From positions 1 through 64,000 of the forward strand of contig NZ_MRDE01000078.1 in assembly GCF_001968835.1 (NCBI RefSeq): a DNA stretch of 64,000 nt, read 5' to 3'. Each line of letters opens with the position of its first letter. The first letter of the stretch is position 1. The notes under the pieces are model-generated. The model was not told the DNA's origin, searched no databases, and saw nothing but the letters and a program-made list of their open reading frames with translations. The stretch is from Tersicoccus phoenicis. Its GTDB lineage: Bacteria; Actinomycetota; Actinomycetes; Actinomycetales; Micrococcaceae. Of the stretch, positions 1 to 64,000 are shown in pieces. The translations under genes and the position numbers were made by a program.

Positions 1-225
1 CAGCAGCAGCCGTGACTCGTCGCTGTAACCCTTCGGCCGCAGCCGGCGCTTGTCGACCTGCTCGGCCGGGGCCGGCAAGCGCGGACCGGTCAGCATCCGC
101 CGTGCCGTCGACCGGCCCATCCCCGTGGTCGCCATCACCTCATCGAGGATCTTCGCCTTATCAGGCCTTGACGCTCTCGCGTACGCGGCCCGGAGCTTGT
201 TGGTGACGTGTCGCCTCGCGGCCAT
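1..225 (-). CDS. Integrase-type transposase, N-terminal part (runs off the left edge)
   Basis: Read on the minus strand from an ATG at 225-223, this gives 75 codons without a stop before the window ends. The protein begins MAARRHVTNKLRAAYARA, has a helix-turn-helix-like stretch at residues 33-45 (TTGMGRSTARRML), and continues into a basic QVDKRRLRPKGYSDE segment. I recognise this as the N-terminus of a family of actinobacterial transposases with an integrase (DDE) catalytic domain; that domain would lie outside the window, so the assignment rests on the N-terminus. A GGAAGG element about 10 bases before the ATG supports the start. An in-frame GTG at 243-241 is a possible alternative. The gene points away from the S10 operon, where tuf is often found, so a mobile element has probably inserted here. 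Whether it is intact cannot be judged. Confidence 0.65.
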   Translation of the reverse strand, partial: MAARRHVTNKLRAAYARASRPDKAKILDEVMATTGMGRSTARRMLTGPRLPAPAEQVDKRRLRPKGYSDESRLLL

Positions 226-275
226 CGGAATCTTGCCTTCCACATCGGCAAGCCTGCCCCGCCCACCGGGGACTA

Positions 276-333
276 CGCGCTCAAAGAAGCTGAGGCACCG
301 GCCCGACCCCCGCGCTCAAAGAAGCTGAGGCAC
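276..333. repeat. Two 23-bp direct repeats, probable end of the insertion sequence
   Basis: The same 23 bases occur at 276-298 and 311-333 (core CTCAAAGAAGCTGAGGCAC), 35 bp from start to start. They lie just upstream of the transposase start, where an element end is expected. Paired short repeats inside an IS terminus are typical of transposase-binding sites, as in IS21-type ends. The outer copy probably marks the end of the element near 333; no target-site duplication can be tested because the other end is outside the window. Confidence 0.55.
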
Positions 334-342
334 GTCGGCGAT

Positions 343-372
343 TTGCGGGATGAACGGTGCGTCTGGCAGACT
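343..372 (+). promoter_or_regulatory. Candidate S10 operon promoter
   Basis: TTGCGG at 343-348 and CAGACT at 367-372 (within TGGCAGACT) are separated by 18 bases, giving a plausible vegetative promoter with a TG just before the -10. It would give a leader of about 330 bases for rpsJ and lies only 10 bases beyond the outer IS repeat, so the insertion may have changed its upstream context. Confidence 0.4.
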
Positions 373-581
373 GGACAAGTTGTTTGCGCGCCCTGCCACG
401 TCCATCACGGGCGGCATCGCTCGAACGATGCCCCGCCGGAGCGTCCACGACGCCGGACGGCGGGGGGACCGCCCGGCGGGCAGGTCCGTGACAGGGCCAG
501 AACATGACACCCCACAACCGAAATCGGGAGCGGGTCGAGCCAGACTGGCGACACGCCCGAGTGCGGGGGTCGGAGCCGCGG

Positions 582-618
582 TGGGTTGAGGAACCCGGAA
601 TCGTCCGGATTCAACCCA
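582..618 (+). promoter_or_regulatory. Leader stem-loop upstream of rpsJ
   Basis: TGGGTTGA (582-589) pairs with TCAACCCA (611-618), and inside it CCGGA (595-599) pairs with TCCGG (604-608) around the loop ATCG. The unpaired 590-594 and 609-610 make an asymmetric internal loop. A structured leader before rpsJ would suit autogenous control of the operon, which is known for S10 operons elsewhere through L4; the link here is inference. Confidence 0.45.
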
Positions 619-708
619 GGTGACGGCGGTGCGCAGGCGAGGGCCGGCGCACCTGACAAGGGATTGACTTCCACAAGAGAGCACGTGCAGAAAGAGAGTG
701 GCGACGCC

Positions 709-1017
709 ATGGCGGGACAGAAGATCCGCATTCGGCTGAAGTCCTATGACCACGAGGTCATTGACGTCTCAGCCCGGAAGATCGTGGAGACGGTGACGCG
801 CGCCGGTGCGACGGTGGTGGGCCCGGTTCCGCTGCCCACCGAGAAGAACGTGTACTGCGTGATCCGTTCGCCGCACAAGTACAAGGACAGCCGCGAGCAC
901 TTCGAGATGCGCACCCACAAGCGTCTGATCGACATCATCGACCCCACGCCGAAGGCCGTCGACTCGCTGATGCGGCTCGACCTGCCGGCCGACGTGAACA
1001 TCGAAATCAAACTCTGA
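709..1017 (+). CDS. rpsJ: 30S ribosomal protein S10 (uS10)
   Basis: This 102-residue protein has the exact family length and begins [21 protein letters not shown]10 sits in the head of the 30S subunit and, with NusB, also forms part of the transcription antitermination complex. The loop region [21 protein letters not shown] (around residues 46-66) is the conserved extended hairpin that reaches into the head. The ATG at 709 follows a purine-rich AAAGAGAG, whereas a longer reading frame upstream would add residues unknown in the family. It is the first gene of the S10 operon, 13 bases before rplC. Confidence 0.98.
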
Positions 1018-1030
1018 GGATCGCATCGAC

Positions 1031-1702
1031 ATGACACACCATCTCACCCGCCAGGTGAAGGGGCTGCTGGGCGTCAAGCTGGGCATGACCCAGGTCTGGG
1101 ACGAGAACAACCGTCTCGTGCCGGTGACCGTCGTCAAGGCCGACTCGAACGTCATCACGGCGCTGCGCGACGCGCAGACCGACGGTTACAGCGCCGTCCA
1201 GATCGGCTTCGGCGCCATCGACCCGCGCAAGGTGACCCAGCCGCTGGCCGGTCACTTCGCGAAGGCCGGTGTCACCCCCCGCCGGCACGTCGTGGAACTG
1301 CGTACCGCGGACGCCGCCGACTACCGGCTCGGCCAGGAACTCACCGTCGAGACGTTCGGCGCCGGCCAGCGCGTCGACGTGATCGGCACCACCAAGGGCA
1401 AGGGCTTCGCCGGCGTGATGAAGCGGCACGGCTTCTCCGGCGTGGGCGCCTCGCACGGTGCGCACAAGAACCACCGCAAGCCGGGTTCGATCGGCGGGGC
1501 GTCGACCCCCGGTCGCGTGTTCAAGGGGCTGCGGATGGCCGGCCGGATGGGCGCGGTCCGACAGACCACCCTGAACCTGCTCGTGCACGGCGTCGACGCC
1601 GGGAACTCGCTGCTGCTGCTCAAGGGCGCCGTCCCTGGCCCGCGCGGCTCGGTCGTCCTGGTCCGTTCCGCCGTCAAGGCCAACGAAACTCAGGGAGCGT
1701 AA
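1031..1702 (+). CDS. rplC: 50S ribosomal protein L3 (uL3)
   Basis: This 223-residue L3 opens with [20 protein letters not shown], the usual actinobacterial start. L3 is an assembly-initiating protein whose long central extension reaches toward the peptidyl-transferase centre. The conserved tip [17 protein letters not shown] is present at about residues 140-156. GAGGA overlapping the end of rpsJ serves as the ribosome-binding site. It is followed six bases later by rplD, so the two are probably translated together. Confidence 0.98.
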
Positions 1703-1708
1703 CAACTC

Positions 1709-2362
1709 ATGGCTACTACACAGAGTGAGAAGACCGTCGCGGTCGACCTGCCGGCGGAGATCTTCGACGTCCAGACCAACGTGCCGCTGCTGCACCAGGT
1801 CGTCGTGGCCCAGCTGGCCGCCGCCCGCCAGGGCACGCACAGCACGAAGACCCGCGGCGAGGTGGCCGGCGCCGGCCGCAAGCCCTTCAAGCAGAAGGGC
1901 ACCGGGCGTGCCCGGCAGGGCTCGGTCCGCGCCCCGCACATGACCGGCGGCGGCGTCGTGCACGGCCCGACTCCGCGGGACTACTCCCAGCGCACCCCCA
2001 AGAAGATGAAGGCCGCCGCGCTGCGCGGTGCGCTGTCCGACCGCGCCCGGTACGGCCGGGTGCACGTGGTCAGCAGCCTCGTCGACGGGACCACCGCGTC
2101 CACCAAGGCTGCGCTCGCGGTGCTCGGAGGACTCACCGAGCGCAGGTCCGTGCTCGTCGTCCTGGAGCGCGGCAACGACGTGACGGCCCTGTCCGTGCGG
2201 AACCTGCCGGACGTGCACGCGCTGTACGCCGACCAGCTGAACACCTACGACGTGCTGATCGCCGACGACGTCGTCTTCACCCAGGCCGCGTACGAGGCGT
2301 TCGTGGCCGCGGCCGCGGGCAGGTCGGCGATCGCGGGCACGCCGGAGGAGGAAGCCAAGTGA
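1709..2362 (+). CDS. rplD: 50S ribosomal protein L4 (uL4)
   Basis: The 217-residue product has the L4 hallmark loop [20 protein letters not shown] at about residues 48-67, which lines the constriction of the peptide exit tunnel. In enteric bacteria L4 also represses its own operon; whether that holds here is not visible. GGGAG about 11 bases before the ATG is the ribosome-binding site. The end overlaps the start of rplW by four bases (GTGA), which points to translational coupling. Confidence 0.98.
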
Positions 2363-2679
2363 GCACCCAGACCACCAGCGCCATCCACGAGAAGAACCCG
2401 CGGGACATCATCCTCGCGCCGGTCGTCTCGGAGAAGAGCTACGGCCTGATCGACGAGGGCAAGTACACCTTCCTGGTGGACCCCCGGTCGAACAAGACCG
2501 AGATCAAGCACGCGATCGAGAAGATCTTCTCCGTCTCGGTCGAGTCCGTGAACACCCTGAACCGGCCCGGTAAGCGCAAGCGCACCCGGTTCGGCTGGGG
2601 CCAGCGCAAGGGCACCAAGCGCGCCATCATCACCCTGAAGCAGGGCACGATCGACATCTTCGGCGGTCCGCTCGGCTGA
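2359..2679 (+). CDS. rplW: 50S ribosomal protein L23 (uL23)
   Basis: This 106-residue protein carries the L23 core [11 protein letters not shown] (residues 18-28) and the [20 protein letters not shown] extension. L23 lies at the tunnel exit and is the docking site for trigger factor and the signal recognition particle. Translation starts at a GTG inside the rplD stop (GTGA overlap). Residues 1-15 ([15 protein letters not shown]) are a short polar extension ahead of the family core, common in actinobacteria. Confidence 0.97.
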
Positions 2680-2713
2680 GCGGAGACCACTTCAGCGAGG
2701 AACAAGAGAACCC

Positions 2714-3553
<840 letters not shown>

Positions 3554-3565
3554 GAGCGGCGGACA

Positions 3566-3847
3566 ATGCCTCGCAGCCTGAAGAAGGGCCCCTTCGTCGA
3601 CCAGCACCTCTTCGTGAAGGTCGCCAACGAGAACGACAAGGGCACCAAGAACGTCATCAAGACCTGGTCCCGCCGGTCGATGATCATCCCCGACATGCTC
3701 GGTCACACGATCGCCGTGCACGACGGGCGCAAGCACGTGCCGGTGTTCGTCACCGAGTCCATGGTCGGTCACAAGCTCGGTGAGTTCGCTCCGACCCGGA
3801 CGTTCCGCGGCCACGTGAAGGACGACCGGAAGGGCAAGCGCCGCTAG
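3566..3847 (+). CDS. rpsS: 30S ribosomal protein S19 (uS19)
   Basis: This 93-residue protein is S19, recognised by [15 protein letters not shown] and the [19 protein letters not shown] core. S19 pairs with S13 in the 30S head close to the A-site tRNA and contributes to bridge B1a. AGGAG lies 10 bases before the ATG. The C-terminal [21 protein letters not shown] is fully conserved. It is 12 bases after rplB, in the canonical S10 operon position. Confidence 0.98.
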
Positions 3848-3882
3848 GCGCCGCCCTTCGTCAAGACGAGAGAAGGAAAGCA

Positions 3883-4248
3883 ATGGAAGCCAAGGCAGTC
3901 GCGCGGCACATCCGCGTCACGCCGATGAAGGCCCGGCGCGTCGTCAACCTGATTCGTGGCAAGCAGGCGAACGAGGCGCTGGCGATCCTGAAGTTCGCCC
4001 CGCAGAGCGCCTCCGAGCCGGTCTACAAGGTGGTGGCGTCCGCACTGGCCAACGCCCGCGTGCAGGCCGACCGGCACAGTGTCGCTTTCAACGAGGACGA
4101 CGTGGTGGTCTCCGAGGCGTTCGTCGACGAGGGCCCGACCATGAAGCGGTTCCAGCCGCGCGCCCAGGGCCGCGCCTACCGCATCAACAAGCGCACGAGC
4201 CACATCACCGTCGTCGTCGCCACGCCCCAGAACGAGGAGGTCCGCTAA
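3883..4248 (+). CDS. rplV: 50S ribosomal protein L22 (uL22)
   Basis: This 121-residue L22 shows the conserved N-terminal block [18 protein letters not shown] (residues 11-28) and the hairpin [17 protein letters not shown] (about 86-102), which reaches into the exit tunnel and is where macrolide-resistance changes arise in other species. GAAGGAAAG precedes the ATG. Its TAA touches the GTG of rpsC with no gap, so rpsC is probably translated by the same ribosomes. Confidence 0.98.
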
Positions 4249-5085
4249 GTGGGACAGAAAGTCAACCCGCACGGCTTCCGCCTCGGGATCACCACCGACC
4301 ATGTGTCGCACTGGTACGCCGACAGCACCAAGGCCGGCCAGCGGTACAAGGACTTCGTCCGTGAGGACGTGAAGATCCGGGCGCTGATGTCCAAGGGCAT
4401 GGACCGGGCCGGTATCGCCAAGGTCGAGATCGAGCGCACCCGCGACCGGGTCCGCGTCGACATCCACACCGCCCGTCCGGGCATCGTCATCGGCCGCCGC
4501 GGCGCCGAGGCGGACCGGATCCGTGGCGAACTGGAGAAGCTCACCGGCAAGCAGGTCCAGCTGAACATCCTCGAGGTGAAGAACCCCGAGATCGAGGCTC
4601 AGCTGGTCGCGCAGGGCGTCGCCGAGCAGCTCGCGTCCCGCGTGGCGTTCCGGCGCGCGATGAAGAAGGCCATGCAGTCCGCGCAGCGGGCCGGTGCCAA
4701 GGGCATCCGCATCCAGTGCTCCGGTCGCCTCGGCGGTGCCGAGATGAGCCGGTCGGAGTTCTACCGTGAGGGCCGGGTGCCGCTGCACACGCTGCGCGCG
4801 AACATCGACTACGGCTTCTTCGAGGCGAAGACCACCTTCGGCCGCATCGGTGTGAAGGTCTGGATCTACAAGGGCGACGTGACCGCCAAGGAGCTCGCGG
4901 CGCAGGCCGCTGCGGCGCCGTCCCGTGGCCGTGGTGAGCGGGGAGACCGCGGCGACCGTGGTGGCCGCGCCGGTGGCGGCGACCGTCGTCGTCGTGGCGA
5001 CCGTCCCGAGGGCCAGGCCCCCGCGGCAACCGAGAACGCCCCGGCCGGTGCCGCTGCACCCGCCGCTGAAGGAGGAGAGCAGTAA
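4249..5085 (+). CDS. rpsC: 30S ribosomal protein S3 (uS3) with Arg/Gly-rich C-terminal tail
   Basis: The product has 278 residues. Residues 1-215 are ordinary S3: [14 protein letters not shown], the KH-domain loop GIVIGRRG (78-85), and the C-terminal domain ending [10 protein letters not shown]3 lines the mRNA entry channel with S4 and S5 and takes part in unwinding mRNA. Residues 225-252 form a low-complexity [15 protein letters not shown]-type stretch, followed by an Ala/Pro/Glu-rich end. C-terminal tails on S3 are common in actinobacteria; the repetitive RG content matches the N-terminal tail of S5 in this window. The GTG start directly follows the rplV stop. Confidence 0.97.
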
Positions 5086-5502
5086 ATGCTGATCCCACGC
5101 CGAGTGAAGTACCGCAAGCAGCACCACCCGGGTCGCTCCGGGCAGGCCACGGGCGGTACCGAGGTGACGTTCGGTGACTACGGCATCCAGGCGCTCAGCC
5201 CTGCCTACATCACCAACCGGCAGATCGAGGCCGCTCGTATTGCCATGACCCGTCACATCAAGCGTGGCGGGAAGGTCTGGATCAACATCTACCCGGACCG
5301 CCCGCTGACCAAGAAGCCCGCCGAGACCCGCATGGGATCCGGTAAGGGCTCGCCCGAATGGTGGGTCGCCAACGTCAAGCCCGGACGCGTGCTCTTCGAG
5401 CTCTCCGGTGTCACCGACGAGGTGGCGCGCGAGGCCCTGCGCCTGGCCATCCACAAGCTCCCGTGCAAGGCGCGCATCGTGCGCCGCGAAGGTGGTGAAT
5501 AG
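5086..5502 (+). CDS. rplP: 50S ribosomal protein L16 (uL16)
   Basis: This 138-residue L16 begins [19 protein letters not shown] and contains the signature [19 protein letters not shown] (about residues 68-86). L16 contacts the A-site tRNA elbow and is a late assembly protein of the 50S subunit. Its ATG abuts the rpsC TAA, and GAAGGAGGAG inside the rpsC end serves as ribosome-binding site. Length and sequence are normal. Confidence 0.98.
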
Positions 5503-5504
5503 AC

Positions 5505-5843
5505 ATGGCAGTGGGAACCAAGGACCTGGCCATCGAACAGCTCGCCGAGTTGGACAACGATCGGCTGACCGAGGAGCTGCGCAAGTCGAAGGAAGAGCTG
5601 TTCAACCTGCGCTTCCAGTCCGCGACCGGGCAGCTGGAGAACCACGGCCGGCTCAAGGCGGTCAAGCGGGACATCGCCCGCATCTACACGCTGCTGCGCG
5701 AGCGGGAGCTGGGCATCCGGCCGAGCGTGGCGAAGGCCGTCGAGCCGGCGCAGCCCGAGAAGAAGGCCACCCGGCGGTCGAAGAAGGCCGACGAGACTCC
5801 GGCGGACGAGCCCGCCGCAGCGAGCGAGGATGAGACCAAGTGA
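5505..5843 (+). CDS. rpmC: 50S ribosomal protein L29 (uL29) with C-terminal extension
   Basis: The product has 112 residues, against about 65-80 for most L29 proteins. Residues 1-70 are the typical two-helix protein, with [20 protein letters not shown] and [20 protein letters not shown]; it binds near the tunnel exit beside L23. Residues 75-112 are an Ala/Glu/Lys-rich tail ([20 protein letters not shown]) without a recognisable domain. Such tails are variable among actinobacteria. The stop overlaps the rpsQ GTG by four bases. Confidence 0.96.
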
Positions 5844-6139
5844 GTGAGAACGTGACCGAGAACGCGGCGGCTCCGGCCGCCGGCAAGTCCCGCGGCTACC
5901 GGAAGACCCGGCGCGGCTACGTCGTGTCCGACAAGATGGACAAGACCGTCGTCGTCGAGGTGGAGGACCGCGTCAAGCACGCCCTGTACGGGAAGGTGTT
6001 GCGCCGGACCTCCAAGGTCAAGGCGCACGACGAGCAGAACACCGCCGGCATCGGCGACCTGGTGTTGATCAGCGAGACGCGGCCGTTGTCCGCCACCAAG
6101 CGGTGGCGGCTGGTCGAGGTCGTCGAGAAGGCCAAGTAA
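5840..6139 (+). CDS. rpsQ: 30S ribosomal protein S17 (uS17)
   Basis: This 99-residue S17 has an OB-fold core recognised by [27 protein letters not shown] (about residues 28-54) and ends [15 protein letters not shown]17 is a primary binder of 16S rRNA in the 30S body. The first 20 residues ([20 protein letters not shown]) extend beyond the core. The GTG start overlaps the rpmC stop (GTGA). A 125-base gap follows before rplN, where the spc operon begins. Confidence 0.97.
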
Positions 6140-6264
6140 CCCAGGGGCAGGCGGGTCCGGACGGCCCGCGCAGACCATATCCGTTCGGCCAGGCTTCCCC
6201 TCCCTTCCGGCAACGGGTCCGTTCCGGCGGACGGGAAGAACCGGCACGACGACAGGAGTACACA

Positions 6265-6633
6265 GTGATTCAGCAGGAGTCGCGACTGAAGGTCGCCGAC
6301 AACACGGGGGCGAAGGAAATTCTCACCATCCGTGTTCTCGGTGGTTCCGGACGTCGCTACGCGGGCATCGGTGACGTGATCGTCGCCACCGTCAAGGACG
6401 CGATCCCCGGTGGCAACGTGAAGAAGGGTGACGTCGTCAAGGCCGTCATCGTCCGCACCAAGAAGGAGCGCCGTCGTCCCGACGGGTCCTACATCAAGTT
6501 CGACGAGAACGCCGCAGTGATCCTGAGGAACGACGGCGACCCCCGCGGCACCCGCATCTTCGGGCCCGTCGGGCGGGAGCTGCGCGACAAGCGGTTCATG
6601 AAGATCATCTCGCTGGCGCCGGAGGTGCTCTGA
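6265..6633 (+). CDS. rplN: 50S ribosomal protein L14 (uL14)
   Basis: The 122-residue L14 starts at GTG 6265 ([19 protein letters not shown]), with AGGAG at 6254-6258 seven bases earlier. A longer open frame starts upstream but would add residues not seen in this extremely length-conserved family. L14 forms intersubunit bridges with the 30S and is the target of the silencing factor Rsf[24 protein letters not shown] closes the protein as expected. It is the first gene of the spc part of the cluster. Confidence 0.98.
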
Positions 6634-6635
6634 CC

Positions 6636-7004
6636 ATGGCTCAGAAGTTCAAGATCAAGAAGGGCGACCTGGTCCAGGTGATCAGTGGAGCCAACGCCGA
6701 GCGCGGCGGTGACCGGGGCAAGCAGGGCAAGGTCCTGCGGGTGTTCCCCGAGACCAACCGGGTCCTCGTCGAGGGCATCAACCGGGTCACCAAGCACACG
6801 AAGGCCGGGCAGAGCGACCGCGGCACCCGCACCGGCGGCATCGAGCACGTCGAGGCGCCGATCCACATCTCGAACGTGGCGGTCGTCGACCCCGAGACCA
6901 AGAAGCCGACCCGGGTGGGCTACCGCATCGAGACCGTCGAGCGTGACGGCCGGCAGCGCACCGTGCGTATCCGCGTGGCCAAGGCCTCCGGTAAGGACCT
7001 GTGA
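6636..7004 (+). CDS. rplX: 50S ribosomal protein L24 (uL24)
   Basis: This 122-residue L24 contains the KOW motif near its N-terminus ([20 protein letters not shown], residues 5-24) and continues [21 protein letters not shown]24 is one of the two proteins that start 50S assembly, binding 23S domain I near the tunnel exit. It is slightly longer than the ~105-residue norm because of the C-terminal [20 protein letters not shown] segment, which is usual in actinobacteria. It begins two bases after the rplN stop and its own stop overlaps the rplE start. Confidence 0.97.
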
Positions 7005-7600
7005 TGAGCGAGACGACTGAGATGAACAGCACCGCTGGTGCCGCCGCGGAGAAGATCGCTCCGCGGCTGAAGACGAAGTACCGCGAGGAGATCATCGCGA
7101 AGTTGCGCGAGGAGTTCTCCTACACGAACCCGATGCAGGTTCCCGGCCTGGTCAAGGTCGTGGTGAACATGGGTGTCGGTGACGCGGCGAAGGACTCGAA
7201 GCTGATCGAGGGCGCCGTGCGCGACCTGACCGCGATCACCGGCCAGAAGCCGATGGTCACGATGGCCCGCAAGTCGATCGCGCAGTTCAAGCTGCGCGAG
7301 GGGATGCCGATCGGCACCCACGCCACTCTGCGCGGTGACCGCATGTGGGAGTTCGTGGACCGCCTGGTCAGCCTGGCGCTTCCCCGCATCCGGGACTTCC
7401 GCGGGCTGAGCCCGAAGCAGTTCGACGGGCACGGCAACTACACTTTCGGCCTGACCGAGCAGGTCATGTTCCACGAGATCGACCAGGACCGGATCGATCG
7501 GACGCGGGGCATGGACATCACCGTGGTGACCACGGCCACCACCGACGACGAGGGACGCTCGCTGCTGCGCGCACTGGGCTTCCCCTTCACCACCGACTGA
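7004..7600 (+). CDS. rplE: 50S ribosomal protein L5 (uL5)
   Basis: The 198-residue L5 binds 5S rRNA and touches the P-site tRNA. Conserved blocks are [19 protein letters not shown] (about residues 45-63), [21 protein letters not shown] and the C-terminal [15 protein letters not shown]. The start is taken as the ATG at 7004 (TGATG, one-base overlap with rplX); an in-frame GTG at 7001 is equally possible. The first 20 residues are a polar extension. The next gene is rpsH, not the S14 gene that usually follows L5. Confidence 0.97.
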
Positions 7601-7682
7601 CACCACTACGTCGCAGGTCCGCACGAAGGCCCCGTCAGGAGCCCGAGTACGGAAACCACGTCGAGGAAGGGCAACCAGCCCC

Positions 7683-8081
7683 ATGACCATGACAGATCCC
7701 GTCGCAGACATGCTCACGCGCCTGCGCAACGCCAACTCCGCTCACCACGACACGGTGACCATGCCCTACAGCAAACTGAAGGGCCGCGTCGCCGACATCC
7801 TCAAGACCGAGGGCTACATCGCCGAATGGTCCGAGGAGGACGCCCGGGTGGGGAAGAACCTCACCATCGCGCTGAAGTTCGGCCCGAACCGTGAGCGTGC
7901 CATCGCGGGGGTGCGCCGCATCTCCAAGCCCGGTCTCCGGGTGTACGCGAAGTCCACGAACCTGCCGCACGTGCTCGGCGGTCTGGGCATCGCGATCCTG
8001 TCCACCTCCTCCGGTCTGCTGACCGACAAGCAGGCTGCCAAGAAGGGCGTCGGCGGGGAAGTCCTCGCCTACGTCTGGTAG
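7683..8081 (+). CDS. rpsH: 30S ribosomal protein S8 (uS8)
   Basis: This 132-residue S8 starts [20 protein letters not shown] and ends with the invariant [13 protein letters not shown]8 organises the central domain of 16S rRNA and in E. coli represses the spc operon. GAGGAAGG lies about 11 bases before the ATG. The 82 bases between rplE and rpsH are too short for an S14 gene and contain none in any frame. Confidence 0.98.
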
Positions 8082-8111
8082 TCGCGGGCACACGAAAGGA
8101 AGCGAAGCACC

Positions 8112-8648
8112 ATGTCACGAATCGGACGTCTCCCGATCGCCGTGCCCGCCGGTGTCGATGTCACCATCGACGGCAACCACGTCAGCGTCAAGGGCCCCAA
8201 GGGCGAACTGAGCCACACCGTGGCCAGCCCCATCGAGGTCGCGCTGGACGAGGGCACGCTGAGCGTCACCCGACCCGACGACGAGCGGGAGTCCCGCTCG
8301 CTGCACGGCCTGACCCGGTCCCTGCTGAACAACCTCGTCGTCGGCGTCACCGCCGGCTACGAGAAGAAGCTGGAGATCGTCGGCACCGGTTACCGCGTCC
8401 AGGCGCGGGGCGCGGACCTCGAGTTCGCGCTCGGGTACTCCCACCCGGTCCCGGTCAAGGCGCCGGACGGCATCACCTTCACGGTGGAGGGGCCGAACCG
8501 GCTCACCGTCGCCGGCATCGACAAGCAGCGCGTCGGCGAGGTCGCCGCGAACATCCGCAAACTGCGCCGTCCCGACCCCTACAAGGGCAAGGGCATCCGG
8601 TACGCAGGCGAGCAGATCCGCCGCAAGGTCGGAAAGGCTGGTAAGTAA
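8112..8648 (+). CDS. rplF: 50S ribosomal protein L6 (uL6)
   Basis: The 178-residue L6 begins [19 protein letters not shown] and shows the double-domain layout, with the signature [19 protein letters not shown] (about residues 155-173) at the end. L6 lies by the sarcin-ricin loop and the factor-binding site. GAAAGGAAG precedes the ATG. Its TAA is followed two bases later by rplR. Confidence 0.98.
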
Positions 8649-8650
8649 CC

Positions 8651-9034
8651 ATGACTCCCATCGGGATCTCCGTCATCAAGGGCAGGAGCAAGGCCGCTGC
8701 CCGTGCCCGCCGTCAGGTCCGCGGCCGGAAGCACATCAAGGGCACGACCGTCCGGCCGCGGCTGGTGGTCACCCGCTCGAGCCGGCACGTGTTCGTCCAG
8801 GTCGTCGACGACACCCGGGGGCTCACCCTCGCGTCGGCGTCGACCCTGGAAGCCGACCTGCGGTCCCTCGAGGCCGACAAGACCGCCAAGGCCCGCCGGG
8901 TCGGCGAACTGGTCGCGGAACGCGCCCAGGCCGCCGGTGTGGCGAGCGTCGTGTTCGATCGCGCGGGCAACAAGTACCACGGCCGAGTGGCCGCGGTAGC
9001 TGAGGGCGCCCGCGAGAAGGGGCTGGCACTGTGA
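8651..9034 (+). CDS. rplR: 50S ribosomal protein L18 (uL18)
   Basis: This 127-residue protein binds 5S rRNA together with L5. It has the basic N-terminal arm ([19 protein letters not shown], about residues 15-33), the core [21 protein letters not shown], and the conserved end [20 protein letters not shown]. Its stop overlaps the rpsE GTG by four bases, so rpsE is translationally coupled to it. Confidence 0.97.
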
Positions 9035-9759
9035 GCGAGCAGAACAACGAGAAGGACACTGTGGTGAACAACGCAGAGGTGGCCACGGCGGGTACCGCCG
9101 GCGCCGCCCAGGACAGCACCCGCACCGACGGTGACCGCGGCGGCCGCGGCGGCGACCGTGGTGGTCGTGGTGATCGCGGCGGCCGTGGCCGGGACAGCGG
9201 TCGCGGTGGCCGCGGTGGCCGTGGTGGCCGGGACGACGATCGGGACAAGTTCCTCGAGCGCGTCGTGAACATCAACCGCGTGGCCAAGGTCGTCAAGGGC
9301 GGCCGCCGGTTCTCCTTCACCGCGCTGGTCGTCGTCGGCGACGGCAACGGGCTCGTCGGTGTCGGCTACGGCAAGGCCAAGGAGGTGCCGGCCGCGATCG
9401 CCAAGGGCGTCGAGGAGGCGAAGAAGTCGTTCTTCCGCGTCCCCCGCATCGAGGACCGCACCATCCCGCACCGGGTGCAGGGCGAGGCGGCCGCGGGTGT
9501 CGTCATGCTGCGTCCGGCCACCCCGGGTACCGGTGTGATCGCCGGCGGCCCGGTCCGTGCCGTGCTCGAGTGCGCCGGCATCCACGACGTGCTCTCCAAG
9601 TCGTTGGGTTCCTCCAACGCCATCAACATCGTGCACGCGACGGTGGCCGCCCTCAAGGGCCTCGAGGAGCCGCGCGCGGTGGCGAGCCGTCGAGGCCTGC
9701 CCATGGACGAGGTCGTCCCCGCGCCGCTGCTGCGGTCGATCCAGAAGGCAGGTGCGTGA
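9031..9759 (+). CDS. rpsE: 30S ribosomal protein S5 (uS5) with RG-rich N-terminal tail
   Basis: The product has 242 residues, against about 167 in E. coli. Residues 76-242 are normal S5 ([20 protein letters not shown], later [18 protein letters not shown] and the [12 protein letters not shown] region). S5 lines the mRNA entry channel and affects decoding accuracy. Residues 34-72 are almost pure Gly/Arg/Asp in repeats such as GDRGGRG. A tail of this kind exists in other actinobacterial S5 proteins, but the length and purity here are striking. The GTG start overlaps the rplR stop (GTGA); a later in-frame GTG at 9061 would still keep the tail. Confidence 0.96.
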
Positions 9760-9760
9760 C

Positions 9761-9961
9761 ATGGCTGCGCCGACGTACGAAGGCAAACTGAAGGTGACCC
9801 AGACCCGGTCCGTGATCGGGGGCAAGCAGAACCAGCGGGACACGCTGCGTTCGCTCGGCCTCAAGCGCATCGGCCACACGGTCGAGCGTGACGCCGACGC
9901 GGTGACCCTGGGCATGATCCACACGGTGTCCCACCTGGTGAAGGTCGAGGAGGCGAAATGA
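9761..9961 (+). CDS. rpmD: 50S ribosomal protein L30 (uL30)
   Basis: This is a 66-residue protein beginning [21 protein letters not shown]30 is a small 50S surface protein; [20 protein letters not shown] is its signature. The ATG at 9761 is one base after the rpsE stop. The stop overlaps the rplO ATG by four bases. The length is normal (about 60 residues). Confidence 0.97.
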
Positions 9962-10470
9962 GCACCGCGAACCACGAAGCAAGCACGAACACCGACCTCG
10001 ACGCAACGGTCGAGTCCCCGGTGTCCACCCACGCGCTGAAGGTCCACCACCTCAGGCCGGCCCCGGGAGCGAAGACCGCTCGCACCCGCGTCGGTCGCGG
10101 CGAGGGCTCCAAGGGCAAGACCGCCGGTCGCGGCACCAAGGGCACGAAGGCCCGGTACCAGGTCCGCCCCGGCTTCGCCGGTGGGCAGCTCCCGCTGCAC
10201 ATGCGGATGCCGAAGCTGCGCGGCTTCACGAACCCCTTCCGCGTCGAGTTCCAGGTGGTCAACCTGGACAAGCTCGCGGAGCTGTTCCCGGCCGGTGGCA
10301 CCGTGGACGTCGACGCGCTGGTCGCCCGGGGTGCGGTCCGCAAGAACCAGCCGGTGAAGGTCCTCGGCTCGGGTGAGATCGGCGTCGCGGTCAACGTCAC
10401 CGCGAACGCGTTCTCGGCCAGCGCCGTCGAGAAGATCGCCGCCGCCGGCGGCAGCACCACCGCGTTGTAG
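9958..10470 (+). CDS. rplO: 50S ribosomal protein L15 (uL15)
   Basis: The 170-residue L15 carries the conserved glycine-rich N-terminal arm [20 protein letters not shown] (about residues 42-61) that threads into 23S rRNA, and the [20 protein letters not shown] block. L15 is a late assembly protein. The first ~23 residues ([20 protein letters not shown] onward) extend beyond the usual start, but the ATGA overlap with rpmD supports this start. It is the last ribosomal gene before a hairpin and secY. Confidence 0.96.
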
Positions 10471-10530
10471 ACCGGGCGGTCCAGGACCACCCGGACCGGA
10501 CCGGTCGCCGAGAGCGACCGTCCGTGAGTC

Positions 10531-10569
10531 GAACTCCCGGTCGATGGGACATCCGTCGGCCGGGAGTTC
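10531..10569 (+). terminator. Hairpin between rplO and secY
   Basis: GAACTCCCGG (10531-10540) and CCGGGAGTTC (10560-10569) form a perfect 10-bp stem, and the inner CGATGG/CCGTCG can extend it with one wobble pair. There is no long U-tract, as is usual for high-GC actinobacterial terminators. It may end part of the ribosomal transcript so that secY is also driven from its own promoter. Confidence 0.6.
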
Positions 10570-10599
10570 GTCGCATCTGAAGGTGCGCACGACTACCGA

Positions 10600-10605
10600 T
10601 ACACT
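10600..10605 (+). promoter_or_regulatory. Candidate secY -10 box
   Basis: TACACT at 10600-10605 lies 31 bases after the hairpin and 57 bases before the secY TTG. No strong -35 hexamer is seen at 16-18 bases (CTGAAG is the nearest). AGGAGG at 10653-10658 is the secY ribosome-binding site. Confidence 0.35.
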
Positions 10606-10662
10606 GGCAAGCTGTGGCCCACGGTCACCGCTCCCACCCCTTGACTTTCTCCAGGAGGACAC

Positions 10663-11973
10663 TTGCTCAGCGCACTTGGACGGGCGTTCCGGACGCCCGA
10701 TCTGCGACGCAAGTTGTTGTTCACGCTGGCGGTGATCGCCATCTACCGGGCCGGAGCTTATGTTCCCTCGCCGGGCGTCGACTACGCCAACGTGCAGCAA
10801 TGCCTCGCCCTCGGCAACACCTCGGGCGGCGTGTACCAGCTGGTCAACCTGTTCAGTGGCGGTGCGCTGCTGCAGGTGTCCATCTTCGCGCTCGGCATCA
10901 TGCCGTACATCACCGCAAGCATCATCATCCAGTTGCTGCGCGTCGTGATTCCTTACTTCCAGACGCTGTGGGAGGAGGGGCAGACCGGCCAGGGCAAACT
11001 CACCCAGTACACCCGGTATCTGACCATCGGGCTCGGCGTGCTGAACGCCACCACGATCGTGACTCTCGCCCGGTCCGGTGCGCTGCTGAACAACTGCCCG
11101 TACCCGGTGATCCCGAGCGCCGACCCGGCGACCATCGTGTTGCTGATCGCGACGCTCACGGCCGGGACCGGCCTGATCATGTGGCTCGGTGAACTGGTGA
11201 CCGAGAAGGGTGTCGGCAACGGCATGTCCGTGCTGATCTTCACCTCGATCGCGGCCGGCTTCCCGAGCTCGCTGGGGGCGATCCTGACCACCAAGGGCTG
11301 GGGCACGTTCCTGGTGGTGCTCGCCCTCGGCCTGGTGGTCGTCGCCGCCGTCGTCTTCGTCGAGCAGTCCCAGCGACGGATCCCGGTCCAGTACGCTAAA
11401 CGGATGGTGGGCCGGCGGACCGTCGGTGGCACCACGACGTACATCCCGATCAAGGTCAACATGGCCGGCGTGATCCCCGTGATCTTCGCGTCGTCGATGC
11501 TCTACCTGCCGTCGCTGCTGGCGCAGTTCAACACCCCGCAGGCCGGGCAGGAGCCGGCCGCCTGGGTGGTGTGGATCAACAACTACCTCACCCGCGGCGA
11601 CCACCCGCTGTACATGGCCCTGTACGCCTTGCTCATCATCTTCTTCACGTACTTCTACGTGTCCATCACCTTCAACCCCACCGAGGTGAGCGACAACATG
11701 AAGAAGTACGGAGGATTCATCCCCGGCATCCGTGCCGGTCGGCCGACCGAGCAGTACCTGCAGTACGTCCTGTCCCGGATCACCCTGCCGGGCGCGATCT
11801 ACCTGGCCCTGGTCTCCCTGATCCCGCTGATCGCTCTGGTGCTGTTCCAGGCGAACCAGAACTTCCCGTTCGGGGGCACCTCACTGCTCATCATCGTCGG
11901 TGTCGGGCTCGAGACGGTGAAGCAGATCGACGCGCAACTGCAGCAACGGCACTACGAAGGGCTCCTGCGATGA
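10663..11973 (+). CDS. secY: Preprotein translocase channel subunit SecY
   Basis: The 436-residue protein is the pore subunit of the Sec translocon in the cytoplasmic membrane. It begins MLSALGRAFRTPDLRRKLLF, has the ten hydrophobic segments expected of SecY, and carries IYRAGAYVPSPGVD after the first helix start, GIMPYITASIIIQLL and the cytosolic loop QRRIPVQYAKRMVGRRTVGG (about residues 238-257). Translation starts at TTG, set by AGGAGG five bases upstream. Its stop overlaps the adk start (ATGA). Confidence 0.97.
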   Translation: MLSALGRAFRTPDLRRKLLFTLAVIAIYRAGAYVPSPGVDYANVQQCLALGNTSGGVYQLVNLFSGGALLQVSIFALGIMPYITASIIIQLLRVVIPYFQTLWEEGQTGQGKLTQYTRYLTIGLGVLNATTIVTLARSGALLNNCPYPVIPSADPATIVLLIATLTAGTGLIMWLGELVTEKGVGNGMSVLIFTSIAAGFPSSLGAILTTKGWGTFLVVLALGLVVVAAVVFVEQSQRRIPVQYAKRMVGRRTVGGTTTYIPIKVNMAGVIPVIFASSMLYLPSLLAQFNTPQAGQEPAAWVVWINNYLTRGDHPLYMALYALLIIFFTYFYVSITFNPTEVSDNMKKYGGFIPGIRAGRPTEQYLQYVLSRITLPGAIYLALVSLIPLIALVLFQANQNFPFGGTSLLIIVGVGLETVKQIDAQLQQRHYEGLLR

Positions 11974-12602
11974 CCCAGACGGACGGACAGGCAGAGACCG
12001 AGACGCTGGCGGCCGCGGGCGTGCGGATGTTGATCATCGGGCCTCCGGGGTCCGGCAAGGGCACCCAGGCGGGGCGGATCAGCGAGCGGCTCGGTATCGT
12101 GGCCATCTCCACCGGCGACATCTTCCGGGCCAACGTCAAACAGCGCACCCCGCTCGGTATCGAGGCGAAGACCTACCTGGACTCCGGCGACTTCGTGCCG
12201 GATTCGGTGACCAACAACATGGTCCGGGAGCGCCTCGCGGAGCCGGACGTCGCCGGCGGTTTCCTGCTCGACGGTTACCCGCGCACGAGCGCGCAGGTGG
12301 AGGAGCTCGACGCCATCCTCGCCGCCGGCAGCACCGGCCTCGACATCGTTCTCCAGTTGACCGCCGACCACGAGGAACTCGTGCGCCGGTTGCTCAGCCG
12401 TGCCGCCGAGGAAGGCCGGACGGATGACAACGAGAAGGTGGTCCGGCGCCGGTTGGACCTCTACGAGCGGGAGACCTCCGCCGTCGTGCGGGAGTACGCG
12501 GCCCGTGGGATCCTCGTGGCGGTCGACGGCCTCGGGGCGATCGACGAGGTCACCGACCGGGTGATGGCCGCCATGAGCCGCGTCGTCGGCGGTCGAGGCT
12601 GA
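11970..12602 (+). CDS. adk: Adenylate kinase
   Basis: This 210-residue enzyme interconverts ATP + AMP and 2 ADP in the cytosol. The P-loop GPPGSGKGTQ is at residues 24-33, followed by the AMP-binding TGDIFRANV and the DGYPRTSAQ motif. The lid is the short, zinc-free type (AAEEGRTDDNEKVVRRRL), normal for actinobacteria. The ATG at 11970 overlaps the secY stop; it gives about 19 residues more than most family members, so a start at GTG 12021 or ATG 12027 cannot be excluded. It lies between secY and map, a conserved trio. Confidence 0.96.
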   Translation: MTQTDGQAETETLAAAGVRMLIIGPPGSGKGTQAGRISERLGIVAISTGDIFRANVKQRTPLGIEAKTYLDSGDFVPDSVTNNMVRERLAEPDVAGGFLLDGYPRTSAQVEELDAILAAGSTGLDIVLQLTADHEELVRRLLSRAAEEGRTDDNEKVVRRRLDLYERETSAVVREYAARGILVAVDGLGAIDEVTDRVMAAMSRVVGGRG

Positions 12603-12604
12603 GC

Positions 12605-13432
12605 ATGGCCCCCTTCGCCCGGCCCGGCATCGAGTACAAGACCCGGGAGCAGATGACCCGGATGGCCGAAGCCGGGCGGGTCACCTCCGCCGCGCTGGAC
12701 GCCGCCGTCGCCGCCGCCGGGATCGGGGTCAGCACGGGCGAGATCGACGCGGCCGCCGCAGCGGTGATCCGTGCCGCCGGCGCGACGTCGAACTTCCTCG
12801 GCTACCACGGCTACCCGGCGACCCTGTGCATCTCCGTCAACCAGCAGGTCGTACACGGCATCCCGGGCGAGCACCGGTTGGCCGGCGGCGACCTGGTCTC
12901 CATCGACGGCGGCGCGATCGTGGACGGCTGGCACGGGGACAGCGCCCGCACCCTGGTCGTCGGTGCCGCCGACCCCGCCGACGTCGAGCTGTCCCGGGTC
13001 ACCGAGGAAGCCCTGTGGGCCGGTGTCGCCGCGTTCGCGACCGCGACCCGGGTCGGGGACATCGGTGCCGCGATCGATGACCGGGTGACCGACCTGGCGG
13101 GGGAACGGTTCGGCATCCTCGAGGACTACGTCGGCCACGGCATCGGCACCGCCATGCACCAGCCCCCGGACGTGCTGAACTACCGGGCCCGGGACCGGGG
13201 GGCGAAGGTACGGCCCGGCATGTGCCTGGCCATCGAACCGATGCTCGTCGCCGGGGGTCTGGAGACGACGGTCCTGGAGGACGGCTGGACGGTGGTGACC
13301 GTCGACGGCGCCCGCGCCGCCCACTGGGAACACTCCGTGGCCCGGCACGAGGACGGCATCTGGGTGCTCACGGCGTCGGACGGCGGGGCCGCCCGGCTCG
13401 CGGCGTACGGCGTTACCCCGGTGGCTCCGTAA
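12605..13432 (+). CDS. map: Methionine aminopeptidase, type I
   Basis: The 275-residue enzyme removes the initiator methionine from new proteins. All five metal ligands are visible: D101, D112, H178, E211 and E242, and the catalytic H84 in VVHGIPGEH. There is no N-terminal SH3-binding or zinc-finger extension, so it is a type Ia-like form. It begins two bases after the adk stop. In most actinobacteria infA follows map; here a minus-strand sugar transporter intervenes. Confidence 0.96.
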   Translation: MAPFARPGIEYKTREQMTRMAEAGRVTSAALDAAVAAAGIGVSTGEIDAAAAAVIRAAGATSNFLGYHGYPATLCISVNQQVVHGIPGEHRLAGGDLVSIDGGAIVDGWHGDSARTLVVGAADPADVELSRVTEEALWAGVAAFATATRVGDIGAAIDDRVTDLAGERFGILEDYVGHGIGTAMHQPPDVLNYRARDRGAKVRPGMCLAIEPMLVAGGLETTVLEDGWTVVTVDGARAAHWEHSVARHEDGIWVLTASDGGAARLAAYGVTPVAP

Positions 13433-13450
13433 CCGCCCCCGAGCTGACGA

Positions 13451-13477
13451 GGCCCCCGCGTGGTAGTCGCGGGGGCC
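13451..13477. terminator. Terminator hairpin after map
   Basis: GGCCCCCGCG (13451-13460) and CGCGGGGGCC (13468-13477) form a perfect 10-bp stem with a 7-base loop. It lies 18 bases after the map stop, in a convergent intergenic region, and can serve either strand. Confidence 0.75.
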
Positions 13478-13484
13478 CCGAACC

Positions 13485-13520
13485 GACGAGCCCCCCTGTG
13501 AGTGGTCGCGGGGACTCGTC
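13485..13520. terminator. Second terminator hairpin, convergent region
   Basis: GACGAGCCCC (13485-13494) pairs with GGGG-A-CTCGTC (13510-13520), a 10-bp stem with one bulge. It is just downstream of the minus-strand binding-protein gene and probably ends that operon. Confidence 0.65.
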
Positions 13521-13532
13521 GCGCGGGAGTTC

Positions 13533-14888
13533 TCAGGCGTTCAGGCGCGGCTTCACGTCGGTGTCGTAGATCCCCTGCAGCGTCTTCTGCAGGTCGCCCA
13601 GCGCCGCGGTGACGTCCCCCTGCTGGGTGAGGATCTTCCCGGCGGCCTTCGCCATCTCCTGGTCCGCCCCCGGGAGGAACACCCGGGCGTAGTCCTGCTG
13701 GCGGGTGACGGCCAGCTGGTCGAGCGCGGTCCTGATCTGCGGGGTCTTCGCGAGCACGGCGCTCATGTCCGCGGACTCGCGGACCGGCATGTAGCCGGTC
13801 GCCGCGGAGAACGCCGCCGTGCTCTCCGGGGAGGTGAGGAACTTCAAGAAGGTGGCGGCGGCGAGCTGCTGCTCCTTCGTGTTGTTCTTCGGGATGCCCA
13901 GGCCGGCGCCCCCGGTCGGGCACACGTTCGTGGCGTTGACCGAGCCGCCGGGCAGGAACCCGACGCCGACGTCGAACGTGGCGGCCTTCAACACGCCGAC
14001 CAGGGACCCGGTCGAACTCATCGTGGCCGAGACCGCACCGGCGGAGAGGTCGGCGGACGCATCCTTGGAGGAGACACCGGCCCACTTGTCCTTGTACACG
14101 GTGTCCTGGACCATCTGCATGGCCTTGACGGTCTTGTCGGAGTTCGCGGTGAGCGAGAACTTGTCGCTCCACGCCGCCCCCTCACCCCAGAGCTGGTTCT
14201 GCAGCGTCCAGCCCGCGTAGTCCGCCAGGGCAGGGTGCTGGTAGACGTTCTGGATGCCGGGGTTGGCGGCCTTGATCCTGGGCGCCCACTGCGCGAATTC
14301 CTGCCAGGTCTTCGGTGCCCGGTCCGGCAGGCCGGCCGCCTTGAAGTGGTTCTTGTTGTAGTAGAACAGCGGGGTGGAGCGCGCGTACGGAACCGCCCAC
14401 TGCTTGCCGGCGTACTGATAGTCGGCGAGCAGCTGCTTGCGGTAATCGGACGTGCTCACGTTCAGCTGCTCGAACACGCCGTCCAGGGGGATGATGGAGC
14501 CGTTGAGGAAGTAGCGGAACCACCACGCGTCGGAGAAGATCACCACGTTGGGCAACTCGCCGCCCTGCTGCGCCGTCTGGAACTTCTGGGCGACCTCCTC
14601 GTAGTTCGCCCCCGCCGTGACCATGTTGACCCGGATGTCGCTCTGAGCGGCGTGGAACTTCGCGATGATGGACTTCTCGACCTCCTCGGACTTGCCGGGG
14701 TGGTTGGACCAGAAGGTGATCGTGCTCGCCGGTTTCACCCCGGAGAAGTCGAGGTCCGCTTGGGCCGTCGCTGCGCCGGAACCGGTGGAGGGGCCGCCGC
14801 AGGCCGCGAGCGTCGCGGCGCCCGCCCCGAGGGCGGCGAGGGAGAGGAAGGAACGTCGGTCGAGGTGGTGCGTCGAGAACGGCGACAT
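13533..14888 (-). CDS. Carbohydrate ABC transporter, substrate-binding lipoprotein (UgpB-like)
   Basis: This 451-residue protein is an extracellular solute-binding protein of the family 1 sugar type. The N-terminus has a twin-arginine pair (RR 11-12), a hydrophobic stretch and a lipobox ending at Cys30 (LAAC), so it is probably Tat-exported and lipid-anchored. The body resembles UgpB: an FWSNHPGKSEEVEKSI start, GANYEEVAQKFQTAQQGGELPNV, and a C-terminal RQQDYARVFLPGADQEMAKA region typical of glycerol-3-phosphate or glycerophosphodiester binders, though the ligand is unproven. AAAGG lies ten bases before the ATG. It is the last gene of a three-gene minus-strand operon, and its start is 50 bases after the permease stop. 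Confidence 0.9.
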   Translation of the reverse strand: MSPFSTHHLDRRSFLSLAALGAGAATLAACGGPSTGSGAATAQADLDFSGVKPASTITFWSNHPGKSEEVEKSIIAKFHAAQSDIRVNMVTAGANYEEVAQKFQTAQQGGELPNVVIFSDAWWFRYFLNGSIIPLDGVFEQLNVSTSDYRKQLLADYQYAGKQWAVPYARSTPLFYYNKNHFKAAGLPDRAPKTWQEFAQWAPRIKAANPGIQNVYQHPALADYAGWTLQNQLWGEGAAWSDKFSLTANSDKTVKAMQMVQDTVYKDKWAGVSSKDASADLSAGAVSATMSSTGSLVGVLKAATFDVGVGFLPGGSVNATNVCPTGGAGLGIPKNNTKEQQLAAATFLKFLTSPESTAAFSAATGYMPVRESADMSAVLAKTPQIRTALDQLAVTRQQDYARVFLPGADQEMAKAAGKILTQQGDVTAALGDLQKTLQGIYDTDVKPRLNA

Positions 14889-14938
14889 GGTGCTGCCTTT
14901 CGTGGGTGTTTTCGTTTCGATGACGAGGCGATCGGCGT

Positions 14939-15850
14939 TCAGCCGGTCACCGAGCCCTGGGTGAGTCCGGCGACGATGTAGCGCTGGAGAGCGGCGAAGA
15001 TGACGAGCACGGGAACGACGACCAGGACGGCGCCGGCCATCATGATGCCCCAGCCGGCCGATCCGCTCTCGGAGTTCTGCAGCAGGGTCAGCCCCACCGG
15101 GAGAGTCATCATGCCCGGCTTGTCGACGATGATCAGGGGCCAGATGTAGTCGTTCCACTCCGTCACGATGGTCACCAGCGCCACCGTCGCGATGCTCGGC
15201 ACGGATACCGGCACCACGATCCGCCAGAGCCGGCGCCAGTGCCCTGCGCCGTCGAGCTCGGCCGCTTCGAGGATGGACGCGGGCAGCGTCATGAAGTGCT
15301 GGCGCAGCAGGAAGGTGCCGAACGCCGTACCGAGGCCCGGCAGGATGATGCCCCAGTAGGTGTTCTGGCCGCCGAGGCCGGCGACGAGGATGTAGTTCGG
15401 CAGGATCGACACCTGCGGCGGGACCATCAGAGCGACCAGGATCAGCATGAAGATGACCCGTCGGAACGGGAACCGGACGAACACCAGGGCGTAGGCGGTG
15501 GCGATGGCCAGAGCCACCTTCACCACGGAGCCGACGGTCGTCACGATCACGCTGTTGAGGAAGAACCGACCGAACGGGACCGTCGTGGTCGCGCTCGCAT
15601 AATTGCTGAAGTCCAGTCCCTTCGGCAGCACCCGCAGGTCGGTGGTGATGATCTCGCCCGGGGTCTTGAACGAGGACAGCACCATCCACAGCAGCGGTAG
15701 GAACACGACCAGGGTCGCGATCACCAGCGGCACGTAGCCGCCGGCGATCGTTCTGGCGATATTGGTCCAGGACAGGGGCCGTTCCCGGGTGGGAGGGGCG
15801 TCCGCGGGTCCGGTCACGGCCGTCGGGTAGGGGTGGGTCGCCGTGCTCAC
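14939..15850 (-). CDS. Carbohydrate ABC transporter permease, MalG/UgpE type
   Basis: The 303-residue membrane protein has six predicted helices and the EAA loop that docks the ATPase, seen as EAAELDGAGHWRRLWRIVVP (about residues 188-207). It is the second of two permeases in a CUT1-type importer. Translation starts at a GTG overlapping the stop of the other permease by four bases; the longer open frame upstream is a shadow of that gene. The substrate is unknown, and the UgpB-like partner suggests a glycerol-phosphate or oligosaccharide. Confidence 0.92.
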   Translation of the reverse strand: MSTATHPYPTAVTGPADAPPTRERPLSWTNIARTIAGGYVPLVIATLVVFLPLLWMVLSSFKTPGEIITTDLRVLPKGLDFSNYASATTTVPFGRFFLNSVIVTTVGSVVKVALAIATAYALVFVRFPFRRVIFMLILVALMVPPQVSILPNYILVAGLGGQNTYWGIILPGLGTAFGTFLLRQHFMTLPASILEAAELDGAGHWRRLWRIVVPVSVPSIATVALVTIVTEWNDYIWPLIIVDKPGMMTLPVGLTLLQNSESGSAGWGIMMAGAVLVVVPVLVIFAALQRYIVAGLTQGSVTG

Positions 15851-16797
15851 GCGTAGTGCACCTTCCGCTCGACGAAGCGCAACTGCAGGCCGGTCATGGC
15901 CAGGAGGATGACGAAGAGGATGACGGAGATGGTCGCCGAGTAGCCGGCGCGGTTGTACGCGCCGAAGGCCTGCTTGTAGGCCTCGAAGATCAACGTGCTG
16001 GTGCCGTTGCCCAGCGGGGTCATCACCCGGATCAGGTCGAAGGCCTGCAGGGAACTGAGCAGGGACGTGATCAGCAGGAAGAACGTGGTGGGGGACAGGA
16101 GCGGGAACGCGATGCTGACGAACCGACGGACGCTTCCCGCTCCGTCCAGCTGAGCGGCCTCCATCACGTCGTTCGGCAGGGACTGCAGGCCGGCGAGGTA
16201 CACCACGGCGCAGTAGCCGAGGTTCTTCCACACGTACACGACGATGACCATGGTCAGAGCGAGCTGGGGGTCGTTGATCCACTGTGGGCTCGACTGACCC
16301 AAGCCGCGGAGGATCCAGGCCAGGGCGCCGTACACCGGGTCGAAGATGAACAACCAGACCAGACCGACACCGACCCCGGAGAGAACGAACGGCGCGAAGA
16401 CCGCCGAGCGGGCGAAGGTGGTGCCCCGGATCTTCAGGTTCAGGGCCAGCGACACCAGCAGGCCCAGAACCATCGATCCGCCCACCGTCACGATCGTGAA
16501 GATCGCGGTGGTACCCAGGACGGCGGCCGCATCCGGCGAGGTGAAGAAGGTGACGTAGTTGCCCAGCCCGACGACGCTCGCGGTGGGCGAACCGAGGGTC
16601 CAGTTCAGGGTCGAGAAGTAGAGGTTGCTGATCAGTGGGCGGTAGGTGAACGCCGCGATCAGGATCAGGTTGGGCAGGGCGAGAGCGAGGAAGACGACGA
16701 AGTCGCGCCGGTCACGGCCGGTGACATGCCGTCGCCGAACGAGATCGCCGCGGCTGGGACTCCCGGGGGCAGGCTCGTGGGGCTTGAGCCAGGTCAT
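15847..16797 (-). CDS. Carbohydrate ABC transporter permease, MalF/UgpA type
   Basis: This 316-residue permease starts MTWLKPHEPAPGSPSRGD and has about six transmembrane helices, with the EAA loop MEAAQLDGAGSVRRFVSIAF (about residues 213-232). GAGGTAG lies about five bases before the ATG. It is the first gene of the operon; no ATP-binding gene is present on either side, so the importer probably uses a shared ATPase of the MsiK type encoded elsewhere, as is common in actinobacteria. Confidence 0.92.
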   Translation of the reverse strand: MTWLKPHEPAPGSPSRGDLVRRRHVTGRDRRDFVVFLALALPNLILIAAFTYRPLISNLYFSTLNWTLGSPTASVVGLGNYVTFFTSPDAAAVLGTTAIFTIVTVGGSMVLGLLVSLALNLKIRGTTFARSAVFAPFVLSGVGVGLVWLFIFDPVYGALAWILRGLGQSSPQWINDPQLALTMVIVVYVWKNLGYCAVVYLAGLQSLPNDVMEAAQLDGAGSVRRFVSIAFPLLSPTTFFLLITSLLSSLQAFDLIRVMTPLGNGTSTLIFEAYKQAFGAYNRAGYSATISVILFVILLAMTGLQLRFVERKVHYA

Positions 16798-17231
16798 ACG
16801 GACTACCTCGAGTTCGGGGACACGGTCGCGGTCGGTACCCGCGAAGCACGCCCCACCGGGGACCGGTTCGCGCGGACCGACCACGGACACTTCAGCATGC
16901 GATCGAGGCGTCACAGGCCGAGTTCGCGGCATCTTCCCGGACTGCTGTCCAACTGTTCGGTGACGGTTAAGACCGGGTTCACCGACCCGCTCGCCGGTCG
17001 CCGAGCGACGACGGTCCAGGCGATGACCTCCGCCGTGCCGCACGCAGCCGGCGGCGTCAGCGACCGGCCGGCGGTGGTGTAGGATAGACCGTTGGTTGTC
17101 TGGGCCCTGTTGCCGGCCGGGGAGAGTCCGGTCTCCGGGTCTCGCCTCGATGCCGCCGTCGGCAGAGGTCCGACAACTGGGAACGTCCCACCGCTCCGAC
17201 CGGAGCGGACGAGAAAACGATAGCGGAGTTC
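16798..17231. other. Divergent intergenic region between the sugar importer and infA
   Basis: These 434 bases hold no gene that I can support. They must contain the leftward promoter of the sugar importer and the rightward promoter of infA. I see no clear operator palindrome for a sugar regulator. Near the infA end, CCGCTCC (17191-17197) and GGAGCGG (17202-17208) form a small hairpin in the infA leader. Confidence 0.6.
17080..17085 (+). promoter_or_regulatory. Candidate infA operon -10 box
   Basis: TAGGAT at 17080-17085 is a good -10 hexamer and would give a leader of about 140 bases before infA. The -35 region at the right distance is GC-rich and unconvincing. It is the best candidate for restarting transcription of infA-rpmJ-rpsM, which cannot read through from map because of the inserted opposite-strand operon. 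Confidence 0.4.
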
Positions 17232-17453
17232 ATGGCCAAGAAAGACGGTGTCATCGAGATCGAGGGCACAGTGACCGAGGCGCTGCCCAACGCCACGTTC
17301 CGGGTGGAGCTGTCCAACGGTCACCTGGTGCTCGCCCACATCTCCGGGAAGATGCGTCAGCACTACATCCGGATCCTCCCCGAGGACCGCGTGGTGGTGG
17401 AGCTCTCTCCCTACGACCTGTCCCGCGGCCGCATCGTCTACCGCTACAAGTAA
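17232..17453 (+). CDS. infA: Translation initiation factor IF-1
   Basis: The 73-residue protein is an OB-fold IF-1, [20 protein letters not shown] to GRIVYRYK, identical in length to the family. IF-1 occupies the 30S A site during initiation. AGCGGAG lies before the ATG. It is the first gene of the second ribosomal segment, 15 bases before rpmJ. Confidence 0.98.
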
Positions 17454-17468
17454 ACGCAAAGGAAAGAC

Positions 17469-17582
17469 ATGAAGGTCCAACCGAGCGTGAAGCCGATCTG
17501 CGACAAGTGCAAGGTGATCCGCCGCAACGGGCGGGTCATGGTGATCTGCGAGAACCCACGCCACAAGCAGCGCCAGGGCTGA
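17469..17582 (+). CDS. rpmJ: 50S ribosomal protein L36 (bL36), zinc-binding form
   Basis: This is a 37-residue gene beginning [20 protein letters not shown]. Cys11, Cys14, Cys27 and His32 form the zinc site, so it is the C+ type rather than the zinc-free paralogue. GGAAAG is seven bases before the ATG. A small hairpin, CCTCC (17583-17587) with GGAGG (17592-17596), follows the stop immediately and may reduce read-through to rpsM. Confidence 0.97.
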
Positions 17583-17770
17583 CCTCCCTCGGGAGGCCCT
17601 GGGCCGCTTCCGGGTGCACCTGCACCCACCTCGGCGCCGTCGGCGTCGGCCACACCAGCACCACCGCGGGCACGGCTCGCACACCCCCGGTCCCGGAGGC
17701 CGAGGACCGCGACGGGACGTCGCGGACGGTGATGCTCCAGACCTCCGGAAGAAGCAAGGAGAACCGCCAC

Positions 17771-18145
17771 ATGGCACGTCTCGCTGGCGTCGACATTCCC
17801 CGTGAGAAGCGGGTCGAGATCGCGCTCACCTACATCTACGGCATGGGCCGCACCCGCGCGCACCAGACCCTGGCCGAGACCGGGATCAGCCCGGACGTCC
17901 GGGTGAAGGACCTGACGGACGACCAACTCGTCCAGCTGCGTGACTACATCGAGGGCAACTTCCGGGTCGAGGGCGATCTCCGCCGCGAGGTGGCCGCCGA
18001 CATCCGCCGCAAGGTCGAGATCGGCAGCTACGAGGGTCTGCGGCACCGCCGCGGCCTGCCGGTGCGCGGTCAGCGCACGAAGACCAACGCGCGTACCCGC
18101 AAGGGCCCGAAGCGCACCGTGGCCGGCAAGAAGAAGGCCCGCTGA
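17771..18145 (+). CDS. rpsM: 30S ribosomal protein S13 (uS13)
   Basis: This 124-residue S13 begins [20 protein letters not shown] and ends in the basic tail [20 protein letters not shown] that contacts P-site tRNA. It sits in the 30S head with S19 and forms bridges B1a/B1b. AAGGAG lies about ten bases before the ATG. A 188-base spacer separates it from rpmJ, with no additional gene visible there. Confidence 0.97.
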
Positions 18146-18194
18146 CCCGCAGCGGACCGCTCGCGAACGCAGATCCCATCCCAGGAGAGTAGAC

Positions 18195-18596
18195 ATGCCC
18201 CCGAAGAACCGCACGGCGGTGCGCAAGCCGCGCCGCAAGGACAAGAAGAACATCACGCTCGGTCAGGCGCACATCAAGAGCACCTTCAACAACACCATCG
18301 TGTCCATCACCGATCCCACCGGTGCCGTGATCTCCTGGGCCTCGGCCGGCGAGGTCGGATTCAAGGGCTCCCGCAAGTCCACGCCGTACGCCGCGCAGAT
18401 GGCGGCGGAATCCGCGGCCAAGCGTGCCCAGGAGCACGGCGTCAAGAAGGTCGACGTCTTCGTCAAGGGCCCCGGCTCCGGCCGCGAGACCGCGATCCGG
18501 TCCCTCCAGGCCACCGGCCTGGAGGTCGGCACCATCCAGGACGTCACCCCCAGCGCCCACAACGGCTGCCGGCCGCCGAAGCGCCGCCGCGTCTGA
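18195..18596 (+). CDS. rpsK: 30S ribosomal protein S11 (uS11)
   Basis: The 133-residue S11 begins [19 protein letters not shown] and contains [37 protein letters not shown] and the end [16 protein letters not shown]. It lines the platform near the E site. AGGAGA precedes the ATG by eight bases. In many bacteria rpsD (S4) follows; here rpoA follows after a strong hairpin. Confidence 0.98.
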
Positions 18597-18605
18597 TTCA
18601 TCCCG

Positions 18606-18636
18606 GCGACCGGGTCCGCATCGCGGATCCGGTCGC
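18606..18636 (+). terminator. Strong hairpin between rpsK and rpoA
   Basis: Bases 18606-18619 and 18623-18636 form a 14-bp stem (GCGACCGG... with ...CCGGTCGC) with one G-T wobble and a 3-base loop, ten bases after rpsK. It probably acts as a terminator or attenuator. A CATATAGC at 18722-18729 downstream may supply a -10 box for rpoA, but its -35 is weak. Confidence 0.6.
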
Positions 18637-18757
18637 TCGGTCGTGTCACGTCCCGCGGCCCCGGTGTGCTGCGCACGCCGCACCGGTGACCGGACGCGGT
18701 CATTCCATCACTGTGTTGCGTCATATAGCGGTCGCTCGCTGAAAGGAAACCCCCGAA

Positions 18758-19765
18758 GTGCTCATTGCACAGCGCCCCACCCTCACGGAAGACGTCGTCT
18801 CCGAGACGCGCTCCCGTTTCACCATCGAGCCGCTCGAGCCCGGTTTCGGTTACACACTCGGCAACTCGCTGCGTCGGACCCTGCTCTCCTCCATCCCCGG
18901 CGCCGCCGTCACCAGCATCCGCATCGACGGTGTGCTGCATGAGTTCACCACGGTGCCCGGTGTCAAGGAGGACGTCACCGAGATCATCCTGAACATCAAG
19001 CAGCTCTCCGTCTCCTCGGAGCACGACGAGCCCGTCGTCGCCTACCTGCGCAAGCAGGGCCCCGGCGTCGTGACCGCCGCGGACATCGCCCCGCCGGCCG
19101 GGGTGGAGTTCCACAACCCGGACCTGCACATCGCCACCCTGAACGACAAGGGCAAGTTCGAGGTCGAGCTGACCATCGAGCGCGGCCGCGGCTACGTCTC
19201 GGCGGCACAGAACAAGTCGTTCGACGCCGAGATCGGCCGGGTCCCGGTCGATTCCATCTACTCGCCGGTGCTCAAGGTCACCTTCCGTGTGGAGGCTACC
19301 CGCGTCGAGCAGCGCACCGACTTCGACAGCCTGGTCGTGGACGTCGAGACCAAGCCGGCGATCAGCCCGCGCGACGCCGTGGCCTCCGCCGGCACCACCC
19401 TGGTGGAACTGTTCGGACTGGCCCGGGAGCTGAACACCGCCGCCGAGGGCATCGAGATCGGGCCGTCGCCGACGGACGCCGCGCTGGCGGCCGACATGGC
19501 CCTGCCGATCGAGGACCTGGAACTGACGGTCCGTTCGTACAACTGCCTCAAGCGGGAGGGCATCCACAGCGTGGGTGAGCTCGTCGCGCGGTCGGAGGCG
19601 GACCTGATGGACATCCGGAACTTCGGCGCCAAGTCCATCGACGAGGTCAAGGCCAAGCTGCTGGAGCTGGGTCTCTCGCTCAAGGACTCGCCCCCCGGCT
19701 TCGACCTGGCCGCCCGTGCCGCCCTGGAAGAGGACGACGCCGAGTACGGCGACGACGAACTCTGA
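18758..19765 (+). CDS. rpoA: DNA-directed RNA polymerase alpha subunit
   Basis: The 335-residue protein is the assembly platform of RNA polymerase. The N-terminal dimerisation domain (to about residue 230) contains [17 protein letters not shown]; after a short acidic linker, the C-terminal domain (about 245-310) contains [19 protein letters not shown] and [15 protein letters not shown], which bind UP-element DNA and activators. The start is GTG, with GAAAGGAAA about eight bases upstream. A 26-base gap separates it from rplQ. Confidence 0.98.
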
Positions 19766-19791
19766 CCCGCCGTTTCTAGAGGAGAACAACC

Positions 19792-20370
19792 ATGCCCACC
19801 CCCACCAAGGGCCCGCGCCTCGGAGGCGGCCCCGCCCACGAGCGCCTCATGCTGGCCAACCTGGCGTCCTCGCTGTTCGAGCACCGCCGGATCACCACCA
19901 CCGTGACGAAGGCCAAGCGCCTCCGCCCGTTCGCCGAGCGGCTGGTCACCTTCGCCAAGCGCGGGGATCTGGCGTCCCGCCGGCGTGTGCTGGCCGTGAT
20001 CAGCAACAAGACCGTCGTGCACGAGCTCTTCACCGAGATCGCGCCCGCCGTGTCTAAGCGCGACGGCGGCTACACGCGGATCATCAAGATCGGCCCCCGC
20101 AAGGGTGACAACGCGCCGATGGCCGTGATCGAGCTCGTCCTCGAGCCGGTGTCCGCCCGGCAGGCCACCGTCGCGGAGGCGGAGACCGCCACCCGTCGTG
20201 GTGCCACCGTCGCCCCGGCCGCGCCGCCGGTGCCGGCCGAGGACAGCACGGCCGACGTGACCCCCGCCGAGGAGGCCGCCGCGCCGGTCGATGAGGAGAC
20301 CACCGCGGCTGCGGCCGAGGCTCCGGCCGCCACGGACGACGCTGCCGAGGGCGACGCCGAGAAGGCCTGA
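19792..20370 (+). CDS. rplQ: 50S ribosomal protein L17 (bL17) with long Ala/Glu-rich tail
   Basis: Residues 1-120 are standard L17 ([41 protein letters not shown]), located near the tunnel exit. Residues 121-192 are a low-complexity Ala/Glu/Pro/Thr tail with net negative charge and no recognisable domain, giving 192 residues in total against about 120-130 in E. coli. Such tails are frequent but variable among actinobacterial L17 proteins. GAGGAG lies before the ATG. A terminator follows 21 bases after the stop. Confidence 0.96.
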
Positions 20371-20391
20371 CCTCGCCCGTGATCGCGCGTC

Positions 20392-20424
20392 GATGCCCGC
20401 CCCCCGCCTGCGGGGGCGGGCATC
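20392..20424 (+). terminator. Terminator hairpin after rplQ
   Basis: Bases 20392-20404 (GATGCCCGCCCCC) and 20412-20424 (GGGGGCGGGCATC) form a perfect 13-bp stem with a 7-base loop. It closes the alpha operon before truA, though truA is close enough to receive read-through. Confidence 0.75.
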
Positions 20425-20485
20425 GTGCGTTCTTGCCGGTGGGCACGGGCATCGTGCGTCCGAGCCACCCGATTCCGAGGAGAGC

Positions 20486-21412
20486 ATGAGCGAGCAGCCC
20501 GCGCCCGCGGCGAGCACCGGACCGGCGGACGAACCGGACCGCCGGAGCCTGCGGATCCGCCTCGGCATCGCCTATGACGGAAGCCCCTTCGCCGGCTGGG
20601 CCACCCAGCCGACCGCGCCGACGGTGCAGGGCGCCCTGGAAGCCGGCCTGACCCTGCTGCTGCGCAGGCCGGCGCGGCTGACCGTGGCCGGGCGCACGGA
20701 CGCCGGCGTGCACGCGCGCGGCCAGGTCGCCCATCTCGACGTCACGCCTGCGGAATGGGACGGACTAGGGCGCCGGCACGGCGGGGACCCGGCCGACGCG
20801 TTGCTGCGGCGGTTGCGCGGGGTGCTCGGTCGGGTGCTGAGCGACATCGGTCCGCACGCGGCCGGGGCGATCGTCGTGCACAGCGCCGCGACCGCGCCGT
20901 CGGGCTTCGACGCACGGTTCTCGGCGCTCTCCCGGCGGTACAGCTACCGGATCGCCGACCCGGCCGCCGGTCGCGACCCGCTGGTCCGCGGCAGCACCCT
21001 GTGGCATCCGGAGCCGCTGGACGTCGACGCCCTCAACGGGTCTGCGTCGGCTGTCACCGGAGTGGCCGACTTCTTGCCCTTCTGCAAGCCCCGGGACCAC
21101 GCGACCACGGTGCGGGACCTACAGCGGTTCCGGTTCGTCCGGCAGCCGGACGGCGTCGTCGTCGCCGACGTCGTCGCGGACGCGTTCTGCCACCACATGG
21201 TGCGTGGCCTGATCGGTGCCGCTCTGCACGTGGGCGACGGTCGGCGGGACACCGGGTGGCTGCGGGAGCGGCTCGACGCGCGGATCCGGGACTCCGCCAT
21301 CCGGCTGGCGCCGCCGCACCCGCTGGTCCTGGAGGAAGTCACTTACCCGGCGGCCGAGGAACTCGCCGCCCGGGCCACGGCCACCCGCGCCCGGCGCGAC
21401 CCGCTCGACTGA
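20486..21412 (+). CDS. truA: tRNA pseudouridine(38-40) synthase TruA
   Basis: The 308-residue enzyme isomerises uridines 38-40 in the tRNA anticodon arm. The catalytic aspartate is D72 in AGRTDAGVHARGQ, and RRYSYRIADP, FLPFCKP and CHHMVRGLIGAALHVG are the other family motifs. The start ATG 20486 is preceded by GAGGAGA; a longer frame upstream overlaps rplQ and is rejected. An insertion rich in Arg/Gly (about residues 93-120) lengthens the protein relative to E. coli. The rplQ-truA-rplM-rpsI order is typical. Confidence 0.95.
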   Translation: MSEQPAPAASTGPADEPDRRSLRIRLGIAYDGSPFAGWATQPTAPTVQGALEAGLTLLLRRPARLTVAGRTDAGVHARGQVAHLDVTPAEWDGLGRRHGGDPADALLRRLRGVLGRVLSDIGPHAAGAIVVHSAATAPSGFDARFSALSRRYSYRIADPAAGRDPLVRGSTLWHPEPLDVDALNGSASAVTGVADFLPFCKPRDHATTVRDLQRFRFVRQPDGVVVADVVADAFCHHMVRGLIGAALHVGDGRRDTGWLRERLDARIRDSAIRLAPPHPLVLEEVTYPAAEELAARATATRARRDPLD

Positions 21413-21453
21413 GCCCGCTTCGGACGAGCTGGCGGCGGGTGGCGGGATCCGCT

Positions 21454-21483
21454 TTGACCCGCAGGCCCCGGAACCGGTAATGT
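21454..21483 (+). promoter_or_regulatory. rplM-rpsI promoter
   Basis: TTGACC (21454-21459), an 18-base spacer and TAATGT (21478-21483) make the best consensus vegetative promoter in the window. It begins 41 bases after the truA stop and would give a leader of about 190 bases before the rplM GTG. Confidence 0.65.
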
Positions 21484-21682
21484 GGTCAGCTGTTGTGCGT
21501 GTCCTGCCCGGATCACGCGCACCCACGTCGCGTCCGGTTGCAGGACACCGTCGACGGGGTTGCGCCGGTCGAGGATCAGGGGAAATGATGCCCAGCCCTC
21601 ACCTGGCCGTCTCCCGTCGCACCGACCTCGGCGCGTCCACAGTTGCGCCACCACGAACTGTATCGAAACGAAGGCAAACAAC

Positions 21683-22126
21683 GTGCGAACGTACACTCCG
21701 AAGCCCGGTGACATCGACCGCAAGTGGCACGTCATCGACGCCACCGACGTCGTCCTGGGTCGCCTTGCCAGCCAGACCGCAACGCTGCTGCGCGGGAAGC
21801 ACAAGCCGACCTTCGCGCCCCACATGGACACCGGCGACTTCGTCATCATCGTCAACGCCGACAAGGTAGCGCTGACCGGCGCGAAGGCCGAGCAGAAACG
21901 CGCCTACCGGCACTCCGGGTACCCGGGTGGCCTGAAGTCGGTCAGCTACGCCGAGCTGCTGGAGAAGAACCCGGCTCGCGCGGTGGAGAAGGCCGTCAAG
22001 GGCATGCTGCCGAAGAATTCGCTCGCCGCCAAGCAGCTGGCCAAGCTGAAGATCTACGTCGGGCCCGAACACCCCCACGCGGCGCAGCAGCCGCAGACGT
22101 TCGCCATCACCCAGGTCGCGCAGTAG
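21683..22126 (+). CDS. rplM: 50S ribosomal protein L13 (uL13)
   Basis: This 147-residue L13 starts at GTG 21683 ([20 protein letters not shown]) and contains [20 protein letters not shown] and [19 protein letters not shown]13 is an early assembly protein of the 50S subunit. GAAGG lies about ten bases before the start. Longer frames upstream run into the leader and are not supported. It forms a two-gene operon with rpsI. Confidence 0.97.
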
Positions 22127-22155
22127 TCGCGGGCCCCGCACACCCAAGGAGAATC

Positions 22156-22659
22156 GTGGCTCAGAACGACGAGCAGACCATCGCCGCCGGCGAGGACAAT
22201 CTGACCAGCTACACCAGCGAGTCCGCGCCCGCCGGCGCCGAGGCCCCCGCCACCGCCCGTCCGGCCCTGACCGTGCCCGGTGCCGCCGTGGGTCGCCGCA
22301 AGGAGGCCATCGCCCGTGTCCGGCTCATCCCGGGCTCCGGCTCGTGGCAGATCAACGGCCGGGAGCTGGCGAACTACTTCCCGAACAAGTTGCACCAGCA
22401 GGAAGTCAACGACCCGTTCCGCATCCTCGAACTCGAGGGTTCGTACGACGTCATCGCCCGGATCGACGGCGGCGGCGCCTCCGGCCAGGCCGGTGCGCTG
22501 CGGCTGGGCATCGCCCGTGCCCTGAACGAGATCGACCGGGAGAACAACCGCCCGACCCTGAAGAAGGCCGGTTTCCTCACCCGCGACGCCCGCGTGATCG
22601 AGCGCAAGAAGGCCGGCCTGAAGAAGGCCCGCAAGGCGCCGCAGTACTCGAAGCGCTGA
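22156..22659 (+). CDS. rpsI: 30S ribosomal protein S9 (uS9)
   Basis: The 167-residue S9 begins at GTG 22156, with AAGGAG eight bases upstream. Residues 44-167 are the conserved protein ([20 protein letters not shown], ending [12 protein letters not shown], the C-terminal tail that touches P-site tRNA). The first ~43 residues are an acidic Ala/Glu-rich extension typical of actinobacteria. A strong terminator follows. Confidence 0.97.
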
Positions 22660-22699
22660 TCCTGCGCGGCGGCGGACTCATCCCGCTGCCCGCACCCGG

Positions 22700-22731
22700 A
22701 CGGCCGGTCGCCCAGGGCGACCGGCCGTTTC
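22700..22731 (+). terminator. Rho-independent terminator after rpsI
   Basis: Bases 22700-22712 (ACGGCCGGTCGCC) and 22716-22728 (GGCGACCGGCCGT) form a perfect 13-bp stem with a 3-base loop, followed by TTTCGTCGT. This is among the best intrinsic terminators in the window. Confidence 0.85.
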
Positions 22732-22776
22732 GTCGTGCCGGGACGAACGCCGGCGCGACGCGCCGGCAACGACGCC

Positions 22777-22821
22777 GGACCGGAACGACACCGGGCCCGA
22801 GCGCCGGTGTCGTTCCGGTCC
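22777..22821. terminator. 17-bp perfect hairpin just upstream of glmM
   Basis: Bases 22777-22793 and 22805-22821 (GGACCGGAACGACACCG and its exact complement) form a perfect 17-bp stem with an 11-base loop. It ends six bases before the glmM -10 box and spans its expected -35 region. It may be a second terminator that insulates glmM, or an operator-like structure at the promoter. Confidence 0.6.
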
Positions 22822-22826
22822 CCGGC

Positions 22827-22832
22827 TATGAT
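22827..22832 (+). promoter_or_regulatory. glmM -10 box, near-leaderless start
   Basis: TATGAT at 22827-22832 is a near-consensus -10 box that ends eight bases before the glmM ATG at 22841. Transcription would begin at or very close to the start codon. No ribosome-binding site precedes the ATG, which fits a leaderless mRNA. Confidence 0.55.
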
Positions 22833-22840
22833 GAGTGGCG

Positions 22841-24202
22841 ATGTCTAGATTGTTCGGAACCGATGGAGTCCGCGGCCTGGCGAACGGCACCCTGACGGCG
22901 GAGCTGGCCCTCGGGCTCGCCCAGGCCGCCGCGCAGGTGCTCGGCCACGACCGCACGGAGCACGGCGTGCGGCCCCGAGCGGTGCTGGCCCGTGACCCGC
23001 GGGTCAGTGGCGAGTTCATCGCCGCCGCCACCGCGGCAGGGCTGGCCAGCGAGGGCGTGGACGTCTACGACGCCGGGGTGCTGCCGACGCCGGCCGCGGC
23101 CTTCCTCGTCGCCGACATCGACGCGGACTTCGGCGTGATGATCTCCGCCTCCCACAACCCCGCGCCCGACAACGGCATCAAGTTCTTCGCCCGCGGCGGC
23201 CAGAAGCTGCCGGACGCGGTCGAGGACGAGATCGAGGCCGTCTTCCGCGGCGCGGACCGCCGGCGGCCCACCGGGGCCGACGTCGGGCGGATCCAGCGGT
23301 TCGCCGATGCCGAGGACCGCTACGTGCTGCACCTGCTCGCCACGCTGCCCGCCCGCCTCGACGGCCTGACCGTCGTCGTGGACTGCGCGAACGGTGCCGC
23401 CAGCGGCTGCTCCCCGCAGGCCTTCGCCGACGCGGGCGCCCGGGTGATCGTGATCGGCGCCGACCCGGACGGGATCAATATCAACGACGGGGTGGGGTCG
23501 ACGCACCTGGACGCCCTGAGCGCCGCCGTCCTCGCGCACGGAGCGGACCTGGGCATCGCGCACGACGGGGACGCGGACCGCTGCCTGGCCGTCGACGAGC
23601 GCGGAGAGACGGTCGACGGCGACCAGATCATGGCCATCCTCGCCCTCGCCCTCAAGCGGCGGGAGAGCCTGCGCGACGACGTGCTGGTGGCGACCGTGAT
23701 GAGCAATCTCGGCCTCAAACTGGCCTTGCGCGACGCCGGCATCCGGATCGAGGAGACCGGCGTCGGTGACCGGTACGTGCTGGAACGGATGCGCGAGGGC
23801 GGTTACTCCCTCGGCGGGGAACAGTCCGGGCACGTCATCTTCGCCGACCACGCCACCACGGGCGACGGGGTGCTCACCGGCTTGCAGCTCGCCGCGCAGG
23901 TGGCCGCCACCGGGCGGCCCCTGTCGGCGCTGGCCGCCCAGATGACCCGTCTGCCCCAGGTGCTGATCAACGTCAAGGGCGTGGACAAGTCCCGTGCCGC
24001 CACCCACGCCGAGCTGCTGGCCGTGATCGCCGCGACCGAGCAGCGGCTGGGGGAGACCGGACGCGTGCTGTTGCGGCCCTCCGGCACCGAGCCGGTGGTC
24101 CGGGTGATGGTCGAGGCCGCGGACATGGACACCGCGCGCACCGAGGCGGAGTCCCTCGCCCAGGCGGTGCGGGACAGCGTCGCCCTGGTCGAAAAGGTCT
24201 GA
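22841..24202 (+). CDS. glmM: Phosphoglucosamine mutase
   Basis: The 453-residue enzyme converts glucosamine-6-phosphate to glucosamine-1-phosphate for UDP-GlcNAc and peptidoglycan synthesis. The start [15 protein letters not shown] is diagnostic. The phosphoserine is S104 in [12 protein letters not shown], the metal loop is HDGDADRC (about residues 244-251), and the sugar-binding GEQSGHVIF follows, ending with [19 protein letters not shown] two codons upstream (22835) is a weaker alternative. It acts after GlmS, encoded about 2 kb downstream. Confidence 0.96.
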
Positions 24203-24211
24203 GCGCCGGTC

Positions 24212-24228
24212 CCGCGCGCTACGCGCGG
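24212..24228. terminator. Short convergent hairpin, glmM/mscL
   Basis: CCGCGCG (24212-24218) and CGCGCGG (24222-24228) pair around CTA, which is the mscL stop codon on the minus strand. It lies between convergent genes, so it may end both, but the stem is only 7 bp. Confidence 0.45.
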
Positions 24229-24614
24229 TTGGTCGTGAGCGCGTCGCGGATCTCGGTGAGCAGCTGCACCTGCGGGTCGGCGGGCGCGTCGCCCGGCACG
24301 ATGCCGAGCCGGCGGTTGCGCCGTTCGATCAGCTTGTTCATCGGCAGGACGATCGCGAAGTAGACGGCCGCGGCGACCAGCAGGAAGTTGACGATCGCGG
24401 TGAGCAGGACACCGAATTCGACGTCGTTGCCGTTGAGGGTGACGCGGGCGAAACTGTCGAAGTTCGGGGAGCCGACCAGCGCCGCGATCAGCGGCATCAG
24501 CACGCTCTGCACCAACGCGGTGATGACCTGGGAGAACGCGGCCCCGATGATCACGGCAACGGCCAGGTCCAGCACGTTGCCCTTCATGATGAATTCCTTG
24601 AAACCCTGCAGCAT
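24219..24614 (-). CDS. mscL: Large-conductance mechanosensitive channel
   Basis: This 131-residue membrane protein opens under turgor stress to release solutes. It has the family N-terminus (MLQGFKEFIMKGNVLDLAVA), the gate helix VIIGAAFSQVITALVQ, a periplasmic loop with GNDVEFGVLLTAIVNF leading into TM2, and the cytoplasmic helix with RRNRRLGI. It is convergent with glmM and lies 43 bases beyond the lipoprotein gene. Length and topology are normal. Confidence 0.95.
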   Translation of the reverse strand: MLQGFKEFIMKGNVLDLAVAVIIGAAFSQVITALVQSVLMPLIAALVGSPNFDSFARVTLNGNDVEFGVLLTAIVNFLLVAAAVYFAIVLPMNKLIERRNRRLGIVPGDAPADPQVQLLTEIRDALTTNRA

Positions 24615-24657
24615 GGGCAGCAGCGTACCGTGACGCCAGGGCCCGGCGAGCCCCGGC

Positions 24658-24954
24658 TCAGCGGGTCGGGTTGGGGTCCGGCGGGATCCGGTCCCCTCCG
24701 CGGTCCGGCCGGACGGGGGTGAAGGGCGACGGCGTCGGAATGGGACGGCCGGGGAGCCCGGTTGCCGGCGCCGTACCGCCGTCCGTGCCGGTGCTGTCCG
24801 TGCTGGAGGGCTCCGTGCTGGAAGGAGCGGGCGACGACGGGCCGGTCGTGGACGGATCGGGGGAAGGGCTCGGCGCGGGACGGTCGCAGGCGCTCAACAG
24901 CAGCGCCGCCGCCACCGCGGCGGCCACGGCCATCGTCCGAACGGCCCGGCGCAT
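24658..24954 (-). CDS. Small Pro/Ser/Thr-rich lipoprotein, function unknown
   Basis: This 98-residue protein has a clear signal peptide (MRR, then an Ala/Leu core) and a lipobox with Cys23 (LLSAC). The whole mature part is low complexity, rich in Pro, Ser, Thr and Gly with Asp and Arg near the end, and has no recognisable fold. Such regions are often O-mannosylated in actinobacteria and can act as wall-spanning stalks, but that is inference. It starts one base after the coaA stop, so it is probably co-transcribed with coaA. I do not recognise a family. Confidence 0.75.
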   Translation of the reverse strand: MRRAVRTMAVAAAVAAALLLSACDRPAPSPSPDPSTTGPSSPAPSSTEPSSTDSTGTDGGTAPATGLPGRPIPTPSPFTPVRPDRGGDRIPPDPNPTR

Positions 24955-24955
24955 C

Positions 24956-25951
24956 TCAGGTCTTCCGCAGCAGGACGCGGCGGACGGAGTGATCGGCGTC
25001 CTTGCTCAGCACCAGCTGCGCCCGGCCCCGGGTCGGCAGTACGTTCTGCACCAGGTTCGGCTCGTTGATGCCGCGCCAGAAACCGCGCGCCGTGGCCTCC
25101 GCGTCGCTGTCGGAGAGGGTGGCGAACCGGCGGAAGTAGGACTGCGGATCGGCGAACGCCGACGTGCGCAGCTGCCGGAACCGGTGGATGTACCAGTTCT
25201 CGATGTCAGCGGTACGGGCGTCCACGTACAGCGAGAAGTCGAAGTAGTCGCTCAGGGCCAGGCCCACCCGGCCGTCCCGATGCCGGCGAGCCGGTTGCAG
25301 CACGTTCAGGCCCTCGACGATCAGCACGTCCGGACGCCGCACCACGACCTCCCGGTCGGGCACGATGTCGTACACCAGGTGTGAGTACCAGGGGGCCCGC
25401 ACCTCCTCGGCACCGCTCTTGACCGCGGCGACGAAACGCAGCAGGGCACGCTGGTCGTACGACTCGGGGAACCCCTTGCGCTCCATCAGGCCCCGGCGCT
25501 GCAGTTCCGCGTTCGGCAGCAGGAAGCCGTCGGTGGTCACCAGCTGCACGTCGGGCGTGCTGGGCCAGCGACGGAGCATCTCCCGCAGCACCCGGGCGAT
25601 GGTCGACTTCCCGACGGCGACCGACCCGGCGACGGCGATGACGAACGGGGTGCGGTGCGTGCGCTCGCCGAGGAACGTGGTGGTCACGTTGTGGGTGTGC
25701 CCGGCCGCTTCCACGTAGAGGTTCAGCAGCCGCGACAGCGGCAGGTACACGTCCCGGATCTCGTCCAGATCCAGCGGATCCCCGGTGCCGCGCAGCCGGT
25801 CGATGTCCTCCTGGTTGAGCGGGGAGTCGATCTCCGTGGACAGCCGCGCCCACGTGGGACGGTCCAGTTCGATGAACGGGCTCACCCCGTGCTCCAGGGA
25901 AGGGACACGGGGGGGCAGGGTCGGGACGAGGCCCGCGGGCTCCACGCTCAT
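24956..25951 (-). CDS. coaA: Pantothenate kinase, type I
   Basis: The 331-residue enzyme phosphorylates pantothenate in the first step of coenzyme A synthesis. The P-loop GSVAVGKS is at residues 109-116, followed by QLVTTDGFLLPN, GFPESYD and the YDIVPDREV and LIVEGLNVLQ motifs typical of prokaryotic type I enzymes. The start is taken at the ATG (25951) giving MSVEPAGLVPTLPP; a longer frame upstream runs into the glmS promoter region. It is divergent from glmS, with 113 bases between the two starts. Confidence 0.95.
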   Translation of the reverse strand: MSVEPAGLVPTLPPRVPSLEHGVSPFIELDRPTWARLSTEIDSPLNQEDIDRLRGTGDPLDLDEIRDVYLPLSRLLNLYVEAAGHTHNVTTTFLGERTHRTPFVIAVAGSVAVGKSTIARVLREMLRRWPSTPDVQLVTTDGFLLPNAELQRRGLMERKGFPESYDQRALLRFVAAVKSGAEEVRAPWYSHLVYDIVPDREVVVRRPDVLIVEGLNVLQPARRHRDGRVGLALSDYFDFSLYVDARTADIENWYIHRFRQLRTSAFADPQSYFRRFATLSDSDAEATARGFWRGINEPNLVQNVLPTRGRAQLVLSKDADHSVRRVLLRKT

Positions 25952-26051
25952 CGTCTCGATTCTGCCCGCCCGCGAGGGCGCCGTCCACTTGACCCGCCCG
26001 CACCGCCGCCACACCGGGGGCGGCCTGTCCGGGCGGACCCGCCCGCCCCGG

Positions 26052-26057
26052 TAGGCT
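26052..26057 (+). promoter_or_regulatory. glmS -10 box, leaderless start
   Basis: TAGGCT at 26052-26057 ends seven bases before the glmS ATG (26065), the spacing expected when transcription starts at the A of the start codon. No ribosome-binding site is needed or seen. The GC-rich region shows no clear -35. Confidence 0.5.
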
Positions 26058-26064
26058 GGCGGGT

Positions 26065-27948
26065 ATGTGTGGAATCGTTGGATACGTCGGGCGTCCCGGG
26101 CACGCCCACACCGCCCTGGACGTCGTCCTCGAGGGGCTGCGCCGGCTCGAGTACCGCGGCTACGACTCCGCCGGCGTCGCCGTCGTCGCCGACGGCACCA
26201 TCGATGCCCGGAAGAAGTCCGGCAAGCTCGCCAACCTCGTCGGCGAGATCGAGCGCGAGTCCCTGCCCGACGCCAGCACCGGCATCGGGCACACCCGGTG
26301 GGCCACCCACGGCGGCCCGACCGACCGCAACGCCCACCCGCACCTGGCCGATGACGGCCGGCTCGCCGTCATCCACAACGGCATCATCGAGAACTTCGCG
26401 GAGTTGAAGGCCGAGCTGGCCGACTCCGGTCACGTGTTCGTCTCCGAGACGGACACCGAGGTCGCCGCCGTCCTGCTGGCCTGCCTGTACCGGTCGCTGA
26501 TCGACGAGGTGGCCGACCCCGGGCAGCGGCTGACCGTCGCCATGCAGCGTGCCTGCCAGCGGCTGGAGGGCGCCTTCACGCTGCTCACCGTGCACGCGGA
26601 CGCCGCCGACGTCGTCGTCGCCGCCCGCCGCAGCTCTCCGCTGGTCGTGGGCCTGGGCGAGGGCGAGAACTTCCTGGGCTCGGACGTCGCCGGTTTCATC
26701 GACTACACGCGCCGCGCCGTCGAACTCGGTCAGGACCAGATCGTCACCATCACCCCCGAGGCGATGGAGATCACCGACTTCGGTGGCAACCCGGCCGAGG
26801 GCACGGAGTACGAGGTCGACTGGGACGTCGCCGCCGCCGAGAAGGACGGGTACTCCTCTTTCATGCTCAAGGAGATCAACGAGCAGCCCTCCGCCGTCGA
26901 GCAGACCCTGATGGGCCGGCTCGACCCGCAGGGCAACTTGATGCTGGACGAACTGCGCATCGACGAGTCGATCCTGCGCGCCGTCGACAAGATCGTCGTC
27001 GTCGCCTGCGGCACCGCCGCGTACGCCGGCCAGGTCGCCAAGTACGCCATCGAACACTGGTGCCGGATCCCCACCGAGGTCGAACTCGCCCACGAGTTCC
27101 GCTACCGGGACCCGATCGTGAACGAGAAGACCCTCGTCGTCGCGTTCTCCCAGTCGGGCGAGACGATGGACACCCTGATGGCCGTCCGGCACGCCCGCGA
27201 ACAGGGCGCGAAGGTCGTCGCCATCTGCAACACCAACGGCTCGACCATCCCGCGCGAGTCCGACGCCGTGATCTACACGCACGCCGGCCCCGAGATCGCG
27301 GTCGCCTCCACCAAGGCGTTCCTGTCCCAGATCGCCGCCGCCTACCTGCTCGGCCTGTACCTGGCCCAGCTGCGCGGCACCAAGTTCGCCGACGAGGTGC
27401 GGGAGGTGCTGCACGAGCTGCAGCAGGTCCCGGCCAAGATCCAGACCGTGCTCGACGCCGCCGGCAAGGTCACGGACCTGGCCCGGCGGATGTCGGACGC
27501 GGACTCGGTGCTCTTCCTCGGCCGGCACGTGGGCTACCCGGTGGCGCTCGAGGGCGCGTTGAAGCTCAAGGAGATCGCCTACATCCACGCGGAGGGCTTC
27601 GCCGCCGGGGAACTCAAGCACGGCCCGATCGCCCTGGTCGAGGAGGGGCAGCCGGTGTTCGTCATCGTGCCGTCCCCGCGCGGCCGCGACTCGCTGCACG
27701 CAAAGGTCGTCTCCAACATCCAGGAGGTGCGCGCCCGCGGCGCCATCACCATCGTGATCGCGGAGGAGGGCGACGAGGCGGTGACCCCGTACGCCAACGA
27801 GGTGATCCGGGTGCCGCGGACCCCGGTCCTGCTCGCCCCGCTGCTGACCACCGTGCCGCTGCAGCTGTTCGCCTGTGAACTGGCCGACTCCAAGGGTTAC
27901 GACGTGGACCAGCCCCGCAACCTGGCCAAGTCGGTCACGGTCGAGTAG
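26065..27948 (+). CDS. glmS: Glutamine-fructose-6-phosphate aminotransferase
   Basis: The 627-residue enzyme makes glucosamine-6-phosphate from fructose-6-phosphate and glutamine. Cys2 ([10 protein letters not shown]) is the glutaminase nucleophile, with [19 protein letters not shown] following. Two SIS domains form the isomerase half ([15 protein letters not shown] and [15 protein letters not shown]; later [19 protein letters not shown]), ending with the conserved [10 protein letters not shown] see no glmS ribozyme, which would need a long 5' leader. acpS follows five bases after the stop. Confidence 0.97.
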
Positions 27949-27952
27949 CCCG

Positions 27953-28309
27953 GTGGCAATCCGCGGCATCGGGGTGGACGTGGTCGCCGTCGAGCGGTTC
28001 GCCGCGCAGCTGGCCCGCACGCCGCGGCTGGTCGAACGGCTGTTCGTGCCGTCCGAGCGCGGTCTGCACGTGCGCTCCCTCGCGGCCCGGTTCGCGGTCA
28101 AGGAAGCCACCGCGAAGGCGCTCGGCGCGCCGGCCGGGATGAACTGGCAGCACTGCTGGGTGGAGACCGACGACGCCGGAGCGCCGAGCCTGGGGATGTG
28201 CGACAGTGTGGCGGCCGCCGCCCGGTTTCGCGGCATCGACCGCTGGCACGTGTCCATCAGCCACGACGGCGACATCGCCACCGGCATGGTGATCGCCGAG
28301 GGCGACTGA
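27953..28309 (+). CDS. acpS: Holo-[acyl-carrier-protein] synthase
   Basis: This 118-residue enzyme attaches 4'-phosphopantetheine from CoA to acyl carrier protein. The Mg2+ ligands are D9 ([12 protein letters not shown]) and E51 ([12 protein letters not shown]), and [19 protein letters not shown] closes the fold. The start is the GTG at 27953, four bases after the glmS stop; the longer frame upstream overlaps glmS. The glmS-acpS-nnr order is common in actinobacteria. Confidence 0.94.
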
Positions 28310-28352
28310 AAACACGCCGGGCGGTCGCCGCACTCAGGAGAAGGAACGGACC

Positions 28353-29936
28353 ATGCTCGAGGCCTGGACCGGCACGCAGATCCGTGCCGCCGAACAACCC
28401 CGGCTCGACGCCGGGGACGGGGCAGCGCTGATGCGCCGCGCCGCTCACGGCCTGGCCGGCGCCGCCCTGGCGCTGCTGGACGTTCGTCACCGGCCCCGGT
28501 ACGGGGCACGGGTGGTGGCGCTCGCCGGGGCCGGCAACAACGGGGGTGACGCCCTGTGGGCCGCCGCGCTGCTCGCCCGGCGCGGGCTGGCCCCGGCCGC
28601 GGTGCTCGTCGCCGACCGCGCCCACGAGGCGGGCCTGGCCGCGGTGCGCGCCGCTGGCGGTGCCGTGGTTGGGCCGTTGGCGACCCGCGACGCCGGGCAC
28701 GAGCACGGCCTGGATGCGGCCCGGCGGCTGCTCGCGGGCGCCGACGTCGTCATCGACGGCATCCTCGGCACCGGCGGTTCGGGTGGCCTGCGGGAGCCCG
28801 CCGCGTCGCTCGCCGCCCACCTGGAGGAACTCCGCCGCGCCGGGCGTGTCGCCGTGCTCGCCTGCGACATTGCCTCCGGCGTCGACGCCGACACCGGCGA
28901 GGCCGCCGGAGCAGCCGTGACCGCGGACGCGACCGCCACCTTCGGCGGCGCCAAGGTGGGGCACCTGGCCGGGGCCGGCGAAGCGGCGCGCGGGACCCTC
29001 ACCGTGGTACCGATCGGCATCGAGGCCGAGCTGCCGTCCCCCGCGCTGCGCCGGCTGCAGACCGCGGACCTGGGAGCCCTGTGGCCCACGCCCGGCCGCA
29101 GTGCGCAGAAGTACAGCCGCGGTGTCCTGGGCGTGATCGCCGGCTCCGCCCAGTACCCCGGGGCGGCGCTGCTCACCACCGCCGCCGCGGCCGCCGCCGG
29201 CGTCGGCATGGTCCGCTACCTCGGTCCCGCCGCCGTCGGCCACGCGATCAACCTGCGCACTCCGGACGCCGTCTGCAGCGAGCAGCAGCCCGGAGACGTG
29301 CACGTCCAGGCCTGGCTCGCCGGCCCCGGCACCAACGACGACGAGGGCCAGCTCGCCCGGGTCCGCGCCGCCCTCGCGGCCGCCGTCGAACACGGGCACC
29401 CGGCCGTGGTCGACGCCGGCGGCATCAGCGTGCTCCCGGAGGCCGGGGCCGCGCACCTCGTCCTCACCCCTCATGCCGGGGAACTCGCGCAGCTGCTGGC
29501 CGACCGCGGCGAGACGGTGGACCGAGCCGACGTCGAAGCCCGGCCCCTGCACCACGCACGTCTGGCGGCTCAACGGACCGGGTGCACGGTGCTGCTCAAG
29601 GGCGCGACCACCCTGGTCGCCGGGCCGGACGGCACCGTGTTCAGCCAGGCCGACGCCACCCCCTGGCTGTCCACCGCCGGCAGCGGGGACGTACTCGCCG
29701 GCGTCCTCGGCGCCGTGCTCGCGGGCGTCGCCGAGCACCCGGAAGCGGCCGAGGCCGCCGGGCTCGGCGGGAACGCGCGCTGGGCGGCCGCCGCCGCGAC
29801 CGCCGCGGCCGTGCACGGACGGGCGGGCCGGATCGCCGCCCACGATCCCGCGGGCAGCGGCGCCGGCGGGCCGGTGCACGCCACCGCCGTCATCGACGCG
29901 GTCCCCGCCGCGGTGCGCGCCGTCCTGACCGGCTGA
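28353..29936 (+). CDS. nnr: Bifunctional NAD(P)HX epimerase/dehydratase
   Basis: The 527-residue protein repairs hydrated NADH and NADPH. The N-terminal YjeF-type epimerase domain (about residues 1-215) has AGAGNNGGDALWAA. The C-terminal ribokinase-like ADP-dependent dehydratase domain (about 235-527) has HAGELAQLL, VLLKGATTLVAGPDG and the catalytic-loop STAGSGDVLAGVLGAVLAG. AGGAGAAGG lies before the ATG. The domain order matches E. coli YjeF (Nnr). A 222-base spacer follows before glgX; it holds a possible -10 (TAGCGT, 30117-30122) but no gene. Confidence 0.95.
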   Translation: MLEAWTGTQIRAAEQPRLDAGDGAALMRRAAHGLAGAALALLDVRHRPRYGARVVALAGAGNNGGDALWAAALLARRGLAPAAVLVADRAHEAGLAAVRAAGGAVVGPLATRDAGHEHGLDAARRLLAGADVVIDGILGTGGSGGLREPAASLAAHLEELRRAGRVAVLACDIASGVDADTGEAAGAAVTADATATFGGAKVGHLAGAGEAARGTLTVVPIGIEAELPSPALRRLQTADLGALWPTPGRSAQKYSRGVLGVIAGSAQYPGAALLTTAAAAAAGVGMVRYLGPAAVGHAINLRTPDAVCSEQQPGDVHVQAWLAGPGTNDDEGQLARVRAALAAAVEHGHPAVVDAGGISVLPEAGAAHLVLTPHAGELAQLLADRGETVDRADVEARPLHHARLAAQRTGCTVLLKGATTLVAGPDGTVFSQADATPWLSTAGSGDVLAGVLGAVLAGVAEHPEAAEAAGLGGNARWAAAAATAAAVHGRAGRIAAHDPAGSGAGGPVHATAVIDAVPAAVRAVLTG

Positions 29937-30158
29937 GTTCCGCCCTCGCCGAGCTCGTCCCCGATGGGACAGGTACTACCGAAAGGCGTGGAACTGCCAC
30001 CGCCTCGGCAGTAGGAACGGTCCCACTGGCGGAACTGTGGCCGCGGAATCGCACGCCGATCAACAGCTTGCTGACGATCTGACCAGGAACGTGACCGGAT
30101 CGGTGCCGCGAACGGGTAGCGTTGTCGCTGATCATGTCTGTCGAGCACGGGAGTGTGC

Positions 30159-32342
30159 ATGGAAGTCTGGCCCGGTAACCCCTATCCGCTGGGTGCCACC
30201 TATGACGGGACGGGCACGAACTTCGCCCTGTTCAGCGAGGTCGCCGAGAAGGTGACCCTGTGCCTGATCGGCCCCCGCGGCAAGGAGGAACGCGTCGAGC
30301 TACAGGAGGTCGACGGCTACGTCTGGCACTGCTACCTGCCGCACGTCCAGCCCGGCCAGCGGTACGGTTACCGGATCGAGGGGCCCTACGATCCGGCCCA
30401 GGGGCTGCGCTGCAACCCCCAGAAGCTGCTGCTCGACCCGTACGCCAAGGCCGTCGCCGGGGCGATCGACTGGGACGAGTCCCTCTTCCCCTACCACTTC
30501 GGTGATCCGAACTCCCGGAACGACGAGGACTCCGGCACGCACATGATGCACGGCGTCGTGATCAACCCGTTCTTCGACTGGGACGGGGACCGGCTGCCCC
30601 GGATCCCGTACCCGAAGTCGGTCATCTACGAGGCGCACGTCAAGGGTCTGACCCAGCTGCACCCGGAGGTGCCGGAGGAGCAGCGGGGCACGTACGCCGG
30701 TGTCTACCACCCGGCGGTGATCGCCCACCTGCAGAAGCTCGGCGTCACCGCGATCGAGCTGATGCCGGTGCACCAGTTCGTCAACGACTCCACCCTGCTG
30801 GACAAGGGCCTGTCGAACTACTGGGGCTACAACACCATCGGCTTCTTCGCCCCGCACAACGCCTACTGCTCGACCGGGGACCGGGGCGCCCAGGTGCAGG
30901 AGTTCAAGGCGATGGTCCGCGCCCTGCACCGGGCCGGCATCGAGGTCATCCTCGACGTCGTCTACAACCACACCGCGGAGGGCAATCACCTGGGGCCGGT
31001 GCTCTCCTTCAAAGGCATCGACAACCCGGCCTACTACCGGCTGGTGGAGGACGACAAGCGGTACTACATGGACTACACGGGCACGGGAAACACCTTGAAC
31101 GTGCGTCACCCGCATTCTCTGCAGCTGCTGATGGACTCCCTCCGCTACTGGGTGACGGAGATGCACGTGGACGGCTTCCGCTTCGACCTGGCCTCCACTC
31201 TGGCTCGCGAGTTCTACGACGTGGACAAGCTGTCCACGTTCTTCGAACTCATCCAGCAGGATCCGGTCGTCTCCCAGGTCAAGCTGATCGCCGAGCCGTG
31301 GGACATCGGCCCGGGCGGCTATCAGGTGGGCAACTTTCCGCCCCAGTGGACCGAGTGGAACGGCAAGTACCGGGACACCGTCCGGGACTTCTGGCGCGGT
31401 GAGCCGTCCACCCTGGGTGAGTTCGCCTCCCGGCTCAGCGGCTCCGCCGATCTGTACGAGCGTTCCGCCCGCCGACCGGTGGCCTCGATCAACTTCGTCA
31501 CCGCGCACGACGGGTTCACCCTGCGGGACCTCGTCTCCTACAACGAGAAGCACAACGAGGCCAACGGCGAGGACAACAACGACGGGGAGTCCCACAACCG
31601 GTCCTGGAACAGCGGGATCGAGGGGGAGACCGACGACGAGGCCGTGCTCGCCCTGCGCGCCCGGCAGCAACGCAACTTCATCGCCACCCTGCTGCTCTCC
31701 CAGGGCGTGCCCATGCTGCTGCACGGCGACGAGCTGGGCCGCACCCAGGGCGGGAACAACAACACCTACTGTCAGGACTCCGAGCTGACGTGGATGCACT
31801 GGGACAAGGCGGACCTGCCCCTCGTCGAGTTCACCGCCGCCGTCAACAAGCTGCGCGCCGATCACCCCACCTTCCGTCGCCGGTACTTCTTCGACGGCCG
31901 GCCGGTGGAGCCGGGCACCAAGACGTCCCTGCCGGACATCGCCTGGCTCAACACCGACGGCACCAGCATGGTGCCCTCGGACTGGGACAACGCCCTGAGC
32001 CGGTCCTTCGGCATGTGGCTCAACGGCAACGGCATCCAGGGTGTCGACGCAACGGGTCGGGAGATCACCGACGACAACTTCCTGCTGTACTTCAACTCCA
32101 GTCCCGAGCCGGTGACCTTCCACCTGCCGCCCGCGGACCTGGGCCAGAAGTGGGCGGAGGTCATCGACACGGCCGGCACCGCGGAGGAGGACGTGGTGCA
32201 CGAGGCCGGCCAGGAGTGCGTCGTCGCCGAACGGTCGATGGTCGTGCTGCGCGCCTTCATCGAGCCGGAAGTCGAACCCGATCACTCCGTCGCCGCGTCG
32301 CTGGCCGTGCTGACGCAGAACACGACGGAGGCGCAGTCCTGA
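30159..32342 (+). CDS. glgX: Glycogen debranching enzyme GlgX/TreX
   Basis: This 727-residue GH13 enzyme hydrolyses alpha-1,6 branches of glycogen to free linear maltodextrins. It has an N-terminal CBM48-like domain (about residues 1-120), then the catalytic barrel with nucleophile D343 (GFRFDLA), acid E379 (IAEPWD) and D451 (TAHDGF). The start is taken at ATG 30159 (MEVWPGNPYPLGATYDG) with GGGAG upstream; GTG 30153 is an alternative. It leads the operon glgX-treY-treZ, so its product feeds trehalose synthesis. Confidence 0.96.
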   Translation: MEVWPGNPYPLGATYDGTGTNFALFSEVAEKVTLCLIGPRGKEERVELQEVDGYVWHCYLPHVQPGQRYGYRIEGPYDPAQGLRCNPQKLLLDPYAKAVAGAIDWDESLFPYHFGDPNSRNDEDSGTHMMHGVVINPFFDWDGDRLPRIPYPKSVIYEAHVKGLTQLHPEVPEEQRGTYAGVYHPAVIAHLQKLGVTAIELMPVHQFVNDSTLLDKGLSNYWGYNTIGFFAPHNAYCSTGDRGAQVQEFKAMVRALHRAGIEVILDVVYNHTAEGNHLGPVLSFKGIDNPAYYRLVEDDKRYYMDYTGTGNTLNVRHPHSLQLLMDSLRYWVTEMHVDGFRFDLASTLAREFYDVDKLSTFFELIQQDPVVSQVKLIAEPWDIGPGGYQVGNFPPQWTEWNGKYRDTVRDFWRGEPSTLGEFASRLSGSADLYERSARRPVASINFVTAHDGFTLRDLVSYNEKHNEANGEDNNDGESHNRSWNSGIEGETDDEAVLALRARQQRNFIATLLLSQGVPMLLHGDELGRTQGGNNNTYCQDSELTWMHWDKADLPLVEFTAAVNKLRADHPTFRRRYFFDGRPVEPGTKTSLPDIAWLNTDGTSMVPSDWDNALSRSFGMWLNGNGIQGVDATGREITDDNFLLYFNSSPEPVTFHLPPADLGQKWAEVIDTAGTAEEDVVHEAGQECVVAERSMVVLRAFIEPEVEPDHSVAASLAVLTQNTTEAQS

Positions 32343-32380
32343 CGGCCGACCGCCCCCCGCCCCCCACGGATCCCGAGGAC

Positions 32381-34690
32381 ATGAAAGCACCGCGTTCGAC
32401 CTACCGCCTGCAGATCCATGAGGGATACACCCTCACCGACGCGACCGAGCAGCTGGACTACCTCCGGCAGCTCGGCGTGGACTGGGTCTACCTGTCGCCG
32501 ATCCTTACCGCGGAGAAGGGGTCGACCCACGGCTACGACGTGACCGACCCGACCACCGTGGACGAGCCCCGGGGCGGGGCGGCCGCTCTGGAGGCGCTGG
32601 CCACCGCGGCGCACGACGCCGGGATGGGCGTGCTCGTCGACATCGTGCCCAACCACCAGGGGGTGGCCACCCCGGCCGACAACCCGTGGTGGTGGTCGGT
32701 GCTGGCCGAGGGGCACTCCTCCCCGTACGCCCGGGCCTTCGACATCGACTGGGACGCCAACGACGGCCGGCTGCTGCTGCCCGTGCTCGGCTCCGCCTCG
32801 GACGTGCAGAGACTCCAGCTGGTCGACGGGCAGTTGGCCTACTACGACCACCGGTTCCCGGTCGCGGCCGGCACTGCGGACGACGGCGCGGACGCGGCCA
32901 CCGTGCACGGCCGGCAGCACTACGAACTGGCGGACTGGCGGCGCGGGGACGCGGAACTGAACTATCGGCGGTTCTTCTCCATCGCCACCCTCGCCGGGGT
33001 CCGGGTCGAGGACGCCGAGGTGTTCGACGCCTCCCACGCCGAGATCCGGCGCTGGGTGGCCGACGGCCTGGTCGACGGGTTACGGATCGACCATCCCGAC
33101 GGGTTACGCGACCCCGCGGCCTACCTGGACGCGCTCGCCGACGCCACCGGCGGGGTGTACGTGCTGGTGGAGAAGATCCTCGAACCCGGGGAGCGGCTGC
33201 CTTCCGGCTGGGCGACGGCGGGCACCACCGGCTACGACGCGCTCGCCGACGTGGACCGGTTGTTCACGGACCCGGCCGGGGAGGCCGGCCTGGACGCCGT
33301 CACCGGCGCGGTCGACTGGCCGCAGCTGATCCACGGCACCAAACGCGACTTCGCCGACCACACGCTGTTGGCCGAGACCCGGCGCCTGGTGCGGGAACTG
33401 CCCGCCGACACCGGGCTGGACCCGGCCAGCGCCCAGGACGCCCTGGCGGAACTGCTCGCCTGCTTCCCCGTCTACCGCAGTTACCTGCCCGAGGACGGCG
33501 CCGCGCACCTGCACGAAGCGGCGCACCTGGCCGTCGACCACCGCCCCGACCTCGCCGACGTCGTCGACGTCTTGGTCGGCCTGCTGCAGGACGAGACCCA
33601 GCCGGTGGCACGCCGCTTCCAGCAGACCTCCGGCATGGTGATGGCCAAGGGCGTCGAGGACACCGCGTTCTACCGGTACACGCGCCTGACGTCCCTGACC
33701 GAGGTCGGCGCCGATCCCTCGGTGTTCAGCATCGGCGTCGACGCGTTCCACGCGAAGATGACCGAGCGGGCCGCCGCGTGGCCGCTGGCGATGAGCGCGC
33801 TGACCACCCACGACACCAAACGCAGCGAGGACACCCGCGCCCGGATCTCGGTGCTCTCCGAGATCCCGGACCGCTGGGCGCACACGTTCACCCGGTTGCA
33901 GGAACTCGTGCCGATCCCGGACGCCCCGATCGCGAACCTCGTGTGGCAGGCCGCCGTCGGAGCCTGGCCGATCAGCCGGGAACGGTTGCGGGACTACGCC
34001 CTGAAGGCCGCCCGCGAAGCCGGCACCAGCACCACGTGGACCGACCAAGACACGGACTTCGAGGCCGCCCTGACCGCCGCCGTCGACGCCGTCCACGACC
34101 GGCCGGAGGTCACGCGCACCATCGAGGACCTCGTCGGTGCCATCGAGGCACCCGGCTACCGCAACGCGCTGGCGGCCAAGCTGGTCCAGCTGACCATGCC
34201 CGGCGTCCCCGACGTCTACCAGGGCACCGAGTTCTGGGACTTCTCCCTGGTCGATCCCGACAACCGGCGGCCCGTCGACTACGCGTCCCGGGCCACGGCC
34301 CTGGCCGAACTCGAGTTCGCCGCGCAGCCCGAGATCGGGCCGGACGGGGTCGCCAAACTGCACGTCGTGCGGACCGCCCTGCACGCCCGCCGGGATCGGC
34401 CCGGGCTGTTCACCGGCTACCGTCCGGTCAGCGTCGCCGGCACCGCGGCCGACCACGTCGTCGCCTTCGATCGCGGCGGGGACCGTCCCGGTGCCGTCAC
34501 CGTCGCCATCCGACTGCCCGTCGGTCTGGCGGCCCGCGGCGGTCTCGGCGATACCGTGCTCTCCCTCGCCGTTCCGACCGTCGACGCGCTCACCGGGCGA
34601 GCGGTTCCCGCCGGCCAGGTGCGCGCCGCCGACGTCCTCGGCGACCTCGGGATCGCCCTGCTGCTGCCCACCGGAGGAGACCCCGCATGA
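32381..34690 (+). CDS. treY: Maltooligosyl trehalose synthase
   Basis: The 769-residue GH13 enzyme turns the reducing end of a maltodextrin into a trehalosyl unit. It starts [26 protein letters not shown] near the N-terminus is the family hallmark. The nucleophile is D237 ([10 protein letters not shown]) and the acid E264 (VLVEKIL); [10 protein letters not shown] and [14 protein letters not shown] follow. The start is the ATG at 32381, 38 bases after glgX; upstream reading frame has no start codon of its own. The stop overlaps treZ (ATGA). Confidence 0.96.
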
Positions 34691-36483
34691 ACCGGAACCG
34701 ATTCGACGTCTGGGCACCGTTCGCCGAGCAGGTGACCCTACGGGCTGACGGCCGTGACCTGCCGATGCACCGAGCGGGGTCCGACGGCGCGGAGGACGCC
34801 TCGTCCGGCTCCGGCTGGTGGACCCTCGCCTCCGCGGACGCCCCCACCGGGGAGGTCGACTACGGGTATCTGCTCGACGACGACCCCACGCCGCTGCCGG
34901 ACCCGCGCTCCCGCCGCCAGCCGGACGGGGTGCACGGCCTGTCCCGGACCGTCGACCCGTCCTCCCACCGGTGGAGCGACGGCACCTGGGCCGGACGCCG
35001 GCTCGCCGGCTCCGTGCTGTACGAGTTGCACCTGGGCACCTTCACCCCCGAGGGCACCCTGGACGCGGCGATCGACCGGTTGGACCACCTCGTCGACCTC
35101 GGCGTCCACGCGATCGAACTGCTGCCCGTCAACGGCTTCAACGGGGAACACAACTGGGGGTACGACGGCGTGGCCTGGTTCACCGTGGCGGAGGTCTACG
35201 GGGGACCGGCCGCCTACCAGCGCTTCGTCGACGCCGCCCACGGGCGTGGGCTGGCCGTGATCCAGGACGTCGTCTACAACCACCTCGGGCCGTCCGGGAA
35301 CTACCTGGGCCGGTTCGGCCCCTACCTGCACTCCTCCGCGGTCAACCCGTGGGGCGACTCGATGAACCTGGACGGGACCGACTCGGACGAGGTCCGGGCC
35401 TACATCCTGGACAACGTGGCGATGTGGCTGGGCGACTACCACGTGGACGGGCTCCGGCTGGACGCCGTCCACGCCCTCGAGGACCGCCGCGCGGTGCACC
35501 TGCTCGAGGAGATCAACCGGGTGGTGGACACCATCGGGGTGGCGACCGGCAAACCGCTGTTCGCCGTCGCCGAGTCCGACCTGAACGACCCGCGGATGAT
35601 CACGCCGCGGACCGAGCACGGCCTCGGCTGTGCCGGCCAGTGGAGCGACGACTTCCACCACGCGGTGCACGCCGCCGTCACCGGTGAGACCGTCGGCTAC
35701 TACGCGGACTTCGCGCCGCTGTCCGCGCTGGCGAAGGTGCTGCGGGACGGCTTCTTCCACGACGGGACGTACTCCTCGTTCCGGGGCCGGCACCACGGGC
35801 GCCCGATCGACCCGTTCACGACGCCCGCGTGGCGGCTGGTCACCTGCATCCAGAACCACGATCAGGTGGGCAACCGCGCCACCGGGGACCGGCTCTCGGC
35901 CACCCTGCCCTACGATCGGCTGGCGGTCGCGGCGGTGCTCAACCTGACCGCGCCGTTCACGCCCATGCTGTTCATGGGGGAGGAGTGGGGCGCGTCCACG
36001 CCGTGGCAGTTCTTCACCGCCCACCCCGAGCCTGAGCTCGGCGAGGCCGTGTCGAAGGGCCGGACCAGCGAGTTCGCGCAGATGGGCTGGGACGAATCCA
36101 CGGTGCCCGATCCGCAGGCGCCGAGCACGTTCACCAACTCGAAGCTGAACTGGGCGGAGGCCGCCGACGGCGATCACGCCCGGCTGCTGGCCCTGTACCG
36201 CTCGTTGATCGACCTCCGGCAGGCGACGCCGGAGTTGACGCAGCCGGACTTCCGGTCGATCTCCGTCGACTTCTCCGAGGAGGAACGGTGGCTCGTGTTA
36301 CGGCGGGCCGGGATCGCCGGGGCCGGGGACGTCGTGGTCGCCGTGAACCTGGGTTCCTCCGAGCGGTCCGTGCCGGTGGGCGACGTCGACGAGGTGCTGC
36401 TGAGCACCGTCGAGGGCGGCCTCGCTCACGGGGATGCCGGGATGCCGGGGTGGTCGGCCGTGGTGCTGCGCACCAGCATCTGA
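34687..36483 (+). CDS. treZ: Maltooligosyl trehalose trehalohydrolase
   Basis: The 598-residue GH13 enzyme releases trehalose from the product of TreY. The N-terminal domain starts [15 protein letters not shown]; the barrel has [18 protein letters not shown], nucleophile D259 ([10 protein letters not shown]), acid E296 (AESDLNDPR) and D392 ([11 protein letters not shown]). It overlaps treY by four bases, so the two are translationally coupled. The three genes form the full TreX-TreY-TreZ route that yields trehalose as a protectant or cell-wall lipid precursor. Confidence 0.96.
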
Positions 36484-36513
36484 GCGGCGGCGACGGCGCC
36501 CGGCGGATCCGGC

Positions 36514-36924
36514 CTAGTGGCGCTTTTTCCCGCCGCCGATGAGCAGGGATGCGGCGATACCGGCCATCCACACGTCCTTGGCCAGGGCGGTGCCCTGCTG
36601 GGTCGGCCGGATGCCGTCCTGCTGGGTCATGCCCTCGGTGCGCAGGTACATGGTGAGCATGCCCGCCGAGAAGGCGCCGAGCGCGAGGCCGGCGAGGCGG
36701 GCCGGCACGGCCGGGAACAGCAACGCCGAGCCGACGGCGATCTCGGTGTAGCTGAGCATCTTGCCGAAGGTCTCCGGCTTCATGTCCTTCAACTCCGGGA
36801 TGGCGTTGCTGGCCATGCCCTGCAGCCCGGCCGCGGAGCCACCGTCGAGGTCCCGCTTGCCGAGCCCCGAGTTGAGGATGAAGGCACCCGTCACCAGTCG
36901 CAGCGGAATGTTGCTCAGTTTCAT
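36514..36924 (-). CDS. DoxX-family membrane protein
   Basis: This 136-residue protein has about four transmembrane segments and starts MKLSNIPLRLVTGAFILNSG, as in actinobacterial DoxX-like proteins. The family's role is loosely linked to thiol or redox stress; the specific function here is unknown. The C-terminus is a basic GGGKKRH. It is convergent with treZ, 30 bases apart. A -10 box (TATGCT) lies about 54 bases upstream of the start. Confidence 0.8.
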   Translation of the reverse strand: MKLSNIPLRLVTGAFILNSGLGKRDLDGGSAAGLQGMASNAIPELKDMKPETFGKMLSYTEIAVGSALLFPAVPARLAGLALGAFSAGMLTMYLRTEGMTQQDGIRPTQQGTALAKDVWMAGIAASLLIGGGKKRH

Positions 36925-36977
36925 GCCTGTCTCCCGGTCTCGTGATCGTGGTTGTGGGGCCCACCGGCCTCAGCCCC

Positions 36978-36983
36978 AGCATA
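36978..36983 (-). promoter_or_regulatory. Candidate -10 box for the DoxX gene
   Basis: TATGCT is read on the minus strand at 36983-36978, giving a leader of about 47 bases. The -35 region (CTTCCG/TTCCGC) is weak. Confidence 0.4.
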
Positions 36984-37113
36984 ACGACCCGCGTCGAGGG
37001 CGGAAGCGTCCTCACGGACCGTACTCGGCTCCACCACTGATCGAACCGCTCGACCGACTCCGCCGGACAATCCGCCCCCGGCGTCCGACCGCGAGGATGC
37101 GACGACGGCGGCG

Positions 37114-38361
37114 TCAGCCGCGACGGGTCCGCAGCATCGGCCGTTCCCCGCCCGGGCGCGCCTGCGGACGCATCGTCATCGCCTCCTCGTAGTGGCCGAT
37201 GAGCTGGTCGCACAGCACCGGCCAGGTGCGCTGCTGCACCGAGGCGTGCGCGGCCCGGGCGAACGCGGCACGCTTCGCGTCGTCGCCGGCCAGGTCCAGC
37301 ACCCGTTCCCGCAGGCCCACCAGATCGCCGGGTCGGTACAACCACCCGGTCCGGGAGGAGTCCACCAGGTCCAGCGGGCCGCCGCGGCCCGTCGCCACGA
37401 CCGGCACGCCCGAGGCCATTGCCTCCTGAATGGTCTGGCAGAACGTCTCCGACTCGCCGGGGTGGACGAAGACGTCCAGGGAGGCGACGACCCGGGCGAG
37501 GTCTGTCCCGGATCGGAAGCCGGCGAACCAGGCGCCCGGCAGTCTCTCGCGAAGCGCTTCCTTCAAGGGACCGGATCCGACGACGACGAGCCGCACCCCC
37601 GGCACGTCGGTGAGCACGGCCAGATCCTCCACCTGCTTCTCGGCCGCCAGCCGGCCGACGTAGCCCACCAGCCGTTCGCCGTTCGGTGCCAGCTCCGCCC
37701 GCAGCGCGTCGTCCCGCCGGTTCGGGTTGAACCCGGTGGTGTCCACCCCGCGGCCCCACCGCCGCAGCCGGGGGATCCCGTGCTTCACCAGCTGGTCGTG
37801 TGCGAACGTGGACGGCACCAGGGTCAGGGTCGCCGCCCGGTGGATGTCCTGCACTCGTTGCCACAGTCGCGGTTCGAGCCACGGCACCCCGTACCGGGTG
37901 GCGTAGGCCGGCATCTCCGTCTGATAGACCGCCACCGTCGGGACGCCGAGCTGGTCCGCCGCCAGCACGCCGCGCCACCCCAGCACGAACGGGGACGCCA
38001 CGTGCACGACGTCGGGCGCGAAGTCGCCCAGCAGCCGTCGGACCCGCCCCACGGTGCCCGCCGCCACCCGCACGTCCGGATATCCCGCGAGCGCGAACGA
38101 CGGCAGCCGGCGAACGGGGAAGCCGTGCACCTGTGCCGGCCCCTCGTCCTCGAACACCACCGAGGACAGCACCGCGGGCAGCACCGCGGGCAGGAACCCG
38201 GCGAGCTGGTCGGGCACGTAGGGGGCCACGGTCGAGCCCGACGGCGCCACGACGAGCACGTCGTCGCCGCGCCGGGCGAGATGCTCGAGCACGTGCAGGA
38301 GGGAGTTGGTGACGCCGTTCATGTGGGGCAGGAAGGATTCGGCCACGATCGCGATGCGCAC
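37114..38361 (-). CDS. GT4 glycosyltransferase, MgtA-like alpha-mannosyltransferase
   Basis: The 415-residue protein is a GT-B, family 4 glycosyltransferase. The N-terminal VRIAIVAESFLPHMNGVTNS closely resembles mycobacterial MgtA/PimB-type enzymes, which add mannose from GDP-mannose to glycolipid anchors. The C-terminal donor half has VGYVGRLAAEKQVEDLA and the EX7E region FVHPGESETFCQTIQEA followed by GVPVVATGRGGPLDLV. The start is set at GTG 38361; the longer frame adds residues unlike the family. It is divergent from the perM gene. The acceptor is not known. Confidence 0.85.
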   Translation of the reverse strand: MRIAIVAESFLPHMNGVTNSLLHVLEHLARRGDDVLVVAPSGSTVAPYVPDQLAGFLPAVLPAVLSSVVFEDEGPAQVHGFPVRRLPSFALAGYPDVRVAAGTVGRVRRLLGDFAPDVVHVASPFVLGWRGVLAADQLGVPTVAVYQTEMPAYATRYGVPWLEPRLWQRVQDIHRAATLTLVPSTFAHDQLVKHGIPRLRRWGRGVDTTGFNPNRRDDALRAELAPNGERLVGYVGRLAAEKQVEDLAVLTDVPGVRLVVVGSGPLKEALRERLPGAWFAGFRSGTDLARVVASLDVFVHPGESETFCQTIQEAMASGVPVVATGRGGPLDLVDSSRTGWLYRPGDLVGLRERVLDLAGDDAKRAAFARAAHASVQQRTWPVLCDQLIGHYEEAMTMRPQARPGGERPMLRTRRG

Positions 38362-38539
38362 GCGCCCAGCGTCACCGGTGGAAGCGACGGGCCGTCCAGG
38401 TGCCGGCAACGCGTTCGTGAACCTCCCGTGAACCCGCATCGCCTCTCGACACACCGGGACACGTCCCGGCGTGCCGAGAGGGGCGTTTCGGCGGGTCGGC
38501 GGCGTTGCCTGCCCGGTCCTGGCGTCACCCGGTGGGACC

Positions 38540-39880
38540 ATGATGTCGATGAAGATGACACTGGGGCCGCGCGGTCACCGCCACCTGCCGATGCCGCTGT
38601 GGTTGCAGGGCGCCGTCGTGTTCCTGCAGGCCGCCCTGATCAGCGCGGTGCTGGTCCTGGTGCCGGTGTTCGCCGCCTGGGGCGCGGGCGGTTTCGCGGA
38701 TCGATCCGCCGTCTCCGCTGCACGGCTCGCCGGTCAGGTGTGGCTGCTACTGCACGGCGCGCCGCTCACGGTGTCCAGCGGCGGGGGCACCGGCCTGTTC
38801 TCCCTGATCCCGCTGGGCGGCACGCTGGTCCCCCTGCTGCTCGCCTGGCGTGGTGGCCGGCGCCTGGCACGCGCCTCCTACACCGACCAGCTGTGGCAGG
38901 CCGTCCTCGGTGCCCTGGGCGTCTACGCTCTCGCCGGCGCCGCCACCGCGTACATCTGCTCCACGCCGGAGGTGTCGGTCCCGACGCCGGTCGGTGCGCT
39001 GGTCCCGCTGGTCCCGGTCGCCGTCGGCCTGATCGCCGGAGCCAGGCGCGAGGCCGGTTCCTGGTGCCGGCTCGTGGGCGTCGACACGGCCGCCCGGATC
39101 GCGCGCAGCAGCCAGCGTTCACGCTGGGCGGGATCGTACCTGCGGTCGGTGCTCCGGGCCGGCTGCCTCGCGGTGCTGGCGACCCTTGCGGCCGGCGCGG
39201 TGCTGCTGACCGTCACCCTCGCGGTGCGCTGGGCCGACGTCATCACGATCACGGAGGCCTTGCACCCCGGTGTGGTGGGGTCCACCGCTCTGACCATCGG
39301 CCAGCTCTCCGTGTTGCCGAACCTCGCCGTCTGGGCGGCTTCGTACGCTTCCGGAGCGGGCTTCCAGCTCGGCACCGGCACCACGGTCAACCCGTTCACC
39401 ACCGACCTCGGCGCCCTGCCCACCGTGCCCGTCCTCGGTGCGGTACCGACGTCCACCTCCGCCTTGGCCCTGCTCACCCTGCTGATCCCCGTCGTCGCGG
39501 GCATGCTCGCCGGCTGGTGGTTCCTGCGGGAGGCCGAGAACCACCTGGACGACTGGCTCGCCCTGCGGATCCGCGTGCGCTGGGTCTCCGCGCCCCTGTC
39601 CACGCTCGCCCTGGCTGGTGCCGTCGGGGTCGTCGCCGGGCTGCTGATGGGCCTGGCGGCCCGGCTCTCCGGCGGCGGTATCGGCCTCGGGCGCCTCACC
39701 GATCTCGGCCCCCCCGTCGGTTCGACCGCCGTGCTCATCGCCGCCGAGGTGGCGGTCGGAGTGGTCATCGGCTACGTCGTGGGCCCGTGGCTGGAGCGCC
39801 AGCCGCCGCTCGAGGAGGTGCCCGCGCGGGACCCGGTCTCGGCGACCGTCGAGGTCGAGGACCTGCAGCCGAGCTCCTGA
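38540..39880 (+). CDS. DUF6350 membrane protein (PerM-like)
   Basis: The 446-residue integral membrane protein has roughly ten or more hydrophobic segments, starting at WLQGAVVFLQAALISAVLVL, and a short acidic cytoplasmic end. It belongs to the actinobacterial DUF6350 family, which includes the cell-division-related PerM of mycobacteria; its location directly upstream of purN is a conserved trait. ATG 38540 is chosen; ATG 38543 or 38549 are close alternatives. The biochemical role is not established. Confidence 0.75.
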   Translation: MMSMKMTLGPRGHRHLPMPLWLQGAVVFLQAALISAVLVLVPVFAAWGAGGFADRSAVSAARLAGQVWLLLHGAPLTVSSGGGTGLFSLIPLGGTLVPLLLAWRGGRRLARASYTDQLWQAVLGALGVYALAGAATAYICSTPEVSVPTPVGALVPLVPVAVGLIAGARREAGSWCRLVGVDTAARIARSSQRSRWAGSYLRSVLRAGCLAVLATLAAGAVLLTVTLAVRWADVITITEALHPGVVGSTALTIGQLSVLPNLAVWAASYASGAGFQLGTGTTVNPFTTDLGALPTVPVLGAVPTSTSALALLTLLIPVVAGMLAGWWFLREAENHLDDWLALRIRVRWVSAPLSTLALAGAVGVVAGLLMGLAARLSGGGIGLGRLTDLGPPVGSTAVLIAAEVAVGVVIGYVVGPWLERQPPLEEVPARDPVSATVEVEDLQPSS

Positions 39881-39912
39881 GCCGCCGTCACCGCACCTGT
39901 TCGGCGAACTCC

Positions 39913-39918
39913 TAGACT
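39913..39918 (+). promoter_or_regulatory. purN -10 box, leaderless start
   Basis: TAGACT at 39913-39918 ends six bases before the purN ATG (39925). The spacing fits transcription starting at the start codon. No ribosome-binding site is present between them. Confidence 0.5.
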
Positions 39919-39924
39919 GTGCGC

Positions 39925-40560
39925 ATGCGTCTGCTCGTCATGGTGTCCGGTTCGGGGACGGGACTGCAGTCGGTCCTGGACGCGGTGGCGGACGGAGCGC
40001 TCGACGTCGATGTCGTCGCCGTCGGCACCGACGTGCCCGGCTGCGGCGGTGTCGATCGTGCCGCCCGCGCCGGCGTGCCGACCTTCACGGTGCCCCGCGG
40101 GGGATTCGTCGACCGGGCGGCCTGGAACGAGGCGCTCGAGTCGGCCATCGCCGAGCGGGATCCCGACCTCGTCCTGTTCGCCGGCTTCATGCGCATCGTC
40201 GGACCCGACGTGGTTCGCCGCTTCCGCATCATCAATACGCACCCGGCACTGCTACCGGCTTTCCCGGGCGCCCACGGGGTACGCGACGCGCTGGCCTACG
40301 GCGCGAAGGTCACCGGCGTCACCGTGCACGTCGTCGACGACGGGGTGGACACCGGCCCGATCCTCGCCCAACGTGCCGTGGACATCCGGCCGGGCGAGGA
40401 CGAGGGGTCACTGCACGCCCGGCTCAAGGAGGTCGAACACCGGCTCCTCCTCGACGTCCTCACCGGCCTGACCGCATCGGGACCAGCCGCCGGAGCCGCC
40501 GGAGCCCCCGGAGCCGCCGCCGGAGCCGACGTCGCTCCCGCCGACGTGAGTTCCCCCTGA
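39925..40560 (+). CDS. purN: Phosphoribosylglycinamide formyltransferase
   Basis: The 211-residue enzyme transfers a formyl group from 10-formyl-THF to GAR in purine synthesis. The catalytic residues are N104, H106 (IINTHPALLPAFPGAHGVRD) and D142 (DDGVDTGPI). The GSGTGLQ loop near the N-terminus binds phosphate. The last ~25 residues are an Ala/Gly-rich tail of no known role. GTG 39919 is an alternative start. purH usually follows; here it is 6.7 kb away. Confidence 0.95.
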   Translation: MRLLVMVSGSGTGLQSVLDAVADGALDVDVVAVGTDVPGCGGVDRAARAGVPTFTVPRGGFVDRAAWNEALESAIAERDPDLVLFAGFMRIVGPDVVRRFRIINTHPALLPAFPGAHGVRDALAYGAKVTGVTVHVVDDGVDTGPILAQRAVDIRPGEDEGSLHARLKEVEHRLLLDVLTGLTASGPAAGAAGAPGAAAGADVAPADVSSP

Positions 40561-40570
40561 GGAACCGGCC

Positions 40571-41620
40571 GTGAACGTCGACGGGCCGCCGGGAGAAGCC
40601 GGTTCCGCCCGTGCGCAGCGGGTGACCATCTACGACGTAGCCCGGGCCGCGGGGGTGGCTCCGTCGACCGTGTCGCGGGCCTTCGCCCGGCCCGGCCGGG
40701 TCACCGCGGCCACCGCCGAGAAGGTCAGGCAGGCGGCCGACCAGGTCGGGTACCGGCCGGAGATGACCCAGCGACGCGGCCCCGCCGAGCGCAGGCGCGC
40801 TCGCACCATCGCCCTGCTGGTCGCCGACATCACGAACCCGGTGTTCCTCGACATCATCCGCGGCGCGGAAGAAGCCGTCACGGCCGCCGGCTACACCTTG
40901 CTGCTGGCCAACACGCAGGAATCGGACCGGCTCGAGCGGGGCATCCTGGAGCGGGTCCTGGACTCCGTGGACGGTTTGCTGCTGACCAGTTCCCGGATGC
41001 CGGACGCGGGGATCCGGTTGATCGCCCGGCAGAAGCCGACGGTCGTGCTCAACCGGTTCGTCACCGGCGTGCCCTGCGTCGTGGGGGACAGCACCGGCAT
41101 CCGGCGCGCCGCCGAGCTGTTCGCCACGATCGGGCGCACCCGGGTGGCCTACCTCGCCGGGCCCGAGGCATCGTGGGCGAACGGCGTGCGCTGGCGCGCT
41201 CTCGTCGACGCCGCTCCCGGCCTTGCGCTGTCGGTCCGGCAGCTGGGCCCCTTCGCCCCGGACATCGCCGGCGGGGAGGCGGCAGCCGCCACGTGGCTGA
41301 CCCGACGGACCCCGGCCGTGCTCGCGTACAACGATCTGATGGCCATCGGGTTCCAGCGCGCCGTGCTGGCCGCCGGCCTGCGCGTGCCCGAGGACGTCGC
41401 CGTCGTCGGCTTCGACGACTCGGTCCTCGCCGGCCTCGTCGTCCCCGCCCTGACCAGCATCGGCACCCCGCTGGTGCGGATCGGCGCGACCGCCGTCCAC
41501 CATCTGCTCGCGCTCGAGCGCGGCGGCCACCCGGCGGTGGACCGGCCCGTGCTGCTGCCCACCCGCCTGGTCGAACGCAGCTCGACCCCCGCCCGGCCCG
41601 TCCCCGGCGCGCCCCGCTGA
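40571..41620 (+). CDS. LacI-family transcriptional regulator
   Basis: This 349-residue protein has a LacI helix-turn-helix at residues 18-63 (VTIYDVARAAGVAPSTVSRA) and a periplasmic-binding-like effector domain (ALLVADITNPVFLDIIRGAE, later VPEDVAVVGFDDSVLAGLVV). It starts at GTG 40571, ten bases after purN. It precedes a symporter, dehydratase and kinase gene set and is the likely local repressor, with a sugar acid as probable effector. The operator cannot be identified with confidence. Confidence 0.9.
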   Translation: MNVDGPPGEAGSARAQRVTIYDVARAAGVAPSTVSRAFARPGRVTAATAEKVRQAADQVGYRPEMTQRRGPAERRRARTIALLVADITNPVFLDIIRGAEEAVTAAGYTLLLANTQESDRLERGILERVLDSVDGLLLTSSRMPDAGIRLIARQKPTVVLNRFVTGVPCVVGDSTGIRRAAELFATIGRTRVAYLAGPEASWANGVRWRALVDAAPGLALSVRQLGPFAPDIAGGEAAAATWLTRRTPAVLAYNDLMAIGFQRAVLAAGLRVPEDVAVVGFDDSVLAGLVVPALTSIGTPLVRIGATAVHHLLALERGGHPAVDRPVLLPTRLVERSSTPARPVPGAPR

Positions 41621-41801
41621 GGCCGCTCGGCTGAGGCCGCTCCCGGCGAGCTTGCCGACTCGACGTGCCGACTCGGTCCGGCCTGCGGGCGGCAACTGCT
41701 GGAAACTTCTTCGTCCGTGATGCGGACGCGCCCACCATGGTGAGACAGGCCACGTGCAGTACCGCGGGCCGCGGCCTCTCGGCCGAACCGTTCTCATCCT
41801 C

Positions 41802-41819
41802 CGGAGTCCTCGGACTCCG
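41802..41819 (+). promoter_or_regulatory. Short inverted repeat upstream of the symporter gene
   Basis: CGGAGTCC (41802-41809) and GGACTCCG (41812-41819) are a perfect 8-bp inverted repeat with two bases between. It ends 20 bases before the symporter ATG and could be an operator for the LacI regulator or a leader hairpin; the sequence does not match the classical LacI/CcpA centre. The rest of 41621-41839 shows only a short 13-bp direct repeat at 41616-41642. Confidence 0.35.
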
Positions 41820-41839
41820 CCGTGGGCAAAGGAGCCCTC

Positions 41840-43312
41840 ATGAAGCAGCCCAGCGCCGCCGTGCCGGCGGCCCCGATCGACGCCGCGCACCGGCCGCTGC
41901 CCTGGTGGCAGGTCGCCGGTTACGGGGCCGGTGACGCCGCCAACAACGTCGCGTTCACCACCACGACGATGTTCCTGCTCGTCTACTACACCGACGTCGC
42001 GGGCATCTCCGCTGCCGCGGCGGGCACCCTGCTGCTCGTCGTCCGCATCTTCGACGCCTTCGCCGACGTGTTCGCCGGCCGGGTCGTCGATGCCGCGAAG
42101 GTGACCCGCTGGGGCAAGTTCCGGCCGTTCATCGCCTTTGGGTCGATCCCGCTATTGATCCTCGCGTTCCTCAGCTTCCAGGTCCCTGCCGTCGGGCAGT
42201 CGGGCATGCTGGTCTACGCCTATCTGACCTATGCGGGCATGGGACTGGCGTACTCGCTCGTCAACATCCCCTACGGTTCGATGGCGGCGGCGATGACCCA
42301 GGTCAGCGGCGACCGTGCCAAGCTGGCCGCCGCACGCGTGGTCGGCGCGACCCTCGTCAGTGCGGCGCTCGGCACCTTCGTCTCGCCGCTGCTCAAGGCG
42401 GGGGCGGATCTGCAGGGCATCTTCACGACCGTGCTGCTCGTCGCGATCGTCATCGGCTTCGCGCTCTACATGGTCTGCTTCTTCACCGCTCGCGAGCGCG
42501 TGCAGCGGCCCGTGGCCCGCGTCTCGTTGCGGGACAGCCTCCGCTCGGTCGGCCGGAACAAGCCGCTGCTGCTCCTGATGCTCTCGTCGGTGCTGTTTCT
42601 CAGCGCCTTCCTCGCCCTGAACACCGTGCAGCTGTTCTACATCCGCGACGTGCTGCGCGCCCCGGGCCTCTTCCCGGTCCTCGCGCTCATCCAGCTGGTC
42701 CTGACCTTCGCCTTCGTCGCCGTCATGCCGTCGCTGGTGCGCCGCTTCGGCAAGAAGACCCTGTACATGGCGTTCGCTGGGCTCGTCGTCGTCGGCGGGC
42801 TGATCGTGTGGCTCGCCCCGCACAGCACTCCCGCGGTCGGCTTCATCGGCCTGGTCATCTCCTTGTTGGGTGTGCTCGCGAACAACGTGGTCGTCTTCGC
42901 GCTCGAGGCGGACACCGTGGAGTACGGTGAGTGGAAGACCGGTGTCCGGTCGGAGGGTTCGATCTACGCGGTGTTCTCCTTCACCCGCAAGTGCGGTCAG
43001 GCCATCGGCGGCGGCATCGCCGGGTGGGGCCTTGCTCTCGGCGGCTACGTCGCCGGCGCCGCACAGCAGTCGGACCGGGCCCTCGGGGGGATCCAGACCA
43101 CGGCCGGGCTCGTCCCCGCGGTGCTCTCCCTGCTCGCCCTGATCGTCATGCTGGCCTACCCGCTCACCGACCAGGTGCACGCGGACATCGTCGACGAGAT
43201 CCGGATCCGCCGCGAGACCGGCCGGATCCCCGTCGTCCTCGAGGAACAGCTGGAGCGCGAGACCGGGTCCCACCCGGGCCGGCAGACCCCGCCCGACGGC
43301 TCGACCCGGTGA
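41840..43312 (+). CDS. GPH-family sugar:cation symporter
   Basis: The 490-residue protein has twelve predicted transmembrane helices and the glycoside-pentoside-hexuronide family features: [20 protein letters not shown] near the start, the D-rich loop [18 protein letters not shown] after helix 2, and [20 protein letters not shown] in the second half. AAAGGAG lies six bases before the ATG. With the downstream ManD and GntK genes, a sugar acid such as a hexuronide or gluconate is a reasonable substrate, but this is inference. The hydrophilic C-terminal end is about 45 residues long. Confidence 0.88.
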
Positions 43313-43353
43313 GCATCACCGCACCACCCGCACCACGCAGAAGGAGACCGACC

Positions 43354-44583
43354 ATGAAGATCGTCGCAGCCGACGTCGTCGTCACCAGCCCGACCCGCAA
43401 CTTCGTCACCCTGAAGGTGACGACGGACGAGGGGGTGACCGGACTCGGTGACGCCACCCTCAACGGCCGGGAACTGTCCGTCGCCGCGTACCTGAAGGAG
43501 CACGTCGTCCCGCTGCTCCTGAACCGCGACCCCGCCAACATCGAGGACACCTGGCAGTTCCTCTACCGCTCCGGCTACTGGCGGCGCGGCCCCGTGACCA
43601 TGGCCGCGATCGCCGCCGTGGACATGGCCCTGTGGGACATCAAGGGCAAGGTCGCCGGGATGCCCGTGTACCAGCTGCTCGGCGGTGCCTCCCGGCGCGG
43701 CCTGTCCACCTACGGGCACGCCTCCGGCCGGGACCTGCCCGAACTGTTCGACTCGATCCGGCACGAGAAGGAGCACGGGTTCACCGCGATCCGCGTGCAG
43801 ACCTCCGTCCCGGGCATCAAGGCCCTCTACGGGGTGGCCGCGCAGACCCAGGCCTCCGGCGAACGGTACGACTACGAGCCCGCCCAGCGGACCGCGCTGC
43901 CGGTCGAGGAGGACTGGGACACCCGCGCCTACCTGCGGCACCTGCCCGGCGTGTTCGAGGCGGTGCGCAACGAGTTCGGTCCCGAACTGGCCCTGCTGCA
44001 CGACGGGCATCACCGGATGACGCCGCTGCAGGCGGCGAAGCTGGGCAAGGACCTGGAACCGTACGACCTGTTCTGGCTGGAGGACTGCACCCCGGCGGAG
44101 AACCAGGACGCCCTGCGGCTGGTCCGCCAGCACACGACGACGCCGCTGGCGATCGGCGAGGTGTTCAACACCATCTACGACATCAAGGACCTGATCAGCG
44201 AGCAGCTGATCGACTACGTCCGGTGCGCGTCCACCCATTTCGGCGGCATCACCCCGCTGAAGAAGGTGATGGACTTCGCCGCGGTCTACCAGGTCAAGTC
44301 CGGCTTCCACGGCCCCACCGACGTCTCCCCGGTCGGCCTGGCCGCCCAGATGCACGTCGGGATGGCGATCCACAACTTCGGCTTGCAGGAGTACATGGAA
44401 CACTCCCCGACGACGAACAGCGTGTTCGAGCAGTCGCTGACCTTCGTCGAGGGCCTGCTGCACCCGGGCGACGAACCGGGCCTGGGCGTCGAGTTGAACG
44501 AGGAGGAGGCCGCGAAGTACGCGTACCAGGCCGCCTACCTGCCCTACAACCGGCTCGCCGACGGAACGGTGCACGACTGGTGA
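43354..44583 (+). CDS. Mannonate/gluconate dehydratase (enolase superfamily, ManD subgroup)
   Basis: The 409-residue enzyme belongs to the ManD subgroup, which makes 2-keto-3-deoxygluconate from mannonate and, in some members, gluconate. The metal ligands align as D217, E243 and E269 ([27 protein letters not shown]), with H219, R147 and Y159 where the ManD active site expects them. After H319 the sequence is [10 protein letters not shown], with Pro rather than the Ala found in well-studied mannonate enzymes. AAGGAGA precedes the ATG. It overlaps gntK by four bases. Confidence 0.9.
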
Positions 44584-45116
44584 GCGACGCCGACGCCGCC
44601 CCCATCGCTGAGGAACGGGCCGTCCCGCACGTCGTCGTGATGGGAGTATCCGGGTCCGGCAAGACCACCATCGGCGCGCTCATTGCCGACGAGTTGGGCG
44701 TCCCGTTCGTCGACGGTGACGGCCTGCACCCCATCGAGAATGTGCGCAAGATGGCCGCCGGCACCCCGCTGACCGACGAGGACCGCTGGCCTTGGCTGCA
44801 GACCGTCGGGGAGCGCCTGGCCACGTCCGGCGGTGGTCTGGTCATCGCCTGCTCGGCCCTGAGGCGCGTCTACCGGAACGCCATCCTCACCGAGGCGCCG
44901 GCCACGGTGTTCGTGCACCTGGCCGGCACCCTGGACGTGCTGCGCGAGCGGATGGAGGGGCGCAGCGGCCACTTCATGCCTCCCAGCCTGCTCGCGTCCC
45001 AACTGGAGACGCTGGAACCGCTGGCCGACGACGAGCCCGGCTTCGTGCTGGACATCGCCCGACCGGTGGACGAGCTGGTGCGGCAGGCCGTGGACGGCGT
45101 CCGCGCCCGGGTCTGA
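44580..45116 (+). CDS. gntK: Gluconokinase, GntK type
   Basis: The 178-residue kinase phosphorylates gluconate to 6-phosphogluconate. The P-loop is GVSGSGKTT (residues 22-30), followed by the family motifs [38 protein letters not shown] and [19 protein letters not shown]. It starts at a GTG overlapping the dehydratase stop (GTGA), so the two are coupled. Its presence suggests that gluconate is one of the substrates of this cassette. Confidence 0.95.
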
Positions 45117-45123
45117 GAGGGGG

Positions 45124-46509
45124 TCAGTGTTCCAGCGTCGTCAGCTCCCGGCCGCGGGTCTCCGGCGCCCACACCGCCATCACCACGACGGCGACGACGA
45201 CGAGCGCACCGGTGACGGCGAACGTCAGCGGCAGGCCCAGGACCGGCCACAGCAGCGACCCGAAGATCAACGGCACCAGGCCGGCGCCGACGCGTGACGC
45301 CGTCGACGCCCAGCCGAAGCCGGAGCCGCGCAGCTGGGTCGGGTACAGCTCGGAGACGTAGGTGTAGAGGACCGGGATGGCCACCTGGACGATGAAGCCG
45401 AAGAAGAGCAGCATCGCGTTGGCGGCCAGCGGTGCCTCGGCGTCCAGGAACAGGGCGAACACCACCAGGCTCAGCGCCGAGAGCGGGCCGGCGATCCCGA
45501 GTAGCCACTTCCGGCCGAGCCGCTCGACCAGGGCGGCCGCGACGAGCGCACCGACCAGGCCGATCGCCGTCATGCCCGCCGTGCGCAGGAACGCGCTGGA
45601 CTCCGGGTAGCCGGCCTTGACCAGGATGGACGGCATCCAGGTCAGGGCGCCGTAATAGACGAGCAAGATGGTGACGAACAGGCTCCACGCCGTCAGGGTG
45701 ACCTTCCAGTCGAACCGCCACAACAGCCCCACCTGCTTGGTGAGGGAACCGATCGCCAGCTTCGGCGCCTCCTCCGGGTCGGGTAGCCGCCAGGGGCCGA
45801 CGGTCGCACCGGTGCGAGCGATCAGGCCGTCGATCACGGTGCGGGCCTCCTCCCTGCGACCCTTGCTCACCAGGAACAAAGGCGACTCGGGCACCCCGGT
45901 GCGCACCCAGAAGACGAGCAGCGCCGGGACGATCATCACCAACATCAGCGGGCGCCAGTCGGCGAAGGCGGCCACGAGCGCGGCGGAGACGACGCCGCAC
46001 AGGGTGGCGCCGACCGGCCACCAGCCGTCCATGGCGGTCAGCACGCGGCCGCGGTGCTTCCGCGGCGTGAACTCGCCGACCAGGGCGTAGTCGACCGGGA
46101 TGCAGCCGCCCAGGCCGAACCCGGCGATGAATCGGAACACGCAGAACCAGAGCAGATCGGGGGAGAGGGCCCCCAGCAGGGTGAAGACGGAGAAGATCAG
46201 CAGCGTCAGGGTGAACGCACGCTTGCGGCCCACCGCGTCGGCGATGCCGCCCCACGCGAACGCTCCGACGGCCATGCCGATCAGGTTGGCGGTGCCCACC
46301 CACGCCGCCTGGCCGGGACTGAGCTGCCAGTCCGCGGAGAGCAGCGGGATGAGGAAGCCGTTGAGGGTGACGTCCCAGGCGTCGAACATGAAGCCGAGGC
46401 CGCCGATGAGGAAGATCTTCCCCTGCACGCCCCAGCGCCAGGGCAGGTCCTGGACGACGGCATCGCCGGCGGGCAGCGGGGCATTCTGGATATGGGTAGG
46501 ACTGGTCAC
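45124..46509 (-). CDS. MFS transporter, sugar-porter/NiaP-like
   Basis: This 461-residue protein has twelve predicted helices and major-facilitator motifs: GGIADAVGRKRAF after TM2, RFIAGFGLGGCIPVDYALVGEF in TM4, the GVPESPLFLVSKGRREEA loop mid-protein, and WAPETRGREL at the end. FMFDAWDVTLNGFLIPLL in TM1 resembles organic-acid and nicotinate carriers, so substrate assignment is open. It starts at GTG 46509 with AGAGG upstream. It is convergent with gntK, seven bases apart, and probably belongs with the adjacent cassette. Confidence 0.85.
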   Translation of the reverse strand: MTSPTHIQNAPLPAGDAVVQDLPWRWGVQGKIFLIGGLGFMFDAWDVTLNGFLIPLLSADWQLSPGQAAWVGTANLIGMAVGAFAWGGIADAVGRKRAFTLTLLIFSVFTLLGALSPDLLWFCVFRFIAGFGLGGCIPVDYALVGEFTPRKHRGRVLTAMDGWWPVGATLCGVVSAALVAAFADWRPLMLVMIVPALLVFWVRTGVPESPLFLVSKGRREEARTVIDGLIARTGATVGPWRLPDPEEAPKLAIGSLTKQVGLLWRFDWKVTLTAWSLFVTILLVYYGALTWMPSILVKAGYPESSAFLRTAGMTAIGLVGALVAAALVERLGRKWLLGIAGPLSALSLVVFALFLDAEAPLAANAMLLFFGFIVQVAIPVLYTYVSELYPTQLRGSGFGWASTASRVGAGLVPLIFGSLLWPVLGLPLTFAVTGALVVVAVVVMAVWAPETRGRELTTLEH

Positions 46510-46605
46510 GGTGGACCTCTTTCCTGGCGTGATTCCCGCGACGAGCGGGCGACCTCCGACCGGGATAGCATGCTGCGTCACCACGGGGCGCCGGAGATGG
46601 GAGCC

Positions 46606-46611
46606 ACTGTA
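46606..46611 (-). promoter_or_regulatory. Candidate -10 box for the MFS transporter
   Basis: TACAGT is read on the minus strand at 46611-46606, about 97 bases before the GTG. A GTGACC lies about 20 bases upstream of it, which is long for a -35. The same interval on the plus strand has a TAGCAT (46647-46652) six bases before an ATG, discussed as a possible gene remnant. Confidence 0.4.
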
Positions 46612-46758
46612 GCGCATTCGCGCGTGTCGTGGGTCACGCGCCGGGTAGCATCCGCTCATGACCGACGACGCGGGGGACGCGCCGTCCACCCTTCCGAGCC
46701 TTCCCGGCGAGCACCCGTCCCGCCGGTGCCTGAGCCGCCCGCGGCGGAACCGTCGGGC

Positions 46759-47190
46759 TCAGCCGTCGACGTGGTCGGCGAAGGCGGACAGGTCGTCGTC
46801 GGGCCGGACGACCAGCGCCTCGACCGCGGCCGACCGGGCCACCGCGCTGATCGCCTCCCGAGTGCCGCCGACCAGGGTGCTGTCGACGTCGATCGCGCTG
46901 CCGATGCGGGCGGTGGCGTGCATGGTCGTCCCGAGCGCTTCGGCCGCCCGCGCCCACGTCCACTGCTCCTCCGTGTACCTCGGCGCGTCGCGCAGTTCGT
47001 CGGGTCTCTCGGGCGGCACCGGCATCGCGGCGATCTGCTCCGGGTCGGTGGCCACCCACGACACCGGCACCGGGTGGAACACCCGCGCGTACATCGGGTA
47101 ACCGGCGGGCACCGTCCCGGTCACCGTCGAGCCCCAGCGCGTTCGCTCGCCGATCCAGGCGCCGCGGGACACGTCGTCCGTCCACTCCAT
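46759..47190 (-). CDS. Hypothetical protein, possibly truncated
   Basis: The 143-residue product ([20 protein letters not shown], then [21 protein letters not shown]) resembles the N-terminal part of a hypothetical protein family frequent in actinobacteria, whose members as I recall them are about twice as long. No continuation is visible in any frame downstream. It is divergent from purH, 121 bases apart. An ATG at 47223 would add 11 residues. Function unknown; it may be a decayed gene. Confidence 0.5.
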
Positions 47191-47268
47191 GCGGACAGCG
47201 TGCCACGCCTCGACCGCATCCACCCGGGGGCTGTCGTCACGGACGTGCCCGGGCCGGGCGGCGCCGCC

Positions 47269-47274
47269 TAAGCT
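47269..47274 (+). promoter_or_regulatory. Candidate purH -10 box
   Basis: TAAGCT at 47269-47274 is a good -10 hexamer 37 bases before the purH GTG. No matching -35 is seen. A separate promoter would be needed because purH is cut off from purN. Confidence 0.4.
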
Positions 47275-47311
47275 GAGGGCGATCCCGCTCCCGACCGACC
47301 GGAGACCGCCC

Positions 47312-48943
47312 GTGAGCCTGCAGCAGTTCGACGTCGTCCCCCTCCGCCGCGCCCTGATCTCCGTCTACGACAAGACCGGGCTGCCCGAGCTGGCCGTCGG
47401 CCTGCACGCGGCGGGTGTGCGGATCGTCTCCACCGGGTCGACGGCGAAGGCCATCGCCGCCGCCGGGGTCCCGGTCACCGAGGTCGCCGACGTCACCGGC
47501 TTCCCCGAGACCCTCGACGGCCGGGTCAAGACCCTGCACCCCCGGGTACACGCCGGGATCCTCGCCGACCGGCGCCGACCCGAGCACGTCGCCCAGCTGC
47601 ACGAGCTCGAGGTTGAGCCGTTCGACCTGGTGATCGTCAACCTCTACCCCTTCGTCGACACCGTCGCCTCCGGGGCGGCGGCGGACGAGATCGTCGAGCA
47701 GATCGACATCGGCGGTCCCTCAATGGTCCGCGCCGCCGCGAAGAACCACGCCAGCGTGGCCGTCGTCGTCGACCCGGCCAGCTACCCGGACGTGGTCCGG
47801 GCCGCGACGGCCGGCGGCTTCGACCTGGCCGCGCGCCGCCGGCTCGCCGCCCGCGCCTTCGCCCACACCGCCAGCTACGACAACGCCGTGGCCACCTGGA
47901 CCGCCGGGCAGTTCCTCGACGAGGACGAGAACGGGACGATCAGCTGGCCGGCGTACGCGGGGCTGGCGCTGGAGCGTTCCGAGGTACTGCGCTACGGGGA
48001 GAACCCCCACCAGCAGGCCGCGCTCTACGCCGACAAGGCGGCTCCGGCGGGTATCGCCCAGGCGGACCAGCTGCACGGCAAGGCGATGAGCTACAACAAC
48101 TTCGTCGACGCCGACGCCGCCCTGCGCGCCGCCTTCGACTTCGAGGAACCGGCCGTCGCCGTCATCAAGCACGCCAACCCGTGCGGCATCGCCGTCGGCG
48201 ACCCCGCGGCCGAGGACCCCATCGCCGACGCCCACGCCAAGGCCCACGCCTGCGACCCGGTCTCCGCGTACGGCGGCGTGGTGGCCGCCAACCGGGTCGT
48301 CACCGCCGGCATGGCCGCCACCCTGAAGGACGTCTTCACCGAGGTCGTCATCGCCCCCGGGTTCGAGCCGGCGGCCCTGGAGATCCTGACCGCGAAGAAG
48401 AACATCCGCCTGCTCGCCCTGCCCGAGGGCTTCGGCCGCTACCCGGCCGAGATCCGGCAGGTCTCCGGCGGCGTGCTCGTCCAGATCACCGACCGGCTCG
48501 ACGCCGACGGTGACGACCCCGTCACCTGGACGCTGGTCGCGGGGGAGCCGGCCGACGCGACCACCCTCGCCGACCTGTCCTTCGCGTGGCGCGCCTGCCG
48601 TGCGGCGAAGTCCAACGCCATCCTGCTGGCCCGCGACGGCGCCAGCATCGGGGTCGGCATGGGGCAGGTGAACCGTGTCGACTCGTGCCGGCTGGCCGTC
48701 GAGCGCGCCCGCGAGCTCGCCCCCGCCGGGCCCGACGGCGCGCGGGTCGACCGGGTGACCGGGTCCGTGGCCGCCTCGGACGCCTTCTTCCCGTTCGCCG
48801 ACGGCCCCCAGATCCTGTTCGACGCCGGTGTGCGCGCGGTCGTCCAGTCCGGGGGCTCCATTCGCGACGACGAGGTGATCGCCGCGGCCGACGCCGCCGG
48901 GGTGACCATGTACGTCACCGGCGCCCGCCACTTCTTCCACTGA
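47312..48943 (+). CDS. purH: Bifunctional AICAR formyltransferase/IMP cyclohydrolase
   Basis: The 543-residue enzyme carries out the last two steps to IMP. The N-terminal MGS-like cyclohydrolase domain (about residues 1-200) has [27 protein letters not shown]-type loops and LYPFVDTV; the C-terminal transformylase has [27 protein letters not shown] and VIKHANPCG, whose Lys-His pair is catalytic, and ends [10 protein letters not shown] and GARHFFH. The GTG start is preceded by GGAGA. It sits 6.7 kb from purN, which acts earlier in the same pathway. Confidence 0.96.
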
Positions 48944-48986
48944 CTCGCCGCATAGAGGTGCCGACCGCCGTCCACCAGCCACCGGG

Positions 48987-51275
<2,289 letters not shown>

Positions 51276-51284
51276 GCGCGGCGG

Positions 51285-51290
51285 TACCGT
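51285..51290 (+). promoter_or_regulatory. -10 box of the phosphatase gene, leaderless start
   Basis: TACCGT at 51285-51290 ends seven bases before the GTG at 51298. The promoter lies in the 22-base gap after icd. No ribosome-binding site is visible, which again fits a leaderless message. Confidence 0.45.
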
Positions 51291-51297
51291 TGAGGCC

Positions 51298-51921
51298 GTG
51301 ACCACCTTCTCCCTCGTGCGGCACGGCCGCACCCCCTGGCAGGACGAGAACCGCTACGCCGGAGTCTCCGACGTCGCACTGACCGACCTCGGACACGGGC
51401 AGGCACGGGCGCTGGCGGCGTGGGCGACGGCCCGGCCCACGGAGGAGACGTTCGCCGGCGTCTGGTCCTCCACCCTGCGCCGGGCCATCGACACCGCCGC
51501 GCCGGCCGCGGAGGCGCTCGGGCTGAACCTGATCACCGACGCGCGTCTGGGGGAGGTGGACTTCGGGCAGGGCGAGGGGTTGACCCATGCCGAGATGGAC
51601 GAGCGGTTCCCCGAGGAGAGCGCCGCCCACTTCGCGCACCCCGGCGTGATCCCGCTGCCGGGCGGCGAGCCGGGTGCGACGGCGATCGCCCGCGGCTCCG
51701 ACGCGCTCCGCGAGATCGAGGCCCAGTACCCCGACGGCCACGTCCTCGTCGTCACCCACGGCACGCTGATCCGGCTGCTGCTGTGCGCGCTGCTGTGGAT
51801 CGACATCGACCGGTACCGCACGGTCTTCCCCGAGGTCCGCAACGGCTCCGTCACCACGGTGCGGATCGAGGGCCACCGCGCCGAGCTGCTCGACTTCAAC
51901 GTGGCGCCCCCGGCCGTGTGA
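51298..51921 (+). CDS. Histidine phosphatase family protein
   Basis: This 207-residue protein belongs to the phosphoglycerate-mutase-like superfamily. The phospho-acceptor is His9 in [17 protein letters not shown], and the second catalytic His is in [18 protein letters not shown]. The [11 protein letters not shown]-like [20 protein letters not shown] and the [17 protein letters not shown] segment match broad-range phosphatases rather than a glycolytic mutase. The true substrate is unknown; members act on sugar phosphates or the alpha-ribazole pathway. Confidence 0.88.
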
Positions 51922-52006
51922 ACCCGCGGCCACCGGCGCTCACCGGTCGACGGCAGCGGGACGGGCCGTCGTTCGGTTCCCCGACGGCCCGCCCACGGTA
52001 GGAAGA

Positions 52007-52525
52007 TCACCGAGCCTCGGTGACCTCGTCATCCCCGGTGTTCGCCGCCGGATCGTTCGGTTCGTCCGGGGAGTGGCCCGACGAGCCGCCGGAGCCGGGG
52101 GTGACCTCTCCCACGACGGTGTCGGCGTCGCCGGTCGTCACCTGGATCTTGCGGGGCCGCTCCCGCGGGCTGACCGGGATCAGCACCGACAGCACTCCGT
52201 GCTCGTAATGAGCGGTGATGTTCTCGACGTCGATGCCCTGGCCCAGGTTGAGCTGGCGCAGGAACGACTGGGACTGGCGCTCCTGTGCGATCCACTTGAC
52301 GTCCTCCACCTTGGGCAGGCGGCGTTCGGCGCGGATGGTCAGCAACTGGCCGTCGACGTCGATGTCGACGCTGGCCGGGTCGATGCCGGGCAGGTCGGCA
52401 CTGAGCACATAGCGGCTGCCTTCCCGGTACAGGTCCATGGGCATGCGGCTGGGGCTCTGCCGTCCCGGGAACAGCGTGGACGCGACACGATCCAGCTCCC
52501 GGAAGGGGTCGTAGTTCATGGGCAT
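52007..52525 (-). CDS. Small heat-shock protein Hsp20
   Basis: The 172-residue protein is an alpha-crystallin-type chaperone that binds unfolded proteins without ATP. The alpha-crystallin domain (about residues 30-125) runs from MPMDLYREGSRYVLSADLPG through the DVDGQLLTIRAERR strand to the C-terminal HGVLSVLIPVSPRERPRKI. The tail is an acidic, Gly/Ser-rich extension. AAGGAG seven bases before the ATG fixes the start at 52525. A HAIR operator lies about 35 bases upstream, so it should be under HspR. Confidence 0.94.
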   Translation of the reverse strand: MPMNYDPFRELDRVASTLFPGRQSPSRMPMDLYREGSRYVLSADLPGIDPASVDIDVDGQLLTIRAERRLPKVEDVKWIAQERQSQSFLRQLNLGQGIDVENITAHYEHGVLSVLIPVSPRERPRKIQVTTGDADTVVGEVTPGSGGSSGHSPDEPNDPAANTGDDEVTEAR

Positions 52526-52558
52526 GGCGGGCTCCTTCCCTCTGCAGGCTACTCCTGA

Positions 52559-52579
52559 GTTGAGTCGACCTGACTCAAC
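52559..52579 (-). promoter_or_regulatory. HAIR operator (HspR-binding site) of hsp20
   Basis: TTGAGT (52560-52565), seven bases and ACTCAA (52573-52578) reproduce the HAIR consensus CTTGAGT-N7-ACTCAAG except that the two outermost bases are exchanged (G and C), which keeps the palindrome intact over 21 bases. It lies right at the predicted transcription start, where HspR would block RNA polymerase. The HspR gene is not in the window. Confidence 0.8.
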
Positions 52580-52587
52580 CAAGAGAA

Positions 52588-52616
52588 AAGGTAGTACTCG
52601 GTGACGCAGATCGCAA
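52588..52616 (-). promoter_or_regulatory. hsp20 promoter
   Basis: Read on the minus strand, TTGCGA (52616-52611), a 17-base spacer and TACCTT (52593-52588) make a good vegetative promoter. The predicted start near 52581 adjoins the HAIR operator. Confidence 0.65.
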
Positions 52617-52671
52617 GAGAGCCGCCACGCAACAGCACGGAAATGTGACCTTCACCACCGCGAGACGAATT

Positions 52672-52693
52672 TGTGTGTAGTGTCAACCACACA
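52672..52693 (+). promoter_or_regulatory. Possible operator and -10 box of livK
   Basis: TGTGTG (52672-52677) and CACACA (52688-52693) form an inverted repeat that encloses TAGTGT (52678-52683), a plausible -10. The livK ATG is 70 bases downstream. The repeat could be a regulator site over the promoter; no -35 is clear. Confidence 0.35.
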
Positions 52694-52752
52694 TATCGGG
52701 CGCAGCCACCGTTCGGAACGGCTGCCGATTCGTCGTGAGAGGCGGAATCACC

Positions 52753-54000
52753 ATGGCGTCGAGGAAAACCTTGACCACACTGGCTGCGGGGACCATCGCC
52801 GCGTTGGCCCTGGCCGGCTGCGCCAATCCGGGTGCCGGGAGCGGGGGCGCTTCCGGGGGGGCCAGCCAGGCGGGAGGCGGCAGCGGACGGGTCAACCTGC
52901 CGGCCATCAGCTCGATCGACACGCCGCAGGGCGCGGTGCTGCCCAAGGGCAACGGCAAAGCCACCTGTAACCCGTCCACGACCTTGGCGTACGTGGGCGC
53001 GCAGACCGGTCCGAACGCCCAGCTGGGCGTGAACATCTACAACGGCGTGCAGCTGGCCATCAACGAGCACAACGCCGCGAACCCGAACTGCCAGGTGCAG
53101 TTCAAGAAGTTCGACACCGAGGGCGACCCGAACAAGGCCACCGGCCCGGTCACGCAGGCCGTCAGCGAGAACAACATCGTCGGCGTCGTCGGGCTGCCCT
53201 TCTCCGGTGAGTCGAAGGCGACCGGCAACATCTTCGAGCAGAAGGGCCTGGTGCACATCACGCCGGCGGCCACCAACCCGGGCCTGACCCAGAACGGCTG
53301 GAAGACCTTCTTCCGAGGCCTCGGCAACGACGCCGTGCAGGGTCCCGCCGCGGCCAGCTTCCTGACCGGGAAGCTGCAGGCCAAGAAGGTCTACGTGGTC
53401 CAGGACGACTCGGACTACGGCATCGGCCTCGGCGACGCCACCACCAAGGCGCTCGGTGACGCCGTCGTCGGCACCGACAAGGTGACCACCGGGCAGAAGG
53501 ACTTCTCCGCGGTGATCTCCAAGATCATCAACGCGAAGCCCGACGCGGTCTTCTACTCCGGCTACTACGCGGAGGGGGCGCCGTTCCAGCAGCAACTGGT
53601 CGGCAAGGGCTACACCGGGGTGTTCCTCGGCCCGGACGGCCTGAAGGACGACCAGTTCATCAAGCTGGCCGGCGACGCGTCCGACGGCGCGTACTTCACC
53701 TGCCCGTGCATCCCCGGCGAGCTGATCCCGTCCTTCGCGGACGCCTACAAGAAGGTGTCCAACGGGGCCGCACCGGGTACGTACTCCATCGAGGGGTACG
53801 ACGCGACCACGGTGCTGCTGGCCGGTATCGACGCGGGCAAGACCACTCGGCCGGCGCTGCTGGACTGGGTGAAGAGCTACGACAAGCCCGGTCTGTCCAA
53901 GACCTACAAGTGGGACTCCACCGGTGAGCTGGCCAAGCCGGACGTCTACGGCTACAAGGTCGAGGGCGGCAAGATCGTCCCCGTCGGCAAGATCGGCTGA
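52753..54000 (+). CDS. livK: Branched-chain amino-acid ABC transporter, substrate-binding lipoprotein
   Basis: This 415-residue lipoprotein (signal peptide, Cys23 in LALAGCAN) has the periplasmic-binding type I fold: AYVGAQTGPNAQLGVNIYNG, QFKKFDTEGDPNKATGPVTQ, VGLPFSGESKATGNI and the substrate-lobe KKVYVVQDDSDYGIGLGDAT. These are the LivJ/LivK landmarks for Leu/Ile/Val-type ligands. A Gly/Ser/Ala linker follows the lipid cysteine. It heads a livKHMGF cluster and is separated from livH by a strong hairpin, which would let it be made in excess. Confidence 0.93.
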   Translation: MASRKTLTTLAAGTIAALALAGCANPGAGSGGASGGASQAGGGSGRVNLPAISSIDTPQGAVLPKGNGKATCNPSTTLAYVGAQTGPNAQLGVNIYNGVQLAINEHNAANPNCQVQFKKFDTEGDPNKATGPVTQAVSENNIVGVVGLPFSGESKATGNIFEQKGLVHITPAATNPGLTQNGWKTFFRGLGNDAVQGPAAASFLTGKLQAKKVYVVQDDSDYGIGLGDATTKALGDAVVGTDKVTTGQKDFSAVISKIINAKPDAVFYSGYYAEGAPFQQQLVGKGYTGVFLGPDGLKDDQFIKLAGDASDGAYFTCPCIPGELIPSFADAYKKVSNGAAPGTYSIEGYDATTVLLAGIDAGKTTRPALLDWVKSYDKPGLSKTYKWDSTGELAKPDVYGYKVEGGKIVPVGKIG

Positions 54001-54011
54001 GCCGCGTGGCC

Positions 54012-54054
54012 GCGGTGCCGCGGGTCAGCGCCGGGCGCTGACCCGCGGCACCGC
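54012..54054 (+). terminator. 19-bp hairpin between livK and livH
   Basis: Bases 54012-54030 and 54036-54054 are perfect 19-bp complements with a 5-base loop (CCGGG). The stem is followed by GC-rich sequence without a U-tract. Position after the binding-protein gene suggests partial termination or protection of the livK 3' end. Confidence 0.7.
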
Positions 54055-54106
54055 TGCGCGCGGACCGCCGCTCCGCTGCCCGTTCCCGTCCTCCCAAAGG
54101 ATGTCC

Positions 54107-55114
54107 ATGCTCGCAACCCTGACCGCCGTGCCCATGGCCAGTGACTGGATCAGTTTCGACGTCGACACGCTGGTGGCCAACTTCTGGCCCGCGACGTTCG
54201 ACGGCCTCACCTTCGGCGCCATCTACGCCCTCGTGGCCCTCGGCTACACGCTGGTCTACGGCGTGCTGAACCTGATCAACTTCGCCCACTCCGAGGTGTT
54301 CATCGTCGGGTGCTACGCCATCGTGTTCACCTTGACCCTGGGCTTCGGCTTCGGCCCGTCCATCCCCCAACTGGGGTTCTGGGCTATTCTGATCAACCTG
54401 GTCATCGCCATGCTGGTCGCCATGGTCGCGTCGGCGGTGACCGCTTTCCTGCTCGAACGCATCGCCTACCGGCCGCTGCGCAGACGCAACGCCCCCCGGC
54501 TGGTGTTCCTCATCACCGCCATCGGCATGTCCTTCGTGATCCAGTACATCTTCTTCATCTGGCGGGGTCCGTCCGCCGAACCCGCGGTGATCATGTTCCG
54601 GCCCACCCCGGTGTTCGACGTGTTCGGCACCATCATCGACAGCCAGCAGATCGTCATCATCGTGGCCGCGGTGGTCATGATGGTCGTGGTCGACCAGTTC
54701 ATCTCCCGGTCCAAGACCGGACGCGGGATCCGGGCCGTCGCCCAGAGCCCGGACACGGCGACGTTGATGGGCGTGAACAAGGAACGGATCATCGTCACCA
54801 CGTTCATCATCGGTGGTGTGCTGGCGGGAGCCGCGGCCCTGTTCTACGTCATGAAGGTCCCGTCGGGCGTGCAGTACAACGGCGGTTTCATCCTCGGCAT
54901 CAAGGCGTTCGCCGCCGCTGTCCTCGGCGGGATCGGCAACGTCCGCGGGGCGCTCGTCGGCGGCCTGCTGCTGGGTCTGATCGGCAACTACGGACAGTTG
55001 CTGCTCGGTGACTCGCAGTGGACCGACGTCGTCGCCTTCGTCGTCCTCGTCCTCGTCCTGCTGGTCCGGCCCTCCGGGATCCTCGGACAGACGCTGGGAA
55101 GGAGCAAGGCATGA
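54107..55114 (+). CDS. livH: Branched-chain amino-acid ABC transporter permease LivH
   Basis: The 335-residue permease has about eight transmembrane helices. Landmarks are DGLTFGAIYALVALGYTLVYGVLNLINFAHSE (split: the NFAHSE motif is at about residues 58-63), FLITAIGMSFVIQY and GGIGNVRGALVGGLLLGLI. The ATG at 54107 (MLATLTAVPM) has AAAGG at the right distance; the ATG at 54101 sits against that site and is less likely. It overlaps livM by four bases (ATGA). Confidence 0.94.
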   Translation: MLATLTAVPMASDWISFDVDTLVANFWPATFDGLTFGAIYALVALGYTLVYGVLNLINFAHSEVFIVGCYAIVFTLTLGFGFGPSIPQLGFWAILINLVIAMLVAMVASAVTAFLLERIAYRPLRRRNAPRLVFLITAIGMSFVIQYIFFIWRGPSAEPAVIMFRPTPVFDVFGTIIDSQQIVIIVAAVVMMVVVDQFISRSKTGRGIRAVAQSPDTATLMGVNKERIIVTTFIIGGVLAGAAALFYVMKVPSGVQYNGGFILGIKAFAAAVLGGIGNVRGALVGGLLLGLIGNYGQLLLGDSQWTDVVAFVVLVLVLLVRPSGILGQTLGRSKA

Positions 55115-56346
55115 GCATGGCCAACAAGACGCCGATGCCCTCGGCCGAGGGCGCCAAGGACGCCGTCGACCGGGAGGCCGCCAGCCGGCGCGAGGCCTTC
55201 GGTGCGCTGCGCCGCCGGTGGGGCACGCTGTCCCGGCAGCAGCAGTGGGCGTGGATGCTTCTCGTGCTCGTCGCGGCGTACGCGCTGCCCCTGCTGAACC
55301 CGCCGCTGATCTCCACCGAGCCGGGTACGAACTTCGCCCTCGCCTGCGCTGAGATGGCGCGGTATGCCCTGGTGGCGGTCGGCCTGAACATCGTCGTCGG
55401 CTACGCCGGCCTGCTGGATCTGGGATACGTGGCGTTCTTCGCCGTCGGCGCCTACGTGGCGTCGATGCTCACCAGCCCGGACTCGCCGTACCTGAAGATC
55501 CCCTACCTGTGGACGCTGCCGGTCGCGATCGCGGTGACCATGTGCTTCGGCGTGATCCTCGGCGTGCCGACCCTGCGGTTGCGCGGCGACTACCTCGCCA
55601 TCGTCACCCTCGGGTTCGGAGAGATCATCCGGATCCTCGCCACCATCATCCCCGCAGCCAAGGGTCAGGTCGGCTTCCAGAACGTCGGGGCGCCGCCCGG
55701 CACCCAGCCGGACGGCACGCCGGTGTTCTCGAACTCCAACGGGGTGCCCTGGTACTGGCTGATCCTCACCGTGTTGATCCTGGTCATGATCCTGGCCGGC
55801 AACCTCGAGCGGTCGCGGGTGGGGCGCGCGTGGGTCGCCATCCGGGAGGACGAGGACGCCGCCGAGGCGATGGGCGTGCCCACCTTCAAGTACAAGGTGT
55901 ACTCGTTCGCGCTCGGCGCCGGTGTCGGCGGCCTCTCGGGGTCGTTGTTCGCCGGCCAGATCGGGTTCGTCAACAACCAGCGGTTCGACGTGCAGACGTC
56001 CATCCTGTTCCTCGCCGCCGTCGTCATCGGGGGGACCGGCAACAAGGTCGGTGCCGTGATCGGCGGGGCCCTGGTGGCCTACCTGCCTCTCCGGTTCACC
56101 GAGATCGCGAACTACAAGTTCTTCATCTTCGGGGTGCTGCTCGTCGTGATCATGATCTTCCGCTCCCAGGGGCTGCTCGGCGCCCGTCAGCACCTGCTGA
56201 CCTACGCCCGACAGGCGTACGGGAAGATCGCCGGCGCAGCCCGTCGGGGCGGTGCCCTGCCGCCCCGACGCAGCGAGACCGGCGTGATCCCCGCAGTGGG
56301 AACGAACACCGGCCGGAACGCCGGCGCGAAGGGAGACCAGGCATGA
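55111..56346 (+). CDS. livM: Branched-chain amino-acid ABC transporter permease LivM
   Basis: This 411-residue permease has a polar N-terminal segment of about 45 residues, then about ten helices, with NIVVGYAGLLDLGYVAFFAV, the LRLRGDYLAIVTLGFGEIIR loop and AIREDEDAAEAMGVPTFKYK, all LivM markers. A basic 50-residue C-terminal tail (TYARQAYGKIAGAARRGGAL) follows the last helix. AAGGAG lies eight bases before the ATG. It overlaps livH and livG by four bases each. Confidence 0.94.
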   Translation: MSMANKTPMPSAEGAKDAVDREAASRREAFGALRRRWGTLSRQQQWAWMLLVLVAAYALPLLNPPLISTEPGTNFALACAEMARYALVAVGLNIVVGYAGLLDLGYVAFFAVGAYVASMLTSPDSPYLKIPYLWTLPVAIAVTMCFGVILGVPTLRLRGDYLAIVTLGFGEIIRILATIIPAAKGQVGFQNVGAPPGTQPDGTPVFSNSNGVPWYWLILTVLILVMILAGNLERSRVGRAWVAIREDEDAAEAMGVPTFKYKVYSFALGAGVGGLSGSLFAGQIGFVNNQRFDVQTSILFLAAVVIGGTGNKVGAVIGGALVAYLPLRFTEIANYKFFIFGVLLVVIMIFRSQGLLGARQHLLTYARQAYGKIAGAARRGGALPPRRSETGVIPAVGTNTGRNAGAKGDQA

Positions 56347-57347
56347 GTCACGCAGCCGGCGGCGACACACCGCCCCAGCCCGAGCCGGGTGACGGTGGCG
56401 TCCCTGCCGCCACTGGCGAGCCCCCCATCACGGGTTCCCCGGACCGGCAGGAGGCGGTCAGGGCGCTGCGGGCCAATCCCGCCGTGGACACCGGTGTGCT
56501 CCGGGGCGCGGACGTGGACCCGCAGCTGGCCGAGGCCATCGTCCCGGAGCGGGACTTCGGGGCTCGGATCGGGGAGACCATCGTCGAGCTGCGGAACCTG
56601 ACCATGACGTTCGGTGGCCTCACCGCGATCGATGACGTCTCGTTCGAGATCAGACGCGGCGAGATCCTGGGGCTGATCGGGCCCAACGGCGCCGGCAAGA
56701 CGACGTGCTTCAACGCGATGACCGGGGTCTACAAGCCCAGCGGCGGAGACGTGCTGCTCGAGGGCAAGCGGCTCAACGGCATGGCGCAGCACAAGATCAC
56801 CCGCGCCGGGATCGCCCGCACGTTCCAGAACATCCGCCTGTTCGGGGAGATGACGGCGCTGGAGAACGTCGTCGTCGGACTGGACGCCCGGCACCGGACC
56901 AGCGTCTTCGGGGCGCTGACCCGGTTGCCGCGGCACTTCCGGGAGGAGAAGAGCGCGATCGAGCACGGCATGGCGCTGCTCGACTTCGTGGGCATCGCGG
57001 ACCAGGCGGGCCGGCTGTCACGGCACCTGCCGTACGGCTACCAGCGGCGCCTGGAGATCGCCCGCGCACTGGCGACCGAGCCGAAGCTGCTCTGCCTGGA
57101 CGAACCCGCCGCCGGGTTCAACCCGGCGGAGAAGGAAGAGCTGATGGAGCTGATCCGGGTGATCGCCGCCGGCGGTTACACGGTGCTGCTCATCGAGCAC
57201 GACATGAAGCTGGTCACCGGGGTGACCGACCGCATCGTCGTGCTCGAGTTCGGCAAGAAGATCGCCGACGGGACGCCGGCCGAGGTCACCTCGGACCCCC
57301 GCGTCATCTCGGCCTACCTCGGGGAGCCCGACGATGACGTTGCTTGA
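56343..57347 (+). CDS. livG: Branched-chain amino-acid ABC transporter ATPase LivG, with N-terminal extension
   Basis: The 334-residue ATPase has the Walker [10 protein letters not shown] at residues 113-121, signature [14 protein letters not shown], and Walker [13 protein letters not shown], the last typical of LivG. The ABC domain starts near residue 79 ([20 protein letters not shown]); in ordinary LivG it starts near residue 5. The first ~75 residues are Pro/Gly/Glu-rich at the beginning and then more ordered ([17 protein letters not shown]). The ATGA overlap with livM supports the long start. An internal ATG would have to be invoked for a short form. Confidence 0.92.
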
Positions 57348-58047
57348 ACTCAAGGACGTCAGCGTCCAGTACGGCCGGATCCGGGCGGTCCGCAACCTGT
57401 CCTTCGCCGTCGAGGAGGGAGAGGTGGTGTCCCTGATCGGCGCGAACGGCGCCGGTAAGACGACGACGATGAAGACCATCTCGGGTCTGCTCGATCCCTC
57501 CGGCGGGTCCATCCACTTCGACGGTGACGACATCACGCGGACGAAGGCGCACCTGCGGGTGGTCCGGGGCATCTCCCAGTCACCCGAGGGCCGCGGGGTG
57601 TTCCCCGGCATGACGGTGATCGAGAACCTGGAGATGGGCGCGTACGCGCGCAAGGACCGGGCCGGCATCGCCGCCGAGCTGGAGCGCGTGTTCGACCTGT
57701 TCCCGCGGCTGAAGGAGCGCCGCCGCCAGGTCGGCGGCACCATGAGCGGCGGCGAACAGCAGATGCTCGCCATCGGCCGCGCCCTGATGTCCCGGCCCCG
57801 GCTGCTGCTGCTCGACGAGCCGTCGATGGGCCTGGCCCCGCAGTTCATCCGGCAGATCTTCCGCATCATCACGGAGATCAACGAGCAGGGCACCACCGTG
57901 CTGCTGGTGGAGCAGAACGCTAACCAGGCGCTGTCCCGCTCGCACCGGGCCTACGTGCTGGAGACCGGGGAGATCACCCGCACCGGCACCGGCAAGGAGT
58001 TGCTCGCTGACTCCGCCATCAAGGAGGCCTACCTGGGCACCGCCTGA
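57334..58047 (+). CDS. livF: Branched-chain amino-acid ABC transporter ATPase LivF
   Basis: The 237-residue ATPase begins [20 protein letters not shown]. Walker A is GANGAGKTTT (about residues 36-45), the signature MSGGEQQMLAIGRALM, and Walker B LLLLDEPSMGLAPQ; SHRAYVLETGEI is the H-region of LivF. It overlaps livG by 14 bases. It completes a full livKHMGF importer. Confidence 0.95.
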   Translation: MTLLELKDVSVQYGRIRAVRNLSFAVEEGEVVSLIGANGAGKTTTMKTISGLLDPSGGSIHFDGDDITRTKAHLRVVRGISQSPEGRGVFPGMTVIENLEMGAYARKDRAGIAAELERVFDLFPRLKERRRQVGGTMSGGEQQMLAIGRALMSRPRLLLLDEPSMGLAPQFIRQIFRIITEINEQGTTVLLVEQNANQALSRSHRAYVLETGEITRTGTGKELLADSAIKEAYLGTA

Positions 58048-58064
58048 CCCGGCGGGGTCAGGCG
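58041..58064. terminator. Bidirectional terminator, livF/oxidoreductase
   Basis: CGCCTGACCC (58041-58050) and GGGTCAGGCG (58055-58064) form a perfect 10-bp stem with loop GGCG. It contains the stop codons of both convergent genes. Confidence 0.7.
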
Positions 58065-59143
58065 TCGTCGGCGGGGTAGCGGACGCCGAGTTGGGCCCGG
58101 ATGCCGTCGTACAGCTCCATGCTGGCGACGGAGTCCGCCAGCGGCATGGTCGGCGACTCCGTCAGGCCCTGCTGGATGCAGCGAGTGACCTCGCGCAACT
58201 GCCAGACGTAGCCGCGGCCGACCGTCTCGAACCGTTCGACGACGGGCTCGTCCCGGCCCTGTCGCATCCGCCGGTCGGCCACGGTGATCTCGGTGATGTG
58301 CGTGACGGAGGGCCCGGCCTGCAGCCAGCCCTCGGTGCCGCCGACGGTCAGCGTGCGCGGGCCGAAGGAGGTCAGCGCATTGGTCAACTGGGCGTGGACG
58401 CCGTCCGGGTAGCGCAGGGTGACCGCCTCCTGCGCGTCGACGCCCTGGTCGGTCAACGCGCCGCTGGCCGTCACGGCGTCGGGCCGGCCGAGGATGCTCA
58501 GGGGCCACAGGGTGGTGTAGGGGCCGAGGTCGAGCAGCGCGCCGCCGGCCAGCTCCCGGTTCCACAACCGGTGACCCGGGGGCTGCTCGGCCGCGAAGGC
58601 CAGGTCCGCGCTCAGCCAGCGCACCTGCCCGATCGTCCCGTCGGCGATCAGGTCCCACACCCGGTTGGCCCCGGGCTGGAAGCGGGTCCACACCGCTTCC
58701 ATCAGGAACACGCCGCTGGCGCGGGCCACATCGGTCAGCCGGCGGGCCTGCGCGGCGGTCACGGTGAACGCCTTCTCGCACAGGACGTGCTTGCCGGCCG
58801 CCAGCAGCAGCTCCGCGTCCGCGGCGTGCTCGCTGTGCGGAGAGCCGATGTAGGCGACGTCGACGTCGGGGTCCGCGGCCATCCGCTCCAGACCGGACAG
58901 GTCGTCGACGGCGCCGTAGCCGCGGGCGATCCCGTGCTCGGCGGCGAACGTGTCGGCCGAGGCCTGCGCCCGGCTGGAGACCGCGTGCAGCACGGCGTCC
59001 TCCAGCAGGGCAAGCTCGCGGGCCATGGTGCCGGCGATCGACCCGGTCGAGACGATGCCCCAGCGCAGGGGCTCACCGGTGGCCTGCGTCGGGCTGGGCG
59101 TCCCGGGGGCGAGGGAGGGTGGGGCGGGGAAGCGTCGGCTCAT
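58058..59143 (-). CDS. Gfo/Idh/MocA-family oxidoreductase
   Basis: This 361-residue NAD(P)-dependent dehydrogenase has a Rossmann start at about residue 27 (LRWGIVSTGSIAGTMARELA), the DVAYIGSPHSEHAADAELLL segment, and CEKAFTVTAAQARRLTD, where the usual EKP motif has Ala for Pro. AVWTRFQPGANRVWDLIADG and GGALLDLGPYTTLWP match the trans-1,2-dihydrobenzene-1,2-diol/1,5-anhydrofructose branch. The substrate is unknown, likely a sugar or cyclitol. It overlaps the preceding desaturase reading frame by four bases. Confidence 0.9.
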   Translation of the reverse strand: MSRRFPAPPSLAPGTPSPTQATGEPLRWGIVSTGSIAGTMARELALLEDAVLHAVSSRAQASADTFAAEHGIARGYGAVDDLSGLERMAADPDVDVAYIGSPHSEHAADAELLLAAGKHVLCEKAFTVTAAQARRLTDVARASGVFLMEAVWTRFQPGANRVWDLIADGTIGQVRWLSADLAFAAEQPPGHRLWNRELAGGALLDLGPYTTLWPLSILGRPDAVTASGALTDQGVDAQEAVTLRYPDGVHAQLTNALTSFGPRTLTVGGTEGWLQAGPSVTHITEITVADRRMRQGRDEPVVERFETVGRGYVWQLREVTRCIQQGLTESPTMPLADSVASMELYDGIRAQLGVRYPADDA

Positions 59144-60252
59144 GTTCCCATCATGCCGTGCGGCCGGCCGGTGCCGGTCGAGTGCCGGCGCGCTGCGCCA
59201 GCGGGCACTCGAACACCGAGCCGAGTCCGTGGCCGACGGCGTTGAGGTAGCGGATCACGATGGCCCAGGAGGCGGGGAGGGTGGTGGCCGTGTAGGGGAT
59301 GTCGTGGTCGCGGCAGTGGCGGCACGATCCGTGCCGCTCGCCTGAGCATCGGTCGAGGCATGGTCGGGAACAGATGGTGCTCGACCTGATGGTTGAGGCC
59401 CCCCATCAGCACGTCCATGAACCTCCCGCCGGTGATGTTCCGGGAGGACAGCACCTGCCGGGTGAGGAAGTCCGCCGTCGACGTCGCCGGGAAGATCGTC
59501 ATGCCCTTGTGGTTCGGCGCGAATGTCATCCCCATGTACACGCCGAACACCGCCTGCTGCACCCCGACGAACGCGGTCGCGTGGCCGAGCGGCAGCAGCC
59601 AGAACGCCAGGACCGGCACGGCCAGCACCCGGGTGGCCAGGATCGCGATCTCGGTGCCCCGGCGGTGCACCTCACCGCGCCGGAACAGGTACCGGAAGGA
59701 GTCGATCTGCAGGGCGATGCCCAGGAACGGCAGCACGGGGAACAGCAGGAACCCCTGGTGCCGGGTGATGAAGCGGAGCCGGCGCGGTCGTTCCGCGGCC
59801 GCCGCGTCGTGGAAGACCATCGTCCCGGAACCGATGTCCGGGTCCTTGTCGATCACGTTGGGATTGACGTGGTGCCGGGTGTGCTTCTGCTGCCACATCG
59901 CGTAGCTGATCCCGGTGAAGCCGTTGCCGAGGATGCGGGCCGACCACTCGTTGGCGGTCCAGGAGGCGAACACCTGGCTGTGGGCGGCCTCGTGGGCCAG
60001 GAACGCGAACTGGGTCATCAGGATCCCGATCACGGCCGCGATGAGGAGCTGGAACCAGCTGGCGCCGAGCATCGCGAAACCGGTCCAGGCGCCCGCCCAG
60101 GCGAGGACGAGGATCACGAACACGGTGAGGTAGTAACCGGGGCGGCGGTCCAGCAGGTGCGCCGCGCGGATCTCCGTCTGCAGGGCCAGATAGCTGTTGA
60201 CCACCCGATTCGGACGCGCCGTCCGCTCGGTCGGATCGCTGGTCGTGGACAT
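59140..60252 (-). CDS. Fatty acid desaturase, C-terminus probably frameshifted
   Basis: The 370-codon frame encodes a membrane di-iron desaturase with all three histidine boxes: H87-H91 (HEAAHS), HTRHH (124-128) and NHQVEHH (288-293). Up to about residue 310 (MLRRAARIV) it matches the acyl-lipid desaturase family. After that the frame becomes Pro/Arg-rich junk, while the adjacent frame reads RHCRDHDIPYTATTLPAS to VIRYLNAVG and VFECPLAQRAG, the normal family end, stopping at 59151. A two-base loss near 59316-59325 (GTGCGCCGCCAC expected, GTGCCGCCAC found) would explain this. It may be real or a sequencing error. Confidence 0.85.
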   Translation of the reverse strand: MSTTSDPTERTARPNRVVNSYLALQTEIRAAHLLDRRPGYYLTVFVILVLAWAGAWTGFAMLGASWFQLLIAAVIGILMTQFAFLAHEAAHSQVFASWTANEWSARILGNGFTGISYAMWQQKHTRHHVNPNVIDKDPDIGSGTMVFHDAAAAERPRRLRFITRHQGFLLFPVLPFLGIALQIDSFRYLFRRGEVHRRGTEIAILATRVLAVPVLAFWLLPLGHATAFVGVQQAVFGVYMGMTFAPNHKGMTIFPATSTADFLTRQVLSSRNITGGRFMDVLMGGLNHQVEHHLFPTMPRPMLRRAARIVPPLPRPRHPLHGHHPPRLLGHRDPLPQRRRPRTRLGVRVPAGAARRHSTGTGRPHGMMGT

Positions 60253-60340
60253 GGTCGCTCCGAACCGTCACGGTCCGTGCTCACAGGCTGCTTCTGCTCC
60301 CGGCATCGGTTCCGCTGCCGAGTCTACGCATGGCGGTCGC

Positions 60341-60388
60341 AGCGGAACAGGGCCGGAGCGGAACAGGGCCGGAGCGGAACAGGGCCGG
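60341..60388. repeat. Three exact 16-bp tandem repeats
   Basis: AGCGGAACAGGGCCGG occurs three times head to tail at 60341-60356, 60357-60372 and 60373-60388. It lies in the 240-base gap upstream of the desaturase start (60252) and directly beyond the terminator of the sugar operon. No function is evident; slippage or regulator-binding sites are both possible. Confidence 0.9.
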
Positions 60389-60395
60389 GCGACGG

Positions 60396-60437
60396 AGGGC
60401 CCCGCCGGCACGGCGTGATGCCGTGCCGGCGGGCCCT
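60396..60437 (-). terminator. Terminator of the ChvE operon
   Basis: Bases 60396-60414 and 60420-60437 pair over 18 bp (AGGGC...CGGC with GCCG...GCCCT) with a single bulged C and loop GTGAT. It lies 55 bases downstream of the chvE stop and upstream of the desaturase. Confidence 0.75.
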
Positions 60438-60492
60438 GTCGGTGGTGCGATGTCGCTGGGGCTACGGACCGCAGCCGATCAGCGACGGGTGG

Positions 60493-61596
60493 TCACTGGG
60501 TCAGCTTGGACAGCGTCGGATCGTTGGCGTACGCCTCCTTGGCGTTGGCCTTGGTGACGATCTGCGGCGGCAGCAGGAAGGCCGGGACAACCTTGACGCC
60601 GTTGTTGTACGACTTGTCGTCGTTGATCTCCGGCTTCTGGCCCTGCTGGATGCTGTTGACCATGGAGATGGTCTGCTTGACCAGGTTGCGCGTGTCCTTG
60701 TTGATGGTGGAGTACTGCACGCCCGCCATGATCGACTTGACCGACTCGACCTCGGAGTCCTGGCCGGTGACGACCGGGTTCGGCTTGCCGGCACCCTTGA
60801 CCGAGGTCAGGATCGCGCGGGCGAGCGTGTCGTTCGGGGAGAGGACCCCGTCCAGGGTGGTGGAGCCGTAGTTCGCCGACAGCAGCGTGTCCATCCGCTT
60901 CTGCGCGTTCTCCGGCTTCCAGCCCTGGGTCACGGCCTGCTCGAAGGACTTCTGCCCGGACACGATCTTCAGGGTGCCGTCATCGAGCTTCGGCTGCAGC
61001 ACCGACATGGCGCCGTCGAAGAACACCTTGGCGTTGGCGTCGTCGGGGGAACCGGCGAAGATCTCGATGTTGTACGGGCCGTTCGGCTTTTTGGCCTTCA
61101 TCCCGTCCAGCAGGGCCTGCCCCTGCAGCTGGCCGACCTTGAAGTTGTCGTACGCGACGTAGTAGTCCACCGCGTCGGTGTTCTCCAGCAGGCGGTCGTA
61201 GGCGATGACCGTGGCGCCGGCGTCCTTCGCCGCCTTGATCTGGGTGCCGAGCTGCTTGCCGTCGATGGCGCCGACGACGATGACCTTGGCGCCCTTGGTG
61301 ACCATGGACTGGATCTGGTTCTGCTGCTCGGACACGCCGCCGTTGGCGAACTGTACGTCGGCCTTGTAGCCGGCGGCCTTGAGGTCGGTGTTGAACAGGT
61401 TCTCGGCGAGCACCCAGTTCTCCGAGGTCTTCTGCGGCAGGGCGACGCCGATCAGGGAGTCCTTCGCGAACCCGCCGGAGCCGCCGGAGGCAGCGCCGCT
61501 GGCGGCGGCGGAGCCCGAATCGCTGCGGCCGCAACCGGTCAGCGCGAGGGTGGCGATGGCTGCCGCGGCGGCCATCGTCTTGACAACATTGCGCAT
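60493..61596 (-). CDS. chvE: Multiple-monosaccharide ABC transporter, substrate-binding lipoprotein ChvE
   Basis: The 367-residue lipoprotein (lipobox Cys22, LALTGCG) has the ribose/galactose-binding fold. GVALPQKTSENWVLAENLFN, GVSEQQNQIQSMVTKGAKVI, VIAYDRLLENTDAVDYYVAYDNFKVGQLQG-type segments and YSTINKDTRNLVKQTISMV are close to Agrobacterium ChvE, which binds several aldoses. AAAGAGAAAG precedes the ATG. It follows gguB by 43 bases and ends in a strong terminator. In Agrobacterium chvE is first in the operon; here it comes last. Confidence 0.92.
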   Translation of the reverse strand: MRNVVKTMAAAAAIATLALTGCGRSDSGSAAASGAASGGSGGFAKDSLIGVALPQKTSENWVLAENLFNTDLKAAGYKADVQFANGGVSEQQNQIQSMVTKGAKVIVVGAIDGKQLGTQIKAAKDAGATVIAYDRLLENTDAVDYYVAYDNFKVGQLQGQALLDGMKAKKPNGPYNIEIFAGSPDDANAKVFFDGAMSVLQPKLDDGTLKIVSGQKSFEQAVTQGWKPENAQKRMDTLLSANYGSTTLDGVLSPNDTLARAILTSVKGAGKPNPVVTGQDSEVESVKSIMAGVQYSTINKDTRNLVKQTISMVNSIQQGQKPEINDDKSYNNGVKVVPAFLLPPQIVTKANAKEAYANDPTLSKLTQ

Positions 61597-61639
61597 GGCT
61601 TTCTCTTTCTGTTGTGTCCGCAGTGGACGGTTTCCGGCC

Positions 61640-62914
61640 TCAGGCGTCAGCGCCGACGACCTGGGTGGTTTCGGTGGTCTCCCGCTTAGCGCCGGCCCCC
61701 CCGAAGTTCTTCATCAGCAGCCCGGTGATGGACCGCTTGCCCTGTGACTTGTTGTAGACGTCGAAGGCGACCGCGACCAGCAGCACGAGGCCCTTGATGA
61801 TCTGCTTCCAGTCCGAGCCGACGCCGAGCAGGTCCAACCCGTTGTTCAGCACCGCCATCACCAGGCCACCGATGACGGAGCCGACGACGGTGCCGACACC
61901 GCCCGAGACGGCCGCGCCGCCGATGAACACGGCTGCGATCGCGTCCAGCTCCCAGCCGGTGCCGTCGAACGGGCCCGAGGCGCCGGACCGGGCGACGAAC
62001 ATCATGCCGGCCACGGCCGCCAGCACGGACATGTTCATCATGACCAGGAAGTTGACCTGCTTGGACTTCACCCCGGACAGCTCGGCGGCGTGCCGGTTGC
62101 CGCCGACGGCGTACACGTGCCGGCCGATGATGGTGCGATTAGACAGGAACCCGTAGATCAGCACCAGCACGCCGAGGATGACACCGGAGACGGGGAACGA
62201 GGTGCCGGGCCGGCCGGTGGCGAACAGGTACGTGGCGTAGAGGATGGCCGCGCAGATCAGCGCCAGCCGCACGACGGCGACCCACAGCGGCTCCAGGTCC
62301 GCGCCGATCCCACGTTGGTTGCGGCGGCTGCGCACGGCTCCGACGATCAGCAGCACCACGAGCACGACGCCGATCAGCAGGGTCAGGTTGTTGTAACCGG
62401 TGGTCGGCCCCACCTCGGGCAGGTACCCCGCCCCGAGGAACTGGAACTGGTTGGACACCGGGATGGTGTTGGACTTGCCGACCCACTGGTTGCCGCCGCG
62501 GAAGATGAGCATGCCGGCCAGGGTGGTGATGAAGGCGGGGATCCCGACGTAGGCGACCCAGAATCCCTGCCAGGCCCCGATCAGCACGCCCACCGCCAAT
62601 CCGATCAGCACGCCCACCAGCGCACCACCGAAGCCGGTGAGTTGCCAGTCGCTCATCGCCTTGGCGACCACGATGCCGGCGAACGCGGCGACGGAGCCGA
62701 CGGACAGGTCGATGTGGCCGGCGATGATCACCAGCACCATGCCGACGGCCAGGACCAGGATGTAGGCGTTGCCGTTGAACAGGTTGATCACGTTCTCCGG
62801 CGTGAGCACGAGGCCGCCGGTCGCGATCTGGAAGTAGAGCAGCAGCGCCACGAGGGCGAAGACCATGCCGAACTGGCGCAGGTCGCCGCCGAAGATGTCC
62901 TTGAGGTGTTTCAT
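61640..62914 (-). CDS. gguB: Multiple-monosaccharide ABC transporter permease GguB
   Basis: This 424-residue CUT2 permease starts MKHLKDIFGGDLRQFGMVFA and has about ten to twelve helices. It contains GHIDLSVGSVAAFAGIVVAK, AYVGIPAFITTLAGMLIFRG and GVKSKQVNFLVMMNMSVLAAVAGMMFVAR-type segments, followed by GGAAVSGGVGTVVGSVIGGL, all characteristic of GguB/XylH-like permeases. AAGGAC lies before the ATG. It lies 49 bases downstream of gguA and forms the membrane channel for its ATPase. Confidence 0.93.
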   Translation of the reverse strand: MKHLKDIFGGDLRQFGMVFALVALLLYFQIATGGLVLTPENVINLFNGNAYILVLAVGMVLVIIAGHIDLSVGSVAAFAGIVVAKAMSDWQLTGFGGALVGVLIGLAVGVLIGAWQGFWVAYVGIPAFITTLAGMLIFRGGNQWVGKSNTIPVSNQFQFLGAGYLPEVGPTTGYNNLTLLIGVVLVVLLIVGAVRSRRNQRGIGADLEPLWVAVVRLALICAAILYATYLFATGRPGTSFPVSGVILGVLVLIYGFLSNRTIIGRHVYAVGGNRHAAELSGVKSKQVNFLVMMNMSVLAAVAGMMFVARSGASGPFDGTGWELDAIAAVFIGGAAVSGGVGTVVGSVIGGLVMAVLNNGLDLLGVGSDWKQIIKGLVLLVAVAFDVYNKSQGKRSITGLLMKNFGGAGAKRETTETTQVVGADA

Positions 62915-62963
62915 CGGTGTCCTTGATGGGAAACGGTCGGTGGGGCGGGCGGGCGGTCGGCCG

Positions 62964-64000
62964 TCAGGAGGCCATGGCGGCACGGTTGGACGTCATGAGC
63001 CGCATCAGTGACTCCTGGCTGGCGTCGCGGCGGTCGAGCACACCGGTGATGGCGCCCTCGAAGATCGTGTAGACCCGGTCGGAGAGCCCGAGCAGCTCGG
63101 GCAGTTCGGAGGAGACGACGATGACGCCCTTGCCGGCGTCGGCGAGGGCCTGGATGATGCCGTAGATCTCGTACTTGGCGCCGACGTCGATACCGCGGGT
63201 CGGCTCGTCGAGGATCAGCAGCTCCGGGTCGGTGAACAGCCACTTGGCGAGCACCACCTTCTGCTGGTTGCCGCCGGAGAGTTTGGCGACGCCCTCGTTG
63301 ACGGTCGGCGCCTTGGTGCGCAACGACCGCCGGTACTCCTCGGCCGCGTTGAACTCGGCGTTGCGGTCCACCACGGAGAGCCTGGCGATCTTCTGCAGCT
63401 CCGCCGAGACGGTGGTCGTCTTGATGTCGTCGAGCAGGTTCAGGCCGAGCACCTTCCGGTCCTCGGTCACGTACCCGATGCCGGCGTCGATCGCCTGGTG
63501 CACACTCTTGAGCGTGATCGGCTTGCCGTTCATGATGATCTGGCCGCGCTGGTAGGTGCCGTAGGACCGGCCGAAGATCGAGCGCATCAGCTCGGTGCGG
63601 CCGGCACCCATCAGGCCGGCGAAGCCGACGATCTCACCGCGGCGGACGAAGAAGTTCGAGCCCTTCGCGACGAGCCGTTCGGGTACGGTCGGGTGCGCGA
63701 CCGTCCAGTCCCGGACCTCGAAGAAGGTGGGGCCGATGTCCGGCGTGTGCTCGGGGAACCGGGACTCGAGCGACCGGCCGACCATGCCCTTGATGATCCG
63801 GTCCTCGTCCACGCCGCCGGCGCCGACGTCGAGCGTCTCGACCGTCCGCCCGTCCCGGATGATGGTGATGGAGTCGGCGATCTGCTCGATCTCGTTGAGC
63901 TTGTGGGAGATGATGATCGACGTGATCCCGCGGGCCTGCAGGCCGCGGATCAGGTCGAGCAGGTGCCCCGAGTCCTCCTCGTTCAGCGCCGCCGTCGGCT
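62964..64000 (-). CDS. gguA: Sugar ABC transporter ATPase GguA (partial, N-terminus outside the window)
   Basis: The window holds the last 344 residues of a two-domain CUT2 ATPase; about 165 residues are missing at the start. The first domain is seen from PTAALNEEDSGHLLDLIRGL onward, with SIIISHKLNEIEQIAD. The second domain has the degenerate Walker A GLMGAGRTELM, with Arg in place of Lys as usual for this half, the signature LSGGNQQKVVLAKWL and Walker B LLILDEPTRGIDVG. The frame continues to the window edge (first whole codon at 63998). It is first in the visible order gguA-gguB-chvE. Confidence 0.93.
   Translation of the reverse strand, partial: PTAALNEEDSGHLLDLIRGLQARGITSIIISHKLNEIEQIADSITIIRDGRTVETLDVGAGGVDEDRIIKGMVGRSLESRFPEHTPDIGPTFFEVRDWTVAHPTVPERLVAKGSNFFVRRGEIVGFAGLMGAGRTELMRSIFGRSYGTYQRGQIIMNGKPITLKSVHQAIDAGIGYVTEDRKVLGLNLLDDIKTTTVSAELQKIARLSVVDRNAEFNAAEEYRRSLRTKAPTVNEGVAKLSGGNQQKVVLAKWLFTDPELLILDEPTRGIDVGAKYEIYGIIQALADAGKGVIVVSSELPELLGLSDRVYTIFEGAITGVLDRRDASQESLMRLMTSNRAAMAS

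Follow-up and report, generated by a model that had tools for sequence, protein, structure and literature searches.

The ManD-type gene in the window, the 64,000-nucleotide stretch of Tersicoccus phoenicis DNA analysed here, probably encodes a D-mannonate dehydratase belonging to a split glucuronate regulon, of which the window would hold the transport and dehydratase half. In the proposed route, a UidB-like symporter would import the sugar acid, either free as glucuronate or as a glucuronide. The UxaC and UxuB proteins, whose genes lie on a different contig, would convert glucuronate through fructuronate to D-mannonate, and the window ManD, a Pro-type enzyme, would turn D-mannonate into 2-keto-3-deoxygluconate (KDG) by dehydration. 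The remaining steps would fall to a KDG kinase and a KDPG aldolase, with genes on contigs C109 and C122 as candidates. GntK, translated from an overlapping start, would be an accessory gluconokinase of the operon. Gene families, neighbourhoods and co-occurrence are observed directly; the substrate, the efficiency, control of the genes in this strain, the later steps and GntK function are deduced.

The dehydratase and its neighbours in the window

The dehydratase gene (43354..44583, + strand; 409 aa) is a full-length ORF with an ATG start and GAAGGAGA 5' of the start codon. Its product scores 682.8 bits against the NCBIfam ManD equivalog NF043051 (cut-off 550), aligned over residues 1–409 of 409. 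In an alignment with the ManD of Novosphingobium aromaticivorans (NaManD), window residues R147, Y159, D217, H219, E243, E269 and H319 correspond to R147, Y159, D210, H212, E236, E262 and H312, and E346 and W409 are likewise matched by identical residues; the active site is thus complete at all nine positions, as the first-pass annotation had stated. The metal ligands of ManD enzymes and their Arg/Tyr and His residues have catalytic roles. Across 140 aligned ManD rows, with some loci entered twice in short and long form, seven of the nine columns are invariant, E269 is kept in 139 rows and W409 in 137.

The window protein departs from NaManD in two places. The motif at residues 319–323 (44308..44322, + strand) reads HGPTD, as first annotated: catalytic His319, Gly320, Pro321 (codon 44314–44316), Thr322 and Asp323. 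The proline is the second residue after the histidine, not its neighbour as had been claimed, and aligns with Ala314 of NaManD. The 19-residue loop from Tyr159 (43828..43884, + strand) is six residues longer than in NaManD, which has YGVGRGKLYYEPA at this position.

The dehydratase gene is preceded on the same strand by a LacI-family regulator (40571..41620; 349 aa; Pfam LacI and Peripla_BP_3), 56% identical to the LacI protein preceding uxaC in locus L009 and 45% identical to that in L010, and a GPH-family symporter (41822..43312; 496 aa; Pfam MFS_2). The symporter resembles the UidB glucuronide transporter and scores 560.1 bits against NCBIfam NF007353 (cut-off 528). Downstream is a GntK/IdnK-type gluconokinase gene (44580..45116, + strand; 178 aa), scoring 170.1 bits against TIGR01313 (cut-off 113.75). 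The four-base overlap reported earlier is real: gntK starts with GTG at 44580 and the ManD stop codon occupies 44581–44583. The ORF that follows gntK, at 45124–46689, is an MFS gene on the opposite strand.

Glucuronate genes in the genome and its relatives

The first-pass annotation had argued for a gluconate-related or still unknown sugar-acid route from a lack of KDG kinase, uxaC and uxuB. These genes are indeed missing from the ManD–gntK neighbourhood, but the 3.21-Mb genome contains uxaC, a uxuB-like gene and a PfkB KDG-kinase candidate, and the argument from missing genes does not stand. UxaC is encoded at C105:180525-181832 (E 2.7e-71; 536.1 bits against an NCBIfam cut-off of 387). Adjoining it on C105 is the uxuB-like gene, whose product shares 58% identity with the UxuB encoded in the Pseudarthrobacter operon (L010); the UxuB proteins score 228.2 and 276.1 bits, under the curated fructuronate-reductase cut-off of 603. 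The genome has no match to UxuA (PF03786) and none to the UxaA/altronate dehydratase family (PF04295). UxaC and UxuB without UxuA is the pattern used here for membership of the glucuronate (Ashwell) pathway, and this genome shows it; of these proteins, the 149-genome survey below covers UxaC and UxuA.

For the later steps, a PfkB kinase at the end of C109 has KDG kinases as its best matches, below their cut-offs, and a KDPG-aldolase-family (eda) gene lies in two pieces, one beside this kinase and the rest on C122. The kinase candidate (L101:536-1445) shows a frame change close to where its contig stops. The two aldolase pieces each sit at a contig end (L101 on C109, L102 on C122), and the scanned pieces score below curated NCBIfam cut-offs. 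Either assembly error or decay would give this frame change and split, and the two look the same here.

The genome also encodes a galactonate dehydratase of the enolase superfamily (L001:1120-2268, on C115; 677.8 bits, cut-off 311; 32% identity to the window ManD), so the C109/C122 kinase and aldolase may be part of a galactonate route instead. It is one of five other enolase-superfamily matches in the genome. The four that were scanned (L001, L002, L004 and L005, leaving out L006, a sub-threshold match) all score below the ManD cut-off. L001 as galactonate dehydratase, L004 as o-succinylbenzoate synthase and L005 as enolase exceed their own cut-offs; L002 exceeds no NCBIfam cut-off, its best being L-talarate/galactarate dehydratase (153.6 of 500).

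Relatives frequently keep these genes together. We compared 80 named loci with flanks of up to 9 kb, some shortened by contig ends, calling UxuB-like genes by tblastn. In Pseudarthrobacter chlorophenolicus (L010) the gene order is LacI-uxaC-uxuB-GPH-ManD-gntK. The flanks contain uxuB in 43 of the 80 loci and both uxaC and uxuB in 33; in 37, these flanks contain neither. A GPH gene lies directly upstream of ManD in 12 loci. Directly downstream is gntK in 31, 22 of which also have uxaC or uxuB, and the coupling of ManD to gntK noted in the first pass is thus conserved. A variant layout occurs in seven loci (L022, L027, L033, L038, L060, L141 and L143), which combine ManD with an enolase-superfamily paralogue of about 30% identity and a KdgK-like kinase; their flanks are without uxaC and uxuB, and gntK may be present or not.

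The same association holds among 149 genomes of the organism's own family (32 genera; ManD called at E 1e-80 or better). ManD is found in 47 genomes and UxaC in 41 (40 over cut-off, with a remnant in G102); the UxaC copy of G143 contains stops. All 41 UxaC genomes fall inside the 47 with ManD, and UxaC is found in 0 of the other 102 (Fisher p 1.2e-30, kinship ignored). Comparison of the two tables places both genes in the same 17 genera. In 37 of the 41 genomes UxaC and ManD are no more than 8 kb apart; in the window genome, G045, G009 and G067 the two are on different contigs. UxuA exceeds its cut-off in none of the 149 genomes, its one sub-threshold match being in a genome without ManD. The UxaC and uxuB-like genes, the missing UxuA and UxaA and the operons shared by relatives together argue for mannonate rather than gluconate as the substrate in vivo.

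Matches to the PF01081 aldolase family occur in 60 of the 149 genomes (58 over cut-off), 33 of them among the 47 with ManD and 27 among the other 102; the family is enriched among ManD genomes, yet 14 of the 47 have no match. A galacturonate/altronate route is unlikely: PF04295 is absent from three genomes of the genus and present in 3 of 149 in the family, all three of which have ManD and UxaC.

Relatives also share a palindrome, TGGCAANNNNTTGCCA (TGGCAA-N4-TTGCCA). Over 1,899,409 bases, leaving out own-genome loci and the short loci L103–L132, it turns up 71 times with no more than one mismatch, spread over 43 loci of relatives (L010:4325 and L010:7430 among them); a single shuffle of the bases, locus by locus, gives 2 sites. 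Within 300 bases downstream of each site, the closest probed gene is uxaC in 25 cases, LacI in 18, the symporter in 12 and ManD in 7, and 9 sites have no such gene. The palindrome is likely the operator of the linked LacI regulator.

The operator is fainter in T. phoenicis itself. The best site upstream of uxaC, with two mismatches, scores 11.6, and a degenerate half of the operator upstream of the symporter (CGGCAACTGCTGGAAA; 41690..41705, + strand) scores 0.9, which is weak, inside the chance range and not significant alone. The maximum scores of 20 shuffled windows run from 2.4 to 16.8, so co-regulation of uxaC and the window operon in this strain is suggested at most; strong as the operator is in relatives, scores this low do not make it proof here. 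G045 has a score of 19.1 at its uxaC site, and there a near-identical counterpart of the weak symporter site precedes the symporter (reverse strand, L137:11443).

Several observations count against a glucuronate role: the 37 loci whose flanks have neither uxaC nor uxuB, the 6 of 47 ManD genomes without UxaC, the UxuB scores below cut-off and the broken kinase and aldolase genes. To these can be added the low mannonate efficiency of the Pro-type enzymes characterised so far, the galactonate dehydratase, the 14 ManD genomes with no PF01081 match, the co-occurrence of PF04295 with ManD and UxaC wherever it is found, and the strain's own weak operator.

The proline column and the linked gluconokinase

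Alanine two residues past the catalytic histidine marks high-efficiency ManDs, whose kcat/KM on D-mannonate is at least 10^3 M-1 s-1. The window ManD is without this marker, having Pro321 instead. In 2014, Wichelecki and colleagues reportedly associated proline in this column with low mannonate efficiency or gluconate activity. The first-pass annotation was right that the column matters to the field, since solved ManDs divide at it and a mutant has been made there. Alanine is found in 3VCN and 4GME, which we take to be from Caulobacter, in 3THU, presumably from Sphingomonas (all three HGATD), and in NaManD (2QJJ). Proline is found in 3OW1 (HGPTD, Pro317), which we assume to be from Chromohalobacter, in E. 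coli RspA (4IL2) and in 4E4F (the last two HGPSD). PDB entry 4K1W is NaManD with A314P, mutated at the window's proline column, and 4K8G is NaManD mutated in the loop from Tyr159; both departures of the window protein, the proline and the longer loop, therefore coincide with sites that crystallographers chose to mutate. The passages returned by a literature search include no treatment of Pro-type ManD in actinobacteria, and those from PMC6901390, PMC5788505 and PMC4922564 do not discuss the Ala/Pro residue.

HGPTD in the window ManD is no chance feature. It is present in 81 of 81 loci (80 relatives and the own locus), and over the 140 ManD rows the column has 127 P, 12 A and 1 S. Among 14 plasmid sequences fetched of 50 records, the 12 proteobacterial ManDs have alanine in ten and proline in two (RspA, L152, and a Caballeronia protein, L160); the three with an annotated uxaC in the vicinity (L149, L151 and L161) all have alanine.

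Two Pro/Ala changes are required on a tree of 73 rows (the window and 72 kept from 107 after thinning). The window-type proline clade comprises 59 rows, nearly all Actinomycetota, on a starred branch (99); its closest kin are two alanine rows of the same family, L134 and L135 (97, starred, for the 61). It stands apart from the RspA/Caballeronia pair (99, starred), and the window ManD is not on a common branch with RspA. Since deeper branching is unsettled and several rows are long, independent gain of proline in the window clade and in the RspA pair is the simplest reading, short of proof. If the window enzyme most likely takes the mannonate step of glucuronate catabolism, then proline alone does not predict role; Pro321 most likely marks a clade rather than a different pathway.

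Some rows deserve separate mention. Other phylum names within the proline clade belong to MAG rows (L061, Rhodanobacter; L075, Acidobacteria), whose placement may reflect transfer or mis-binning. L110, from G102, is the sole HGSTD among ManD rows and adjoins the UxaC remnant, the only UxaC of that genome, as if the operon were decaying. L134 (G009) and L135 (G006) are second ManD-like copies with 56–57% identity and HGAGD, and nearby are a UxuB-like gene and a high-scoring match to the PF01081 aldolase family; they form a putative further ManD subgroup. In L058 (Paenarthrobacter sp. PH39-S1), ManD has two in-frame TGA codons and GntK one TAG, which indicates either a decayed copy or sequencing errors.

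Proline in RspA and in the Chromohalobacter ManD is also where the main alternative, the view of the first-pass annotation, begins: a low-efficiency or gluconate-active ManD that, with GntK, serves gluconate or an unknown sugar-acid route. The placement of gntK directly 3' of ManD in 31 of 80 loci is in keeping with it, as is genus mate G015, one of the six ManD genomes without UxaC, which retains ManD-gntK with no UxaC match and no symporter match in the 18 kb read. Within the three genomes sampled from the genus, moreover, the ManD-linked GntK is the sole gluconokinase match. We nevertheless consider this reading unlikely, given that UxaC genomes are nested within ManD genomes, that none of the 149 genomes has UxuA over cut-off and that relatives have operons and an operator in common. 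A gluconokinase would also compete with a gluconate dehydratase for gluconate and not follow it.

The kinase itself falls below both E. coli-type equivalog cut-offs (133 of 265 and 127.7 of 304), and its nearest solved relative is the gluconokinase 3T61 (176.7 bits). GntK exceeds its cut-off in 121 of the 149 family genomes, so presence alone is uninformative. In each of three genus genomes the sole GntK match is the ManD-linked copy, with 22 of 43–46 first-look candidates scored. On a tree of 78 rows (51 ManD-linked and 27 other copies, near-copies thinned, 20 of the unlinked copies hand-picked from listed matches), the linked and other labels change 7 times against a shuffled mean of 22.7, and 0 of 500 shuffles are as low; starred branches alone force 1 change. 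So few changes indicate that linked GntKs form mostly separate lineages, clustering for the most part apart from stand-alone copies. Nine alignment columns set the linked copies apart, none of them near-invariant, while 34 residues are near-invariant across both groups. We therefore rejected these columns as specificity residues, and the pattern favours a plain gluconokinase in the window.

In ten of the ten named loci that pass a script filter, which the decayed L058 failed, the ManD-linked GntK and a GH3-type domain share a single open frame (L010:10227-12539, L013, L014, L015, L016, L017, L018, L021, L024 and L025). The closest solved relative of this domain is the beta-glucoside phosphorylase BglX (5VQD, 381 bits). 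The window GntK is without it.

The separation on the tree, together with the gene overlap and the conserved adjacency, could also mean that the linked kinase has turned into a KDG kinase, or another acid-sugar kinase, acting on the ManD product. Among the 43 loci that contain uxaC or uxuB, L056 alone has a flanking match to the strain's own KdgK candidate, a gene that is itself either broken or wrongly assembled and that may serve galactonate breakdown. However, no near-invariant position distinguishes linked from other GntKs, Micromonospora loci L027 and L033 combine a KdgK-like kinase with both GntK and ManD, and the window genome has a single GntK match; we regard such a change of substrate as quite unlikely.

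RspA has low activity, and L-gulonate/L-idonate contexts or a regulatory role have been considered for proteins like it. That the window protein is similarly marginal, with its role elsewhere and mannonate left to an unrecognised enzyme, is very improbable: the shared proline and the 37 loci without flanking uxaC and uxuB are compatible with it, but the window clade and the RspA pair occupy separate starred branches, and UxuA exceeds its cut-off in no genome of a family in which 41 match UxaC.

A broader version of the mannonate dehydratase reading is unlikely but worth stating. Pro-type, long-loop ManD of Actinomycetota could be a fully functional mannonate dehydratase that replaces UxuA, the Tyr159 loop offsetting the proline. 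The linked GntK would then be the dedicated kinase of the route, as a non-PfkB KDG kinase or for a gluconate branch from the same imported conjugate, fused in frame in some lineages to a GH3 glycoside phosphorylase-like domain. If the mannonate dehydratase reading holds, even in its narrower form, taking proline as a sign of weak or altered ManD activity would be misleading for the whole clade, and actinobacteria without UxuA would gain a mannonate step. The combination of proline and loop would then make this clade a natural test of ManD efficiency at the very sites mutated in 4K1W and 4K8G.

Comparison with known systems

Among the closest known systems is that of N. aromaticivorans, whose ManD (2QJJ; plasmid pNL2, locus L149) shares the active-site residues and is 59% identical to the window protein. 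Its gene lies near uxaC and a mannitol-dehydrogenase-family gene. NaManD differs in having Ala314 in place of Pro321 and a Tyr159 loop six residues shorter, and its locus differs in having no gntK among the annotated neighbours and a FadR/GntR-type regulator.

E. coli RspA (4IL2; plasmid locus L152) is 57% identical to the window ManD and has proline in the same column. Unlike the window protein it reads HGPSD, and the tree places it on another branch; no uxaC or gntK is annotated next to L152.

A third comparison is with 3OW1 and 4K2S, which we take to be Chromohalobacter salexigens ManD, presumably a low-efficiency member with 4K2S as its P317A mutant. This protein has HGPTD like the window ManD, with Pro317 in 3OW1. 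The drop in score of the 4K2S fragment is about that between alanine and proline in NaManD. UxuA-type mannonate dehydratase has the same reaction as that proposed for the window ManD and belongs to a different Pfam family, PF03786.
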